Source: Cafeteria roenbergensis (Eukaryota > Sar > Bigyra > Bicosoecida > Cafeteriaceae). From it: a stretch of DNA of 64,000 nt. The translations under genes and the position numbers were made by a program. This document shows, piece after piece, positions 1-64,000 of this stretch. The stretch covers positions 744,001-808,000 of the forward strand of contig VLTN01000001.1 of NCBI GenBank assembly GCA_008330645.1. The letters run 5' to 3'. How positions within the stretch are numbered: the stretch's first letter is position 1; every line of letters starts with the position of its first letter. The notes under the pieces were generated by a model, which saw nothing but the letters and a program-made list of their open reading frames with translations, was not told the origin of the DNA and ran no database searches.

Positions 1-2237
1 ACGGAGGTCCCGCTAGCCATTTCCGTCCAGCTGCCGTCTTCGCCGAGGGCTTGGATGCTGAAGGCGCGGACTCGCTGGCCGTACGTCTGGTCCTCCTGCA
101 CGATGAACCGGTCCACCACGGCAGCGGCCCCGCCGGGGATTGAGACGTTGAAGTTGCTGCCCGACCCGGATGTGCCTGCGAGCGGCGTCCCGTAGCAGGC
201 GCGAGACCAGTCGCCCAGAGCCTTGTATGCCTTGGCATGGGTCGGGTGGACGTTGCCTGTCTTGTCGATGGCGAAGTCGAGCTCCAGCACGCTGTTGGCG
301 CCCACACTTGCGTGGTACACATCCACCAGCTGCGACATGGACCTGATAGACTGGCCAGCGAGGTAGAACCTGCAGCATGCTCCACAAACGAAGAGCGAGG
401 CCGGAGACAGGGCGTGGCGTGCGTGCACGATTTCGGGGCGGTTTCGCAACGAGCAGCCCGCCAGGTGGACGTCCAAGGCAGCAGCGCGCCCGCGTTCAGG
501 CGCGAAGCGGGAGCGTCCTCACCAGTGGTCGCCTGTCTGAAGGGTGGTGTCAGCAACGGCTGGGTTCCAGACGTTGGACGTCGGGTCGCCTTGGCCTGAC
601 GTGCCGGTCGACCAGACGGGGTAGGGCGGAGTGCCGTCCTCGGTCCCCACCCACCGGCTCGGGTTGTTGCTCACGCCGAGGCCATTGAAGGCGACGGCGT
701 GCGGCTGCAAGGTGGCCAGCAGGTCCTGCAGGCGCTTTTGCTGACTGCCCGTGTATCCGTGGTCAAGCCATACCTCTGTGAGGGCCCCGTACTGCGATTT
801 CGCGCGCGCCCAGGGTCGAGAGGGGATCGTGGGCGGTTCGAGCTTGGCAATGCAGGCTGAGGCTGACGGTCGCGCAAGGCCAGCTCGGAGGGGATCGAGA
901 GGCCAGTGCGCTTGCCCAGCACATGCCGCCAATCAACGCGTCCCAGCGCGCGAGCTCCCTCTCACGTTTGACCAGAGCTCCTTGACCTGTTCAAGCACAA
1001 GCTGGTCGAACTCGGTGTTCGTGATGTTCAGCTGGCCAGGGAGCAGCACACCGAGCTGCTTGCTGTCCACGTATCCAGCGTAGAAGTTGTTCGTTGTCGA
1101 GTAGTAGTACCCGTAGCCGAGCCCTGCCTCGCGCATCGCGGCCGCGTACAGCGCGGCCACGTCTTGGCCGAACGAGGGGACGCCCTTCCGCTTCACGGCG
1201 TACTTGTACTCGCCCCCGCCGATGCGCGCGGGCAATTGCGAGGCCGTGTCGAACAGCAGGAAGCCGCACCCGTGCTTGGCCGTCAGCACGCCGTAGCCTG
1301 CGCCAAGGGCCTTGTAGGACTCGATCCAGTTGCTGATGTTCAGGTTGGTGGGGGCAAATGTGGCCGGGTTGGACGTGTTTGGGCCGACGTTCCAGTTGAA
1401 GATGCTGCAGGCTGGGTCGCCGTCTACGCCGGAAAACGTGGCCATGTTAAAATGGGTCAGTCCCCCGATCTCCATCCGCTGCATCACGCACAGCAGGAGG
1501 GCAAACGGGGCGCACGTAGGGCGTGGAGCGGCTCAGCACGGCGAGGAGCCTTGACCCGGCACAGCCCCGGCAGCACGCTGCCAAGCACGGACGCGCAATG
1601 CAAGCCTTCCCTTATGTGCTACTCCCAGAGGGCCGCTCGCTCTCACCTGCCACGCGAGCTGATCCGGCGTGGGAGTCGGGACGGCTGCTGAGCAGGAGCT
1701 CGACTCGGCCGGCCTTGAGCAGAACGCCTTGTGCCGCCAGGACACCGTGAAGGTGCACGTGGGATTCTCTACGACCAGCTCGTCGGGCCCCTGGCGGGCG
1801 TCAGCCGTGGCATCGCACTGGCCGCGGACGACGAGCGTGCGCACTCCAGCGGGGCACGCACTGTCGCGGCTTTGGGCTCGCTGCACGAGGAACACCCCAG
1901 CCGCGGGGTCCACCCACGAGAGGGGCTGCCCTGACAATGCGGCGTTGCCCCCAAGCGCAACGCATCCGTCGCTGCGGACGCCGGCGTGCTGCGCCGAGGC
2001 CGGCGCGCACTTGTCGCCACTCGAGCCGCGCGGGCGACAGGGCGGCGTCAAGACAACGCGCCTCCCGGTGCCATCCCGAAGCCCGAAAGGCCCCGAGGGT
2101 AGGCCCGCCAAATCGATCGCGCGGGGCGCACCCAGGTGGTCCTGCACGCAAATGGCGCAGGACTGGGTTGCCGAGCCGGTGGATAGCACCGAGACCAGCA
2201 GGGCCGCCACGGCGAGGCAGCGCGTCAAGGACCGCAT
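1..2237 (-). CDS. Secreted alpha-L-fucosidase (GH29) with N-terminal MRH-like domain, partial at window edge
   Basis: Four exons on the minus strand: 2237-1647, 1478-966, 791-523 and 369 to beyond base 1. Donors read GTGAG and acceptors end in CAG; the phases agree. The start at 2237 opens a signal peptide (MRSLTRCLAVAALLVS). Residues about 22-185 are Cys-rich and look like a mannose-6-phosphate receptor homology (MRH) domain, with a C..GVRTLVVRGQC core, a VVEN glutamate and a final C-x-F-x-V-x-W...C. From PTPDQLAWQ|RMEIGG onward it is a glycoside hydrolase family 29 catalytic domain: THFNMATF, LTAKHGCGFLLFDT, and the nucleophile Asp in EVWLDHG (codon 764-762). The last exon starts the region after the barrel and continues off the left edge. 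GH29 enzymes remove alpha-L-fucose from glycans with retention; a lysosomal or secreted site is inferred. The glycosidase call is strong; the MRH call is moderate. Confidence 0.88.
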
Positions 2238-2543
2238 AGTGCCCTGCGGTGCGTTTGCGTTGTTCGCCAAGCTGGGAGCGGGCTCGGCTTTCGAGCGCGC
2301 GGGCTTGGGAGGGTGCAGCGGCGGGAGAGGCAACAGATTGGTCAACGGTTGCAGTTGCGACGCTTGTTCCTTGCGGGGGCGCCAATATCGCACAAGGCGC
2401 CGCTGGCTTGGTGCAAGAAACCGCACCCGTGTGCCGAAGCTCGTCACGCGCTTGGTGTGCATTCGCAGCCTGCCCTGCCCCGCTCGGGCGCATTGCTGCC
2501 CGTCCGGGCCAGGCGCTCGGGCGCATTGCAGCCGTCCGCAACG
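2238..2543. other. Intergenic spacer between two minus-strand genes
   Basis: This 306-base stretch lies between the fucosidase start and the transporter stop, so it holds the 3' end of the transporter transcript and the promoter of the fucosidase. A 16-base word, CGCTCGGGCGCATTGC, occurs at 2481-2496 and again at 2514-2529 (offset 33), an imperfect local duplication. No gene or RNA is seen. Confidence 0.6.
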
Positions 2544-3734
2544 CTAGTCGCTGCTCGCGCTGGCAGCTACACTGCGCTGCTCCTCCTCCTCGGCTCCCGG
2601 CTCGTCCGCGGCCGGCGACACGGCAGCCTCGGCCACTGCCATCACCCCGAAACCTGCAAACACGCAGGCCATCCCAACGGCCTGCAGCACCGACACGCCG
2701 CTGCCCCGCGCTGCCCAGTCGAACGCCACGTTGAGCGGTAGCCCGAGCAGTGTCCCCAGCGACACGTACAACGGATACGTCACCCCGATTCCGACGGCCA
2801 CCCCGAGGTTGAACGCCAGGGACGCCGCCATGGAGGCCACCTGCAGCCCCCAGGGGAACGTGCCCCAGTCCACGGACTCCCATTGCCAGAGCAGCACGGC
2901 GGCGGTGATGAGGCCCCCGAGCACAAGCATGAAGGCGCCAATCGTGGCGAGCATGAACACGGCGAGCCGCAGGGACCCCGGGCCGAACCAGCGCCGGAAC
3001 AGGACCTTGTACGTCCCGGCGGACACGGCGGCCACCAGCGACAGCGCCACCCCGAGGGCCGCCCTTCCGGCGTCCCCAGGAGAAAAGCCCGCTGCTCCGC
3101 TCCCCACCGTGCCCAGTGTGACCATTGCGGCGCCACCCACTGCCAGGACCACGCTCGCCACCGTTGCCACGGCCGAGCTCGGTCGCTCGCTCGGCAGCAG
3201 CAGGCACAGCGACTCGAGCGCAACGACTGCCGGGGCAGTGTTGAAGAGGGCGGTCACCACCGCGGGGGAGAGGGACGCGAGCGCGAACGTGTAGCTCCCG
3301 TTGGCAGCGGACCAGAGTGCCCAGAAGAGCGCCCCGGCGGCGATCCAGCTCCGAAACCGCAAGACGGAAGCCCCGCCTCGGCTGGGAGCCGGGGCACCGC
3401 GGAGCATGCCGGAGAGCTCGGCAAGGGTGGAGGGCTCCAGGAGGTGTGCCGCGCTGGGCGGGGGATGCTTGTCCGGGATGGGCGGAGAGGGCGTTGCTGC
3501 GGCCGCCACGAGGGGTTCGCCCCCGGCCGCCCTTGTCCGGCGCCTGTCCAGCATGGCCAGGAAGACGGGGAGGCACAGCAGGTTCGCGCAGGTTGAAATC
3601 CACGAAACGAAGACTGGGGACGGCCCGCCTCTCACGACAGCAGCGCCCAGCTGCGTGGCGGCGACCCAAGTTGACGCAATCGCCAGCGCGACAGCCACGC
3701 CCGTCCAGTGGCTGAACGCCCGCGGCGGAGCCAT
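2544..3734 (-). CDS. SLC35F3/F4-like drug/metabolite-superfamily transporter
   Basis: Single exon, 396 residues, ATG at 3734-3732 and TAG at 2546-2544. About ten hydrophobic helices are visible, with a Pro/Ala-rich cytosolic loop at about residues 70-120. The helical part matches what I recall of SLC35F3/F4: VTALFNTAPAVVALES, then GTYKVLFRRWFG, then FNLGVAVGIGVTYPLYVSLG near the end of the helical region. The C-terminus is an acidic tail (EPGAEEEEQ). SLC35F3 has been linked to thiamine transport in animals, but substrate cannot be read from sequence, so only 'multi-pass small-solute transporter' is safe. It lies head-to-head with RRP12, 213 bases apart. Confidence 0.85.
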   Translation of the reverse strand: MAPPRAFSHWTGVAVALAIASTWVAATQLGAAVVRGGPSPVFVSWISTCANLLCLPVFLAMLDRRRTRAAGGEPLVAAAATPSPPIPDKHPPPSAAHLLEPSTLAELSGMLRGAPAPSRGGASVLRFRSWIAAGALFWALWSAANGSYTFALASLSPAVVTALFNTAPAVVALESLCLLLPSERPSSAVATVASVVLAVGGAAMVTLGTVGSGAAGFSPGDAGRAALGVALSLVAAVSAGTYKVLFRRWFGPGSLRLAVFMLATIGAFMLVLGGLITAAVLLWQWESVDWGTFPWGLQVASMAASLAFNLGVAVGIGVTYPLYVSLGTLLGLPLNVAFDWAARGSGVSVLQAVGMACVFAGFGVMAVAEAAVSPAADEPGAEEEEQRSVAASASSD

Positions 3735-3947
3735 CGCAGGCGGCCTGCCGGACGATGCCTGCGGCCAACCGCCTGCCAACCGCAAGAGCGGTTGCTCGCC
3801 GGGCCCTGAGTTGCGCCGCTGGCGCCGAGCGCTCCGCGAGAGTGTGCAACTTGGCCGCCCGCCACACACGCGTTGCAGAGCCGCACGAGTGCAGAGCCCG
3901 CACTTTGGCAGCACCTTCGGCCCGTCCCCTGCTGCGTTCCGGGCGAC
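3735..3947. promoter_or_regulatory. Divergent promoter interval, transporter / RRP12
   Basis: The 213 bases between the start codons of the minus-strand transporter and the plus-strand RRP12 must carry both promoters if the start calls are right. It contains GGCCAACCGCC and TGCCAACCGC at about 3761-3782, near-CCAAT words spaced 12 apart. No TATA-like box is seen. Function is inferred from position only. Confidence 0.4.
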
Positions 3948-6900
3948 ATGGACGGCAAGCTTGCCCGCCTCCGGGAGGCAGCCGCGGAGGGCAAGGTGGA
4001 GTCGGCGCGCCTGGTCGCAATTGTCGATGGAATCACGGCTCGAGCAGGCCGCGACGCCTCGCCAGAAAACCTGCCCACCGTCCTCGTCGGCGGCCTGCTG
4101 GCCATGCTCAGGGAGACTGGGGCAACGCACGTGCACGAAGCGTTCGCGCTGCTTGCCGTGGCACTCCCCCATGCCCCTCCCGGAGTGGTGCGGGCTGGAT
4201 CGGCTCCCCTCCTCGGCGCAATCGACACTGCCCTCTCGGTGAGTTGCCCCTGCTGCGCCCGCCTCCGCACAGGCTCCCCGAGCCCGTTTCGCCGCTCCTC
4301 CTGCTTCCTTTTCCCCGTTTTCCGCGCCACCCTCATCCTCCCTGGCGCGCGCTGGTCGCCGGGAGGGCGTGGGGCGGATGGGGTGGCGCTGCGGTTCGTC
4401 TCCCCGAAGGGCCAGAGAGGGCGCGAGGGATGCGGCGCTTGGCTTTGCTGCTCGAGTGCCGCCGCCCCGCGTGGCAGTGGCCCCTTTGGTCCTGGAATAC
4501 GGCTTGGTCTCGCCACTCCGCGCAAGCGCATGCTTCCTGTCCCGCGCCCCGCGTGCCGTCCCCTCTCAGACCCCGACCGTGATGTCGCGAGTCAGCACTG
4601 CCCGGGCGGCGCTGGGCTGCCTGGGCTCCGTGCTCGCGGCCCTGCCGGTGACGACGAACATTTCGTGGACGGACCCCGCCATGGCCGGCCGCGTGTCGGC
4701 GCTCTGCGACGCTGTGACGTCGGGGCACGGCCAGGTCCGCGGCTCTGCCGCAGTGGCGCTGTCGTCTGTTCTGCGCGCGCACTCCTCCGCGGCCCGCCGA
4801 GCGGCCAAGGCCGCGGCCGAGGGCGGCGCCGCCGCCCAGCCCGCAGCTGCCGCAGCTGCGGCGTCGCAGGACGCCCTGGGCGCCGCGCTGGCCGCCCGCT
4901 GCTCCGCCACCATCCGCTCCGCCACCTCGCGCAACGCCGTCCGCACGCACCGCATGGCAGCCTTCCTGGAGGCCGCGGCCCCCCTCTTCCCCTCCTCCTC
5001 CTTCGCCGACCTCGTGGCTGGCCTCCTGGCCGGCCCGGCCTCGGGCATCGCCTCCGTGTCACAGGCCTGTCTCCGCGCCCTCACCGCGATCATGCAGTCC
5101 CCGCGCGCTCGCGTCCCGCTCGGCCTCCTCCGCACCCTCCTCCCGGCCCTCCTCGGGGCCGTCCCCTCCTCGGCCAACCCAAGCGTGGCCGCCGCTTTCG
5201 CCGAGGCGCTCTCCGCCGTGGCCGTCCGCCTCGCCGCGACCGAGGCGGAGCGTGTCGTTGGCGGCGGGGCCGGCGACGCCGTTCTCGCCGCCGCCTCTGG
5301 CGCCGAGGCCCTCGGCCGCGTCGACGGCGCCGGCGAGGCGGCCTCCGCGGCTGCCACCTGCCCCGCCGCGGACGCGGTCGTGACGGGCCTGCCTGCCGCC
5401 GCCGACGTCCTCTGCGGGTTCCTCGCGCCGGCCTCCAAGCCGCAGCTCCGCCGAACCGCGGCCGGCGCCCTCGCCGGCCTGCTGCTGGCTTCCGTCAACA
5501 CGTCCCTGGTGGAGGCGAGCCACGCTGTGGTGGCGGCCGACCCTCGAGGCGCCATGTCCGCCGCAGAGATTGCCTCAGGGAACCGCGTGGTCCGCGGCCC
5601 CTCCGGCGCCGCTGTCGGCACCGTGGCCTCCCCGCGCGCCCCCACTGCGCTGGAGCGCGTGGCCGCCTCCCTCGAGTCGTGCCTTGGGCCCGACCGCCAG
5701 GCGTCGTGGGTCGCCGCGCTGCCCGTGGTCGCGCTGCTGTTCCGCCGCTGCGGCCAGCACGCCCTCCCCCTGCTCCGGCCCCTTCTGAACAAGCTCCTTG
5801 CCGCGCGCGAGTGGGTCATCACGGCCAACGGCGGGGAGGAGCCGGCCAAGGTGAAGCCGCTGAAGCGCCGACAGAACCGCGACGACAGCGACGACGACGG
5901 CGACAGCGGTGACGACGACTCTGACGACGACGACGACTCTGACGACGACGACGACACCGACGACGAAGGGGCGGGCAGCGGCGCCCACGGCACCAAGTTC
6001 GCTTCGCGCCGGGCCCGCGGCGTGGCCGCTCGCGTCGTCTTCGTGAGCGTCGACCGCGCTCTCGGCGCCGCCCTGGTTGCCGTTGGCGCGGCCCGCTTCC
6101 TGGAGGCAGTCCCGCTCGACACCGGGGCCGCGTCCGGTACCGCCGCGCCGGTCGGCGTGTCGGACGACCGCGCCTGGGTTCTCCGCCTCCTCCGCCGCAA
6201 CCTGCGGTTCGTGCCCACCCCGCTCGCCTTCTTCGCCGGGCCCATCCTGGCCGCCTCCGGCATCGCCGCCAGCGCCGCCAAGCAGGCGTCTGCCGCTGGC
6301 AAGGAGAATCGTTCTCGCATCCTCGCCGCGCGCGCCCTTCAGCTCTGGGGCCTCTTCCCCCACGCCTGCGCGGCGCCTGCCGACACGGCCTCCGTCTTCG
6401 GACCCGAGCTCGGGAAGACGCTCACCTCCGCGATGGCTGACCCGCGCTTCCCGCAGCTGCGCAGGGTGGTGGCCTCCGGCCTCGGCGTCCTCATCACGCG
6501 CCACCTCATGGCCGCGGGCGAGCCCCTCCCCATGCGCCCGGCGTTCATGGGAGACTCCGCCGCCGGCGGCGGCGACGACGCCGCCTCCGTGTCCGGGATG
6601 ACGTTCATGGGCGGCATCTCCGCGTTCGACCTCGAGGGTGGCGCCTCCTTCTTGGGCTCTGCTGCTGGCAGCCAGGCCGGCGACGGCGGCGGAGGAGCAG
6701 GCGGCGGAGGAGGCGCGGAGGACGACGACGAGCTCCTGTTCGGGGGCGGCATGGGCGGCGGCCGGACCAAGGGCGGCGGCGCAAAGTCCACCCGCGGCGC
6801 CTCCGCCGCCCCGAGCTCGGGGCTCGTCGAGGCAGCAGCCTCGGCCCACCCAGCGCTCGCCGCAGCATTCGGACGCGGCGCTCGCCCGGCGTCCCTGGAC

Positions 6901-9554
6901 AAGCCGACGGCGGACGCAGGCCTCGCCTCCATCCGCGCCCAGGCCCCTTCGTTCCTGCCCATCCTCTTCAAGCAGTACGAGGACGCCGCCCCGGTCAGCG
7001 CGACCAACGCCCAGCGCATCCTTGAGTGCATCTCAGCCTACATGGCCGTCGCCGAGGAGACCGTCGTGGCGGGCTTCTTCGTCAGGCTCACCGGCCTGCT
7101 CGACGCAGGGCTCGCCGACGCGGCAGCAGCTGTGCGCGCCGCCCGCGCCGCCGCCTCCGGCCCACCCCGCCACTTCGCGTCCGTACGCGCCGCCGCCTCG
7201 CGCGTTGGGTCCCTCCTCTCCCTCTCAATGCCGCTCGTGCCCCGCCTGCCGGACGCGCAAGCCTCCGCCCTCTACGCCAAGATCGCGCCCGTTCTCGACC
7301 TGGGCGAGGTGCCCGTGATGCAGAAGCGCGCATACAAGGTGAGAGCGCAACCACGCCCGCAAACCCCCCCAGCCCCAGCCCCAGCCCCAGTCCCAGAACC
7401 TGGGGCCCGGCCATCACCCGCAGCGGCCTTACATCGCGCCGCGTTGCTCGGCGTTGCTCTGCATCGCGCCGCCCTCACTTGCTCCCCCCCATCCTCCACC
7501 GTGTGCGCTTCTCGCAGCTGCTGGTGGTGCTGGCCGCGCACAACCCTGTGTTCGTTCGGGGCGAGCGTCGCGCCGTCATCGCCGCACGCCTTCTCACCGC
7601 CCTCACGACAGCCTCAGCGTCCGCCCAGCGCGGCCGGCTGGAGGCCCTCCGAGTGCTCTGCGCGGGCCTTGACGACCTTGCAGAGCCCGCCCAGGCAGAG
7701 CTGGTGCCCGCCATCCTCGCGGAGGTAGTGCTCTGCGCCAAGTCCTCCTCCAAGCGCGTCCGCCGCGCGGCACTCACCGTCGTCCTCACCTTGGCAGACC
7801 TCCACGCCGCTCAGGGCGAGGGCTGCCTCGCGCAGCTCGGCGGCGCCGACGCCGAGGCCGCCGTCGCTGCGGCCTCTGCCTCGGCGGGTCTCGAGCTCCC
7901 GCCCCGCCCTACGGGGTTCGAGACCGAGACGTCGACGGGCTCCCCCGATGCCGCCGGCATGGACCTGACCGCCTCCACCGGCTCTTCCGCCGCCGCCGCA
8001 GCCGCTGCGGCCCCCGCCTCGGCCTCCGCCGCGGCTCCTCCCACCGGCCCGTCCCTCGCGGCATTCCTCCGCACGCTCATGGCAGGCTACGCCAGCCCCG
8101 ACGCCTCCCTCCGCGCCGCATCGGCGCTCTGCGCGGCCCGTGTCATCTTCGAGCACTCTGACAAGCCCATCGTTCTGGCGGCGCTGCCCCGCATCGTCGG
8201 CACCACGGCCCTCCTGCTCCGCACCGCCACGCCCGAGGTGGCGCGCGCGGCAATCCTCTTCGACCGGATCGCCCTCCGCGTGGCGTCCCCGCCCCTCGCT
8301 CGCGCGCTCGTCCCCGCCATCCTCGCCTCCGTCTTCTCTGCGCCCGACGCCGCCCGCCGCCGCATCCGGCCCCCGACCCGCAACCTCCTCGACGTGGTGG
8401 TTCGCCGCTTCGGCGAGCAGGCCGCGGCCCCCCACGTGCCCGCGTCCGACGTCGCGCTGTTCAAGTACGTGGCCAAGATGCGCCGCCGCACCGACCGCAA
8501 GCGCTCCAACCACCTCGACCAGGTGCGCGAGGCCGCCGCAGCGGCAGCGCGCGAGGACGGCGGCATGGCCGATGCGGCCTCGGCCGCTGCCCTGGCTGCC
8601 GACGGCGAGGCCTCGGCGCCCGCCGTGGCCACCGCCGACGGCCGGTACCGCGTGGGCGGCGAGCGCGCTGCCCGCATCGCTGCCGCAGCCGCGCAAGCCG
8701 CCTCGGCCAAGGCCAACGGCGGCGCCGGCGGCGCCAGCAGGGAGCGTGACGAGGCGTTCGAGGAGCTGCTCGAGGACGACGAGGAGGAGGCCATGGCCAT
8801 GACGGCCGCCATGACCGAGGCCGGGGCCGGCGCGGGGGGTGGCAAGTCCGTCGTCACCTCGCGACGCGGCGGGCTGGCTGCGGAGGCCGCTGCCGGCAGG
8901 GCGTGGCTTGTCGGGGAGGGCTCCAACCCCACCGACCTGCTGGACGCGGGGGAGGTGGCCAGGGTGCTCTCCAGCGACCCTGCTGCCGCCCGGCGGGTGA
9001 AGCGCAACCGCGACGCGGACGAGGCCATTGAGAGCCGCCGCCGGCGGAAGGACGCCGAGGCGGGGGTGCGCCTGTCTGCCGACGGTAAAGTCGTCGTCAC
9101 CATGGGAGACGCAGAGGGCGAGGGCGCGGCGGCAGTCGACGAGGGCGGGGAGGCGGACAGCGACGACGAGGTGGTCGGCCGCGAGGGTCTCACCAAGGCG
9201 AGGCGGCAGTCCGCCAAGGCGGGGGGCAGCAGCTCCGGCGGCGCCGGCGCGGCGGCATCGAGCAGGGGCCGCGGTGGACGGGACGCGCGCGGCAGCGGCA
9301 GCGGCAGCGGCAGGGGCAGGGGACAGGAGAAAGCTCCGCGCGGCCACCACACCGGCGAGGCGTTCCGCAGCAAGTCGGGCAAGGGCGATGCGCGGCGCAA
9401 GGGCCAGACCCTCGAGCCGTACGCCTACGTTCCGCTCACGGGCGGAACCGCGGTGCTGGGCAAGTTCGATGGCGTCACCGCGTCGACCATGGGCTCGCGC
9501 AAGGCGTCGAAGCGCTCGGGCGACGACCGCGCCAAGCGCCGGCGGCACAAGTGA
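3948..9554 (+). CDS. RRP12: RRP12-like ribosomal RNA processing protein
   Basis: Three exons: 3948-4238, 4570-7338 and 7518-9554, all phase 0, with introns of 331 and 179 bases. The product is about 1,698 residues. It is a HEAT-repeat protein that in yeast and animals accompanies pre-40S and pre-60S particles and their nuclear export. Family signs: the opening helical repeats, the long middle, then IRPPTRNLLDVVVRRFGE and VALFKYVAKMRRRTDRKR near the C-terminus, and a basic tail ending RAKRRRHK after an EPYAYVPL motif. An acidic Asp/Ser run (about residues 535-565, bases 5881-5967) and Gly/Ala-rich low complexity around 6540-6800 and 9120-9330 are insertions relative to fungal copies. The call rests on the C-terminal signature and overall size; the first exon is short and less certain. 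Confidence 0.85.
5881..5967 (+). repeat. GAC-rich trinucleotide tract coding for acidic run in RRP12
   Basis: Tandem GAC codons interrupted by AGC, TCT and GGC give an Asp/Ser/Gly stretch. It is an in-frame simple-sequence tract, likely a disordered acidic linker. Confidence 0.8.
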
Positions 9555-9896
9555 GCGTCTGTCTCCCCAGGACGCCCCGCCCCCCGGCTCCCCCCGGCGC
9601 TTGCCCGCTACACCCTCCATTTTGCGAGTTCGTGCACCATTCTGCGTGTTGTGTGTGAGTGTGCGGGCCAGCGCGCGTGCTCTCGTGCCGCGCGTCGCGG
9701 CCCATCCAGCAGGCGTCGCAAGCAGAGCGGCGGCGGACTGTCGTCCCGCAGCCACGCACTTCCCACCGTTGCCACTCGGAACCGGCTCAGACACCAAGAG
9801 GCAGTGCCTTTGGTTGCCTGGTGCGCCGCTTGAGGCGCCGTTCGCGCTGCCCACAAGTCAGCCGCCGCCGACTTGGACAGCCGGAAACAAAGCGCG
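9555..9896. other. 342-base spacer between RRP12 and the FGGY kinase
   Basis: Two plus-strand genes flank it, so it holds the RRP12 3' UTR and the kinase promoter. A GT-rich stretch at 9645-9665 (TGTTGTGTGTGAGTGTGCGG) lies about 90-110 bases after the stop, where a polyadenylation downstream element would be expected. No open frame or RNA structure was recognised. Confidence 0.5.
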
Positions 9897-12023
9897 ATGG
9901 CCGACGTGCCCTGCGCTCTGGTTGTGGACATCGGGTCGTCGAGCGCCAGGGTCACAGTTGTGGCGCTGGCTGCGGCGGGCAGCCCCCGTGCTTGCCGCGG
10001 GCTGCTGGCGGCGCGAGTTCGCTGGGGCTCGGTGGCGGGCTTCAAGCTGACCGACGCAGTTGCAGTCGCGGACGGCGCCACAGCCTGCCTTGTGGCCGTC
10101 CTGGATGCCGTCGGACTGGGGCGTGTGGCAGGCGCGACGCCGCACTTGACTGGGAGCGGCGATGCGCCGCCTGTGGAGATGACCGGTCGGTGGCCGTCGG
10201 GGGCTGGCTCGATCGCTCTCGAGTGCGTGGCGATGACGACGTTTGTGACAGCCTTCGTGCCGATCGCTCGCGACGGCGCCGCGGTGGGACCGATGCTCAT
10301 GTACAACGCCGGCGGCGACGCAGTTGAGGACGGGGTTGTGGCGTTCCGGCGTCGCTTAAGCGAGCACGGCAGCAGCCCGAGCCAAGCCTGGGACGAGTGC
10401 GGCGCTCCTTGCCACGCGTCGTACCTGGGCCCGCAGGCCGTTGCAGCAGCAGCTCGCCCACGGGACAGCGGGTTCGACCGCTGCTCCTCGCTGTGCTCGC
10501 TTGGCGCATTCGTGGCGGCCCGGTGGCTCGGCCGGCACCCGGCCTCTCTGGCCTGTTCCGTGTCCGAAGCCGCCTGGTCGGGGCTGTGGGACTGGCGAAG
10601 GCAGCGCTGGCACACGGCCTCCCTTGCAGCGTGCGGCCTGCGGGGCCCGGGCGACGAATCTGCGTCGCACGGCGCCTGCGGCCATGAAGCGGGCGGGGAG
10701 CCGGCCGCCGTTTCGCGACCGTGCCCAGCCCTGCCCAGGGTGGAGCTGGGCGCCTGGCAGCAACCGGGATCCCCGGCCGCACCCTCGCTCGCCGCCTCTC
10801 CGCGCTGCGAGGCCCTGCAATCCTGCCCATTCCTCGTCTCAGTGGGCGACGGAGCCGCGGCCGCTCTCGGCAGCGGGTGCGGCCTGCCGCCGGGCGCCGC
10901 TGCCGCCGCGGCTCTGTCCGTCACGGTGGGCACCTCCGCCGCCGTTCGTCTCGCGGTTTCGCGCGATGAACTCTCGGGCGGCGCCGCTCTCTCTGCCGCC
11001 GGCGTGTGGGGCTACCAACTGGGTGGCAGAGCCATGCTTTTGGGTGGCGCCTTGACCGACGGCGCCTCCGTGCTGTCGTGGGCGGACGCGCTGCTGGCGC
11101 CTTCCGCGGACAGGCATGCTCCCGAGGCGGCGGCAGCCACTCCTGACACGAGCGAGGAGGCCGCGGAAGGGCCGGCAGGGTCTCTGGAGGCTCAGCTGGC
11201 TCCTCTTGCTCTGCCGGATGGCTCTGCATTGCAAGGCTCTGCCGCAAAAAGGCCTTGCGGCGAAGGGGGCCTTCACAGTCCCGCCGGCGGCGCAGGCGCT
11301 CCTGCGCTCGGCACAGCTCGCCCGATCGCCCCGCTTGCAGCGGAGGCCGTGTCGCCGATCGTGGCGCTTCCGTTCCTGTCGGGAGAGCGTGCCACCGGTT
11401 GGGCTGGCGATCGGCGATGCGCGCTGGTGGGGCTGTCCCGTGCGTCGACCGGTTCCGATGTGCGGGCCGCCTTGGTGCTGGGCGTGTCGTTTCGGCTGGC
11501 AGCAGTGGCGAGGAGGCTGCTGAGCGTGTGCGGGGCGGCGTCATCCCTGCCGGCGGTGGGCTCGGGAGGCGCGCTCGAGGGGGAGGGCAGTGTGTGGCCG
11601 GCGGCGGTGGCGGCCTGCCTGGGCACGGCTCTGCTGCTGCCTGACCGCGAAGGCGACTGCAAACGCGACGTCGGCGGGGCGCCTCGCGACACGGCGCCTC
11701 GCGACGCGGCGCCCAAGGGTTGCGCGCAGGCGGCTGCTGCGGGCTCTGCCCCAGCGTCGGGCGCAGTGCTGCTGCGGCTTGAACGCACTTCGCTGGGCGC
11801 GCTTCTGATGGGGGCGGAGGCCGCCGCTGAGGCGGGACAGGGGGGCGTGAGCCCCGCTCTCATGAGGACGCTGCCGTTGCTCCGGGAGGCCGCTGCTGCT
11901 GTCCTCGCGTCGCCCGGGCGGGTGGCGCTGCCCCCCCCTGCCGGATCGGACGCCGCGGCGCTGTTGCAACGTGCCGGCCGCAGACATGACAGGGTGTACG
12001 CCGCACTGGCAGAGCAAGAGTGA
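9897..12023 (+). CDS. FGGY-family carbohydrate kinase, gluconokinase-like
   Basis: Single exon, 708 residues; ATG chosen at 9897 because the family's N-terminal phosphate-binding strand (VVDIGSSSARVTVV) begins seven residues later. FGGY kinases phosphorylate sugars or polyols with ATP. Other visible blocks are SEAAWSGLWDWRRQRW (sugar-site region of the first domain), the second-domain SVTVGTSAAVRLAV, the GGALTDGASVLSWADALL block, ALPFLSGERATGWAGDRRCALVGLSRA, and LPAVGSGGALEGEGSVWPAAV. This order and wording resemble gluconokinase-type members more than glycerol or xylulose kinases. At 708 residues it is longer than the usual 480-550; the extra length is low-complexity insertions around residues 255-310, 395-475 and 580-625. 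The exact substrate is not determined by what I can see. Confidence 0.82.
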   Translation: MADVPCALVVDIGSSSARVTVVALAAAGSPRACRGLLAARVRWGSVAGFKLTDAVAVADGATACLVAVLDAVGLGRVAGATPHLTGSGDAPPVEMTGRWPSGAGSIALECVAMTTFVTAFVPIARDGAAVGPMLMYNAGGDAVEDGVVAFRRRLSEHGSSPSQAWDECGAPCHASYLGPQAVAAAARPRDSGFDRCSSLCSLGAFVAARWLGRHPASLACSVSEAAWSGLWDWRRQRWHTASLAACGLRGPGDESASHGACGHEAGGEPAAVSRPCPALPRVELGAWQQPGSPAAPSLAASPRCEALQSCPFLVSVGDGAAAALGSGCGLPPGAAAAAALSVTVGTSAAVRLAVSRDELSGGAALSAAGVWGYQLGGRAMLLGGALTDGASVLSWADALLAPSADRHAPEAAAATPDTSEEAAEGPAGSLEAQLAPLALPDGSALQGSAAKRPCGEGGLHSPAGGAGAPALGTARPIAPLAAEAVSPIVALPFLSGERATGWAGDRRCALVGLSRASTGSDVRAALVLGVSFRLAAVARRLLSVCGAASSLPAVGSGGALEGEGSVWPAAVAACLGTALLLPDREGDCKRDVGGAPRDTAPRDAAPKGCAQAAAAGSAPASGAVLLRLERTSLGALLMGAEAAAEAGQGGVSPALMRTLPLLREAAAAVLASPGRVALPPPAGSDAAALLQRAGRRHDRVYAALAEQE

Positions 12024-12184
12024 CGGCGGGGAAGCGGAGCGAGGAGTGGCAGCCGAGAGGCGCCGGGGACGAGAGAGAGAGGGGTTCGGAGGCGCAGCAG
12101 TCTGCGCCTGTGGCTCGAATTGCCGCCAGCTGGACACGCAACGCTTCACGCACTCCACCGCGCGCAGGCAGCGCCCGGAGCCCG

Positions 12185-12553
12185 TCACTCGAGGAAAGTG
12201 CTGTCTGCGATCACGCCGTCGGTAACGTCACCCTTGGCCGCAAACACTGGCCCCGCAACGGGAAGCGTCTCTGCAAACAGGTGCGGGAAGAGCTCGCCGC
12301 CCCTCTCGGCCACGGCTTCGAACTTGAGCGCATCCTGGTCAAGCTTGGAGGTCACCAGCTTGATCACAACGCACGGCGTGTCCTTGAAGAAGAGGGCGAG
12401 GGTGCCAGGCACCTGCGCTGCGGTGCTGAGGTGGATGAATCCGGACTTGTGGTCGAGTGCGGCGCCTCCGAAGGAGCCTGCCTCGGATGCCGTCGCCCAC
12501 TCGGGCACGGTCATGATGCGGTAGACGAAATCGGGCGAGGAAGCATCGGCCAT
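12185..12553 (-). CDS. DUF952-family small protein
   Basis: Single exon, 122 residues, convergent with the FGGY kinase (161 bases between the stops). It matches the DUF952 pattern: an opening VYRIMTVPEW, then GFIHLSTAAQVPGTLALFF, a central VVIKLVTSKL strand, and GELFPHLFAETLPVAGPVF. The family is widespread in bacteria and some eukaryotes and has no established biochemical role. Length is normal for the family. There is no signal peptide or membrane segment, so cytosolic. Confidence 0.85.
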   Translation of the reverse strand: MADASSPDFVYRIMTVPEWATASEAGSFGGAALDHKSGFIHLSTAAQVPGTLALFFKDTPCVVIKLVTSKLDQDALKFEAVAERGGELFPHLFAETLPVAGPVFAAKGDVTDGVIADSTFLE

Positions 12554-12693
12554 GGCGCCCTCAAGTGCTGCCGAGAGAGTGGCAGCGACGAGCGCGCTCG
12601 GGCACTAATGTTGCGCTCGGTGCAAAGACTGCCGCACGCTTGCTCGGGAATTTGTGGTCGTGCAGCACGCCCGGGGGCCCTCGCGAGGCTGCA
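12554..12693. promoter_or_regulatory. Divergent promoter interval, DUF952 / F-box-like gene
   Basis: Only 140 bases separate the two start codons, which face away from each other. Both promoters and 5' leaders must fit here or inside the neighbouring genes. No recognised box was found. Confidence 0.35.
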
Positions 12694-13947
12694 ATGGCGG
12701 AGTCGCCTGCGGCTGTCGAGCTCATGCTGCGCCTGGACCTGCCCCCCCGGCTGCGCGCCCAGGCGCTTGCGACTTTGAGTCGATGCGGCAGCCTGCCCAC
12801 GTTCGCGGCAAACTCCTTGCTGCAGTCCCTCGTTCCCGCGCGGGACCCACACTTCAAGTGCCCGGCGAGGCGTGTCCCGCCGGCTCTCTTCTCGCGGCGG
12901 CGGGTGCGCACGGGCGAGGGATCTGCAGACCTCGAGCGCGCGGGCGGGGCCTCCGCTGCGAGGCGGCATCCGCTCTCGGTGGTGTTGCCCGTCGTGTGCT
13001 CCTTCCTCTCTGACGACGATGCCCTGTGCTTGGCAGACACGTGCTCGTGGATGAGGAGCAGCCTTTTGGGCGGCCACCACTGGCTGCCTCAACGCACGCG
13101 AGCGCTGTGGACCTGTCCCCCGGAACTGCCGCGATGGACGCCAGCCACAGTGAGCGCCCCCGGCATGACCGCGGCCGGAGCGGGCCCCGGCGGGGGCGTG
13201 CTCCCCGCGCACCTCGACCCGACTTCTGTCCTTCGCGAGATGCCACCGCTCCAGCGCCGCGTTGCTCTCCGCTGGCTGGCCCGCACGCGCGCATGCCCCT
13301 TCTGCGCTGTTGCGGCCGGCTGCCCGTCGCCCCCGGCAGGGGAAGCGCCTGCGTCTGCATCCTCGGGGGGCGCTGGAAGATGTGATGCAGCCGACGCCGA
13401 CGACGGCGATCACAGCGCCGACGGCCGCGCGGCCTCGTCGGCGGGGAGCGGTGAGCCTGCGCGCGCTGCCGTGGCAGGCTCTGCACAGCGCGAAGGCAAC
13501 GGAGGCCACGATGGCGGCGGGAGAGCTGGAGGCCCCGCCTCTGGCGGCTGCAGCCGTCCTGTGCCAAGGGCTAGCGCGGCCGCCAGTGGCGCCGGTGACT
13601 CGAGGGCGGCGCTGGCAGCCACGCCTGCTGCCAACGCACCGAGACGTGCGGGCGCGGGCTGGTGCCCATCGCTCCGACCTGCAGTATTTGGCTTTGCCTC
13701 GGCTGGCGTCGTGGACGCGGTCAGGGATGGCCGCGCTGTGTTTGGAGCTGACTTTTTGCCCGCCGTTCCGTGGCACTGGCACTGCATCGGGTGTTTCCGG
13801 CAGTTCGTGAGAGTCCCGGTGCCTCTGCACTGGCGAGCCAAGAGCGACATGAGCCCATCGCAGGAGCGGAGCGCATGGAAGGACGCAACAGATCTGGGCA
13901 TCGGGGCATCGCTGGACCCAGTTGGCGAGTTTGTGGCTGTGGGCTAG
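12694..13947 (+). CDS. F-box-like protein with Cys-containing C-terminal segment
   Basis: Single exon, 417 residues. Not assigned to a known orthologue. Residues about 90-120 read like an F-box: LSVVLPVVCSFLSDDDALCLADTCSWMRS, i.e. the hydrophobic helix, a D/D-x-L turn and the conserved Trp. F-box proteins usually hand substrates to SCF ubiquitin ligases, which would be the default guess. Between residues about 215 and 335 is a Gly/Ala/Ser-rich disordered stretch. Flanking it are ACPFC near residue 207 and WHWHCIGCFRQF near residue 374, which could together make a zinc site; that is speculative. No leucine-rich, WD or Kelch repeats are seen. Alternatives are an uncharacterised lineage-specific protein. 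Confidence 0.6.
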   Translation: MAESPAAVELMLRLDLPPRLRAQALATLSRCGSLPTFAANSLLQSLVPARDPHFKCPARRVPPALFSRRRVRTGEGSADLERAGGASAARRHPLSVVLPVVCSFLSDDDALCLADTCSWMRSSLLGGHHWLPQRTRALWTCPPELPRWTPATVSAPGMTAAGAGPGGGVLPAHLDPTSVLREMPPLQRRVALRWLARTRACPFCAVAAGCPSPPAGEAPASASSGGAGRCDAADADDGDHSADGRAASSAGSGEPARAAVAGSAQREGNGGHDGGGRAGGPASGGCSRPVPRASAAASGAGDSRAALAATPAANAPRRAGAGWCPSLRPAVFGFASAGVVDAVRDGRAVFGADFLPAVPWHWHCIGCFRQFVRVPVPLHWRAKSDMSPSQERSAWKDATDLGIGASLDPVGEFVAVG

Positions 13948-14098
13948 CACGTCCTGGCGCGGGCGCAGCGCCGGGCCTGGATGTTGGGCGTTGCTGGTTT
14001 CCAATGCAAAAGTCACGCACTCGCTGCAGTTCGACTGGATGAAAGCTGGCTAGCTCGTCATGCACCAGCGCTTGCGAATCTTTTCGGGCCCGGGCCTG

Positions 14099-14201
14099 CA
14101 GCAGCAGCACCAGCAGCACTAGCACCAGCAGCAGCACTAGCACTAGCACTAGCACTAGCAGCAGCAGCACTAGCGCCAGCAGCACTAGCACTAGCAGCAG
14201 C
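14099..14201. repeat. AGC / AGCACT microsatellite after the rhodopsin stop
   Basis: Interspersed AGC triplets and AGCACT hexamers (CAGCAG, CACTAG blocks) run for about 100 bases. The tract ends about 15 bases beyond the rhodopsin stop, so on the transcript it lies in that gene's 3' UTR. The long Leu-rich reading frame on the minus strand here is only the repeat translated. Confidence 0.85.
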
Positions 14202-14215
14202 GGCGACGGCGGCGG

Positions 14216-15393
14216 CTACAAGGCGTGGCCCCCGGATGTTGGCCGAGCGGCTTTGGCGTCGTCTGACAACCGGGAGATCAGCCGTTCCCGGATGTCTTTC
14301 GACGTCAGCGAGTATCCGTACCACCCGATGGTCTCCATAAAAGCCCGCACGCGCAAAAGCGCCAGGCTGAGCACGCCTTTGCAGACAATGTCGAAGACGA
14401 CGTGGATTGCGGCAAAGCTGGTGCGATCAAGGACGTTCGCGGACCGGGGACCGAGGAGGAACACAATGGGAAACAGCGGCCACATGCCAAAAAAGGACAC
14501 CTGCATGAAATGGGGAGGGGGCACGCAGCAGGGGGTGCTTTCAAAAATGCCATGCGCTTTCGGCCACAGCAGGCTCGGGCCCAGCGCCTGTCTCACCATC
14601 GCCACGTACATGGCGCCGACGGCAGCGCTGGGGAGCTCTGAGAGGCGCTGCCTCACTCCTGCCTGGACCCGTGCAAACAAGACTATCAGGAACACAAGCC
14701 CCAGCGCAAAGAGAAACCACTGGTACGGAGCCTCAGTGGCGTAGGCGCAAGCTGCCATAAACAGCGACAGGGCAGTGAGCGCCGCCGAAACCACCTTGCC
14801 CGGAATTTTTAGGGTGAACAAGATGTCCAGGACAATCTGCGCCAGTCAAAAGGGCACCGAAGAGGCGCTGGGTCGTCAGCTCGCTGCATGGCGGCATGAA
14901 TGACGTGTAGAATGCCTCGGGCACGTGCCTCACCAGGGGGCACAGCAGGATGAAGTCGGCATAGTCGTAGTCCGGCAAATAGAGCCCTCTCGACGGGGGA
15001 GCCATCAGCTGGAAGCCCCGCATGAGGTGGATGCTGCCCTGGCAAGTGCAATAGACGACCTGCGGCGTGGGAACAGCACCGCTCGAAGCCAAGGAGCTCG
15101 GCAAGGCTTGGAGGCCAACCTGCTGCGCCTACCCCACCCTGGGCATGCGGCTGTTGTCGTGAGCTGCATTTGCGTGGGCGGGCAGCCATGCGCAGGCGCC
15201 CGTAAGCTGCGCGAGGCTGCCTCACGCCGATGAATTTCTCCTCCGGGGCGCCCGCCGCGCGGTACCCTCGGAACGGCATTCCGAACCCGCGACTTGCGGT
15301 CACGTAGGCCATTGCTGCCATGGCCAGCAGCGCGCCCCCCCCCACCATGTCGATGATGCCGGCGGCTGGGTCGGCCAGCCGGCCCATGGCCAT
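14216..15393 (-). CDS. Type I (microbial) rhodopsin with retinal lysine
   Basis: Four exons, all phase 0: 15393-15226, 15059-14934, 14836-14597, 14500-14216; introns 166, 97 and 96 bases. The joined product is 272 residues with seven helices. Helix G carries VVFDIVCKGVLSLALLR: Lys219 is the retinal Schiff-base site and Asp215 the counter-ion partner (bacteriorhodopsin K216/D212). Helix C reads DYADFILLCPL|IVLD, giving Asp91 (D85) and Asp102 (D96), eleven apart as in proton pumps; residue 95 is Leu (T89) and residue 96 Cys (T90). Helix F has W185, F188 and P189 (W182, Y185, P186). Oddly the Arg82 position is Asp88. The joins are well supported because the D85-D96 spacing only appears after removing the 97-base intron. 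It may be a light-driven pump or a sensor; see findings. Confidence 0.88.
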
Positions 15394-15553
15394 GCTGCTC
15401 AAGTGCGACTGACCAAGGCGCGTGTCACACTCAAAGTCTTCGTCCGGCCAATCGCAGTCCAGTCAAGCCGCTCGAGGTGGCGCTTGAGGCCAGACTCGCG
15501 GACAGTTCCGTCACAGAAGCGCGAGGGTCTCCTAAGGTCGACGCCTAGCGCAG
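15394..15553. promoter_or_regulatory. Divergent promoter interval, rhodopsin / 7TM-RGS gene
   Basis: 160 bases separate the start codons of the two head-to-head genes. CGGCCAAT, a CCAAT-box-like word, lies at 15445-15452; the same eight bases recur in the divergent interval at 25123-25130. Co-regulation is inferred from position and is untested. Confidence 0.45.
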
Positions 15554-18500
15554 ATGGGGGCAAGTCATGGGCCGCGCCCCCCGAGGCCCGACCCCCTCGG
15601 TGCGGGAGCCGCGGCTGGCATGGCGTTGCTTGTCGTCGCAATGGGCGTCGGAACTCTCTACATGATGCGTGCCACGTACATGCCCCTTAGCATTCGCAGC
15701 AGCTCGCTGGTGCTCGCGGGCATGTTCGCGCACGCGATCCCCGTGTTCACGGGTGAGCCAGCGTCCCGAATGCGCGCAAGCACGGCCGGGTGGACCCCGG
15801 ACGCCCACGTCACTGCGATGCATCACGAGTCCGCCCCCCAAGCCTCTCGCAGCTCTCGTCGGCACCGAGACTGCAAGCATAAGCTCAGGTGAGTCGAAGC
15901 GGCGTCCCGGGCCGTCGATGGCCTTGGCGAGAGCTCGTCAGGCCAGGCGCTCCCGCTGCAAGCCTGTTTCGTGGTTGCGCTCGAGAGCGGGTGTGCGCAG
16001 GCTGGTATTGCACGGCAGAAAGGGCTGCAGCCTTGGCGTCCATCCCCCTTGCTGGTGAGACAGCGGCAATCCGTGGGCGTGCCACCGTTCCAGCTTCGCG
16101 CCGATGCTAGGCCTAGCTGCGGCGCGCCTGCTCGGAGTGCCATCGATGTGTTCGCAGCGACCGTCTTGGGACTCAGGGTCATGCGCCTGGCGAGCATGCA
16201 GGCTGTGCAGGCAGCGGTAAAGGGCCTGCGCACGGGGCGGTCCTCCCCCCCCGAGTCGAAGGACGAGCCCTCAGCTGCGCCCCCGCGGGGCGTCGACGAT
16301 GGCCACCCCGGCCGGAGCACCCAAAGGCGGAGCAGTGGCCTGGGAGACCGCTCGTGGCTGGAGGCCTTCCGCCCAGAGGCTGAGCAGCGGCCAGGCGCGG
16401 CGGCAAGCGTGGTCCCATTGAGCGGCCACCTGGTCTTTGCGTCCGGCAGCCCGAGGGTCGCCCACAGCTCCCGCAGCCACCAGCCGTCCGTCGAGGAGAG
16501 CAATCGGTGGTCGGCCGCGACGTTGCCGAGGGGAAAGAAAATCCTTCGCGCTCGGCGGCTGAGGTGGTGGTCGTCCAAGCCCGCCCAGGCCCTCATGGCC
16601 GCGTCCGCGTTCGTGTGCTGGGGCGCCCTGGCTTTGGCCTTCGAGGTGCTGGTCGCGACGCCTGCCACCCAGCTGCCCGGCGCCCAGGTCTGTGCTCTAC
16701 CAATTGAGTACCCCGCAGTCGTTGTGTGGCCCGCCACTGTGTGCCTCATTGGCGCCGTCGCGTGGCAGCTTTGGAGCTTGCGCAGGATCAACGAGAGCTC
16801 GCACCTCCGACTTGAGCTCTGGCTTCAGGCGGCGGGATGCCTGCTCTGTGCAACGGCTCTCAGCTTGGCCGCAGCCCGGCCGGAGGTGCTGTCAGTGGTC
16901 GCCGCGAGCGACTTGTGCCTGGCTATCGGAGCGAGTCTCGGCATCGGCTGGCCGCTTGCGCTGTCCTTCTCGGGCCGCTTCCGGCTGGCCAACGAGCAGA
17001 TTGACCAGCTCCGCGTTGAGCGGCTGGTGGCCTTTGGCGCTGGAGCGGCAGGCGACGCTGGAGCCGTGAGAGACGCGGACAAGACGTCGGCGGCTGCCAA
17101 GGCGCTTGGGTGGGCAAAATCCAGCCGAAAGCCAACGGACACAAGCCTCGAGCGGCTGCTCGCTGTTGTGAACGAGTCCACGCCGGCGACGCTGGCGCAA
17201 GTCCTCCTCGCCGAGCAGGACGTCTCCGACTCGTGGCTGCACCTGGACGCAGACGCCATCGTCCACTTGCTGCACCTGGAGGCCCACGCGCGTCTGGAAG
17301 TTCAAGCGGCAAAGCGTGAGCTGGAAGTCGCAAGGTTTAGCCACCCTGGAAAAGGCCGGTTCACTCTGCCCCCGCACATGAAGCACGGCTCCATGGGCTT
17401 TGGCTTCGTTTCGGATGCAGCAAGCTTGAACTGCTCGCGGCAGGCAACTGCGCGCGTCGTCAAGGTCGCAGGAGCAGTGGGCAGGCAGCCCGCGGACAAG
17501 CGGCGCAGACCGTCGCCTGCAGATCCCGACTCCGAGAACCCCACAGAGGACCATGAGGGCAGCGAGTCCAACGTATCGCGCCGTCAGCTGATCGATGTCA
17601 GCCAGGCCACCGAGGCCTTGGCAGTTGCGCTGCCGACGACACCGAAAGACTTGGGCATGCAAGCATGCCTGGCGCACAGCGAAGCCTTTGAGAGGTTCTC
17701 CCACTTCGTTGAGTCCGAGCTCGCGTCCGAGAACTTGTTGTTTCTGGAGGCCGTGTTCCGCTTTCGCGTCAAGCTTGCCGCGCTGCTGCTTCACGCTGGC
17801 TTGTGGCACGACTTTGAGTCTCCGCTGCGCCCATTGAGGTTCGCCGACAGGCCAGCAGTGCGGGCCTTGGTTCGCAAGCTTGTCGACGAGAGAGTCGCTG
17901 CTGAGCCTGACGCGTTGGAGGAGCTGGCGTGGCTGGTCTCTGTCACGTCGTCGAGGGCTGGGTGGCAAGAAGTGATTCGTCTCCGCCCCCCGCGCGCGTC
18001 GGCCGCAATCCACACCATCGAAACGACTTCGGGGGACGTCCCCGAGTTCCCCCAAGCCAAACCCGAGGTTCTCCATCGAGGCTCAACCCCAAGGATGTCC
18101 CCAGTCAGCAGGTCGGCGTCGAGGAAAATCGTCGACGAGGCAGCTGCGGCTGTGGGCGGGCTACCGCGACAATTTGGTCTGCACAGCCCCATCAGGCAAG
18201 GGGCGGCGAGCCCGCTGCCCCCGGTGGCCCTGGTGTTGAGCGCCAACGCGGCCAGCCTTGAGCCGGCGGAGGGCGTCCTCGAGGGTGGTCCCGGCGCCTC
18301 CTCGCGTGGCCTTGAACGCACGGAACCGGCTTGCGAGTCAGGCCGGGCTGCCTCGTTTGGCAAGCTGCCCAGCGCCATTTCGAATCACGCCCACGGGCCA
18401 GTGCTTCCCGTTGCCGAGGTGGAGCGCTCCATTGCAGCGGGCATCGCCACGATTGCCGACAACTTCGTGCGCCCCGGGAGTATCCTGGAAGTCAACGTGA

Positions 18501-18694
18501 GCTCAGCAACCCGCCTGCGGTGCCTTCGGGCGGTCGAGCTGTCGTCTATTGGACTTGGGCTGCAAACGTTTGACCTCGTCGCCACTCACGTGCGCAAGAC
18601 TATCAGCCGAGACGCGTTCCCGCGCTTCCTGGCCAATTCGGCCACGGCGGCCTGGTTCGCGTCGCGTCTCGCAACTTCCGATGCAAAGGACTGA
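15554..18694 (+). CDS. Seven-transmembrane receptor-like protein with C-terminal RGS domain
   Basis: Four exons: 15554-15752, 15853-15888 (36 bases), 16001-16054 (54 bases) and 16158-18694, every junction in phase 1. The product is about 941 residues. Helices 1-3 come from the small exons (GMALLVVAMGVGTLYMM; LVLAGMFAHAIPVF; WYCTAERAAALASIPL|ATVLGLRVMRL). After a 120-residue loop, four more helices lie at about 16580-16980. The RGS box follows: AFERFSHFVESELASENLLFLEAVFRF at about 17690-17770, with its second half (SIAAGIATIADNFVRPGSILEV through DAFPRFLANSA) at about 18430-18650. Plant AtRGS1 has this receptor-RGS layout, where the RGS part speeds GTP hydrolysis on G-alpha. About 170 Ser/Pro-rich residues separate the two RGS halves, which is not usual. 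The tiny exons rest on frame and splice motifs only. Confidence 0.8.
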
Positions 18695-18888
18695 GTGCTG
18701 CGGAGTCAAACTACAGCGCATGGGGGCTTCAGCCTGAATCACTGCAGTGCGCAGCAGCGCTGTGTGAGGTCAAATTCGTGTGCGCTGCGTGTGGCGTGCG
18801 AGGAGCAACGCCGGCGAGCAGCTCTGGGCTGGGCCGGCAAGCCGCTGAGCACACGAAACTCCCACAAGCTCCTCCAGTTGGCTCCCGC

Positions 18889-19882
18889 TCACGCCTCGGC
18901 GGCAGGGGCCGCGGGAGCGGCCGCCGCAGCTGCCGCCGCGCCAACGCCGCCCTCTTCCTGTCCGCGGTGAACGACCTTCTCGCTGTCGCCCAAGTCGACC
19001 CGCAGAATGCGCGCCACCTGCTCCATGTCCTTGTCTCCACGCCCGCTGATGGTCACCAGAACCACCTTGTCCTTGGGGAGAGTCTTGGCCAGCGCCACGG
19101 AGTAGGAGAGCGCATGCGCCGGCTCGAGAGCGGGGATGATGCCCTCCGTGCGGCTCACCAGCTGGAGGGCCTCCACGGCCTCCTTGTCGTTCACGGCAGT
19201 GTACGTCACGCGGCCAGACTCCTTGAGGTGCGCGTGCTCGGGGCCCACTCCGGGGTAGTCGAGACCCGCGCTGACGCTGTGGGTCTCCGTGATCTGGCCG
19301 TCGCTGTCCTGAAGCAGGTACGTCATGGTGCCGTGGAGCACGCCGGGGCTGCCACCCGTGAGGGTGGCGCTGTGGACGGCGCGCTTGGCGCCTGAGGTGG
19401 TCACCTCGAGCCCGTCGCCGGCCTCGCCGCCGGTGGACTCGGGAATGCCGTGGCCTCCGGCCTCCACGCCGACGAGGCGCACGCTCTCGTCGTCAAGGAA
19501 GCCATGGAAGACGCCGATGGCGTTTGACCCGCCCCCCACGCAGGCCACCACGTAGTCCGGGAGGTGGCCGACCTGCTTGAGCACCTGGGCGCGCGCCTCG
19601 CGCCCGATCACCGACTGGAAGTCGCGCACAATGGTGGGGAAGGGGTGCGGCCCGATGGCGGAGCCGATGATGTAGTGGGTGGTGCGAACGTTGGTGACCC
19701 AATCGCGAAGGGCCTCGTTCACGGCGTCCTTGAGCGTCTTGGAGCCGGACGTCACCGGCCGGCAGGTCGCGCCCAGCACCTGCATGCGAAACACGTTGAG
19801 GGCCTGGCGGCGCATGTCTTCCTCGCCCATGTACACCACGCACTCGAGCCCAAGAAGGGCGCACGCCGTGGCAGTGGCCACT

Positions 19883-19913
<31 letters not shown>

Positions 19914-20692
19914 CGCGCTTCTTGCCCAGCTTCTTGGCCAGCAAGGCCTGTCCCAGGGCGTTGTTGATCTTGTGGGCCCCAGTGTGGGCCAGGTCCTCGC
20001 GCTTGAACCAAATCTGCGCGCCACCCGTCACCTCAGTGAGGCGCTTGGCGAAGTAAATGGGAGTGGGCCTGCGGGCGGCGGAATCGCAGCGGCGCAGGCA
20101 GCAAGTTTGGCACATGAGCGCGTCAGCAAGCGCGCTGCAGCCCAGCGACGACACGGCGCGAGCCGATTCCTTCGTCGCCTATGGTCTGCGGCCGGAGCGG
20201 GCGTCGCCCCCTCGTCGAGGCCCGTGACGGGGTGCGACGGGCAGTGGCTGGAACTGAAGCGCCACATCAGTGAGGCACGCGGCCAGCGTCCCTCCCCGGG
20301 GCCGACGGGCCTTTCAGGCAAAACTCGCAGGGGAGGGACGCGCCAGCCAAGCAGTATGTGGAAGTGCAGCGCCCGCAGACGCCCCGTCCACGGCGCGCGA
20401 CCTGTGCGAAGCAGCGTCAGACCAGGCTCGTCACAAAAACCACGGGACCGCCTCACCTGCCGACGTAGTCGCGGCCGAGCTGCTCGAGCTCCTTGCGGAA
20501 CTCCGGGTCGCGGCTGGCCTTGATGTACTCCGCAGCAAGCTGGTCGTGCGCCTCCGCGAGCGTCTCGGGAATGTACCGTCCGCCGAAGCGGCCAAAGCGC
20601 GCAGGGAGCTGCTCGGCGCTCTCGTACTCCGGAACACCGTTCGTCACCTCGAGGATCCCCGCGGACGGATGGCTCGGCTTGGCGGAAGCCAT
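18889..20692 (-). CDS. TRPB: Tryptophan synthase beta chain
   Basis: Two exons: 20692-20457 and 20068-18889, joined in phase 2 across a 388-base intron; 471 residues. It condenses indole with L-serine to tryptophan using PLP. Visible sites: the PLP lysine in [13 protein letters not shown], the catalytic glutamate in [10 protein letters not shown], the phosphate loop GGGSNAIG, and GGRYIPETL near the N-terminus. The split falls between YVG and [12 protein letters not shown]. The C-terminus has an extra Ala-rich tail (about 25 residues). It is a stand-alone beta chain, not the alpha-beta fusion of fungi, so a separate alpha gene is expected elsewhere. There is no clear transit peptide. The gene converges on the 7TM-RGS gene with 194 bases between stops. 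Confidence 0.95.
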
Positions 20693-20919
20693 GGTGTGCG
20701 GCCTTGGTCCGCGCTCGCGCAGCTCGGCAGGGTGCGTGCGCGTGGTGGGCGCGGCAAGGCAAGCTGCGACGCCGTCATCACAATGCTTGCAGGCAACTTG
20801 AGGCGCTGCTGCTCTGCTTGCGCGTGCGCGTTCCGCAAGCCCGCGCCCTCCCCACACAGCAGGAGCCCGGTTCCGAGGCTGAAGCTCCCCCCCTCCCCCT
20901 CTCGGCATGCGGTCGATCC

Positions 20920-23900
20920 TCAGTGCGCGGGGCTGGCCTCGCGGGTGACGACGGCAGCTGCAGAGTGTGCTGTGGCGACGGCCTCCGCGGCCAGTCGCAC
21001 GGCAAGCGGCCCGGCCCACGGCAGCTCGGAGATCACAGCGACGGCCGCGGCCACTCTGCGGGACTGCCATGCTGGGGGGGCGCTGTCGCTTGCTGTCTGG
21101 GCTGCGTCGTCGGCCAGGTCAGCTGCGCCAAAGCCCGTCGCAGAAATGCGCCCCTCGGCCGCGCCGCGGCTCTCCACGACAGTCACGTGCTTGCCAGCGG
21201 CCGCTAGCAGCTGCGCAGGAAGGACGCCAAGGGTGGCGGCCCTGTCCCTTCCCAGGCAGTCCATCAGCGTGCAGCCGTCTCCGAGGAACCGCTGCGCGCG
21301 GCGCCGGCTTCCGAGCGGGTTCGTGTGGGAAGGACTGCTCGCCGCGGCGCGAAACACCGCGCTGGAGCCACTTCCGCGGCGGGGAGCGGCCCGTCGCGCA
21401 GCCGCAGCTCCCGAGGCAGTCACCGCTGCTCGGCTGGCGCTCCCTGCCAAACGCTCGTCGGCCGGCGAGCAGCCGACGACCAAGCAAGCTGGAAGCATGA
21501 CGGCGCCCTCAACGGCACGGACGAGGGAAAGAGAAACCGCGCGGTCGAGGCCTGGCCAGGACCTAGCCGTAGGGAGGCCTCGGAGCCCGCCCAGGCACGC
21601 CGCGCACGCCCGAACCAGAGGCGTCTCGCCGCGAGGAGCAGCCGGGCCACGTCGCCAAACCCGCCGCGTCTCGCTAGCTGCGGATACGAGCGCTCGCCTG
21701 AGTCCCTGACCAGGCTGCCCTTCCGTATCCCCGCAGGCACTGGGCAGGCCAGGTCTGCGCAACAGCTTGCTCGCGTGGGCCACAACTGGCTCGCAAGCCC
21801 TGTCCGACCCGCAGCCGCAGCCGCAGCGACCGCGCCAGGTCGATGCAGCTGCGAAGACCGCAGTGTGAACTCCTGCCGAGACTGCGTGGTGGGAAGTCCA
21901 GAGGAGTTCGGGAGAGCAATGGCAGGAATCGCGCGCTATCGAGAGCGGGAAACGGGCGGCTGGCGAGCAGGCAGGCAGGAGGTGACCGTGCCCGGGAGCA
22001 CAGCCGCTGAGCGACTTACCAAGCTGGCGGCAGGCGTCTGCCGCCTCACTGGCTCCTTCTGCAGCGCTCTTGCTGTGCGCTGCGGCGGCCTCCTCGGCAA
22101 TCACGACGAGCGCTCCAAGCACCTGCAAGAGTTGGGCGGACCCCACATTCTGCCGCGCGACGGCGACCGCACCCTTGAGCTCAGCAGGCAGCAACTCCCC
22201 GGCGCTTGGCGACACGACCACGTGTTGGCTCGCGACCCCAAGCGCCAGCGCGGCAACGCCTGCCAAGCCGCCCAGGCACGAGCCCATCGCATCAGCAGCG
22301 CACGCTGCAACTGCTGGGTCATCGAAGAGTCGGACCAGGAGCGAGGATGCAACGTCCCACTGGACTGCTGGGCAGTGATCCGGGCTCAGCAGTGCTCGGA
22401 ATGCCACAACGGCACGGAGGCGAACGGCCGAGGAGGAGTCCTGCTCAGCGGCGAAGCGCAGGACCGATGTCGCCGCTTCGAGGCTGCTGCGGGGGCAAGG
22501 AGCAGCGGCGTGGCCATGCGCTGGACCACCCTGCTGCGGTCGACCCACAAGAGCTGTGAGAGTTGCCAGCATCGCTCTGCCGTCGACTGCGGACTCGGAG
22601 GCGATCCACTCGCTTTCCGCTTGCTGCAGCCACCCGTCCTGCGGCAACGCACATGCAAGCCCAGCGTACAGAGCTTGTCGCCATCGCGAGTGCTTGCGCT
22701 TCGCCCGCCCTCGGAGCAGCTGGGAGGCACCCCGCAGCAGCGCGGACCTGAGCAACATGGCGTTGGATGCAGCGCTGGCGTCCGCCACTCCGACTTGTGC
22801 GGCAAGGTCCTTCCACCCCAAGTCTGCTCCCACGCAACTTCCTCCGGCCGTTCTGCCCATGGCCGCGCTGACCAACGTCTGGGCGAGCAGGCGGCACCGG
22901 TGAGGAAGGGGCTTGCTCCAAAGCGACGCGGCATCTGCGCCGCAGCTCAGAGCAGAGCTGACAGTCTCTGGCGACCGACCCTCGAAGGGATCCGCGATAG
23001 TGTGCTCTCCGGAAGGGCCGGAGACGCAGGCGCGCACGAGCGACAGAGCTGAAATGGCTGAGCCAAGCTGCCGGGCGCATTCCGCAGCCGCGCCAGCAAC
23101 AGTGCCAGCCTCGTCGCAGCTTCCCACCGAGCGGGGTGATGCCCGGCCCTTCTTGCTGCCGCGCTGTCGCAGCAGCCCAGCGCCGTCGACCCCGAGCAAC
23201 TCCTGAACAACGGACACTACGGTGGCGAGGAGGCGCTCGGTCACAACTTCGGCGACACAGCAGCTGTCCGAGCTGGCCGCTGTGCCCGGCGAGGCGCTGG
23301 CAAGAAAGCAGCGAACCATCAGGCCAGCGCGCGAGGCAGCAAGCAGCGGGGACACCGACCCCACGCCGCTCGCTGCGTACCCGTCGTGGAGCGCCTCCAC
23401 GTCGCCGCTGCTGCTGTGGTCGGTTGGAATGCCAAGGCTGATGGCTGCCGGCCTCGGCAGCCTGGCAGGGAACTTGGCCGTGTCTGCGGCGGCGCAGCCA
23501 GGGGTCTGCTGGGCCAGAACACCCGTTGTCGCTGCTTCTTGTCCGTGGTCCGCTAAGCCGCTCGCAATGGTTGCGATTATGGACTCTGCCTGGATGGACC
23601 GGATTGCCATCACCGCCCGTGGGGATGGCCGGGGAGCAGCCGAGGCGCGCCCCAGCCAGCTCACGATGAGCCTGGAGACTTGCAAGGATGCGCTGGCGGT
23701 TATGGCCAGCGCTGTTTCGCGAAACTCCATTCGGGAAGCAGCGTAATGCCGCTCGGCGTGGCTGGTACTGGGTGCCCATCCCGCTCTTGCCAAGCGCAGC
23801 TCGAGCGTTGCTGCGCTGGTCTCGAGGGCGACCCAGCCTGCAAGCCGCGCAACGTCGCTGCTGGCGAGCAGCATTGCTGCGGTCGCGATCGCCACCAGCC

Positions 23901-24996
23901 CAAGGCGCGGCTCGCAAATGCACAGTCCGCGATTGACCTTGTCCAACGCCTCTCGCCGACCCTCGCTCAGCAGGCTGCTTGGGCTGGCGGTCACCGCGGA
24001 CTCGGGGCTCCAGCTGCTGTCAATGTGTCGCCCAGGGGACTCGGCGTGCGAACGAGTGCCTGAGCGACGTCGCTGCTCCGGTGTCGCCGCTGGAAGCGGC
24101 GCAGGCGATTCCGCTTTTGGCGGGGCGGCCCTCAGAGATGCTGCCTGCAGCAACTCCGATGCCAAGGCGTGGGGGTTGCTGCCAATGACCTCCGCACTCT
24201 GCAGCGGGATGTCGATCACATTCCAGGCGGCCAAGAGCTCGGGCGATTCGGTGTGAGTGACGACAAACTCCAGCACGGCGATGGCTGCGGGCGCTGCGAG
24301 TGTGGAGACCAGCTCCGCCTGGGCCGCATCGAGCACCGCCATCTCGACTTGGTGGGTGTCCGAGTCTGCGCCGGTTGGGTCGGCCAGCGTCGCTCGGCGA
24401 TGAAGCCTGCCCCTTGCTTCTCCCTCGGATCGAATCGCGCGCTCCGCGCTTTGCGCGAGAGCGCGCGCTAAGCAGCGCACCTGAGCGGTGTCCACAGCTC
24501 TGGGGACTGCGGCTGCAAGCTCGCTGGCCGCAAGAACGAGGTCCACGGTGCCTGGCAAGTCTCGCGCGTGCGAGCGCGCACTGACTTCTGCTGCGATGCT
24601 CGCCAGCACGACGGAAAGACTCCCGCGAATTGCGCAGTCCGCACCTGCGAAACCAAGAAGGTTTTGTTGTCGCTGCACTGATCGCGAGATGTGTGCCCCG
24701 CTCTCTTTTGGGCTCTTGGAGCCTTTGCGAGCAATGCGGCCAAAGCAGCTTGAGACGTCGCGCTGAACAGGCTCACCACATCCGCTTGGCGCGCCCGAGG
24801 CAGCTTGTTCGGCGCCGCTTGCGGCCTCGGCAATGGACCGCAAGGCAGCTGCGGCAACCGTCGCGGAGGTCGCAGGAGCGTACTGACGCGAGCGAGCGCC
24901 TGCCCCAGAGCGGCCTGACAATCGAAGCGGCCTGTCACGAAAGGTCTCGAGCAGGGACCGTGCCAGTTCACTCGCTCTGGAGGTTGGACCTGCCAT
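20920..24996 (-). CDS. Large alpha-helical (HEAT/ARM-like) protein of unknown function
   Basis: Single open frame of 1,358 residues, ATG at 24996. I do not recognise it. Composition is Ala/Ser/Leu-rich with many amphipathic helix pairs, for example the stretch with AVRLRAVVAFRALLSPDHC and LLVRLFDDPAVAACAADAMG around bases 22260-22450, which reads like HEAT repeats. There is no signal peptide, clear membrane segment or catalytic motif. Shorter open frames lie on the other strand (up to 575 codons), but the minus-strand frame is far longer and has a believable helical pattern. Some HEAT proteins of this size (focadhesin-like, importin-like) are candidates, but nothing specific matches. The start faces the coiled-coil gene across a divergent interval. 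Confidence 0.6.
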   Translation of the reverse strand: MAGPTSRASELARSLLETFRDRPLRLSGRSGAGARSRQYAPATSATVAAAALRSIAEAASGAEQAASGAPSGCGEPVQRDVSSCFGRIARKGSKSPKESGAHISRSVQRQQNLLGFAGADCAIRGSLSVVLASIAAEVSARSHARDLPGTVDLVLAASELAAAVPRAVDTAQVRCLARALAQSAERAIRSEGEARGRLHRRATLADPTGADSDTHQVEMAVLDAAQAELVSTLAAPAAIAVLEFVVTHTESPELLAAWNVIDIPLQSAEVIGSNPHALASELLQAASLRAAPPKAESPAPLPAATPEQRRRSGTRSHAESPGRHIDSSWSPESAVTASPSSLLSEGRREALDKVNRGLCICEPRLGLVAIATAAMLLASSDVARLAGWVALETSAATLELRLARAGWAPSTSHAERHYAASRMEFRETALAITASASLQVSRLIVSWLGRASAAPRPSPRAVMAIRSIQAESIIATIASGLADHGQEAATTGVLAQQTPGCAAADTAKFPARLPRPAAISLGIPTDHSSSGDVEALHDGYAASGVGSVSPLLAASRAGLMVRCFLASASPGTAASSDSCCVAEVVTERLLATVVSVVQELLGVDGAGLLRQRGSKKGRASPRSVGSCDEAGTVAGAAAECARQLGSAISALSLVRACVSGPSGEHTIADPFEGRSPETVSSALSCGADAASLWSKPLPHRCRLLAQTLVSAAMGRTAGGSCVGADLGWKDLAAQVGVADASAASNAMLLRSALLRGASQLLRGRAKRKHSRWRQALYAGLACALPQDGWLQQAESEWIASESAVDGRAMLATLTALVGRPQQGGPAHGHAAAPCPRSSLEAATSVLRFAAEQDSSSAVRLRAVVAFRALLSPDHCPAVQWDVASSLLVRLFDDPAVAACAADAMGSCLGGLAGVAALALGVASQHVVVSPSAGELLPAELKGAVAVARQNVGSAQLLQVLGALVVIAEEAAAAHSKSAAEGASEAADACRQLGKSLSGCAPGHGHLLPACSPAARFPLSIARDSCHCSPELLWTSHHAVSAGVHTAVFAAASTWRGRCGCGCGSDRACEPVVAHASKLLRRPGLPSACGDTEGQPGQGLRRALVSAASETRRVWRRGPAAPRGETPLVRACAACLGGLRGLPTARSWPGLDRAVSLSLVRAVEGAVMLPACLVVGCSPADERLAGSASRAAVTASGAAAARRAAPRRGSGSSAVFRAAASSPSHTNPLGSRRRAQRFLGDGCTLMDCLGRDRAATLGVLPAQLLAAAGKHVTVVESRGAAEGRISATGFGAADLADDAAQTASDSAPPAWQSRRVAAAVAVISELPWAGPLAVRLAAEAVATAHSAAAVVTREASPAH

Positions 24997-25182
24997 CTTG
25001 TTGTGCGCAGTGAGTGCGTCATCTGGAGGCTCTTGGTCGGCGGGCTGTTGTCAGGACTTTGGCAGAGCTGCGGACCCGCGACGCCAGCCGACAAGATTGG
25101 GCGATCGCTGTCAGGTTGCGATCGGCCAATTTTGCTCGACGTTGTAACCGGGAGCCGCAAGTGTCACCTGCCTCAGGCTGCG
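24997..25182. promoter_or_regulatory. Divergent promoter with oppositely oriented CCAAT words
   Basis: 186 bases separate two outward-facing start codons. GATTGGG at 25095-25101 is a CCAAT word read toward the minus-strand gene, and CGGCCAAT at 25123-25130 reads toward the plus-strand gene. This is the clearest paired promoter signal in the window, though still only a motif match. Confidence 0.45.
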
Positions 25183-26510
25183 ATGCGTGTCCTCGCGCTC
25201 GCAGGGCTCGTCGCCCTCGCTGCTGCCTCTCGTCCCAGCGCAACAAAGCTCGCAGCGGACCAGATTCGCGAGGCTGCCAACGCGATCCGATTCCGCGCGC
25301 GGCGGGCGCCTTTGCTGGACCAGGACGAGGCATCCAAGCAAGCGCGCGATACCAAGCCCCACACGGGCGCCAACGCGCAGTTCCCGGCCGGGTCGGCTGA
25401 CAAACCCCACGAATCCCTGATCCGCCACCCGGGTGAGCCGCCTGTCGCTCCGCCGCGTCGTGCATAGGAGACCTCCCCGCAGAAATGCATTGCCTCCTCG
25501 CTCTCGACTCTGCGAGGCCTGCGGCCCATCCGATCGCCCCTGCGGGGGATAGTGCCTGGAAGCGGCATGCAATGTGGCGATCTTGCGGCCGCGGTCCGTG
25601 GCGGAGGGCTTGCCTGGCGAGGGCTTGCCTGGCAGCGGCGTCGGCACCCCTTGCCATCCCGTCAGCCCGCGGTGTGCTGCTCTGTGCCTCCTCTTGCCGC
25701 ATTCCCGCAGGCGTCCCTGGCGCCTCCGACGCAAACGCTGATGTGACACCACTCGACGCAATCGGTGGCAATCTCGAGGACACCCACGCCTACGCTGCGC
25801 AGGCTTCGTACCAGCAGAACCTCAAGTGAGCCCCACAACGCGACAAGCTGTTCCCTCGCAAAGTCCCACTCTGCGGAAGCAGAGAGAGCCAACTTGCCTC
25901 CGCCTTCCCCCCCCCCACCCCCCGCCCCGACGGCCCTCGTGGTCCGCGAATGTGCACGACTGTGCTCGCTTTGGCCCCTCGATACCCCTCCTGCTGCAGG
26001 GAGCTTGTCCGCGAGCTCGACGACTCCGAGGAGCAGGCTCGCACGCTTCGCCTCAAACTGATGGAAAAGGATAACCTGCTCGGAACGATGCTCCACCGCG
26101 AGAAAATCATCGACATCGACCTTGGTGAGCGGAAGCAGGAGCTGGCGGCCATCAACGCGCACATCCAGGGCATCGAGGCCCGCGTGGACCGGTTGAAGAA
26201 GGAGCGCCGGTCGATGGAGCTGACCTCCCAGAAGCATCAGTACGACTCGGCTGCAAACACTCTCAAGATGCAGGTCAACGATGTTCAGCAGGTTTCGTCG
26301 GCCCTCGAGTCGCGCGTGCAGCACCTGAACGAGCGCATCACACGGCAGGTGCAACAGGAGGCCACCGCGCTGCGGCGCTCGCTGCAGCCCCGCGTCGCAG
26401 GGGGCGACGAGCGAGACGAGGGCGCCGCCACTGCCATTGCCTCCGCCGCGGGGAACGTGCCAAGCCCGCCAGTGTTCATGCAACGCAGCAGCCGCCGGCT
26501 GCGCTCGTGA
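25183..26510 (+). CDS. Secreted or lumenal coiled-coil protein, unknown function
   Basis: Three exons: 25183-25432, 25711-25825 and 26000-26510, phases 1 then 2; 291 residues. The N-terminus is a signal peptide (MRVLALAGLVALAAAS). A short basic/polar region follows, then from about residue 120 a long heptad-patterned coiled coil: LVRELDDSEEQARTLRLKL, through IDLGERKQELAAINAHI and VDRLKKERRSMEL, to about residue 245. The tail is Ala/Ser-rich and basic. The junctions give continuous sequence (QQNLK|ELVREL). I do not recognise a family. Signal peptide plus coiled coil is the general form of some protist extrusome and surface-scaffold proteins, but there is no specific motif to claim that. Confidence 0.75.
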
Positions 26511-26860
26511 TGGCGGGAAGAGCAGTGAGTGTGTTGTGCGTGTGCGCCAGAGCTGGCCGCGACGCCCATGGTTTGAATGTCGTCTCAAGCGGCCGCTCTT
26601 CCAGGAGCTTCGCGGCTCGCGAGCAGCGCGCTGGGCGTGCCCTGGAGTTGCACATACAGGCTGTGCAGAGCTGCGTGGCCGTTCAGCAGCGACCACATTT
26701 TTGCAGCGGCCGCGAACTCCCAGGGGCCGGCGTCTGGGCCGCACGCCGCCTACAGGCCCGCGCCGATAGCGAGCGTCCTGCGCAGTGCACCGGTGCCCGT
26801 AGGCGGTGGTTTGCGACCGGGGCCCGCTGTGCGGACCGCGCGCGAGCCGCGGCTGCAAGC
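26511..26860. other. 350-base spacer before the MSP-kinase gene
   Basis: It contains the 3' end of the coiled-coil gene and the presumed promoter and leader of the kinase gene. A GT-rich stretch (GAGTGTGTTGTGCGTGTGCG) starts about 15 bases after the coiled-coil stop. The frame of the kinase gene stays open back through the spacer, so a more upstream start cannot be excluded, but the upstream residues show no domain. Confidence 0.5.
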
Positions 26861-29800
26861 ATGGACGACCCGCCAGTTCAGCCGTCCGTGCCGGCCTCGC
26901 CCACGGCGCATTTGTCTCTCCCCGCCGCGCCCGGGATGCAGCCGCACCACCGGAAGGGCAAATCCTCGACGCGGCGTGCTCACAAGCAGCCTCTTCTGTC
27001 CATGGCCCCGGAATCACAGCTTGCGTTTCCTCGTGAGTCGCAACTGCGCCGATGCCGCCGCCCAGAGTCTGCCATTTGTGTTCCGAACGCCGCTGAGCAA
27101 CCCCGTCTCGGTGCAAACGCACGCGGTGCGCCTTGCCTTGCGGTCTGCTGGTCGGGTGCGGACGAAAACGCCGGGCATGCAGCCCGTTGCGCCCGCTTGC
27201 CAAGGGCTGCCAAGGGAGCCCCGGACTCAGCCTCCCCACGCCTTTGCAAGCCTGCCCTCCCCCCCCCCCCGCACGCCACCGCAGTTGGGCCAGACGTGAG
27301 AAGCGAAGCGCGGCTGCTCCTGACCAACCCTCACTCGACGGGGCGCACAATCGCGTTCAAAGTCAAGACCAACGCGGCGTCAAAGTACCGCGTGGGTCCC
27401 AGCCTGGGCATCCTCTCGCCCGGCCAAACGGCGTCCGTGCGCGTGCTCATGTCTCGCGAGGCATCCTTGGCGCTCCTGGGCGAGGGCGAGGGCGGATCAT
27501 CGCAGCCGCTGCCGTGCAAGGACAAGTTTCTCGTCATGTCCGTGTCTCTGCACCAGGAAGACCTCGTGGCGCTGGGCGTGAGCCACGGAGGGGCGGGCGG
27601 GAGCGGCGGCGCAGACCCGAGCCCCGTAGGCGGGGCACCGGGGGGATCGGCTTCGCTGTCGGCACTGTGGGGCAAGCGAGACTGGAAGGGCCGGGCGCGG
27701 CAGGCCAAGCTGACGGTTCGTGTGTACAGGCCGACGGACGTGTCAGACGACGACTCCGAGGACGACGGGGGCTCTGTGGCCGGGGGCCGGGCGGGCGTGG
27801 CTGGGGCCGAGCCGAGGCGACGGGCCAGCGCCGGAGCGTGGGAGCCGCTCGCTGCCGACGAGGCAGGGCTGGCCGGGTCCATCTCCCGTGCAGCCAGCCC
27901 CAGCATGCGGCGTGGCGGCAGTGACGGCAGTAGCCGCCGTGAGGACGGCCTCGGGGCCGAGGAGGACTGCACGCTAGCGGGGCACGTGTCCAGCGTCGGG
28001 GCGGCGGATGACTTGCCGCCGGCGGGGGCGTCGGGGAGCCGCCCCCCCAGGATACGACGGACGCCCAGCCTCAGCACGGGCAAGCAGCGGCCGCAGGCCA
28101 TGGTGGGTGTAGGGGACCTGGACGCCCCTGCCTCGCCTCCGGCCTCCGTGGCGGCGGGCGCGGGGGCGGGCGGGGCGGGCGGGGCGGGCGGGGCGGGCGG
28201 GGCGTGCGGCGGCGTTGGCCCCCCTATGGCGGCGTCCCCCACCCCGCACACCCCTGCCAGCGCCAGGGGAAGGACCAGGCTCAGCCGCACGTCGTCTGTG
28301 GGGCGGCGACAGGGCCCGCCGGCGCTTCTGAGCCCGGGCACTCCCGGGGGGCGCTCCCACGGCTGGCCCGCCCCCGGGGGACAGGGGGCTGTCATGGGAG
28401 GCGCGGGGCACGCCGGAGGGGGGGCGGGCGCTGACGGTCTGCCGGTAGGGTCCAGGGTTGCCAATGGACGGGGTGGCGCCGGCGGGGCTCTGCCGGCCTC
28501 GCCAGCGGCTGGACTGCCACCTCTCGCCGTGGGCGCTGTGATGGCTGGCCGGCCAATGGGCGGCCGCGACCAGACTCTGACCGGCCGCAGCGCTGGCGGG
28601 CCCGCTCTCTCGCTGGCGCTCTCGGCGCGGTCGGGCGCCTCCTTCGGCTCCTACCAGTCCGCCACAACCGGGGGGCGGTCATACGGGTCGGTCGCTCTCG
28701 ACATGGGCGCCGGAACCGTGGCCCCGGCGGAGCTCTTCGCGGAGGGCGGTTTCGCGTCGGTCCCGAAGGAGGGCCTGCCTGCCATGGACGGGTTTGCGTG
28801 GCGGGCGGGGCCGGAGCTTGGACGCGGCATCAGCGGGCACGTGCACGTGGGGCTGCGTCTCGGCGGCAAGGGCCCGCGCGGCTCCATGACCGCCGACGGG
28901 GCGATGCCGCCCCCAGACTCGGAAGCGGGTGCCGAGGAAGGGGCGCCGCGCGAGGGGCCCGGGGCGCCTGACGAACAAGGCGCTCCCAGCCAGCTCCTGC
29001 AGGCCCAGGCGTCTCTCATCGCCGTCAAGATGGTCGAGGTGACCACGGTGGGAGAGCAGCGCAGCCTGGAGCGCGAAATCAGGGTGCTCAGGGCGCTGCG
29101 GCACCCCAACATTGTGAGTCTTCGTTGGCGGGAGGGGTGGCAAGGCGGCGAGCGAGCGAGCGCGGGTTGCCCTCGACGAGGGCGTGCTGACGGCGTTGCA
29201 AGACGCCGAGCTGCTGCAGCCGCACAGGCCGCAGCCGGTGCTTGGATCGCCTTTGCAGCTGCTCGCTGGGGTAGGTGCGAGCTGCGGCGCCATTTGAGCG
29301 AGCTTTGTTCAGCCTCCGCCTCTGCCTCTGCCGAGACGCCACACCGCGCTTCTGGCCCGTTCTCGCGCCCCGCGCCCTGCCCGCCCACGCAGGTCCGGTA
29401 CCTTGGCACAGAGAGCGTCGGCCCCACCCGCTCGTCGCCTCTCCCAGCTGTGCGGATCTATATGGAGTTTGCGACGGCGGGCAGCGTCGCGCACCTGGTG
29501 AAACAATTCGGCCCGCTGCCCGAGCCCGCTGCGGCATCACTCGCCCGCCAGCTGCTGGAGGCGCTGGCGTACTGCCACGCCGCAGGCATTGCCCACCGCG
29601 ACGTCAAGGGGGCCAACGTCCTCGTGACGCACGCTGGCGTGGCCAAGCTAGGCGACTTTGGCGCCTGCAAGCTGCTCCCCCCAGACAGCAAGCCATCGCC
29701 CTCGTCGGCAGCCGCAGCGGGTGGTGCGGGTTCGGTCGCACCAGCTGCGCCTCCGCCAGCCGGCGCAGACGGACCGGGCGGCGGCAGCTGGGACGGACCC

Positions 29801-32800
29801 GGTGGCCCTCCCATGGACGGCAACAGCGCCACCGGGGTGTTTGCTCCCAGCGAGCTCGCCTCCTCTGTGGACGGCAGCGTGGCGCCGCTCGTGCAGCGCG
29901 AAGCGGCCATCGAGCTAACGCCGCGAGCAGCGTCGGGCGCCCCTGGCGACGGCGCGGCCGCCGGCGCAGCCCCCTCGGCCTCGCTGCCTTGGACCCACGC
30001 CGCGCTGCCTTGCGCGGACGAGGCGAGCGCCAGCCCCACAGAGCAGGGCACGGTCCAGTGGATGGCGCCCGAGGTGGTGGCTGGCAGCGTGCGCGGCCGC
30101 CAGTGGCTTGCCGCGGACGTCTGGTCGGTCGGCTGCACTGTCGTCGAGATGCTGAGCGGGAAGCCGCTATGGGACGACGCGGACAACGCCGCCTCCGTCA
30201 TGATGGCCATCGCGTCGAGGGACGCGATCAAGACGGCAAAGCGGCGCCTGCGAGGCAGGGCCTCGCCGCGCGCAGTCGCCTTCGTGGCCAAGTGCCTCGT
30301 CGCCGACCTCGCCTCCCGGCCGACCGTGGCCGACCTGCTCCGCGACCCGTTTGCGGCAAAGGCGGGCATCCCCCCGTCGCTTGCCGGCGTTGGACCCTAC
30401 CCTGCGTCGCTCACCCCCTCGCAGTCGGCTGGGTCCTCGATGCTCGCCTCCCGCGTTCGAGGCGTGGCGGGCACCGCGCCGGGCTCCTGCGCCTCTCATG
30501 GAAGCCTGGGCACCGTGGCTGGGGTCCAGCAGGGGATCCACGCGCCCCCGGGCGGTCGGTGGCGCGGCGCGGCTCATGCCTGGCTTCGCCTTCTGACCCA
30601 GGCGGAGGCCGAAGCAGCGACCGCTTGCGCTGCCTCTGCCGCGGCCGCGGCCGCGGCCTTCGGCCCCGCAGCGACAGCACCGCGAGCCGCCACAGCTGCA
30701 TGCGCGACGATGAGCCCGGGCGCCACAATTCAGGCGGTGTCCCTGGGCGTCCGGCCGCTGGTGCTGCTGGCGGAGAGTCTCCCGCTGCCCCTCTTGCTGG
30801 CACCAGCGGCAGCCTGCGAGGAGGGCAGCGGCCGGATCCGGGCGCTGCTGCAAGCCGTGGTCGCCGCAGCACCGGTGTGCCAGCTCTTGCTCTCCAGCAG
30901 GCCGCACTCTGCAGTGGCTGCGCACCCGCTTGCAGCGCTGGCGGCCTCTGCGGCGGCTGGAATGGCCGTGCCTCCCCTGCCTGCCCTCACGCCGACCTTG
31001 GGCCGCTCGGTAAGCTTTGGCGGCGCCGAGAGCGGGGTCGCCCCCCTGGTCGCAGCGGGGTCTGCCCACGCCGCGACCGACCTCACCGAGGCGCGCGCTC
31101 TGGCCGGCTGGCACAGGGAGGCGCGCCGGCGGCGCATGTTCCTGCTCGCGCGCCTGCTGGGCACCCCCCCGGAGGCCAGGCAGGCGATGCGGGCGGCTGA
31201 GCCACACTCCCCCGATCGGCGCCGGCCAGGCTCGTCGTCGAGGTCTGCGGGCGAGGGCACCGTTCGTCGCCCGCGCACCGCGGACGCCGCGGCCACGAGC
31301 TCTGCCGCCCGCCTCTTCGGCTCCGAGGCTCCGTCCTCGGGGGGCTCCCCGCGGCGCGCCGGCCAGTCGTCGGGCTCGCGCTCAGCGAGGGGGGCGTCGC
31401 CTGGCCAGTTCCGGCCCAGGAGCGGCAACGTGGCTGCAGGCGCCGCCCACGGCCACCACCTGGCCCTCGGCCCCGCGCGCAGCAGCCTGCCGCTGCTGGA
31501 GCCGCCCTCCCGGCTCGAGCGGGAGTTGAGCCGTGCCGAGGCCATCCAGGCAGCGCGCGCGCTGGCGGTTCACCTGGAGTGCGCCGTTGCAAGCCTCTAC
31601 GGCTCGCTCTCTCGCGCCCGGCGGCTGCACGGGCACTGGGCCGTCGCAGGGGCGGGCCCGCAGCAGGAGGGCTCTGGAAGAATCGTGCTTGCGGCCGCAG
31701 CGCCCGGTCCCACCGGGTGGTCCGCCGACCCGCGGTCCCCCGACGAGGGCGAGGCGCCGTCAGCCGAGGGCAGTGGGCACGGGGAGGGCGAGCCGGGCAG
31801 CGGATCTGCTGTTGGCGCAGGGGAGGGGCCTCCTGACCCCGCCGGCATCGCGGCCGTGTTCGGGCGGGCGGCGTGGTTCGCCAGGCGCCTGCTCGCCAGT
31901 GCAGGGTCGCTGGCTCTGCCCACGAGTGTGGCGGACAGCGATGCCCACGACGGGCCGCTGGCTGTCTTTGGGGGCGGCGATGCCGCCGAGGCGTTGCCTG
32001 GCTCCGGCTGGGACGCGGGGTGCGATGTGACGGGAGGGGCCGGCCACGGTCTCGTCGACCCGTCGCTGGCCACGGGGCCGGACGACTGGGTGGCACCCAG
32101 CCCTGGGCACGCTGCCGCCCCGAGCGTGGACCGCGGCCGAGGCGTCCTCGACGAGGACAGCGACCACGACGACGCCGCCAGCGCGGCTGCGGCGCAGGCG
32201 GCGGCGGCGTCGCACTTCGGGCCGGGCGGCGGGGGGCCTGATTCTTCTGGCACGGCGCCGGCTCTCCCGGCACCGCCAGTGCGGCCGCCCGGTGCGGCCG
32301 TGATTGCGGCATCGGCTCTTCAGCTTGTGGCCGGGGGTGGCCGTCCTGGCTCTGCCGCCGGCTCTGCCGCGGGGTCGGCGTCGGCCGGAACGCCTGGCTG
32401 GGCGAGTCGGGCAGGCGACTCGGTGGGCAGGGCGGGCGGTTTCGGGTCCAGCCCCGCAGGCAGCGCAAGCAGCGGGAGCGATCGGCACGGGTTCTTCGCA
32501 TCGCCGGGCAGGCAGAGGGGCGGCGCTTCGGGTCAGCGAGGGAGCGCAGGCGAGCGGGCGGCGACCCCACCCAGGGGCCCGCGAGCCGGAGCCCGGGCCA
32601 GCCTCGCGCCGGGAGGGTCGTCCACGTGGCGAGATGTGGCGCCGGCTGTGGCGTGGGAGCTGGCACTGGCCAGCAGCTGGCCAGACGCTGCAACGCTGGC
32701 GCCACTGCTGGCCATGGCCCAGGCCACCGACGCTGCAAGGGAGCGCGCGGCCGAGGCGGCGGCGAGAAGGTTCGCGCCAGCCCCCGCCCCAGCGTCGGCG

Positions 32801-35605
32801 CGGAGTCTGGTGGCTGCGCTCAGCCCTGCCTCTGCAGCTGCGGCGGCGGCGGCAGAGGAGGCGGATGAGGCTGCCTCGGCGGCCACCGGGGCGTCCGTCC
32901 GCCTCCTCTCCAGCGCAAGAAGCGCGTTGCTGGGAGGGGCCTCTGACGGCCTGCACTCTTCCGCGCCGCTCGCAGCGGCTGGCGGAGATGCGCTCGAGGC
33001 TCTGGAGCAGGTGGAGGCTGCCACGCGGGCCGCAGCCGCCTCCGCCGGCGGTCCGGGTGCCTCTGGCGACGCCGGCGGTGGGGCCAGCGCCGGCGCTAGC
33101 GGCGACGGCGACGGTGTGGAGGGCGACGGTGTGGAGGGCGAGGCCGGCGCCGCGGCCTCGGCCTCGCGTGGCGAGCGGACCGAGGACGTGGCCTCGCTAC
33201 GCCGGGCAGGGCTGGCGCTGCTATGGCTCGAGCGGGCCAGGGCGCACGCGGAGGCGCGCCGGCAGGCGGGCCGGTGGCTGGCCGAGGAGGCGGGGCAGGC
33301 GAGCGCCGCACGCGCTGGAAGGGCATGGCGCGGGGCTCCGGACGCCGGGGGAGAGGCGCTGTCGGCGGAGGGGGCGCGCAACGGCCGGCTGAGCGGCCGC
33401 GCTGCCGACGACAGGGCACCTGCCGACAGCCAAGCCGGTGGTCGCGGCTGCGCTGCCGAGGAGGAGGGTGAGACTCCGACCGATGTGCTGCTGGACGTCG
33501 ACCACGTGGCCGATCTGCTTGGTGCGGGCGCGAGCGCGCGGGAGGCCACAGGCGCCGACGTCGTGCGGGTGTGCCTGACGCGGGCAGGCACGTCGGCCCT
33601 TGCCAGGGCCGTGCTCGCCGCAGACGGCGGCGCAGCCGGCGACGTCCGAGCGGATGTTGGCCTCGCGGCCAGCAGCTGCAACGACGACGGCGGCAGCAGC
33701 GGCAGCGGAGACGCAATGGCACAGGCTGCGGACGACGTCTCCGCCGTCGTCCGCCATGGGGTCGCGGCATCCAGCGCAGGCCGGCCGCCAGCCCCAGGCT
33801 GCGTTTGGCTGCGGCTCCCACTTGCGTCGCGCCTGGGCTCGGCGCCCTTGCCAGCGTCGCCGCGCCAGGCAACCTTGGCGGAAAGCTCCGCCGCTTCGGG
33901 TCCAGGGGCCGAAGCGGCGGAGTGGCAGAGCGCCAGGCAGCTGCACCTTGCGCTGGCAGGGCTGCCGGTCCGGGCGGTGGCCGGAGCCACCCCCCACCCC
34001 TGGGTCCAGCCCGCCAGCAGCGGGTCCGCCCAGTTTCGCATCAGCCCTCCCGAGTCTCTGACCGCGGCGGTCGCGTCGCTCTACCCGTTGTCGGTCCCCA
34101 GCGCTGCCGCTCTCGCGTGGGCTGTGTCTCTGCACCTTGAGCGAGTCGTGAGGGCAGCAGAGGCGGCTCTTGCGAGGGTGCGCGTCGCCCTTGCCGCCCT
34201 GCGGGCCGCCAACGCGCCGCCGCTCCGCCGAGCGGCTCGCCTGAACCGCCACGGGCCCTCCGGCTCGCTCATTCAGTGGGCAGAGCTAGCTCTGCCGGGG
34301 CTTGTGGCGGCTCTGGCTCCAGGAGCGCTTGCGCTGGCGCTCGCCGCCCGGGCCCTTGGACCGGCAGGGCGTGCGCTCCCGGGCGCTGACGACGGTGGGG
34401 CGGCTGCAGAGCGCAAGGCGCTGGGCGGGCTGCTGCTCGCGGAGTCGCTGAAGCAAGGGGCGGCGTGGCGTATCCGGGGCATGGTGTCATCAGCGCGCCC
34501 GGGGTCACAGGGTGCCGGTGGGGCTGACGACCCGGGTGGGGACGAGGCGGCGAGCGCGGCGGAAGGGGAAGGGGGCGAGGAAGAAGAGGGCGATGGCGGA
34601 GAGGAGGGCGCGGGTGCGGGTGAGGATGCGGACGCGGGGGGCGAGGGCGAGGAGACAGGGGCGTCCGTTGACGCCGGCGGCACTGTGTCGGCGGCTGAGC
34701 GCGCTGGCGGAGCGGGTGCTGTTGCCGGTGGTGACGGTGACTTCTGCGAAGCGGGGGGCGGGGCGGGCGCAGCGGCCGATAGAGCGGCTGGCGCTGTCCA
34801 GGGCGCTCCGCCTTGGCCCAATGCGGCTCCTCCGTCGCGAGGCGGAGAACCGGCCAATGCAGCGCCGGCCGGCCAGGCCCAGGGCGGGCGAGCGGGCCCG
34901 CCGACTGGCCAAGGGCAGGAGCAGGCGGAGTGGGGGGCGCGCGCGGACGCGGGCGAGGGGGCGGGCAGCGGTGACCAGGGCGCTGACGGCCAGGCCGGCT
35001 CTGGGTGGGGGGATGAGTACGCGGGCAGGGGCGGCGCGGCGGGCGAGGGCGGGGGCTGGTGGGGCGCCGAGGGGGAGGAGCAGGGTGCGGACGAGGAGCA
35101 GACCCTGCTTCCGGGGCAGACTGAGGACGAGGATGCAGGTGGCCAGGGTGGCGGCTGGCCGGGGGCGGCCGCCGCCGAGGTGCCGGGGGAAGAGGAGGAC
35201 CCTGCCGAGGCAAGCTGGGACGACCAGGGCAGCGGCTGGGAGCAAGGGGCCGGCGCAGCCGCCAGCGCGAGGGGCGCATGGGAGGGCGAGGTCGGGTACG
35301 CGGACGCAGGCACCAGCGCCGCGGAGAACTGGGAGGCTGCCACTGGCGAGGCCGAGTGGGTTCGCGCGCTGTCCGACTACATGGCGCAGGGTGAGGGCGA
35401 GATGAGCATCGAGGAGGGAGAGCGGCTCCGTGTGCTGCGCAAGGACCCGTCGGGGTGGTGGGAGGGCCAGTCAGAGGACGGCAACCGCGTCGGCTGGTTC
35501 CCGAGCAACTACTGCGTCCGCATGTACGAGCTCTTCACGATCCAGGAGGGCGACACGCCCCGATCGGAAATGAGTCACACCGCGCGCAGTGTCGTGCGCA
35601 TGTAG
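26861..35605 (+). CDS. MSP-domain / STE11 (MEKK)-type kinase / SH3 protein, about 2,737 residues
   Basis: Exons 26861-27032, 27285-29113 and 29393-35605. Residues about 62-200 match a major sperm protein (VAP-like) domain: LLLTNPHSTGRTIAFKVKT, YRVGPSLGILSPGQ and CKDKFLVMSV. The kinase domain starts near residue 559 with a Gly-rich loop (LGRGISGHVHVG), AVK lysine 639, RALRHPNI|VRYLG, HRDVKGAN (Asp737), DFG (755) and APE (892). This is the MAP3K/STE11 pattern, so it likely phosphorylates a MAP2K. A poorly conserved 1,700-residue Ala/Gly/Ser-rich region follows, becoming acidic before an SH3 domain at about 2655-2717 (ALSDYMAQGEGEMSIEEGE, GWWEGQ, GWFPSNYC). The activation segment carries an insert of roughly 110 residues. 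Both introns are multiples of three without stops, so they can be missed. An alternative acceptor for exon 2 is at 27294. Confidence 0.85.
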   Translation: MDDPPVQPSVPASPTAHLSLPAAPGMQPHHRKGKSSTRRAHKQPLLSMAPESQLAFPRESQLRRCRRPESAICVPNAAEQPRLGANARGAPCLAVCWSGADENAGHAARCARLPRAAKGAPDSASPRLCKPALPPPPHATAVGPDVRSEARLLLTNPHSTGRTIAFKVKTNAASKYRVGPSLGILSPGQTASVRVLMSREASLALLGEGEGGSSQPLPCKDKFLVMSVSLHQEDLVALGVSHGGAGGSGGADPSPVGGAPGGSASLSALWGKRDWKGRARQAKLTVRVYRPTDVSDDDSEDDGGSVAGGRAGVAGAEPRRRASAGAWEPLAADEAGLAGSISRAASPSMRRGGSDGSSRREDGLGAEEDCTLAGHVSSVGAADDLPPAGASGSRPPRIRRTPSLSTGKQRPQAMVGVGDLDAPASPPASVAAGAGAGGAGGAGGAGGACGGVGPPMAASPTPHTPASARGRTRLSRTSSVGRRQGPPALLSPGTPGGRSHGWPAPGGQGAVMGGAGHAGGGAGADGLPVGSRVANGRGGAGGALPASPAAGLPPLAVGAVMAGRPMGGRDQTLTGRSAGGPALSLALSARSGASFGSYQSATTGGRSYGSVALDMGAGTVAPAELFAEGGFASVPKEGLPAMDGFAWRAGPELGRGISGHVHVGLRLGGKGPRGSMTADGAMPPPDSEAGAEEGAPREGPGAPDEQGAPSQLLQAQASLIAVKMVEVTTVGEQRSLEREIRVLRALRHPNIVSLRWREGWQGGERASAGCPRRGRADGVARRRAAAAAQAAAGAWIAFAAARWGRCELRRHLSELCSASASASAETPHRASGPFSRPAPCPPTQVRYLGTESVGPTRSSPLPAVRIYMEFATAGSVAHLVKQFGPLPEPAAASLARQLLEALAYCHAAGIAHRDVKGANVLVTHAGVAKLGDFGACKLLPPDSKPSPSSAAAAGGAGSVAPAAPPPAGADGPGGGSWDGPGGPPMDGNSATGVFAPSELASSVDGSVAPLVQREAAIELTPRAASGAPGDGAAAGAAPSASLPWTHAALPCADEASASPTEQGTVQWMAPEVVAGSVRGRQWLAADVWSVGCTVVEMLSGKPLWDDADNAASVMMAIASRDAIKTAKRRLRGRASPRAVAFVAKCLVADLASRPTVADLLRDPFAAKAGIPPSLAGVGPYPASLTPSQSAGSSMLASRVRGVAGTAPGSCASHGSLGTVAGVQQGIHAPPGGRWRGAAHAWLRLLTQAEAEAATACAASAAAAAAAFGPAATAPRAATAACATMSPGATIQAVSLGVRPLVLLAESLPLPLLLAPAAACEEGSGRIRALLQAVVAAAPVCQLLLSSRPHSAVAAHPLAALAASAAAGMAVPPLPALTPTLGRSVSFGGAESGVAPLVAAGSAHAATDLTEARALAGWHREARRRRMFLLARLLGTPPEARQAMRAAEPHSPDRRRPGSSSRSAGEGTVRRPRTADAAATSSAARLFGSEAPSSGGSPRRAGQSSGSRSARGASPGQFRPRSGNVAAGAAHGHHLALGPARSSLPLLEPPSRLERELSRAEAIQAARALAVHLECAVASLYGSLSRARRLHGHWAVAGAGPQQEGSGRIVLAAAAPGPTGWSADPRSPDEGEAPSAEGSGHGEGEPGSGSAVGAGEGPPDPAGIAAVFGRAAWFARRLLASAGSLALPTSVADSDAHDGPLAVFGGGDAAEALPGSGWDAGCDVTGGAGHGLVDPSLATGPDDWVAPSPGHAAAPSVDRGRGVLDEDSDHDDAASAAAAQAAAASHFGPGGGGPDSSGTAPALPAPPVRPPGAAVIAASALQLVAGGGRPGSAAGSAAGSASAGTPGWASRAGDSVGRAGGFGSSPAGSASSGSDRHGFFASPGRQRGGASGQRGSAGERAATPPRGPRAGARASLAPGGSSTWRDVAPAVAWELALASSWPDAATLAPLLAMAQATDAARERAAEAAARRFAPAPAPASARSLVAALSPASAAAAAAAEEADEAASAATGASVRLLSSARSALLGGASDGLHSSAPLAAAGGDALEALEQVEAATRAAAASAGGPGASGDAGGGASAGASGDGDGVEGDGVEGEAGAAASASRGERTEDVASLRRAGLALLWLERARAHAEARRQAGRWLAEEAGQASAARAGRAWRGAPDAGGEALSAEGARNGRLSGRAADDRAPADSQAGGRGCAAEEEGETPTDVLLDVDHVADLLGAGASAREATGADVVRVCLTRAGTSALARAVLAADGGAAGDVRADVGLAASSCNDDGGSSGSGDAMAQAADDVSAVVRHGVAASSAGRPPAPGCVWLRLPLASRLGSAPLPASPRQATLAESSAASGPGAEAAEWQSARQLHLALAGLPVRAVAGATPHPWVQPASSGSAQFRISPPESLTAAVASLYPLSVPSAAALAWAVSLHLERVVRAAEAALARVRVALAALRAANAPPLRRAARLNRHGPSGSLIQWAELALPGLVAALAPGALALALAARALGPAGRALPGADDGGAAAERKALGGLLLAESLKQGAAWRIRGMVSSARPGSQGAGGADDPGGDEAASAAEGEGGEEEEGDGGEEGAGAGEDADAGGEGEETGASVDAGGTVSAAERAGGAGAVAGGDGDFCEAGGGAGAAADRAAGAVQGAPPWPNAAPPSRGGEPANAAPAGQAQGGRAGPPTGQGQEQAEWGARADAGEGAGSGDQGADGQAGSGWGDEYAGRGGAAGEGGGWWGAEGEEQGADEEQTLLPGQTEDEDAGGQGGGWPGAAAAEVPGEEEDPAEASWDDQGSGWEQGAGAAASARGAWEGEVGYADAGTSAAENWEAATGEAEWVRALSDYMAQGEGEMSIEEGERLRVLRKDPSGWWEGQSEDGNRVGWFPSNYCVRMYELFTIQEGDTPRSEMSHTARSVVRM
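28163..28204 (+). repeat. G-rich GGGGCGGGC minisatellite inside the kinase gene
   Basis: A 9-base unit repeats about four times, giving Gly/Ala repeats in the protein. The run of GGG and GGGG blocks spaced by single C is a strong candidate for a G-quadruplex on the coding strand. It lies in the disordered stretch between the MSP and kinase domains. Confidence 0.75.
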
Positions 35606-35833
35606 GCCGCTGTCGCGGCCCGGGGGGGGGGGGCGCTTGCGGCTTGGTTGAGCTGAGGGCCGCGTTCGGGGCAGCAGCATTTGCGCGCCGCTTGAATTGT
35701 CGAGCAATCGTGTTGCACTTGGGGCAAAAAATGGAACCGCGGCCACCGCACCGCACCTCTCCCAAGCAGCTTCTGCTCGCTCACCCCTCGCCGGCTTGCC
35801 GAGCCGGCTGCGGGCTGCACATTCGCACGTGCC

Positions 35834-37273
35834 ATGGCCGCCGCTCGTGCGACCGAGAACTGGGCGAAGGACATTCAGACGCGCGCGGACATCTCGGCAT
35901 TCCGACGCGCGGCCTTGGAGCTGTGCGCGCGCGTCCCGCGCGGCAGCGTTGTGACGTACCAGGCTCTTGCCGACGCGACGGCGAAGGCGACAGGGGCTCC
36001 AAAGTCGTCCGCCCGGGCGGCGGGCGGGGCGATGAGGCACAACCCCTTCGCCCCCTCGGTCCCGTGCCACCGCGTCGTCACCACGTCGCTGAAGCTCGGC
36101 GGATTCTCGGGCAGCAGCGACCCGGACGGACCCAACCTGGGCCGGAAGACAGCGCTGCTCCTGGAGGAAGGCGTGGGCATGGATGCCGTGAAGCGCACGG
36201 TGGACGCTGGCGCCTTGTACAGGTTCACCGAAGCAGACATTGCCCACGCCGCCAAGGCATGGGCCGCCCACACCGCGTTTTTGGAGGAGCACAAGGCGCC
36301 CAGCGGCTCCAAGCGCCCACGCGCGTCGTCGCCTGCGCCGGCCCCAGCGGAGAAGCGCACTTGTTCCGATGGCGCCGCCGCCGCCGCCGACGCAACCGGC
36401 CGGGTGCCGGGCCACTTCTCGAGTCCGGCAGCCCTGCGCGCGGCCTGCTCCTCCGGCGCCTTCACGGGGCAGACGGCGGGCCAGTGCCCGGGCTATGCTC
36501 AGGCCAACCTGGTGATCGTGCCTGCAGCCTTCGCCGACGACTTCGCGCTCTTCTGCGAGCGAAACCCGAAGCCCTGCCCGCTCCTGGAGCAGCTGGCCGC
36601 GGGGGACCCTGTGAGCCGCTCCATGGCCCCCGGGGCGGACATCCGCACCGCCCTGCCGCGCTACCGCATCTGGCGCGACGGCGTGCTGGCAGGGGAGGCT
36701 GATTCCGCGGAAGCCGCCTGGGCGGAAATGGCCGCGATGGAGGCAGGGGCAGATCGAGGTGCCGCCCGCGACGCCTCTGCTGCCGACGCCGCCGCGGCTG
36801 CGCGTGGGGGCCCTGTGGCCTTCCTGCTGGGCTGCTCCTTCAGCTTCGAGGAGGCCATGGAGAAGGCCGGCCTGCCCGTGCGCCACGTGCAGGAGGGAAG
36901 GAATGTGCCCATGTTCGCGACAACTATCGAAACCAAGCGAGCAGGTCGCTTTCACGGCGGCATGGTCGTCAGCATGCGGCCGATGACGTCAGCGCAGGCC
37001 GAGGAGGCCGCGCGCGTGACCGGGCGCTTCGCGCGTGTGCACGGCGCGCCGGTGCATTCGGGGGACCCCGCTGCGATCGGGGTCAAGGACGTTTCCAAGC
37101 CAGACTTTGGGGAGGCAGTCACGGTGAAGGAGGGCGAGATCCCCGTCTTCTGGGCTTGCGGCGTGACCCCGCAGCTCGCGTTGCAACAGGCCCGGCTGCC
37201 CCTAGCCATCACGCACAGCCCGGGGCACATGCTCGTGCTGGACAGCCGGAACGAGGACCTGGCGACTGCTTGA
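35834..37273 (+). CDS. O6-methylguanine-DNA alkyltransferase domain fused to DUF1445 (D-glutamate cyclase-like) domain
   Basis: Single exon, 479 residues. Residues about 14-125 are the DNA-binding/alkyl-acceptor domain of MGMT: RGSVVTYQALA, ARAAGGAMRHNPFAP with the arginine finger, the acceptor cysteine in VPCHRVV, and GGFSGS ... RKTALLLEEG. The N-terminal half of full MGMT is missing. After a Pro/Ala linker (150-190), residues about 195-475 match DUF1445: AFTGQTAGQCPGYAQANLVIVP, NPKPCPLLE, DIRTALPRYRIWRDG, AFLLGCSFSFEEA, RNVPMFATTIET, VVSMRP, VHGAPVHSGDP and VFWACGVTPQ. DUF1445 proteins include bacterial putative hydro-lyases and the N-terminal part of mitochondrial D-glutamate cyclase. Both halves keep family core motifs. 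No internal splice signal is needed. The pairing has no obvious pathway logic. Confidence 0.9.
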   Translation: MAAARATENWAKDIQTRADISAFRRAALELCARVPRGSVVTYQALADATAKATGAPKSSARAAGGAMRHNPFAPSVPCHRVVTTSLKLGGFSGSSDPDGPNLGRKTALLLEEGVGMDAVKRTVDAGALYRFTEADIAHAAKAWAAHTAFLEEHKAPSGSKRPRASSPAPAPAEKRTCSDGAAAAADATGRVPGHFSSPAALRAACSSGAFTGQTAGQCPGYAQANLVIVPAAFADDFALFCERNPKPCPLLEQLAAGDPVSRSMAPGADIRTALPRYRIWRDGVLAGEADSAEAAWAEMAAMEAGADRGAARDASAADAAAAARGGPVAFLLGCSFSFEEAMEKAGLPVRHVQEGRNVPMFATTIETKRAGRFHGGMVVSMRPMTSAQAEEAARVTGRFARVHGAPVHSGDPAAIGVKDVSKPDFGEAVTVKEGEIPVFWACGVTPQLALQQARLPLAITHSPGHMLVLDSRNEDLATA

Positions 37274-37384
37274 GTGGACGGCGCAATTGCAAAGCGTGGC
37301 CTCTGGCACGCAAGTCTCGAAATGTCCGCGCTGCTCAACCGACACTCCCTCGCACGAGCGGCCGCGCCTCACGTGACCACTCGG

Positions 37385-38459
37385 TCAAAAGTCCATCACT
37401 TCCGTCTGCATTCCGCATCGTTTGCAGGTCTGAACCGACGATGCGCGCTCCGCGTCCCACTTGGCGTCGCAAAAATCGTGTCCGACTTTGGCGCAGCCCT
37501 GCAGGCCGCGGTCGTCGGCCTCAAAAACGACCGCGCCGACCTGCTCTCCCGGGCTCGCGGGGGGACTGGCCGCCCCCGCAGCCGCATCGCTCGCCTTGCG
37601 GCGGCCGAGGAGCGACGGAGGCAGCTCGAGCAAGCTCGCCGGTGAGGCGCTGGCGCTGCCGCCGGGCCCAGCGGTTGAGCCCCGCCCCTCCCCCCCACCA
37701 CTTTCCCCCTCCTCGTCGCTGCCGCCGGGCAGAACCAAGGGACCGGTCTCATCGTCGTCGTCATCGCCGTCGTCGCCATCGCCGTCGTCAGCGTGCCGAG
37801 GTCCGGCCCGTGGCGCGCAAACGACTGGGCGTGCGCCCTCACCACCCGCCTCCCCGACAATGTCCAGACCGATCGCCGCGCCGAGGGCAACGGCTGTGGA
37901 TGGCGCCTCCGATGCGCGGCGTGCGCCCTTTCCCCGAGCGGTGCCGCGCCTCACCTGCACTCGCGCCAGGCGCCGCCGGTGGTGCTCGGCCTCCAGACCT
38001 TCCGGCCCGCCCCACTTGGCGTAGGCCTTCTCTCTCTGCGGGCAGCGGGGAGGAGGCGCCGGAACGCGGCTTGGGAGTGGAGGCGGGAGGGGGGCGTTGC
38101 TGCGACTCAGCAGAGTGCCTCCGAGGCTCCACCGAGGAGGAGCAAGGGCTTCGGGAGCGGGGCTGCCTCACGAGCTGCTTGAGCAAATAGAGCCGCATAT
38201 CCCGAAAGCGGGTGTTTCGAGGGTTGGGCTTGAGCTCCGAGGGAATCACGGCGAGGTCGCTGTCAGAGAGCAAGTACTCGGCTTTCGCTGTGGTTTTGGT
38301 GACGGTCCGAAATCCGTCCGTCTCGCGAACGCAGGCGCGGCACACACGCTCGCCGAACTTGTCCATAATTGCCTGTATGTACGTGGCTGACCCGCACCCG
38401 GCGCAGCCAGTCTCCCGGCTGCCGTCCGCTTGCGAGCCGAGCGGCGGAGCTACCTGCAT
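37385..38459 (-). CDS. XPA: XPA-like nucleotide-excision-repair protein
   Basis: Exon 1 38459-38172, exon 2 from 38035 to 37385; the intron is 136 bases and phase 0. The product is about 312 residues. Exon 1 carries the XPA zinc finger C19-x2-C22-x17-C40-x2-C43, the same spacing as human XPA, then TTAKAEYLLSDSDL and NTRFRDMRLYLLKQL. Exon 2 continues EKAYAKWGGPEGLEAEHHRRRLARVQ and ends with GHDFCDAKW...QTCKRCGMQTEVMDF, like the conserved XPA C-terminus. XPA checks damage and positions TFIIH and RPA. After ARVQ the text CAG|GTGAGG is a good donor, so the acidic Asp/Gly stretch at 37690-37800 may be an intron; the frame stays open through it. The N-terminus before the zinc finger is only 18 residues, shorter than usual. 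Confidence 0.85.
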
Positions 38460-38688
38460 GGCAGCCCGCCAGCCCTGGCACCGCCAGGAAGGCTCACAGC
38501 GCGAGCCGGCAACCTCCCAAGCTTCGCGGGAACGCCTTGCCCCTCCCGAGGCGCGGCTGCTCGCCGGCCGGCTGCGGAGTGACTTGCTGCATGGCTCTGC
38601 GCAGAGGTCGCAAGGAAATCGAAATTCAAGCCTTGCCGCCGCGCCCGGTCGCACTCTTCCGGGCAAAGCCCCGGGCCCCAGGTTGGTC
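38460..38688. promoter_or_regulatory. Divergent promoter interval, XPA / TLC gene
   Basis: 229 bases separate the two start codons. No CCAAT or TATA-like word is evident. The XPA frame stays open into it, so the XPA start could lie further upstream. Confidence 0.35.
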
Positions 38689-39429
38689 ATGCACCCGTCG
38701 CTTTGGTGGATGACTGGGGATGAGCTGATGGCGTGGCTTGGGTTCAGCATGTCGCTCTTCGCTGTGTACTGGCTGTTCCGTCCCATCCTGCCGGCGCTGG
38801 GCTGCCGCCGCAACCCCAAGGGTCCCGATGACGAGGCCAGCAGCCAGCGCCAGCACGGCTGGATCCTCAGTGGCGTCACCGGGGCCGTGCTGTCTGTCGT
38901 GGGCGCTGTGCAGTGCGCCGAGATGCTCCAGCTGTTCCTCAAGGAGGGCACCGAGCACAGCGCGTGGGAGGCCTTCTTCAACGAGTACCCGGCTTACATT
39001 ACGTACGCAATCGTGTTCTTCATGGCTCACTGTGTCGTCGACACGGTGGTTGGCACCATCTGGTACCCCAAGGCCATGGACATGGCTTCGGGGTACATCC
39101 ACCACGCCGTGTACCTGTACGTGTGCCTGTACGCGCTGCGCGTGTGCCCCCGGATCTTCGCGCTCTTCTTCATCGAGGAGTTCCCCACGCTGCTGCTCGC
39201 CCTGGGGAACTGGCACCACGGCCTGCGCAACGACAACTTGTTCGGGGGCGTGTTCTTCGTGCTGCGCATCGTCAGCCACATCTGCATGCTCCTGCTCACC
39301 GGGTGGTCGCGCATTGAGCTCAAGATCGGCCTCACTCTCATGACCCTCACCCTGGGAATGCACGTCATGTGGATGCGCACGTGGTGCCTCAAGTACGGCC
39401 TCTGCAAGCGCCGCCCCAAGGCGTCGTGA
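38689..39429 (+). CDS. TLC-domain (TRAM-LAG1-CLN8) membrane protein
   Basis: Single exon, 246 residues with about six to seven membrane helices. The TLC pattern is visible: HGWILSGVTGAVLSVVG in the first third, the middle AHCVVDTVVGTIWYP, then YIHHAVYLYVCLY with the paired histidines, and FFIEEFPTLLLALGNWHHG. TLC proteins include ceramide synthases and TLCD/TMEM56-like proteins that affect lipid composition. It lacks a homeobox and the long ceramide-synthase N-terminus, so it is closer in size to TLCD-type proteins. The basic end (KRRPKAS) could help retain it in the ER, but that is a guess. Confidence 0.8.
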   Translation: MHPSLWWMTGDELMAWLGFSMSLFAVYWLFRPILPALGCRRNPKGPDDEASSQRQHGWILSGVTGAVLSVVGAVQCAEMLQLFLKEGTEHSAWEAFFNEYPAYITYAIVFFMAHCVVDTVVGTIWYPKAMDMASGYIHHAVYLYVCLYALRVCPRIFALFFIEEFPTLLLALGNWHHGLRNDNLFGGVFFVLRIVSHICMLLLTGWSRIELKIGLTLMTLTLGMHVMWMRTWCLKYGLCKRRPKAS

Positions 39430-39771
39430 GCTGGGGCAAGGCAGGCTGCCTCTGCTGGGGCGAGCGGCCCGCCGCCGCCCCTGGGCACCTCTGGCGGCAA
39501 GGCCGCTCAGGGGTGCAGCAGCCAGCCAGAGAGTGTGCCCATGCCTCCGTGTGTGCCTGTCGCGTCGTCTTTCGATGCACGTGCGTGTGAGTGATCGCTG
39601 GCCCCGAGACGCCCGAGGCCGCAACCAAACACGAAACCCTTTGCGCAGCTTCGCCACGTCGCTTCCACGCCGGTAGCCGCACCCGTTTCCCGCCCGCGCT
39701 GGCTGGCAGCCCGAGCACGGCCCACCGTCCGCCCGGCCGTGCCGCCCTTGGCACCCACCGTTGCGAGCTGC
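39430..39771. other. 342-base convergent spacer, TLC gene / exonuclease gene
   Basis: It should hold the two 3' ends only. A GT-rich patch with GTGTGTGCC and CGTGCGTGTGAGTG at 39560-39594 lies about 130-165 bases past the TLC stop. No gene or RNA is recognised. Confidence 0.5.
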
Positions 39772-41596
39772 CTAGCGCCGGCGGGCCTTATGGGCGCCCC
39801 CGACAAACGCCGCGGCGCTCTCAGCAAGGCTCGCCACAGGCTTGGCCCTCGCAGCCCTGGCAGGCTTGCCGCCCCGCCCAGCGCCTCCCTTGGACCTCAG
39901 CCCGCCCCTCGCGGGCACAGGGCCGCGAGACGACGGCGTGTCCCTCCTGGTCGGAACAATCGCCGAAACCGCCACGGAGGCACGCGAGAGCGGGTCCGCA
40001 TCCAGCTCCGCATCGGGAAGCTGCATCAGCACGGGGGGCGCCGCGGCGGCCGCCGCGGCCTCGGCCGCAGCAGCGGCCGCGAGACCCCGCTTCGACGTCG
40101 CCGCCGCCGCCTCTCTCTCCTCGGCAAGCCGCAGCGCGCGCGGGGTGCGCGGCGCGTCTGGGGGAGTGCCCAGCGCCCTGTTGGCCCAAGCTTCCCATTG
40201 CTTGCGCACATGCAAATATAGGGCAAGCGACGCTCGGGCATCCTCAGCCTGCGCACCAACGCGAGGACGAGCGCGGGCGCGAGCGGGTGCAGTCACAGCG
40301 CGGCAGCGGGGACGGGAGCGGTCAGCGCGCTGGCGAGAATGGTGCGCGGCCCATAGGCCAGCCCCGCTTGCACCGGTACGCGGCCGCCCTCAGCTGCGGC
40401 AAGTGCGTCGCGTGCGAACTAGGGCGCTCACGGGGTCGTGCTCTCCGGTCTGGATCAGCATGCCCAGCGTGTCAGCTGACACGTCGCGAAGTTTGCGTGG
40501 ACGGCTCTTTCCCTGAAGGGAGGCGGAGTGGGGGGGGGAGGCGGAGGGAGGGAGGGCAGGGCAGGGCGGAGGGTCAGTGTTGGCCGGCCAGCGAGGCGGC
40601 GGTGAGCGGAGGCGGCGGTGAGCGGAGGCGGCGGTGAGCGGGGGCGGCGGTGAGCGGGGGCGCGGCGGGACTCACGCCGTGGCGGCGGCGGAAGGGCGGG
40701 TACTTGGAAGTGTCCCTGACCAGGTGCTTCGGGTGCTTCAGCATGAGGGCGTGGAGGTCGTTCTTGAGGGCGTGGCCCACCACGATGCGGCCCGCGGTGA
40801 TGTCGCTGACGGCCTTAACGACGCTCTCGAAGGACGGGGCGTTCTTGATGTGCTTCGGCTCCACACCGGACACCCAGGTGCGGAAGTCTGCGAGGAACGG
40901 GCGGTCGGGCGGCGGCGGGCGCGATCAGCGAGGCGACGTCCAGCCACGCGCCGGCCGGCAGCGGGCCGTGGGCGCGATCGGCGAGGCAACCACTAGCCAG
41001 GCGCAATCCGGCAGCGGTTGCGCGGACGAGCTGGGTCCCCGCCGGCTGCTGGCTCACCCGTCACCCGCTCCTTGGGCTTGACGTAGGACAAGTAAATGGT
41101 TTCCATGCGCTGGTTGACGATGCAAACCTGAGCCAACACGCTCGTCTTGCCCGAGGCGCCCACGCCCACCATTTCGCAATCGAGGCCGAGGACTGGCGTC
41201 AGGCGTGGGTCGCTCTTGCCCGTGATGGGCGCCGGGCGAAGGTTCGCCGGGTCCTTCGCAGCCAGGATGGCGGCCTCTCCGGGCTCCTTCTCCGGGTCGA
41301 TAACGGCGGGGGCGGCGGCGGCGGCTGCGGCCGCTGCGGCTGCGGCTGCCGCGCCCTCTTCCGCGCGGCGCGCACGCCTCGCCCGCGCCTGTCTGCGCCG
41401 AGCACGGAAACACGGCAGCGCACACCCGAGGTAGTGGGGGATGCTCCTGCAATGGCAGGTTTGGGGGCGCGGTCAGTGCGCTCTGTTGCAGCGCTCACTC
41501 TGCCTCGATGGCTGCGGCGTCCGCCAAAGGGCGAGGCCGCTTGCCCCGCTGCGCCGGCGCCAGCTTGACGCGCATCTTGTTCCAGTTGCTGCTCAT
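39772..41596 (-). CDS. REXO4-type 3'-5' exonuclease (DEDD family)
   Basis: Five exons: 41596-41499, 41446-41058, 40887-40676, 40512-40432 and 40248-39772; about 418 residues. The first intron is only 52 bases. Exo motif I is GLDCEMVGVG (Asp122, Glu124). The path continues KTSVLAQVCIVN, YLSYVKPKERVT|DFRTWVSGVEPKHI, then GRIVVGHALKNDLHALML with HPKHLVRDTSKYPPFRR, GKSRPRKLRDVSADTLGMLIQTGEHDP and AEDARASLALYLHVRKQWE. This is the REXO4/ISG20-like arrangement linked to rRNA processing and RNA turnover. A poly-Ala block of about 14 residues precedes the catalytic core, and the 100-residue C-terminus is Ala/Arg-rich. Every junction restores the family sequence, which supports the joins. Confidence 0.9.
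40593..40660. repeat. Four-copy 16-base minisatellite in an exonuclease intron
   Basis: A unit close to GAGGCGGCGGTGAGCG repeats four times; copies of GGTGAGCG start at 40601, 40617, 40633 and 40649. It lies inside the third intron (40675-40513) of the minus-strand gene. Confidence 0.8.
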
Positions 41597-41867
41597 CGCT
41601 GCAACCGCTGCGGGGAGCAGGCGTGGTCGCAGGCCAAAAACTCGCAAAGGCGGCCGGGCTCTGCAGGCGGGCGGCGAAGTATTTGACGCGGCGCAACACC
41701 CGAGCCCAGACCGGAGCGCCGGCCGCTCTCGCAAGGCTCAGCGAACCCTTCCCACATAGCACTCCACGGGCGCTTCTGCCCAGTGGATGCTTGCAAGGGC
41801 CGGGCAGTTGGGAACCAGGACGCGCCGCGCCCTGCTTGTGCCGGCACTCGCTTCAAGCCTCGGGGAC
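41597..41867. promoter_or_regulatory. Divergent promoter interval, exonuclease / TRM10
   Basis: 271 bases between two outward-facing start codons. Both genes act on RNA, so shared control would make sense, but no motif proves it. Confidence 0.35.
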
Positions 41868-43451
41868 ATGGAGGCCGCCTGCTTCGCGGCTGTCGCGGCC
41901 GCAGGGACAACGTGGACACTCACGCGCCGCTGGTTGGTCACCAAGGCGGGAGGCATCCCGTCAGGCGCCAGTGCCAGGCGCAGGGAGCGAAAGGCGGAGC
42001 GCTACGCTCGCGCCGTGGACCGCAGACGCGCCAAGGGCCGCGAAAAGCGCAGGCAGCTGGCGGACCTGAAGCGCCGCGCTCGCGAGGAGGGAACCGACGG
42101 CATGACCGAGGGTAAGACAATCGTGTGTGCCGTGTGCGTCGAGTCACGAGTGGCGCTGGCGTCGCGTGGGGTGCAATTTCGTCGCGATGACACTTGCCCT
42201 CCGCTTGCGCTGCCGTCGCACACTCCGCAGAGGAGGCTGCCCAGCTGCAGAGCAACGCGGCCCGCTCGTCCCGCGAGCGCCGCAGCGAGGCCACGGTGAG
42301 CGTGGTCGTCGTGCTCGGCGCCCCCGCGCTCTCGGCAAGCGAGGCTGGGAGGCATCGCTCGCGCCGCCGACGGCGCGCGACTGCCGCGGCGGTGACCGGA
42401 TCCGCCCCCGCCCTTTCTTTTCTGCGCTCCAAATCCCGCCTGTTCCTCCCCCCCCCGCGCTGCACCGCCCGTGACCACGCGCTGCGCTCGCGCCGTCGCA
42501 GGAGCTGGAGGCGCTGGTGGCGGGCAGCCGCCTCACCATCCTGGTAAACTGCGCCTACGACTGCAACACCGCCCGCGAGCGCCAAAGCCTCGCGCACCAG
42601 CTGATGGGCGTCTACGCCGCGAACAAGCGAAACCGCTCCAGGTCCCCTGCCCAGGTGGTGGTGTGGCTCCCTGCGCCCGAGGTCGAAGGCAAGCTGCGGG
42701 ACAAGGGGGCTGGCAACTGGCCAGCCTTTCGCATCGTGCCCAGGGAGGGGGCTGCTGCCACTGACGCCGCCGCCGCCGCCGCCACTGCAGCCGAGGCCGC
42801 CGCCGCCTCAGAGGCAGCAGCAGCCGCAGCTGCTGGGGTGGTGGTCGGCGACGCGGGGGTCAAAGATCGAGCGGCTGCCGCGGCGGCAGACGGCGTCCAG
42901 GGCGCCGCAGCTCTTGCTGGCAGCGAGTGGGTGCGGGAGAGCCCCGGCCGCGTCGTGATCCTCACGCCCGACTCGGAGGTGGAACTCGACCGGGTCGAGG
43001 ACGGGGATGTCTTTGTCATTGGCGGCATCGTCGACCGCAGCGTGCGCCGCGGTCAGACTCTTCGCACGGCGCTGGACCTTGGCGTCAGGCACGCACGCTT
43101 GCCCATCGCGAGGGCCCTGGCCAGCGAGGGCGAGGAGCTCGCGGTCGGCTCTGTCCTCAACGTGGACACGGTTGCCGAGGCCATCATGCGACGCAAGGTG
43201 AGGTTGCGCGCCTGCCGCAGTTTCCTACGCACGTATGTGCCCTATTGTTTGAATGGCCGCGCTCTCTATTTGCGCTGCGTGGCGTTCGTGCGGCGCGAGG
43301 CTCGCGTGCGCAGGCTGGTGACGAGTGGCCTGCCATCCTTTCGGAGCTTGTCCCCAAGCGCATCCGGGCCAAGGCAGCCAAGAAGCCTGCAAAGAAGCGG
43401 GGCGAGGGCAAAGACACGGACGGGGGCGAGTGGGAGGATGCGGATGCGTGA
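41868..43451 (+). CDS. TRM10-family tRNA (guanine/adenine-N1)-methyltransferase
   Basis: Four exons: 41868-42111, 42231-42295, 42502-43197 and 43314-43451, with phases 1, 0, 0; about 380 residues. The N-terminal part is a basic helical extension (RRRERKAERYARAVDRRRAKGREKRRQ in pieces). The SPOUT core shows LTILVNCAYDCNTARERQSLA, QLMGVYAANKRN, VVILTPDSEVEL, DGDVFVIGGIVDRSVRRGQ, ALDLGVRHARLPIARAL and VLNVDTVAEAIMRRK|AGDEWPAIL. The IGGIVD and RLPI blocks are hallmarks of TRM10. Enzymes of this family methylate N1 of purine 9 in tRNA with SAM. Between residues about 175 and 232 is an Ala-rich insert. The canonical first motif is closer to IDLSFD; here it is VNCAYD, a variant. Confidence 0.88.
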
Positions 43452-44064
43452 TGCGTGCGTCCAAGAGCAAGGCGGCGCAGTCAAGCAAGCTGAAGATGTG
43501 CAGCGCAGCCTCCCAGAGGTAGCTCGCGTGGCGCGGGGCCGAAGCCCCCGAGCAAGCACCCACAAGTGGGAAGCCGTGCAGCGGTGGTTTTTTCTTGGGT
43601 GGTACGTAAGCCCCAGCCGTGTGAAAGCCACGGCAAGGGAGAATTATCCGCCCGTTAAGCAAGGCGCAGACACTTCGTTGACTTGCTGCGCGGCTCAGCC
43701 TCACCTTTGCTGGGCTCCCTTGGGGCAAAGCGAGGAGCAAGGACGTTGTGGTACGTGCCTGACTGCTGCTGGCACCTGGGCGGCTCTTGAAGGCGCCGGT
43801 CCGGCGCCGCAAGCCAGGCGGGGCTGAGTGCCGGACGCGCTCGCTTGCGCTGCCCGGCTGCGCTCTGCCAGCGATGGCCCGCTCTACCGCGAGCTGGAGG
43901 GATGTGTCCGTTCCCTCGCCGCCTTCATGCTTGCAATCGGTCGCGTGCTGCGGGAGCGCGGGCCCAGCCTACCCCCAGGTTGGGCTGGGTGCGCAAAGGC
44001 GCAAGCGTTCAAGCACATGCGATTCATTGAAAGCAATTGCACACCACGCAGCCGACGCACACTC
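43452..44064. other. 613-base convergent spacer, TRM10 / HECT gene
   Basis: The largest non-coding gap in the window, lying between two stop codons. It should hold both 3' UTRs. An 85-codon open frame (43828-44085) shows no family signature, and no tRNA A/B-box pair or hairpin was recognised. Confidence 0.5.
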
Positions 44065-47000
44065 TCATGCAGTCGAATCTGTTGAGTGCGGCCGCTCAGC
44101 CGCGGTCACATCCTCCCCGTCGGAGCTGTCATCCGCATCGCGCCCTGGCGAGTGCGGAGCCGTCACCGGCGTTGTCGAGGGCTGCGCCACGAAGGCATGC
44201 GCAGCCTGGCCGCCAGCGCTGTCGGCGCAGCCGGGCGACGCAGCGCCGGACCCGGCGTCTGGACGCGCGTGTTCCCGCGTCGACGCGACGGACGATGGAG
44301 TTGCTGCGTGGCCGAGGGCAGCGGAGCCTGCGGGAGCAATGGCTGAACCGCGGATCGGCGACACGGCCGCGCTGCCTGGCGTGCGCGCAGCCAGCAGCGA
44401 TGGGCTTGACGCGCCGGCCGACAACCCGCTCAAGGCATGGGCGTGCCTGGGCTCCCGCGACAGGCTGACCGCCCCCCCCAGTGGACCTGCGGACGGGTAC
44501 GGCTGCGCCCCCTGCACGCCTGCGGAGGCGCCTGCTTGGCGGCCGGTCGCTGCCAGATCACCGCTGTGGAGCGTGCCTCGCCGAGCCTGGTGCATCCACG
44601 ACACGGACGCAGGGCGGCTCGAAGACGTCACGCCGTCCGCCTGCCCCGGCCCTCGTGTCACGCCCAGCCCCGCGACCACGCTGCTCATGCCTTCAAGTCG
44701 GCCGCCCAGACCGTCGCCGGCCTCCGAGGCTGCGCTGGTGGCGAGGTGACCCGCGTTGCCAGTCGCCACGGAGCCACCGCGGGGCAGCCCCCCCACGGAC
44801 TCGGGGCCGGCATTCGCCCGACCGAGCCGCATGCTGCCGGCTCGCGCGCTCAGGCCGCTGGGCGGCTGAAGGGACCCATTGTGGCCGCCCACCCGCGCGC
44901 GACCATCGCGGGTGCGGTCCACACTGCCGCCGACAGACGTTGGCCGGGGCATGACCTCCACTCCCGCAGAGGAAGCTGCCTCAGAGGCGCCCCCCGCGGA
45001 CGTGGCGTCGTCGTCATGCGCTGCCAGCGCCGCCGCCGCGTCGATCACCACTGACGCCCGGCCCCGCGCCTGCTCCTGAGGCGACCGGTCCTGCTCAGCT
45101 CGGCCAGCCGAGGCCATGGCGGACGCGGGCGGCCTGCTGCCCCCAGCCCCGTCGCGTGGCGACGCCGAGCGGCGCCGCCGTCCCGTCGCGCCCTCTCTGC
45201 CCCGGCTGGCGCTCCTGCCCTGCCGCCCCACGCTGTGCCCGGTCTGCCACGCGCCCGCCCAGGCCTCCTCCGGGAGGGCGTCCGTGGAGCCACCGCTGTG
45301 CCGCGACCCTGCCGCGGGGGACGCCGCCTCGCGACCGCTGGCAGAGTCGACGTCGGAGGCAGCTGCCGACGTCGTCTGGGCAGCGGTCGGCAGGGCCGCT
45401 GCGCGCAGCACCACACCGGAGCCTGAAGTCTGAGCGCCTGCGCGCGCGCCCGAGCTCCCCCGTCCTGGCAGGCGGGCGGAGCTGTCGAGCATAGCAAACA
45501 CGCCGCCGGCGCGCGCGGACCGGCCTTGCCCGCGGGAGCGCCTCTCACCGCCCGCCGACGCCGACGCCGACGCCGACGTCCGTACCGAGGCCAACGCATC
45601 TCCCAGCTGGATTCCGGCAGCGGGGGGGCGCGACATGGCGGGCACCGGCCCCGCCGCCGCGTCTGGCGCGTGCGACCCGGCCCTCCCCCTGGTGGCGCCC
45701 GCGCCGGGCCCTCCCGCGGCGGCCGGCACGCTGACGGCAGCCCAGGCGGCGCCAGCCGACGTTGCTGCCGTCGCAGCGCGGCGGGAGTTCAGCTGCGCTT
45801 GCGCGACTGCCGTGGCGGCAGTGGTGGCAGCTGTCGCCACCCCGGCCTCCGCCTCGACGAAGGCCACCTCCTCGGCGAGGAGCGACCGTCCCGCTGTGGA
45901 CGACGGAGGCGATGCCCGCGCAGCCCCGTCGCCGCCGTCAAGGTGGCCGGGCACCGTCCCTGCCGCGCCCTCGCCCCTGGTCCCCGGCAACGCGCCGTCG
46001 GCATCACCGTCGTTGGAGACACTGCGGGCGTGGTGCGTGCCGTCAGGCCCGCCCTCGCTTCCGCGCCCAGGCAGGCCGCTGCTGTCGATGGAGGGAACGA
46101 CCACCAAGCCGTCACGCAGCGACTGCAACGGCATGGCGACAAGCCCGGGACTGAACGTAGGAAGGTCCACTGGCAGCGCCACCCCGCCGGGCCTGCGGCC
46201 GCCGCCTGGGCGGCCAGCCCGACCGCCAATATCGCCGGGCGCACCTCTGTCGGAGAGGGCTCGCTCCAAGCGGCCCGGCTGCCCCGTGGATGCGGAGGAG
46301 GACGCCGACGGGTGGCGCGCGCGTGAGCTCAGCGCCGAAGCCAGCCCGCCAGCGTCGGAGGCTCTCGACGAAGCTTGAGCCGCGGGCACTGCCCTCGCGC
46401 CCCGGAGCGAGATCATGGAAATGTGGCCGGTGGGGGAGAGGCCGCTGGCGGCGCCCGGGCCCTGGCCACGGGCAGCAGCGTTGCCGGCCGGACCCGCCGA
46501 CGAGACGGCCGGACCCACGTTGAGCCCGAGCACGCCGGACCGGGAAGCAGGAGCGTCAGACCCGGCGTTGTCCTCCTCTTCGCCCTCGTCCTCCTCGTCA
46601 ATCCCGGCGCTCACCGCGAAGCGGAGAAGCCGGGAAGAGTACGAGCCTCTGCGGGCGGGCCGAGCCATGGCCGAGGCGCCGAAGCCGCCCGACCCGCCAG
46701 GCTGAGGGGAGGGCGAGGTCGCCCCGCCCTCTGCGGCGCCCGGAAAGGCGGGGGGCGAGAGGAACGCGCTTGCGGAGTGCTGCGGGCTGCCCGCGCTGGA
46801 CACGGCTGCGCCATGCCGCGGCTCCGTGCCACGTGCGCCAGCCAGCGCCGCCGCGGTCGGTGCTGCCGTTCGCGGCGCAGTGGCTGCGGCGGCGGCTGCG
46901 GCGGCTGGGGCAGTCGCTGTCGTGGCAGCACGGACGTGAGCCCTGCCGCCCTCCCGCGGCGCGGAGGCACCGCCCGCGCTCGGGTGCGGGAGCGAGAGCT

Positions 47001-50000
47001 GCCGCTGCTGGTGGCTGGGCGCTCCAGCCGTGCTTGGCGGGAGCTCGAGGGCGGTGCGGCCCGTGGGGGCAGCAAGCCCTTCGCTGCGGCCGCCCGCCGG
47101 CGAGGACAGCGCCGACACGCCGCCGATCCCGCCGCCGACCCAGCCTGCGCCGCGAAGTGGGGGAGATCCCCGACTCTCGTCCGCGTCCAGCACTGCCACG
47201 CCGCCGATCGCGTGCGGCTGGCCTGGCCGACCGAGCCCCCCCGGGGACAGCCGTCCGGTCGAAAGGGCCCCATCTGCCCCCTCTACCCACCCGCGAACGG
47301 GACCCTCCGACGCGCTTCCGCCCTGCCTGTTCCGACCAACCGCCGAAACGCCGGCGCTGCTGGCCATGAAGACCTGCTCGGCAGCTGCTCCTCCGCCGAA
47401 GCCGTGTCCGCCCATCGAGCCACGCAGGCTCGTGACCGAGGACGCGGAGTACGGCGCCCTGTCGTCGTCGTGGTGCGAAGCGCCCTCGTCGCCGTGACGG
47501 TCGGCGAACGAGCTGTGGCCGTCGCCCGCGCGGCTCGATTCAACTGGGCTCGCGACTCCGGGGGCGGGCGCCCCGGCGGCCGCTCGGCGGCCGTCGGCCA
47601 CCTGTCCCGCAGCTTCGCCTCGCGGTGGCGGGCCAGTGCGAGCGAAAATGTGTCTGGGCCGCCAGCCGGCAGCGGAGCCACCAGCTGCGTCTCCGCCGCC
47701 AGCTCCGACACCTCCTTCACCTCCTCCCCCTCCTTCGCCGCCGCCGCCGTCGTCGTCGCCGTCACCGTCGCCACCGCCACCGCCGCCAGGCCCCTGTTCG
47801 CCACTGGCCGGCGTGCCGCTCCGGGACGCGGCTGAATCAGAGTCGCTCGCCTCCGCATGACGGTGGCTGCCGCGGCCGCCGGCGCCAATGCCGAGGCCGG
47901 TGCTGCTTGACTCTCCGTCTCCCTCGCGGCGCAGAGACGTGTCGCTCATCGGCCCCACTCGGAGGTTTCCTGGCGTCAAGGGCTGGCCGATGACCGCGCG
48001 GACGGAAGAGGACGTGGATTCGGCGGTGCCAGCAGGGAAGGCGCTGCCCGAGGCTGCGGAGGACGCGAGGCCGGACAGCTCACGGCCAAACGAAATCCCA
48101 CGGGGCCGGGATGAGGCTCCATCCCGGCGACCCCCCGGGATGCGCAATTGCGGGCCAGCGGCCCCTGCTCCGCCGACGCTATCCCCTGCCAGGCCGCCTT
48201 CGCCAGGCTGCTGGCCATGCCGCGCGCCGCTGCCGCCGGCAAGCCCGCCGGCTGCCGCACCGTCGCCCCGGCCGCTGTCCGTTGCGTCTCCTGGCCTGCG
48301 GGCTGTGGTGGAGCGCAGTCCGGCCACGCTCACGGCGCCTGCCGGGCTCGAGGCCATCGGGCGGGCCTGCTCCCCAAGCCCCTGCGGCAGCGCCCAGTCA
48401 CGAGGGTGGCCGCGGCGGGGCAGAAGCACCCCGGAGCGGCGAGGCAGGCTCGGACCAGCGGTCACGTCCTCGGCGCCTGACCCGGACGCCTCCTCTGCCG
48501 GCCCTGCGGTCTGGCTCTCAGACCCGCGGAGGCCCTGGCTGAAGCCTCGCGGTCCCCATCCGGGGGACGGCGGCCCGAGGCCGTCCAGCCACTCGCCAGC
48601 AGGGGGGGCAGGGGCCGCGTCACCGGTGGGCCCGTCGCCCTGCGGATCGTGCTGGCTCGCCGCCGTTTGCTCGCCGTCAGCGCCGCGCCCCGGCCCTCCG
48701 TGCGCCTGCCCCTCCTCCGCCGGTGCGGTCGCATCGTGCACGGCAGCCGATGCGGAGGCGTCGCCCCCTGGTTCGCTCCGCCGGGACACGGGCCTGCCGC
48801 GGGCGGCGGCGGCATGGGCCTGCATCGCGCTCCGCTCCCGGATGAAGGAGACCCCGACGCTGCGCGCGGGGCGGGGGCTGCCCCCGCGGCTGAGCGGGCT
48901 TCGCTGGCGACCCTCCGGCCGCGACCATGCGCCGTGGTGCTCTCCCATTCGAGGAAGCATCGGCGGCGGAGGGCTCGAGGGGCGGTTCTCGCGGGGAGAG
49001 CCGCTGTCGCCGACGCCGCCGCCGCGGCCGCCTCCTCCCTCGCTTGCGCCCCCTGTAGCGGACGATGGGTGTCGCGCCACAGCTGGGTCGTGTGCCCACC
49101 CGTAGGAGAGCCAGGGGCGCAGCAGCGAGGTGCTGGAGCGCGGACTTCCAGCCGGCTGAGGCGTCACGGGGTCGCGCTGCCCGCGGCGGTGCGGAACCTG
49201 CACGTCCTCCGCGAAGCGCTGAACCGCCGACAGGTACGAAAGACGAGCAACGAGAGACCGCCGGGCTGCTGCCTCCTCGCTGCCGTCTGCGGAGCGCTCC
49301 TGGGTGGGTGGCAGCCGCAGCCGGAGGGTAGTGGCACGGCCGGTCAAGCGAGACGAGGTGCCACCGGCAGCCGAAGCGCCAGCGTCGCCCGCGCTGTCGG
49401 CCGCGCCGCTGGCCGAGCCCGCGACACTCCCGCGCCCGCTGCCGGTCTGACCACCGCGACCGGCCGAGGCTGAGTCGCCTTCGCGGCGGCTCGCGCTCCG
49501 GCCGGTCCCTGACGCGCCGTCGGATGAGCGTTGCATCCGCAGGATGTTTGCGACGGGCAGCATCGCTGCGTGCCCGAGGAGCTCCTCCACAGCTGCCAGG
49601 TGGGACCGCGAGGCAGACTCGCTGTCGCCGCCCGCGCCGGCTGCCGACACCTGGAGCCCGTGCGCCAGCGCCCAGGTTCGAAGGAGGGCAGTCACGCCGC
49701 TCGTGTCGTCCTGCAGCGCGTGGACGCTGTAGCGGTCCGCGTCCACACCCCAGCTGCCGAAGATGCTCGACACCGGTTCGGAGAGCGCCTGGTCGGACTC
49801 GAAGCGTGGCTCCACCACTTGCCGCGCCTCTCGAACCAGCTGCTCCAGAACCTCGCCAGCGTCGGTGGCGTCTCGGTGGAGCGATGCCGAACGGCCAGAA
49901 GCGGAGCCGAGCTCGGAAGCGAGGCCGTCGCGCCCCGCCCCGGGTCTGCGGCGGCGGTGGCGCTCGCGTGCGCGCTGCCTGCGGTCCGAAAACAGGTGCG

Positions 50001-53000
50001 TGAACGACCCCCCCGAGTCGCTTGTCCCCATCGTGTCCGACGCGTCGCTGTTGCTGCTGCTGTCGCTGCTCTGGAGCTCGGCCGCATGGTCGCTGCTGGA
50101 TGCGCCGGTGGAGCCCTCGTCATAGATCGACTCCGCGTCCCCGCTGCCAGCGAGCGACTCTCCAGCGGCCGCACCGTCCCACGCGCCGCTGCCACCGCCG
50201 CCCCCGTCCTCGCCGTCCTCGCCGCCAGACGACTCGCCCTCGTCACCGCGTGCGCCGCCGTCCAGGTCGTAGCCGGCACAAGCTGCAGCCGCGAGACACA
50301 GCCGCTCGCGAAGGACCTCCTCGGACGAGTAGGGCGGGAGGTCAAGCTGGAAGGAGCACGTGTGCGCCTGCGGCAGGGTGCCGTCGGGGTTGCTGCGGCC
50401 CAGCCTGGCGAGCGTGAAGGGCATTGCGAAGCCGGCGTCTGTGCTGGGAAGTCGGTCGCGTGCCCAGATGAACCGCAGGATGGTGGCCTGCCTGGCTGCA
50501 GGGAGGGAGTCCAGGACGGAGAAGAGCCAGCCCACCTGCGGCGCGTCCTTGTCGAAGCCGGCGAGCCTGGTGTGGCGGCGGAGCATCCCGACGTCCATCT
50601 TGCTGGTCCCGCACACCAAGGTGCGGAGCGACCGGGGCGTCATGACACGCGCCATCGGGAGCGGGACGAGGGACGAAAGCCCTGCTGCAAGCGGCGCGAG
50701 GCCTGCAGACACCTCGGCCATGCGGCCCAGGACCGCGAGGCGCACGTACAGCCGAGCCCCGGCCGGCGAAGGAGGCACTGGCAGCATGGACCCTCCCGGA
50801 AGGAGGTCCAGCATCGCCTCGCCGTCCGCCGAGGGGATGGCGAAGGTGAGCGAGGCGCAGAGCCGCGCAAACGCGCCGGTGGGCTCCCAGCTGCCGCCTG
50901 TGTGCGCTTCCGAGGCGACCTCCTCCTGGATCGCGGCTGAAAACACGGAGCGGAGGTGGCGCGCGAGCGGCGTGTCGGCGGTGCCGAGGAGGCAGGAGGC
51001 CGGGCCGCCGGCGTCGGCGTCAGCCGAAGACCGGCCGGCGCGAAGGGCAGCCTCGCTGAGGCCAAGGGCCTCTGCCGTGGGCGTGCTGGCTGGCGTCCGG
51101 CCGGCCAAGAGCTCCCAAGCCAGCGGGGCCAGGGGGCAGGGCACGGGGTGCGATGCCCGCACCGCGATGCCCAGGAGGATGCCAACAGCCTCAAGGGTGG
51201 CCGCCAGCGTGCGGCGGAGACTGCTGACGGCGGCGGTCGGGGCGCGGGGCGCGGGGGGCAGAGAGCACAGCGGGTCGCGTCGGCAGAGCGCCGGAACGCG
51301 CCCCGCCAGGGCAGCAGCCTGGGAAGCTGCCGCGTCGTCCAGGACGTCTGTCGGGTCGCTGCCGTCGGCCGCGCCGGCGGCCACGCGGGCGCCGGACCGC
51401 AACGCTGCGAGCAGCGCTGGGTTTCCGGCCACCAAGGCGGCCGCCTCGGCATCGCCGTGGCAGAGCGGCCCCAAGCACGCAACCCCTCCGACAGGGCCAA
51501 GAGCCGGCACGTCGCGGTGGGACGCCGCTGCCGCGGAGGAGACTGACGCTGCGTCGTCTTCCTTCGCTGCCGGGGGCCACACGGCCGCCTCCAGGGCGGC
51601 GTCGGCGCCGCTGCTTCCCGCGCCGCCACAGCCGTGCAGGCCCGCAGTGCCTGCGTTGCTCACCGCCCAGGCCGCGATCGCGGCTGCCCCGCCCCTGCCC
51701 GGCGCGGCGTGGCCGAGCGGCAGGAAGGGAGACCCCCTCGCGAGGATGCCGTCGCGCGCGCTGCCGACGCCGCGGGCTGCGTTGGGCGTCTGCACCATGG
51801 CGGGGCAGAGCGGGCCCGCTCCCGCCACGTCGTCGGCGACGAGTGCCATGGCCTCGGAGAAGAGGCCGCCCGCATCAAGCCCGCCCTCTCCCTCAAACGC
51901 CACGATGAAGGGGCGGCGGCCTTGCCGCATGCGTCTCGGCGGCACCCTCGCTGACACCGCCTCCCGGAACAGCCCGAGCGTGGTCACGCCACTGGCGTCG
52001 CGAAGCGCGTTGTGAAGCGCGTTGGCCCACTCGTCGGACCCGTGGGAGGCTCTGCCGGCAGGGCTTGCGTCCGTGGGCCCCGATGCGCCGGCGACCGCGG
52101 CCACACCGGCTGCGCGAGACGCCGCGCCGGCAGCCTTGCGCAGCTTCGCGGCTTCGCGGCGCATTCGCCAGCGGTTGATGTCGATTCGCACGATGGCGCC
52201 GTCACCGTCGATGCCGTCCTCTCGCCCCACCACGGTGATAACGTCCGGGACCACGCCGCCAACCTCCCGCCCCCCCCGCGAGGCCGTGGACGCGAGCGCG
52301 CCGCGAAACGCGGCCGGCCCGCCTGCCTCGACCGCAAGCAGGTGCCTCTCAGCCTGGAGCGCCGCGCCGACGCCCCCATCGCTCGAGCCCCACGCCGCGG
52401 CTCCGATGGGCGCAAGCGCGTGGCGGATGCCGCGGGCGGTGGGAAGGCCCAGGTCCAGCAGGCCCATGACGCCCTCGCGGGCCGCCAGCGCCACACCATT
52501 GGCCAGCAGCACCCGGGCGACAAGCGCGGCCTCGGGCGGGCCGTCGGGCCACGCCAGCTCGGCGCCGCGCGCGGAAGCTGCCGCCATGTCCGCCGCCCGC
52601 ACGGCGCGCTGCATGCGCGAGAGCAGCCGCCTCGCCGCTCGGGACGGCCTTGCCGCCTGCGGGGCTTCTCCAGAGGCGCTGTCAGCGCCGCCCCACGAGG
52701 CTGCAGCCGCGCGCGTCGGCTGGAGCTCGGGCGCGTGGCCATCTGCGTCTTCGCCGCTCGGTGACGACGGGGCTCGCAGATCGCCCCCGAAGCCCTCCTC
52801 TCGCTCGTCGTGGTCAGGGAACCGCGGCGTGTGCCCGGCGGAGCTCTCGCGCTGCCGAGAAGACGACCGGGCTTGAGCCCACCGGGATCCCATCGTCCGG
52901 CCGCGGGTCTGCCTCGGGGCGGAGAGCAGAGCGCCGGGCATGTCATGAACGCCACCCAGGCGCCGGCGACGGCTACCAGCGCCCCGGGCGGCAGCTCGAG

Positions 53001-56000
53001 CACGGGAGTGACGCGAACGCGCGCGACCCCTGGCGTGTCGCCCCTCCGCGCCGCCCGCGACACTGCCGCCCGCCGCTGCAGTGTCGCGAGGCCGAAGGAT
53101 CTCGGACTCGAGGCATGCCAGCAGCGCCGCGTCCGCCGATCTGGACCACGCGTACGGCGGCCGCACCGTGGACGGCAAGCGCGATTTCGAGCCCGCCGCT
53201 GCCGCACTCGCGCCGCCGGCGGAAGCAGCTGCCGCGCCCGGCGGCTGGGTAGCGACGTCCGCGCCCGCCTCGTGGCCAGGCGCTGGGGCGGCGGAGTCGT
53301 AGGATTCTTGCAGCGCACCGAGAGTGCCCCCCAGCCATGCGAGCACCCTCAGGACGCCGTCCTCGCGCACCCAGGACGGTAGGAGCCTCTGGGGGCTGCC
53401 GAACGGCACTCCAGGCGCGCTGGGCCCGCCGGCGCCTCGAAGCGTTGCCACGGAGCCGGCAGCTGCCACTGCGCTGGGCACGCCGGAGGAGGCGTCCTCG
53501 AGCAAGCCTTCGACCCATGCCGCCCCAACGCGCCCTGGGCTCTGCGGTGGGCTGGCCCGTGAGCTGGACACGCCCACATGCTGCGGCAGAGAGGCGGGGG
53601 CGAGCTGCCGCGCTCCGGAAGTCGCAGCGGCGCCGCTATCAGCACTTGCGGCGGCGGCAGCAGCGGCAGCAGCGGCAGCAGCGGCAGCAGCGGCAGCACC
53701 ATCAGCATTGGTAGCTGCGGAATCCGGAGCAGACGAGGGCGGCACCTCGTGGTGCTTGGGTTCGCTTCCGGGCTGACCTGCCTGGCAGGGCCTGCGGCTT
53801 GCGCTGTCCTCGGCGAGAGACGAGGAGGCAGTGGAGCCTGCAGCCACGTCGGCAGGGTCGCACGCCCCCGCCACGCCCAGGGACGCCGCGGCAGCCTCTG
53901 CAAGCCAGGCGTAGGCCTCGCGAAGGCCTCGGGAGTGCGAAAGCCGGTCCTTGAGCAGCGGGAAGGGGTCTGCGTCCACCACAAAGAGGCCTGGCGACGC
54001 GTCCATCACGTGCTGCCCGAGCCCGCGCAAGGCCGGCGGTGCAGCCAGTCGCTTCCTGGCGGTGTAAGTGCGATAGCTCGGGGCCACCCCGCGCATGGCG
54101 CGCCCTTCGGTGACCCGCTGGCGCCGCGCGGCCCTGGCCAGCGGCCCCAGTGCGCTGGCGCACCCAGCGCCAACGGCCTGCACGCGCGAAAGGTCGGGCA
54201 ACGGTGCGGCGCCCTCCACCGCGGCGGCCACGGCGCGAGACGCCACGGCCCGCGCGTGCTCACGCCCCGTGCGCAGGAGCAACCCGCGCAGCGGGCCCGC
54301 TGCGAACGGACCGGCGGCGGCGCCGAGAAGCAGGTTTTGGAGACTCGGGTCTGCCCACAGACTCGCAGCCGCAGCCGACACTCCTTGCGGCAGAGCTGTG
54401 CTGGTCGAGGCAGCGGCGGCCCACCTCACCAGCGCGACGGCAAGAAGCGGCGACGGCGTGGCGCCCAGCAGCCCAAGAGACGAGTCAGCAGAGGACGCGC
54501 GCGCGTCAGGCGAGGCGCCAGCCTCTTCGGTGGAGCCTGTCGCTCGTGGCGCGGATGCAGCAGCGGCAGCAGCATCCGTGCCTGCAGCTTCGTCCCGCGG
54601 TGAGGGCACCGAGGACGAATCGTGCGCCGGAGGTGGTGCGCGAGAGGCAGCCTGGTTTCGAGGCGGGCTCGCTGCCGCGGGGGTGTCACTTTCTGCGTGG
54701 CACGGGCGAGCCGCGTGCGCCGCGCACCACCACAACTGGGAGACGGCCTCGTCGCGGAGCGCCGCTGCGAGCTCCTCCGCTCCACGCGGTCCCGCGGCAG
54801 AGACCATGGACGCCGCGGCGACGGCCAGCTTGGCCGCGGCCTCCTCGGCAGCCTCAAGCGGCCCAAGGGCAGGCACCCTCCACTCGGCAAGCAGCGACCC
54901 CGCTTCGCCCACAGCAGTAACACGGCTTGGGGTCGGATTCGGCGAAGGTGCTGCCGCGGCGCTGACCCGACCGGACCCATCGAGTGGGCGGGAGGCCCAG
55001 CCGCGAAGCAGCTCCACCGCAGTTGCGTGCCCCGAGCTCGGCTTTCCGCCGGCAGCGCCGCGAAGCCGACCAATATCGCGCGTGGCCACGCCGCACGACA
55101 CCACCAGCGCGCGAACGATACGGGCAGCCTCGAGGGTTGCCAGGGCGTCTGCCCCCGCGCGGGTGCTGGTCACTGCCGCATCGTGGTGGTGATGGTGGTG
55201 GTGGTGGACAAGGCCGCCGGCACTCGGCTCTGCGCTGATACGCGAGGCGTCGTCTGCCAGCAATGCCGGCCAGGTGGGACCGCGCCCAAGCCCGGAGGGG
55301 TCGTCGTGCAGGAACAGGGCCCCGGCTCTTGGGTCGACTCGGAGCGCCACGGGGCTTCCGCATGCATCTGCCATTGCAGACGCTTGGGCGGCCAGGGAGG
55401 GCAGCGGCGCAGGGAGGGACGCAGTGGGGCAGGCCTCTTCCGAGCCCGCTCGGCCTCGCAGCAGAGCCTGGGGCAGAAGCAACGAATCGTTCAGGATGTG
55501 CTTGAGCGAGACGTCAACCTCGCCATCCGACGCGCCGTCAGCGCGAGCGGAGCCGACCCCGAGGGGCGCGCCGAGCGCCAGGATGGCGCCCGCAGCTGCG
55601 CCAACTGCGCCCAAAGGCACCCGGACGTAGGCCGACGTGACAGCCACGTGCACCGTCGTCCCGGCAAGGTCACCGCACCGAGGGCCCGGCAGGAGGCGCG
55701 CGCGGATTTCGGGGCGACGCTCGATCTCGCGGTCGACCACGGCCGGCAGCCGCTGGTCGTAAACATCCACCCACACGATCAAGCCCCTGGCCTGCAGCCC
55801 AGTCCCGCGCTGGGTCTGCCGTGGGTGGCGAGGGGGCGGCGCCAGTGGTCGCCAGCTCGATTGCAGCATGGCGGCTCGCATGGCCTCATCGGCAGTGGAG
55901 CCCAGGTCAGGCGCATCCGCCATGAACTGGAGCATTGGTCGAATCCACTCCGCGCCGTCTGCGCTCGCACCAGGACGGGCCTCGCTGCGCGTCTTGCTGT

Positions 56001-59000
56001 CGCCCTCGCTGCCGTCGCTGCTTCTTGCGGAACCCAGCACGGCGGCCAGCCCAGCCCGCGACTGGAGCATGGCCAGCGCGTTCCAGTGCTCTGTGGCACC
56101 CGAGTCCAGGTTGGACCGGGCAGTGAGCCAGTCGGCGGACGGCAGCTGCGAAACGAGCCCGGTGCCGCCCGCAGAGCGCGACGCAGGCCCCTGGGAAGGC
56201 GCAAGCGACTCGTCCCGCGAGCCGGCTCCGCGCGACGTGCCTGCCCGAGCAGGGCTGGCGGACTCGCAGTTCGCGGCTTGCGAGGAAGCGTCGTGCCGGG
56301 GGCTTGCGCCGTCGCCAAAGCGCGCGCGAAGCATCTCGGGCACGCTCGAGTACTGCTGCACTGGCCGCGACGACAACCAGGGCGACGAAAGAAGCCCGGC
56401 CACTGCAGCGGCGTCCGCGCCGGCTTCGCGAGACGGAGTGGGTCCTCCCTTGCTACGCATGAGCATGTGCGCCGACGGCACGGCCGCCAGCGGTCCCCCG
56501 CCAGCGGCCGCGGGCTCCATGGACTCGAGGACCTGGTCGTCCTCGAGCTCGCGAGAGAGAGAGCTGGCGGCTGTGGCCTCCGCGGCGCCCCACAGCCAGA
56601 TGCGCTCTCGCTGCCGAGCAAGGGACCGCTCCGCGCCGCTGGCAGCGCGCCTCGGCAGGGTCGTGAACCACGGCGGGAGCCTGGACATCAGCTGGCTGCC
56701 GCTCGGGGCATCCGGCTCCGTCAGGCCAGATGCTGCGCCAACGGTGGCGGCGTCGTCCACGTCGACGACAGAGACGCTGTCCTCCCACCCCGACCGCGGA
56801 GCCAGCGCTCGCCCCTGGAGCGCGGCCCGCACGTCGGCGGGCGGCAGCGCCACCGCAAAGAGCTGCACGTCGTGAAGCAGCAGGCAGCGAGCGCCTCCGC
56901 CGGCGGCAATCGAAGCCCCGTCGACCTTGCGCTCGTCCATGGCGTGAACCAGTGCCGCGTCGGGCCGCATCACCACCACGCTGGAGGACCGGACAGGCGT
57001 GTCGCACTGGACCGAGTCGCGGAGCGAGCCATCCACAAAGAGCTCAATGCGCCCTTCTCCCGCCACCGCGGCGACGTGCACCCAGCGACCTCTGGGAAGG
57101 GGCGCGGTCGACACAGCATGGCCGTCGGCAGGCGCTGGGCGCTTGGAGCGTCGGTCGGGAGGCGGTGGCATATTTGGCCGGGTGAGCGACGCAGCGACGC
57201 ACCCTTCCGCCGTCAGAGTGACCGCAAGGGTCGCGTTTGCGCCATGCCGCAGCCGTACCTGGCCCGGCTCGAGCCCGGACCGGCGGTCCCCGTCCTCGAA
57301 GGCCACGTCAACTGCCCCGACAGCTTCGTCGCGGTCAGCAGCAGCCAGGCCACCTGCAGCGTGGAGCGAGCGGCGTGACTGCGCGGGCCGAGACACCCTG
57401 CGAGAGGCTCCCGAGCGACGGCTTTCGGTCCCCGGCAGAGGCGAGGCAGTTCCGTACCTTCGCCCTCGACGCGCCGCGCGCGACCGTCCTGCGCCCAGCA
57501 GCGGCATGCCCACGCCAGCCTCGTCGCCCTCCTCCCCCTCCTCTTCCTCCTCTTCAGCGGCACTGTCGATGCGTTCGCCCCCGTCTCCGTGCCAAGCGCT
57601 GGTCGAACCGGGACCGCCACGGTTCGGACCGGAGGGAGTCCCCGCCGCTGTGGCCTCATCGGGCGCCCCCGTCGACGCGCCCCGCGCCTGCTCTCCCACC
57701 GGAGCGTCCAAGGGCAAGCTTGCGAGAGTAGGCCGCCCGAGGACCGGGTCGGCTGGTGGAAGTCCCGCGTTGCGGAGCAGCATTGCGGTCGAGCCAACGT
57801 GGTCCGCTCTGGGAAGCCTCCCGGCGCCGTCGCTTGACGAGGCCCGGCGCACCGACGAGCCAACGCTGCGATCCGTAGCGCCTCTAGGCGCGTGGTGAGC
57901 GGTGCTGGGATTCGGAGACGTGGTTTCACCCCCCTGGGAGGAGCTGTCGCTCGCAGAATCCTGCTCGTCGTCGTCCTCGTAGCCGTCCCCGTCATACTGG
58001 TCCCCGTCGTCCTCTTCGTCCTCCTCTTCGTCGTCTTCCTCGTCAAGGCGGCCACAGTCCGCGCCGCCGCCGCCACCCATCCCCTCGGCACCCACGTCGT
58101 CGTCGTCGTCGTCGTCGTTGTCATCGTCGCTGCTGTCCTGGACGTCAGACACCTTCGCCGCGGTCTCGACCAGGCCGTGATACCAGTTGCGGTCCGAGAA
58201 CTCAGCTTCGACCGGCGTGCCTGCAGGGAGCAGCGAGAGCGCTCGGTTGGATCCAGCCGGGCCGAAGGCTTCCGACGGGCCTTGCTCGCAGAGGGTGCCG
58301 TGCCACGGGTAGCAGGCAGCAGCGTGAGCCACTGCAGCGTCGGACGCCCACGGAAGCGCCGGGGCAGCCTCGGCCTCGGTGGGAAGGCGCAGCCATGCCG
58401 AGAAAGTGATTCGCGCCGTCTCGCACTGCAGGTCCACGCGGCGAGGACTGGACCGAGCCCCAAGGGCATGCGTTCCCACAAAGGGGATGGCCACGGGGCG
58501 CAGCCATGGCAGTGGCGGGCCAAGGGGCCACGCGGCCGGGTCGTGACCGAGGCCATCAACATGCTGGAGACCACGGATCGCCCGTCTGGCATTGCAAGGC
58601 ACCTGCCAGACCGCGGCCACAGCGCACCTGGCTGCATCGCCCACCGAGAGCGGGCCAAGCGACCCTGCCAAGCGCCAGAGGCGGGCGGGGAGCGGTCCGC
58701 TCCCCGCACGAAGGCTGGCCTCCAGCGCTTCCGGGCGCAGCGTGGCTGGGGAAGAGCTGCGCAGCGCACAGGCTGCCCAAAGCGCGCGTGCGAGGGCAGG
58801 GCGCGACACCTGTGCCGCTGCGAGAGCGTCGCTCGACACGGCGCCAACAACGAGGCAAACGGCCTCGGCCGCAGCTCTTGGCACGCGCCCCGGGGGAAGC
58901 CCAGGCAGGGTCGAGCGGCGGCACGCATGCGACGCCGCGCGGTCCCAAGCCGACATTGGCGCAGCTTGAGAGGACGGCGATCGGCTGGCCGCGCCGTCTT

Positions 59001-62000
59001 CAGAGCGCCGCCGGCTGGACGAGCGGCGAAGCCTCGGGGCGTCTCCCGCCGAGGGCGACCAAGGGCCGGCGGAGAAGCCACGGCCGTCGCCTGCGAGCGA
59101 CAGCGACCGCTCGGCCTCGCGGCTGCCATGCCCCGGCGGCGTGAGCGACCGCTGCCGAACAGGCTCGTCCCCCCGGATGGCAGCCGCCATGGACGCCCCG
59201 GCCCTGGCCAGGGACCGTGCGGACGCCTCCCGGGCGTGCCGGGCGGATGCTGCAGCCAGCAGAGCGGTGAGGGCAGGGGCGGCCGGCTGCACCGGGAGCG
59301 GGGGCACGGGCGGCGGCGCCAGGAAGCTCTCGCGGTCGATATTGGCCCACTGAGCCGGGCGCTGATGCGTGGAGTGCGCGGCCAGGTCGTACGGGTTGCC
59401 GAGCTGGTGCCAGTCATCAGCGTGCGCCACGCGAACGCGGCGAAGGGCTTGATCGATGGCAGAGACTGTGGTGTTCTCCACCACCCGGCCCTCGCGGATC
59501 TCCACGTCGTCGGCCAATTGCACGCGCCGCCAGTCCCGGATCTTGCACGTCGGCGGGAGAAGCCGCGGGTCGCTGTCCCCGCGGGGAAGGCGATGGATAT
59601 TCTCATCGTACCGGCCGGGCAGAGATCGCGGGGACCAGCCGATGAATCGGACCGTGACGACCTCCTCGTTGGAGTCGATCACAACACCCTCGTACCACTT
59701 GTTGTGGCTGTCGAAGCAGTCGACGCGGTCGCCTGGCTTCAGGCACACCCTCCACTGAAGCAGCCTGCTCTCGGCGTCGGCAGCGCTGGCCATCACCGGG
59801 ATGTCCTGGACTGCCCACTGAAGGCCGGGCGGCCCTGCCGCGACGGCCGGTGCGCTGCCTCGGGCGGCGCGCTCGGCGGCTGCTGCCGCTGCCGCCGCGA
59901 CGGCCTGGGCGGGACGAGGCCAGCTCGGGTCGTCGTCGCCCTTGGCCCCCGCGCCCTTTCCCGTCGCCCCGGGGGCAGCGCCGTCTCCCGCCAAGTCGCC
60001 GCGGCCGAGAAGTCCGCGCCGGGGGTCGGGCCACGCCAGTGGAGCCAGGTCTTCCAGCACGTCCGGCTCCGGGTCGTGGCCGGAGTCCGGGTCCCGGGCC
60101 ACGGCGGCCACTCCGCACAGGTCGTGGTACTCGTTGTCGTAGGCGCCCGCCGGAACTTGCCGCAGAGCCGTGCCCGCAGTCTCCTCCACGTCGGGGACGC
60201 CCAGCCAGTGCGGCAGCGTCACGCGGACGTGGTCGTGCCGAGAGCTCCCGCCGTCCACCGTTCCCAAACCACGGCTCAGGGCCCGGGCCCGCCACTGCAC
60301 CGCGAAGTCGACGCGATCGCGGCCGCAAACCACGGGTCCAGTCACCCAGCCAGGAGGGGCCATCTCGTCGGGCAGCCATCGGATGTCGCACGAGCCCTCC
60401 ACCGCAACGGCACTGCTGAGCACGGAAGTGGTGAAGCTCTTCGGCGTCGCGCTATGGACGGGAGGGCAAATGCCCGCGCCGATGGTCGCGCTGTCGCACC
60501 CCTCCCAAGCGACCCACCGCCAGAACTCCAGCCCCAGCCCCTCAAACGCCACCCGCATGCACCTCCGGAACGGCGCTGGCGCCCGCGCGACAACGCGCGC
60601 CCGACCCCAGGCCTCCCCGACGGGCAGAAGCGCGTCGAGGGGCGACCCGGGCTCAAGGCCCTCCATCCACTCCGTCAGGTTCGTCCACGCCCGCTCCAGG
60701 GCCAGGGCTCCCACCGCTGGTGCGACCGACACGATGCACTCGCTGGCAGCACCGAGGCCCGCCACGCCCATGCAGATGCGAAGCACCTCCGAGAAGGGGG
60801 CTGAGGCGGCAGCTTCGGCCAGCTCGGCAACAGTCCTTGGTCCAGCGCCAAGCGCTGACGTCACTGGCGCTGCCTCGTCGCCTGCGACGGCCACAAAACA
60901 GGTCACTGCGGCTGCGCCCGCTTCGATGGCGGCAACCGCGTCGCTCACGAGCGCCTTGAAGAACGGGCTGGGCCGCACCTGACCGACGAGCACGCCGACG
61001 GCAGACGCCGCACCTGAGGCGAGGGAGGCTCGCTCTGCGGACCCTGGCGACAGCCCTGCGCCGCCAGCGCTGCCATGGCCACGCAGCCCAGACCGGCGAG
61101 AGTGGCGGCCCGCTGCGCCTGAGGGCGACAACCTCTGGCCAGGAGAGGGTGCCAGCCGATGCCGCTGCCGGCGCCGAACCGGCTGCGCGCTGGGCTCGGA
61201 GTCTGCGAGGAGCGCCAGCACGGCACAGCGCACCACGGTGCGGGCGTCCGCAACGCTGGCCTGGGCCGCGACGCGAAGCGCGTGGCGCATGGCAGCCTCG
61301 TCAGCGGGTGGAGGCTCGGCGGGGTGGAGCAGGACAACAGCTCCAGACAGCGGCCCAGCGGGGCGATCAGCCTTAGCCTGCCCTGCGGCGGCAAAGTCGC
61401 GCGAATGCTGCGACGGGGCTTGCGCAGCAGTCGTCGTCGCGGCTGGCCTGGAGCCGGGCAAGGCCGCCGCCGCCGCTGACGTCGACGAGGAGAGCGGGCT
61501 CGCAGCAGCAGCCACGGCGGCAGTCAGCGCAGGCAGCGTGCCGCGGCGCGAAGGGCTGAGAGGCGACGCGGGGCTGATGACGACTGGCTGCGCCGCTGAC
61601 GTGCCGGCAATGGCGCGCTGCGCGGGAGTGCTTCGGGCGGGCGTGGCTGGCGCCGGGGGCGCTTGGCCCTGCGCGCCACCAGCCGTGGCGGACCCTGGTG
61701 TTGCCCGCGCAGCGTTGTAGAGCTCGATCCCGACCCGGCCACGCGAAGCCGGGGTCAGCGTGACTGCGCCTGTGCTCGGCGGGGCGCCGGCCAGTGCCTG
61801 GCCGGCGGGCGTGCCGCGGCGAGTCGGAGTCTGAGTCGGGCTGGCCACAGACGCGTGGCTCGCTGCCAGCGCGGCTGTGGACCCTGCTGACACGCCAAAG
61901 GCGGCCGGGACGGAAAGGCGAGACGCCCGGACGGGCTGCGTCGTTCCCACAGTCAGGCGGTCCGGGAGCGACTCTTGCCAGCCACCCCCGACGCCGTGCT

Positions 62001-64000
62001 GCGCGGCGAGGCCCGCAGCAGGAGCCGGCGCGAGGCCGACGAGGCCAGGCAGAGCGCCCGACCCCTTCACGACGCCGGAGAGCGAGCCACGCAGCGCAGG
62101 GCTGTGACCGGAGACTGGCGCGAGAGCGGGAGCGCCGCTGGCGGCGGGCAGGAGCTGCGCGTGCGTGTCCCCTCCCAGGCGCACCGCTGCACTCGGGTCC
62201 ACAGTGGCGGCCCGTGGCGGGCGCACGTACTCCCTGCTGGTCACCAGTACCAGTGGACCAGCCACGCCCTGCGGCATGCTGGAGCTGATTCCCTCTGCCA
62301 AGCCGGAGCGAGCGAGCGCGCGGGCTCGGCGGCGCCATCGCAAAAGCGGCTTCAGAATGGACCACGGCCCAGAGTGCGCGGGCTCGACGCCTGTCGGGCG
62401 CCGATGCCGCGAACCGCGCGGCCGGCGCTGGATTTGGAACGAGCCCTCAGGGGCGCTTCCCGCTGGCTGCGCTGGCACAGCAGCACCCGGTGCTGCAGCG
62501 GCTGCTGCGCCGGACGCCGCGCTGGGTTCGGTTGCCAAGGCTCCGTCGGCTTCCCCTGCACGCGGCGAGTCGTCCTGCTTGCTCTCTGCAAGGTCGCCCT
62601 GCTCCGGAGAGGGAGAGGGCGAGGGCGAGGGCGACGACGAGGCGCGGCGCGCCCCCGCAGCATCGTGGCGGGTCCCATGCAGCCGCGCTGCTGCGCTGGC
62701 CGCAACTGCGCGTTCCAGACCGCCGTCCTCGGCGTCGCTCTCTGCGCCCGAGTCGGGGTCGCCGTCTTCGACGGCTGCCTCGTCGTCTGACGCACTGCAG
62801 CTCGCGCCGGTGGTGGTGCCGTCGCTGCCGTTTGGCGATGACGGGAGCCTTATGGCCGCAGCTGCAGCAGTTCCGGGTTCACGAAGGTCGCCTCCGAACT
62901 CGGCGCCCAGAAGGAGCAAGGAGTTGTCCACGATTGAGCACCGGATCAGCGCTCGGTCGGCCTCCGACGTCACCACCGGATCCCCTCGGGCAAGCGCTGG
63001 CATGCCTTCGCTGCCAGGAGCGACGGTGTGCGCCCGCAGGCCCGCCCAGGACCACAGCGCCCTCGACGCCACGACTGGCAGACTCAAGCGCACGTCGCAG
63101 CCTCCGAGACCCTCCGCCCTTGCAGCCTCCTTTTCCGCCCTGGGCTGCAAGACAAGCGCTGCGGCGCCCGGGTCGCTGGCGACAGCCTCAAAGAAGTTCA
63201 CCCGCTCCATCGACGCATCTCGAGTGGCGCCCTCGCCGCCCGCCTCGGCGGCAGCACTGCCGCCCTCGGGAACAGTGGTCGGAAGAGCAGAGTGAGCGAC
63301 CGCGGTTGGAACGTCCACCGTGGGGCGGCGCTGGGCTTCCTCTGCCCTCCTCGCTATGGCCGAGGCCAGTGGGAGGATGGTCGCGAAGTCGGACTGCCAA
63401 GAAGCGCTCGACATGCCCGTGGCCGTCAGGTCCAGGCAAGCCCCGAAACCAGCAGCCAGGGCGCCAACGTCCACGGCGGGGCGAACGGTCGGAATGATGG
63501 CCGCTCGCCGCAGCGAAGCCGCAACTCGGAAGTCGGCACGCGCCGCAGACGCCTGCGCCGACGGCCCGGAGCCCGGCAGGCCTGACTCGGAGCGCACGGC
63601 CGCACCGATCGTCGCCTTGCGCGCCTCCAAATCGCTGAGGGCGTCACCAACGGGACCAAGCGCAAGGGTCAGCGACGTGTCGGCGTCAGAGGGGCGGTCC
63701 GGCGACGAAGCGACCTCAAGGCCGCCTCGCTGAAGGCTGCCGGGCGCAGGCAGCGTCGGCAAGCCCGGGGGTGGCCCGACGCCGGATGCTGCCCGGGGGC
63801 TGGGGCCAGGCAAGGAGAAGGCGACGCCCGCGCCTGGGTCGCAGAGCGCGTCGCCCCAGACCGCGGCAACGGCGGGCACGTGCTCGCACGCACCCAGCAC
63901 GAGAGCTGCCTGCCGGGAGGGCCCGCTGGTTGCTCGGGTCGAGAGCACGCGAGCAAGCTCTGCAAGGGCCCCCGCTCGCCTCTTGGCCCTTGACCCCGAC
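44065..64000 (-). CDS. Giant HECT-domain E3 ubiquitin ligase, partial (5' end beyond window)
   Basis: One uninterrupted frame of at least 6,644 codons, still open at 64000, stop at 44065. Residues are numbered from 63948. Near residue 1,400 (about 59740-59310) is a Tudor-like pair (GDRVDCFDSHNKWYEGVVID, VTVRFIGW). At about 1,840-2,370 is a laminin-G-like fold in pieces (ITFSAWLRLP; RGRWVHVAAVAGEGRIELFVDGS; LLLHDVQLFAV) with a second Tudor-like element and acidic runs inside it. The HECT domain spans about 52035-50280: EWANALHNAL, FIVAFEGEGGLDAGGLFSEAM, LLGIAVRASHPVPCPLAPLAWELL, then TSKMDVGMLRRHTRL and LPQAHTCSFQLDLPPYSSEE. The catalytic cysteine codon is 50358-50356 (residue 4,531). HECT enzymes take ubiquitin from an E2 onto this cysteine and pass it to a substrate. 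A Ser/Gly/Ala-rich tail of about 2,096 residues follows. In-frame introns cannot be excluded. Confidence 0.87.
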   Translation of the reverse strand, partial: SGSRAKRRAGALAELARVLSTRATSGPSRQAALVLGACEHVPAVAAVWGDALCDPGAGVAFSLPGPSPRAASGVGPPPGLPTLPAPGSLQRGGLEVASSPDRPSDADTSLTLALGPVGDALSDLEARKATIGAAVRSESGLPGSGPSAQASAARADFRVAASLRRAAIIPTVRPAVDVGALAAGFGACLDLTATGMSSASWQSDFATILPLASAIARRAEEAQRRPTVDVPTAVAHSALPTTVPEGGSAAAEAGGEGATRDASMERVNFFEAVASDPGAAALVLQPRAEKEAARAEGLGGCDVRLSLPVVASRALWSWAGLRAHTVAPGSEGMPALARGDPVVTSEADRALIRCSIVDNSLLLLGAEFGGDLREPGTAAAAAIRLPSSPNGSDGTTTGASCSASDDEAAVEDGDPDSGAESDAEDGGLERAVAASAAARLHGTRHDAAGARRASSSPSPSPSPSPEQGDLAESKQDDSPRAGEADGALATEPSAASGAAAAAAPGAAVPAQPAGSAPEGSFQIQRRPRGSRHRRPTGVEPAHSGPWSILKPLLRWRRRARALARSGLAEGISSSMPQGVAGPLVLVTSREYVRPPRAATVDPSAAVRLGGDTHAQLLPAASGAPALAPVSGHSPALRGSLSGVVKGSGALPGLVGLAPAPAAGLAAQHGVGGGWQESLPDRLTVGTTQPVRASRLSVPAAFGVSAGSTAALAASHASVASPTQTPTRRGTPAGQALAGAPPSTGAVTLTPASRGRVGIELYNAARATPGSATAGGAQGQAPPAPATPARSTPAQRAIAGTSAAQPVVISPASPLSPSRRGTLPALTAAVAAAASPLSSSTSAAAAALPGSRPAATTTAAQAPSQHSRDFAAAGQAKADRPAGPLSGAVVLLHPAEPPPADEAAMRHALRVAAQASVADARTVVRCAVLALLADSEPSAQPVRRRQRHRLAPSPGQRLSPSGAAGRHSRRSGLRGHGSAGGAGLSPGSAERASLASGAASAVGVLVGQVRPSPFFKALVSDAVAAIEAGAAAVTCFVAVAGDEAAPVTSALGAGPRTVAELAEAAASAPFSEVLRICMGVAGLGAASECIVSVAPAVGALALERAWTNLTEWMEGLEPGSPLDALLPVGEAWGRARVVARAPAPFRRCMRVAFEGLGLEFWRWVAWEGCDSATIGAGICPPVHSATPKSFTTSVLSSAVAVEGSCDIRWLPDEMAPPGWVTGPVVCGRDRVDFAVQWRARALSRGLGTVDGGSSRHDHVRVTLPHWLGVPDVEETAGTALRQVPAGAYDNEYHDLCGVAAVARDPDSGHDPEPDVLEDLAPLAWPDPRRGLLGRGDLAGDGAAPGATGKGAGAKGDDDPSWPRPAQAVAAAAAAAAERAARGSAPAVAAGPPGLQWAVQDIPVMASAADAESRLLQWRVCLKPGDRVDCFDSHNKWYEGVVIDSNEEVVTVRFIGWSPRSLPGRYDENIHRLPRGDSDPRLLPPTCKIRDWRRVQLADDVEIREGRVVENTTVSAIDQALRRVRVAHADDWHQLGNPYDLAAHSTHQRPAQWANIDRESFLAPPPVPPLPVQPAAPALTALLAAASARHAREASARSLARAGASMAAAIRGDEPVRQRSLTPPGHGSREAERSLSLAGDGRGFSAGPWSPSAGDAPRLRRSSSRRRSEDGAASRSPSSQAAPMSAWDRAASHACRRSTLPGLPPGRVPRAAAEAVCLVVGAVSSDALAAAQVSRPALARALWAACALRSSSPATLRPEALEASLRAGSGPLPARLWRLAGSLGPLSVGDAARCAVAAVWQVPCNARRAIRGLQHVDGLGHDPAAWPLGPPLPWLRPVAIPFVGTHALGARSSPRRVDLQCETARITFSAWLRLPTEAEAAPALPWASDAAVAHAAACYPWHGTLCEQGPSEAFGPAGSNRALSLLPAGTPVEAEFSDRNWYHGLVETAAKVSDVQDSSDDDNDDDDDDDVGAEGMGGGGGADCGRLDEEDDEEEDEEDDGDQYDGDGYEDDDEQDSASDSSSQGGETTSPNPSTAHHAPRGATDRSVGSSVRRASSSDGAGRLPRADHVGSTAMLLRNAGLPPADPVLGRPTLASLPLDAPVGEQARGASTGAPDEATAAGTPSGPNRGGPGSTSAWHGDGGERIDSAAEEEEEEGEEGDEAGVGMPLLGAGRSRAARRGRRYGTASPLPGTESRRSGASRRVSRPAQSRRSLHAAGGLAAADRDEAVGAVDVAFEDGDRRSGLEPGQVRLRHGANATLAVTLTAEGCVAASLTRPNMPPPPDRRSKRPAPADGHAVSTAPLPRGRWVHVAAVAGEGRIELFVDGSLRDSVQCDTPVRSSSVVVMRPDAALVHAMDERKVDGASIAAGGGARCLLLHDVQLFAVALPPADVRAALQGRALAPRSGWEDSVSVVDVDDAATVGAASGLTEPDAPSGSQLMSRLPPWFTTLPRRAASGAERSLARQRERIWLWGAAEATAASSLSRELEDDQVLESMEPAAAGGGPLAAVPSAHMLMRSKGGPTPSREAGADAAAVAGLLSSPWLSSRPVQQYSSVPEMLRARFGDGASPRHDASSQAANCESASPARAGTSRGAGSRDESLAPSQGPASRSAGGTGLVSQLPSADWLTARSNLDSGATEHWNALAMLQSRAGLAAVLGSARSSDGSEGDSKTRSEARPGASADGAEWIRPMLQFMADAPDLGSTADEAMRAAMLQSSWRPLAPPPRHPRQTQRGTGLQARGLIVWVDVYDQRLPAVVDREIERRPEIRARLLPGPRCGDLAGTTVHVAVTSAYVRVPLGAVGAAAGAILALGAPLGVGSARADGASDGEVDVSLKHILNDSLLLPQALLRGRAGSEEACPTASLPAPLPSLAAQASAMADACGSPVALRVDPRAGALFLHDDPSGLGRGPTWPALLADDASRISAEPSAGGLVHHHHHHHHDAAVTSTRAGADALATLEAARIVRALVVSCGVATRDIGRLRGAAGGKPSSGHATAVELLRGWASRPLDGSGRVSAAAAPSPNPTPSRVTAVGEAGSLLAEWRVPALGPLEAAEEAAAKLAVAAASMVSAAGPRGAEELAAALRDEAVSQLWWCAAHAARPCHAESDTPAAASPPRNQAASRAPPPAHDSSSVPSPRDEAAGTDAAAAAASAPRATGSTEEAGASPDARASSADSSLGLLGATPSPLLAVALVRWAAAASTSTALPQGVSAAAASLWADPSLQNLLLGAAAGPFAAGPLRGLLLRTGREHARAVASRAVAAAVEGAAPLPDLSRVQAVGAGCASALGPLARAARRQRVTEGRAMRGVAPSYRTYTARKRLAAPPALRGLGQHVMDASPGLFVVDADPFPLLKDRLSHSRGLREAYAWLAEAAAASLGVAGACDPADVAAGSTASSSLAEDSASRRPCQAGQPGSEPKHHEVPPSSAPDSAATNADGAAAAAAAAAAAAAAAAASADSGAAATSGARQLAPASLPQHVGVSSSRASPPQSPGRVGAAWVEGLLEDASSGVPSAVAAAGSVATLRGAGGPSAPGVPFGSPQRLLPSWVREDGVLRVLAWLGGTLGALQESYDSAAPAPGHEAGADVATQPPGAAAASAGGASAAAAGSKSRLPSTVRPPYAWSRSADAALLACLESEILRPRDTAAAGGSVAGGAEGRHARGRARSRHSRARAAARGAGSRRRRLGGVHDMPGALLSAPRQTRGRTMGSRWAQARSSSRQRESSAGHTPRFPDHDEREEGFGGDLRAPSSPSGEDADGHAPELQPTRAAAASWGGADSASGEAPQAARPSRAARRLLSRMQRAVRAADMAAASARGAELAWPDGPPEAALVARVLLANGVALAAREGVMGLLDLGLPTARGIRHALAPIGAAAWGSSDGGVGAALQAERHLLAVEAGGPAAFRGALASTASRGGREVGGVVPDVITVVGREDGIDGDGAIVRIDINRWRMRREAAKLRKAAGAASRAAGVAAVAGASGPTDASPAGRASHGSDEWANALHNALRDASGVTTLGLFREAVSARVPPRRMRQGRRPFIVAFEGEGGLDAGGLFSEAMALVADDVAGAGPLCPAMVQTPNAARGVGSARDGILARGSPFLPLGHAAPGRGGAAAIAAWAVSNAGTAGLHGCGGAGSSGADAALEAAVWPPAAKEDDAASVSSAAAASHRDVPALGPVGGVACLGPLCHGDAEAAALVAGNPALLAALRSGARVAAGAADGSDPTDVLDDAAASQAAALAGRVPALCRRDPLCSLPPAPRAPTAAVSSLRRTLAATLEAVGILLGIAVRASHPVPCPLAPLAWELLAGRTPASTPTAEALGLSEAALRAGRSSADADAGGPASCLLGTADTPLARHLRSVFSAAIQEEVASEAHTGGSWEPTGAFARLCASLTFAIPSADGEAMLDLLPGGSMLPVPPSPAGARLYVRLAVLGRMAEVSAGLAPLAAGLSSLVPLPMARVMTPRSLRTLVCGTSKMDVGMLRRHTRLAGFDKDAPQVGWLFSVLDSLPAARQATILRFIWARDRLPSTDAGFAMPFTLARLGRSNPDGTLPQAHTCSFQLDLPPYSSEEVLRERLCLAAAACAGYDLDGGARGDEGESSGGEDGEDGGGGGSGAWDGAAAGESLAGSGDAESIYDEGSTGASSSDHAAELQSSDSSSNSDASDTMGTSDSGGSFTHLFSDRRQRARERHRRRRPGAGRDGLASELGSASGRSASLHRDATDAGEVLEQLVREARQVVEPRFESDQALSEPVSSIFGSWGVDADRYSVHALQDDTSGVTALLRTWALAHGLQVSAAGAGGDSESASRSHLAAVEELLGHAAMLPVANILRMQRSSDGASGTGRSASRREGDSASAGRGGQTGSGRGSVAGSASGAADSAGDAGASAAGGTSSRLTGRATTLRLRLPPTQERSADGSEEAAARRSLVARLSYLSAVQRFAEDVQVPHRRGQRDPVTPQPAGSPRSSTSLLRPWLSYGWAHDPAVARHPSSATGGASEGGGGRGGGVGDSGSPRENRPSSPPPPMLPRMGEHHGAWSRPEGRQRSPLSRGGSPRPARSVGVSFIRERSAMQAHAAAARGRPVSRRSEPGGDASASAAVHDATAPAEEGQAHGGPGRGADGEQTAASQHDPQGDGPTGDAAPAPPAGEWLDGLGPPSPGWGPRGFSQGLRGSESQTAGPAEEASGSGAEDVTAGPSLPRRSGVLLPRRGHPRDWALPQGLGEQARPMASSPAGAVSVAGLRSTTARRPGDATDSGRGDGAAAGGLAGGSGARHGQQPGEGGLAGDSVGGAGAAGPQLRIPGGRRDGASSRPRGISFGRELSGLASSAASGSAFPAGTAESTSSSVRAVIGQPLTPGNLRVGPMSDTSLRREGDGESSSTGLGIGAGGRGSHRHAEASDSDSAASRSGTPASGEQGPGGGGGGDGDGDDDGGGGEGGGGGEGGVGAGGGDAAGGSAAGWRPRHIFARTGPPPRGEAAGQVADGRRAAAGAPAPGVASPVESSRAGDGHSSFADRHGDEGASHHDDDRAPYSASSVTSLRGSMGGHGFGGGAAAEQVFMASSAGVSAVGRNRQGGSASEGPVRGWVEGADGALSTGRLSPGGLGRPGQPHAIGGVAVLDADESRGSPPLRGAGWVGGGIGGVSALSSPAGGRSEGLAAPTGRTALELPPSTAGAPSHQQRQLSLPHPSAGGASAPREGGRAHVRAATTATAPAAAAAAAATAPRTAAPTAAALAGARGTEPRHGAAVSSAGSPQHSASAFLSPPAFPGAAEGGATSPSPQPGGSGGFGASAMARPARRGSYSSRLLRFAVSAGIDEEDEGEEEDNAGSDAPASRSGVLGLNVGPAVSSAGPAGNAAARGQGPGAASGLSPTGHISMISLRGARAVPAAQASSRASDAGGLASALSSRARHPSASSSASTGQPGRLERALSDRGAPGDIGGRAGRPGGGRRPGGVALPVDLPTFSPGLVAMPLQSLRDGLVVVPSIDSSGLPGRGSEGGPDGTHHARSVSNDGDADGALPGTRGEGAAGTVPGHLDGGDGAARASPPSSTAGRSLLAEEVAFVEAEAGVATAATTAATAVAQAQLNSRRAATAATSAGAAWAAVSVPAAAGGPGAGATRGRAGSHAPDAAAGPVPAMSRPPAAGIQLGDALASVRTSASASASAGGERRSRGQGRSARAGGVFAMLDSSARLPGRGSSGARAGAQTSGSGVVLRAAALPTAAQTTSAAASDVDSASGREAASPAAGSRHSGGSTDALPEEAWAGAWQTGHSVGRQGRSASRGREGATGRRRRSASPRDGAGGSRPPASAMASAGRAEQDRSPQEQARGRASVVIDAAAALAAHDDDATSAGGASEAASSAGVEVMPRPTSVGGSVDRTRDGRARVGGHNGSLQPPSGLSARAGSMRLGRANAGPESVGGLPRGGSVATGNAGHLATSAASEAGDGLGGRLEGMSSVVAGLGVTRGPGQADGVTSSSRPASVSWMHQARRGTLHSGDLAATGRQAGASAGVQGAQPYPSAGPLGGAVSLSREPRHAHALSGLSAGASSPSLLAARTPGSAAVSPIRGSAIAPAGSAALGHAATPSSVASTREHARPDAGSGAASPGCADSAGGQAAHAFVAQPSTTPVTAPHSPGRDADDSSDGEDVTAAERPHSTDSTA
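53647..53699 (-). repeat. Poly-alanine trinucleotide tract in the HECT gene
   Basis: A GCA/GCG triplet run read on the minus strand as about 17 consecutive alanine codons, in a disordered stretch upstream of the HECT domain. Confidence 0.8.
55182..55207 (-). repeat. Poly-histidine run (8 His) in the HECT gene
   Basis: CAC/CAT codons in tandem give eight histidines followed by an Asp. It sits between the laminin-G-like and HECT domains. Likely slippage-generated; metal binding is possible but untested. Confidence 0.75.
57955..58130 (-). repeat. GAC/GAG-rich acidic tracts in the HECT gene
   Basis: Two blocks of Asp/Glu codons separated by a Gly-rich spacer, coding for runs of up to seven Asp in a row. 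They interrupt the second Tudor-like element of the HECT protein. Confidence 0.8.

What the first reader, a model, noticed from the sequence alone, without database searches (positions are those of the whole stretch)
35834..37273. DNA-repair alkyltransferase domain fused to a DUF1445 domain
One intronless gene encodes an MGMT acceptor domain with intact PCHRV cysteine, arginine finger and Asn hinge, then a complete DUF1445 domain (D-glutamate cyclase / putative hydro-lyase). The two have no known shared pathway. The fusion may point to a link between alkyl damage and metabolite repair, or to a DUF1445 substrate that creates alkyl lesions.
Basis: partly seen in the sequence, partly recalled or inferred. 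Interest (0 to 1): 0.72.

Follow-up and report, generated by a model that had tools for sequence, protein, structure and literature searches.

The report
Alkyltransferase repair domain fused to DUF1445
A marine flagellate gene appears to join a self-sacrificing DNA-repair domain to an amino-acid-metabolism enzyme domain in one protein, a pairing that none of the searches made here showed elsewhere and whose purpose is untested.

Summary
Window 35834-37273 (+) is one open frame of 479 codons: an O6-alkylguanine-DNA alkyltransferase (AGT/MGMT) acceptor domain with its catalytic residues, a linker predicted disordered, and a complete DUF1445/UPF0317 domain. DUF1445 has no in-frame ATG of its own after the AGT domain, and the AGT domain has no stop before it, so a joint product is the simplest reading; no RNA was available. 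Assembly size fits Cafeteria strain BVI, a bacteria-eating flagellate (inferred). Each domain was found only here in that genome; DUF4392, the vertebrate partner of DUF1445, is a separate gene. The proposed link between alkyl damage and metabolite repair is not supported: of 80 bacterial DUF1445 loci, 46 have 5-oxoprolinase pxp genes within 5 kb (50 with hydantoinase-type ones), while none has an AGT gene adjacent and one has it 5.3 kb away. AGT C-terminal domains fused to other functions are known, so this is a new variant of a known kind with an unusual partner. Best reading: a bifunctional protein with two independently working domains. Unexpected: the convergent neighbour encodes XPA, a nucleotide-excision-repair protein.

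The parts
35834..37273 (+). single ORF, 479 aa plus stop: AGT acceptor domain - linker - DUF1445
35900..36175 (+). AGT/MGMT C-terminal acceptor domain, PF01035, aa 23-114; no N-terminal AGT domain found
   Evidence: E 9e-20; the only PF01035 match found in the genome
36062..36076 (+). PCHRV acceptor motif, Cys78 at 36065-36067
36014..36043 (+). R61 (arginine finger) to N70 (Asn hinge)
   Evidence: invariant columns R61 and N70; phmmer alignment to human MGMT
36284..36409 (+). Ala/Pro/Ser-rich linker, aa 151-192; aa 155-190 predicted disordered; holds KRPR (aa 160-163), a possible nuclear-localisation motif
   Evidence: pLDDT below 50 at aa 155-190; KRPR and shuffle frequency 0.014; the NLS meaning is recalled, not tested
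36413..37249 (+). DUF1445/UPF0317 domain, aa 194-472
36728..36808 (+). 27-residue Ala-rich insert in DUF1445 (aa 299-325), absent from 80 of 80 bacterial relatives; no GT is followed by an AG in 36722-36814

Best explanation
A real gene fusion that makes one bifunctional protein. Step 1 (inferred from motifs): the N-terminal domain flips O6-alkylguanine out of DNA and irreversibly takes the alkyl group on Cys78. Step 2 (inferred from homology and bacterial gene neighbourhoods): the C-terminal DUF1445 domain works separately in D-glutamate / 5-oxoproline metabolism. Step 3 (inferred): a flexible linker lets the two work side by side without shared chemistry; a basic KRPR motif in it may send the protein to the nucleus. 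Because no other AGT acceptor was found in the genome, this protein would carry the cell's direct O6-alkylguanine repair. A consequence known for other AGTs, but only predicted here, is that alkylated protein is unstable and degraded, which would remove the attached DUF1445 too. The fusion probably arose by joining two genes with no prior functional tie.
For: One frame with no internal start for DUF1445 and no stop after AGT; both domains at strong scores; AGT catalytic residues retained; DUF1445 conservation 61 of 64 columns and fold match to 2pif and 3db9; third-position GC similar in the two domains (0.86 AGT; 0.88 and 0.85 DUF1445); each domain found once in the genome; DUF1445 near pxpA or pxpB/C-like genes in 46 of 80 bacterial loci, 50 of 80 if four hydantoinase-type neighbours are added; a full-length Hydantoinase_B domain in the same genome; a review states that some organisms fuse only the C-terminal AGT part to other functions and that alkylated AGT is destabilised and degraded (PMC10779285, passages).
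Against: No RNA, protein or second strain was available. Codon-position GC is less coding-like in the linker (0.74, 0.76, 0.83) and in the insert (0.92, 0.79, 0.67) than in the domains. The AGT half was modelled poorly: pLDDT below 50 at aa 65-100, and a separate AGT model had mean pLDDT 52.6, so its fold rests on sequence alone. The N-terminal AGT domain, which aids activity in other AGTs, was not found. The activity of DUF1445 alone is not shown in the passages read. No PxpA was found in this genome, and four of the five closest bacterial DUF1445 relatives (L008, L004, L009, L006) have no pxp neighbour within 5 kb.
Confidence: 0.62

Rival explanations
1. Functional coupling: the two activities serve one purpose, for instance DUF1445 removes or senses a metabolite that can alkylate DNA, or alkylation of Cys78 clears the protein and so switches the metabolic activity off.
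For: Physical fusion of the only copies of both domains found in the genome; known alkylation-triggered loss of AGT (PMC10779285, passages).
Against: No AGT gene adjacent in 80 bacterial DUF1445 loci, one at about 5.3 kb; the neighbourhood points to 5-oxoproline instead; no alkylating DUF1445 substrate appeared in the passages read.
Confidence: 0.13
2. Two gene products share one open frame: separate transcripts or alternative splicing make AGT and DUF1445 apart.
For: Open frames are cheap at this GC content: 12,809 of 18,250 sampled 42-codon stretches are stop-free; the linker is less coding-like by codon position.
Against: DUF1445 has no in-frame ATG between M116 and M264; the AGT frame has no stop until 37271; no GTGAGT-like donor in 36151-36460, the nearest being GTGAAG.
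Confidence: 0.1
3. The AGT-like domain no longer repairs DNA by alkyl transfer and serves as a DNA tether or a structural part for DUF1445.
For: N-terminal AGT domain not found; only 18 of 27 well-conserved columns match, with L86 and F91 where most relatives have G and Y, and three gaps.
Against: Y42, R61, N70, PCHRV and E112 are kept; loss of function would free these to drift; no other acceptor found in the genome.
Confidence: 0.11
4. Assembly artefact joining two genes.
For: Not excluded by any read data here.
Against: Continuous frame and similar third-position GC in both domains; if the assembly is CrBVI, it was built from PacBio reads, polished with PacBio and Illumina, and broken at coverage drops (PMC6972860, passages).
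Confidence: 0.04

Closest known systems
AGT C-terminal-domain fusion proteins (AGTendoV of Ferroplasma acidarmanus; AGT-2 of Caenorhabditis elegans)
   Same: Only the C-terminal AGT part is present, fused to another function in one polypeptide (PMC10779285, passages).
   Different: Their partners are an endonuclease or a histone-like domain; here the partner is a metabolic-type domain with no known role in DNA.
O6-alkylguanine-DNA alkyltransferase (human MGMT, bacterial Ogt/Ada C-terminal domain)
   Same: PF01035 with Tyr, Arg finger, Asn hinge, PCHRV and Glu.
   Different: No N-terminal AGT domain (PF02870) detected; fused C-terminal partner.
UPF0317 / DUF1445 proteins (PSPTO_5379, PDB 2pif; Atu3911, PDB 3db9; B. 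subtilis YcsI, the last named from recall)
   Same: About half of residues identical; same fold over 247 residues for 2pif.
   Different: The two solved chains are 276 and 269 residues long and align without an AGT part or the 27-residue insert.
Vertebrate D-glutamate cyclase (DGLUCY, C14orf159)
   Same: Contains DUF1445.
   Different: There DUF1445 is joined to DUF4392 in a mitochondrial protein (PMC5339696 and PMC5132392, passages); here DUF4392 is a separate gene and DUF1445 is joined to AGT.
Alkyltransferase-like (ATL) proteins
   Same: AGT-like domain without the N-terminal domain (PMC10779285, passages).
   Different: ATLs lack the acceptor cysteine (recalled); here Cys78 is present.

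Membership tests
AGT/MGMT alkyltransferase | PF01035 above its gathering score | tested here: met
   70.7 bits against 27; TIGR00589 56.4 against 46.4
AGT/MGMT alkyltransferase | Acceptor Cys in PCHR, arginine finger, Asn hinge, Tyr and Glu | tested here: met
   C78, R61, N70, Y42, E112 are invariant columns of an alignment of the window with 11 bacterial relatives
AGT/MGMT alkyltransferase | N-terminal AGT domain (not strictly required, PMC10779285) | tested here: not met
   no PF02870 hit in the protein; only 22 residues precede the acceptor domain
[quoted passage not shown]
   needs an assay
DUF1445/UPF0317 | PF07286 and NF003969 above cut-offs | tested here: met
   221 bits against 25; 363 against 324
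DUF1445/UPF0317 | Near-invariant residues of the family | tested here: met
   61 of 64 columns; exceptions at aa 206, 273, 400
DUF1445/UPF0317 | UPF0317 fold | tested here: met
   [not shown]
DUF1445/UPF0317 | D-glutamate cyclase activity | not testable with these tools
   shown for the two-domain mouse protein (PMC5339696, passages)
DGLUCY-type D-glutamate cyclase | DUF1445 and DUF4392 in one protein | tested here: not met
   DUF4392 lies at G000:C36:32046-33185 as its own gene
DGLUCY-type D-glutamate cyclase | Mitochondrial location | not tested
   no predictor was used
ATL protein | Acceptor Cys replaced (recalled definition) | tested here: not met
   PCHRV at aa 77-81
AGT C-terminal-domain fusion | C-terminal AGT domain alone joined to another domain | tested here: met
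   joint translation inferred from DNA only

The most novel reading that the evidence does not exclude
The fusion makes a metabolic enzyme answer to DNA damage: when Cys78 takes an alkyl group from DNA the whole polypeptide is destabilised and cleared, so DUF1445 activity falls in step with alkylation damage, or DUF1445 acts in the nucleus on a small molecule that would otherwise damage DNA. Either would be, to my knowledge, the first tie between suicide DNA repair and D-glutamate / 5-oxoproline metabolism.
Probability: 0.1. Interest if true: 0.75.

Novelty: new variant of a known kind. Interest (0 to 1): 0.42.

Why it matters
If translated as one protein, the only alkyltransferase acceptor found in this genome is tied to a metabolic domain, so the cell would spend or relocate that domain each time it repairs a lesion. 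The genome also splits the two halves of vertebrate D-glutamate cyclase into separate genes, which makes it directly testable which half, DUF1445 or DUF4392, carries the cyclase activity. A bacterivore takes in D-glutamate from bacterial cell walls (general knowledge), so such an activity would have a plain use there.

Tried and rejected
Searches for the same fusion: viral contigs with each half (no pattern match for DUF1445; 42 pattern matches for AGT, none confirmed); plasmids, full length (239 of 72,556 records match, 0 cover 80% of the query; the 30 of 239 rows shown all match DUF1445 only) and AGT half (none); phages (2 of 50,697 records, DUF1445 only); 294 genomes of the phylum of G003 (244 have a match; no listed row covers both domains; the rows that run furthest beyond the AGT domain, to aa 209 at most, contain stops; in the 7 genomes whose listed rows show both domains, G099, G133, G180, G192, G206, G266 and G319, the places are far apart or on different contigs; at most 5 candidates per genome were scored and the list was cut).

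Is the linker an intron? No GTGAGT-like donor in 36151-36460. A poor GTTCAC donor at 36223 with an AG ending at 36423 would be in frame (by eye) and would still leave a fusion. Is the DUF1445 insert an intron? No AG follows a GT within 36722-36814.

Literature: in the listings (20 of 31 shown; 1 of 1; 6 of 6; 15 of 88; 4 of 4; 1 of 1; 5 of 5; 8 of 1,382) no title or abstract start described an AGT-DUF1445 fusion; subscription papers are not held. Passages only were seen of PMC6972860, PMC10448178, PMC5339696, PMC5132392, PMC3265494 (irrelevant) and PMC10779285.

Species identification by 18S failed by machine error; the Cafeteria assignment rests on assembly size, contig number and GC only.

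Full report
What is there. Window 35834-37273 (+) is a single open frame of 479 codons plus a stop. Pfam places PF01035, the acceptor domain of O6-alkylguanine-DNA alkyltransferase (AGT/MGMT), at aa 23-114 (E 9e-20) and PF07286, named D-glutamate cyclase (DUF1445), at aa 328-470 (E 6e-66). The longer NCBIfam model for the UPF0317 hydro-lyase family scores 363 bits against a cut-off of 324, and the AGT model TIGR00589 scores 56.4 against 46.4. Two solved UPF0317 structures match, one from aa 195 and one from aa 204 onward.

Is it one gene? At this base composition an open frame means little: 12,809 of 18,250 sampled 42-codon stretches in the window, on both strands, have no stop. Two facts carry the weight. 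The in-frame methionines are at 1, 67, 116, 264 and beyond, so DUF1445, which starts near aa 195, has no start codon after the AGT domain. The AGT reading has no stop until 37271. Third-position GC is similar in the AGT part (0.86) and the two DUF1445 parts (0.88, 0.85); the linker (0.74, 0.76, 0.83 for the three positions) and the insert (0.92, 0.79, 0.67) are less coding-like. The upstream kinase gene ends 228 bases before the ATG. Its apparent intron begins GTGAGT; no donor of that form lies in 36151-36460, the nearest being GTGAAG. That is one yardstick intron only. No transcript data were available, so joint translation is inferred, not shown.

The AGT half. Against 30 bacterial AGT domains, 18 of 27 well-conserved columns match, including Y42, R61, N70 and P77-C78-H79-R80-V81; the nine others are A27, L28, V34, A63, L86, F91 and three gaps. 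In a second alignment of the window with 11 relatives, the invariant columns include G37, Y42, R61, N70, P77, C78, R80 and E112. The assignment of R61 and N70 to human R128 and N137 follows the alignment with human numbering recalled. No N-terminal AGT domain was found. A review says this domain is not strictly required and that some organisms fuse only the C-terminal AGT part to other functions, such as an endonuclease or a histone-like domain (PMC10779285, passages seen). Structure prediction of this half was poor, so it adds nothing.

What DUF1445 does. In mouse, a protein with DUF1445 and DUF4392 converts D-glutamate to 5-oxo-D-proline; the authors found racemase homology in DUF4392 (PMC5339696, passages). 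A stand-alone archaeal DUF4392 protein showed weak Mn-dependent phosphatase activity, and its authors noted the animal fusion with DUF1445 (PMC5132392, passages). So which half is the cyclase is open. In B. subtilis, ycsI lies in the operon of pxpABC 5-oxoprolinase (PMC10448178, passages); that genome holds a PF07286 match (control), and that it is YcsI is recalled. In the 80 bacterial loci fetched (the best 80 of 261 confirmed), 46 have pxpA or pxpB/C-like genes within 5 kb and 21 have an NRAMP-type transporter within 3 kb; hydantoinase B genes add 4, giving 50 of 80. Only 55 of the 80 loci hold 3 kb or more on both sides, so these are lower bounds. Against this, the four loci L004, L006, L008 and L009, the closest to the window's domain, are among the 34 without pxp neighbours, L004 being a short contig. 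Ten genes near L006, L008, L009, L019, L053 and L070 were scanned: L053 showed a YcsF gene and L070 a hydantoinase B gene, the others no common theme.

Link between the halves. Of the same 80 loci, within the flanks held, none has an AGT gene next to DUF1445; one (L051) has one about 5.3 kb away. AGT genes occur in 26 of 28 of these genomes that were searched (28 of the 80 were given). No fusion was seen in plasmids, phages, viral contigs or the listed rows of 294 genomes of one phylum, with the limits told under Tried and rejected.

The organism. G000 has 36,303,456 bases in 167 contigs. A published assembly of Cafeteria roenbergensis strain BVI has 36,327,047 bases in 170 contigs and 70.1% GC; the other three strains have 218, 270 and 396 contigs (PMC6972860, passages). 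The match is close, so I infer this strain; it is not proven. In this genome PF01035 and PF07286 each match once, here, with the caveat that domains broken by introns could be missed. DUF4392 is a separate 403-aa gene on another contig. A full-length Hydantoinase_B (519 of 519 positions) is present; PxpA was not found.

How it most likely works. A bifunctional protein: the AGT domain takes alkyl groups from DNA on Cys78, once per molecule; DUF1445 works separately in D-glutamate / 5-oxoproline metabolism; the linker, predicted disordered at aa 155-190, allows both. The linker's KRPR could be a nuclear signal; a motif of that form arises in 1.4% of shuffled 42-residue stretches of this composition, which is suggestive only. 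Shown: sequence, domains, conserved residues, copy number by search. Inferred: joint translation, activities, location, consequences for turnover.

Novelty. AGT C-terminal-domain fusions are a known kind; the DUF1445 partner appeared in none of the searches above and in none of the paper listings seen. I rate it a new variant of a known kind, of moderate interest. Its value lies less in the proposed pathway link than in two tests it opens: whether suicide repair drags a metabolic domain along, and which half of D-glutamate cyclase is the enzyme.

Unexpected neighbour. The convergent gene on the minus strand encodes an XPA homologue: PF05181 E 2e-13 and solved XPA chains, best E 1.8e-9. Two DNA-repair genes next to each other may be chance; it was seen after the fact and not tested.

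Noticed in passing
window 37842-38981 (-), XPA match about 38154-38405: The convergent downstream gene encodes an XPA nucleotide-excision-repair homologue (PF05181 E 2e-13; solved XPA chains, best E 1.8e-9). Its tail may lie in the ORF 37388-37960 (-), which gave no significant match. Two repair genes would lie tail to tail.
   Followed up: partly
G000:C36:32046-33185 (-), L084:1480-2691: DUF4392 (GLUCM-like_C, E 1e-69), the vertebrate partner of DUF1445, is a stand-alone 403-aa gene in the same genome.
   Followed up: partly
G000:C57:33070-34707 (-), L087: A full Hydantoinase_B domain in a 1540-codon open frame, perhaps a eukaryotic-type 5-oxoprolinase; no PxpA found.
   Followed up: no
window 26507-35605 (+): Upstream gene with protein kinase, MSP and C-terminal SH3 domains; an apparent in-frame intron near 29114-29392 with a GTGAGT donor (ends by eye).
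   Followed up: partly
window 36728-36808 (+): 27-residue Ala-rich insert within DUF1445, absent from 80 of 80 bacterial relatives.
   Followed up: yes
L070:1-4843: In an uncultured alphaproteobacterial contig DUF1445 sits between a hydantoinase B gene and an FAD-linked oxidase gene, a second 5-oxoproline-type context. The hydantoinase frame also carries release-factor domains, perhaps an assembly fault.
   Followed up: no
[not shown]
   Followed up: no
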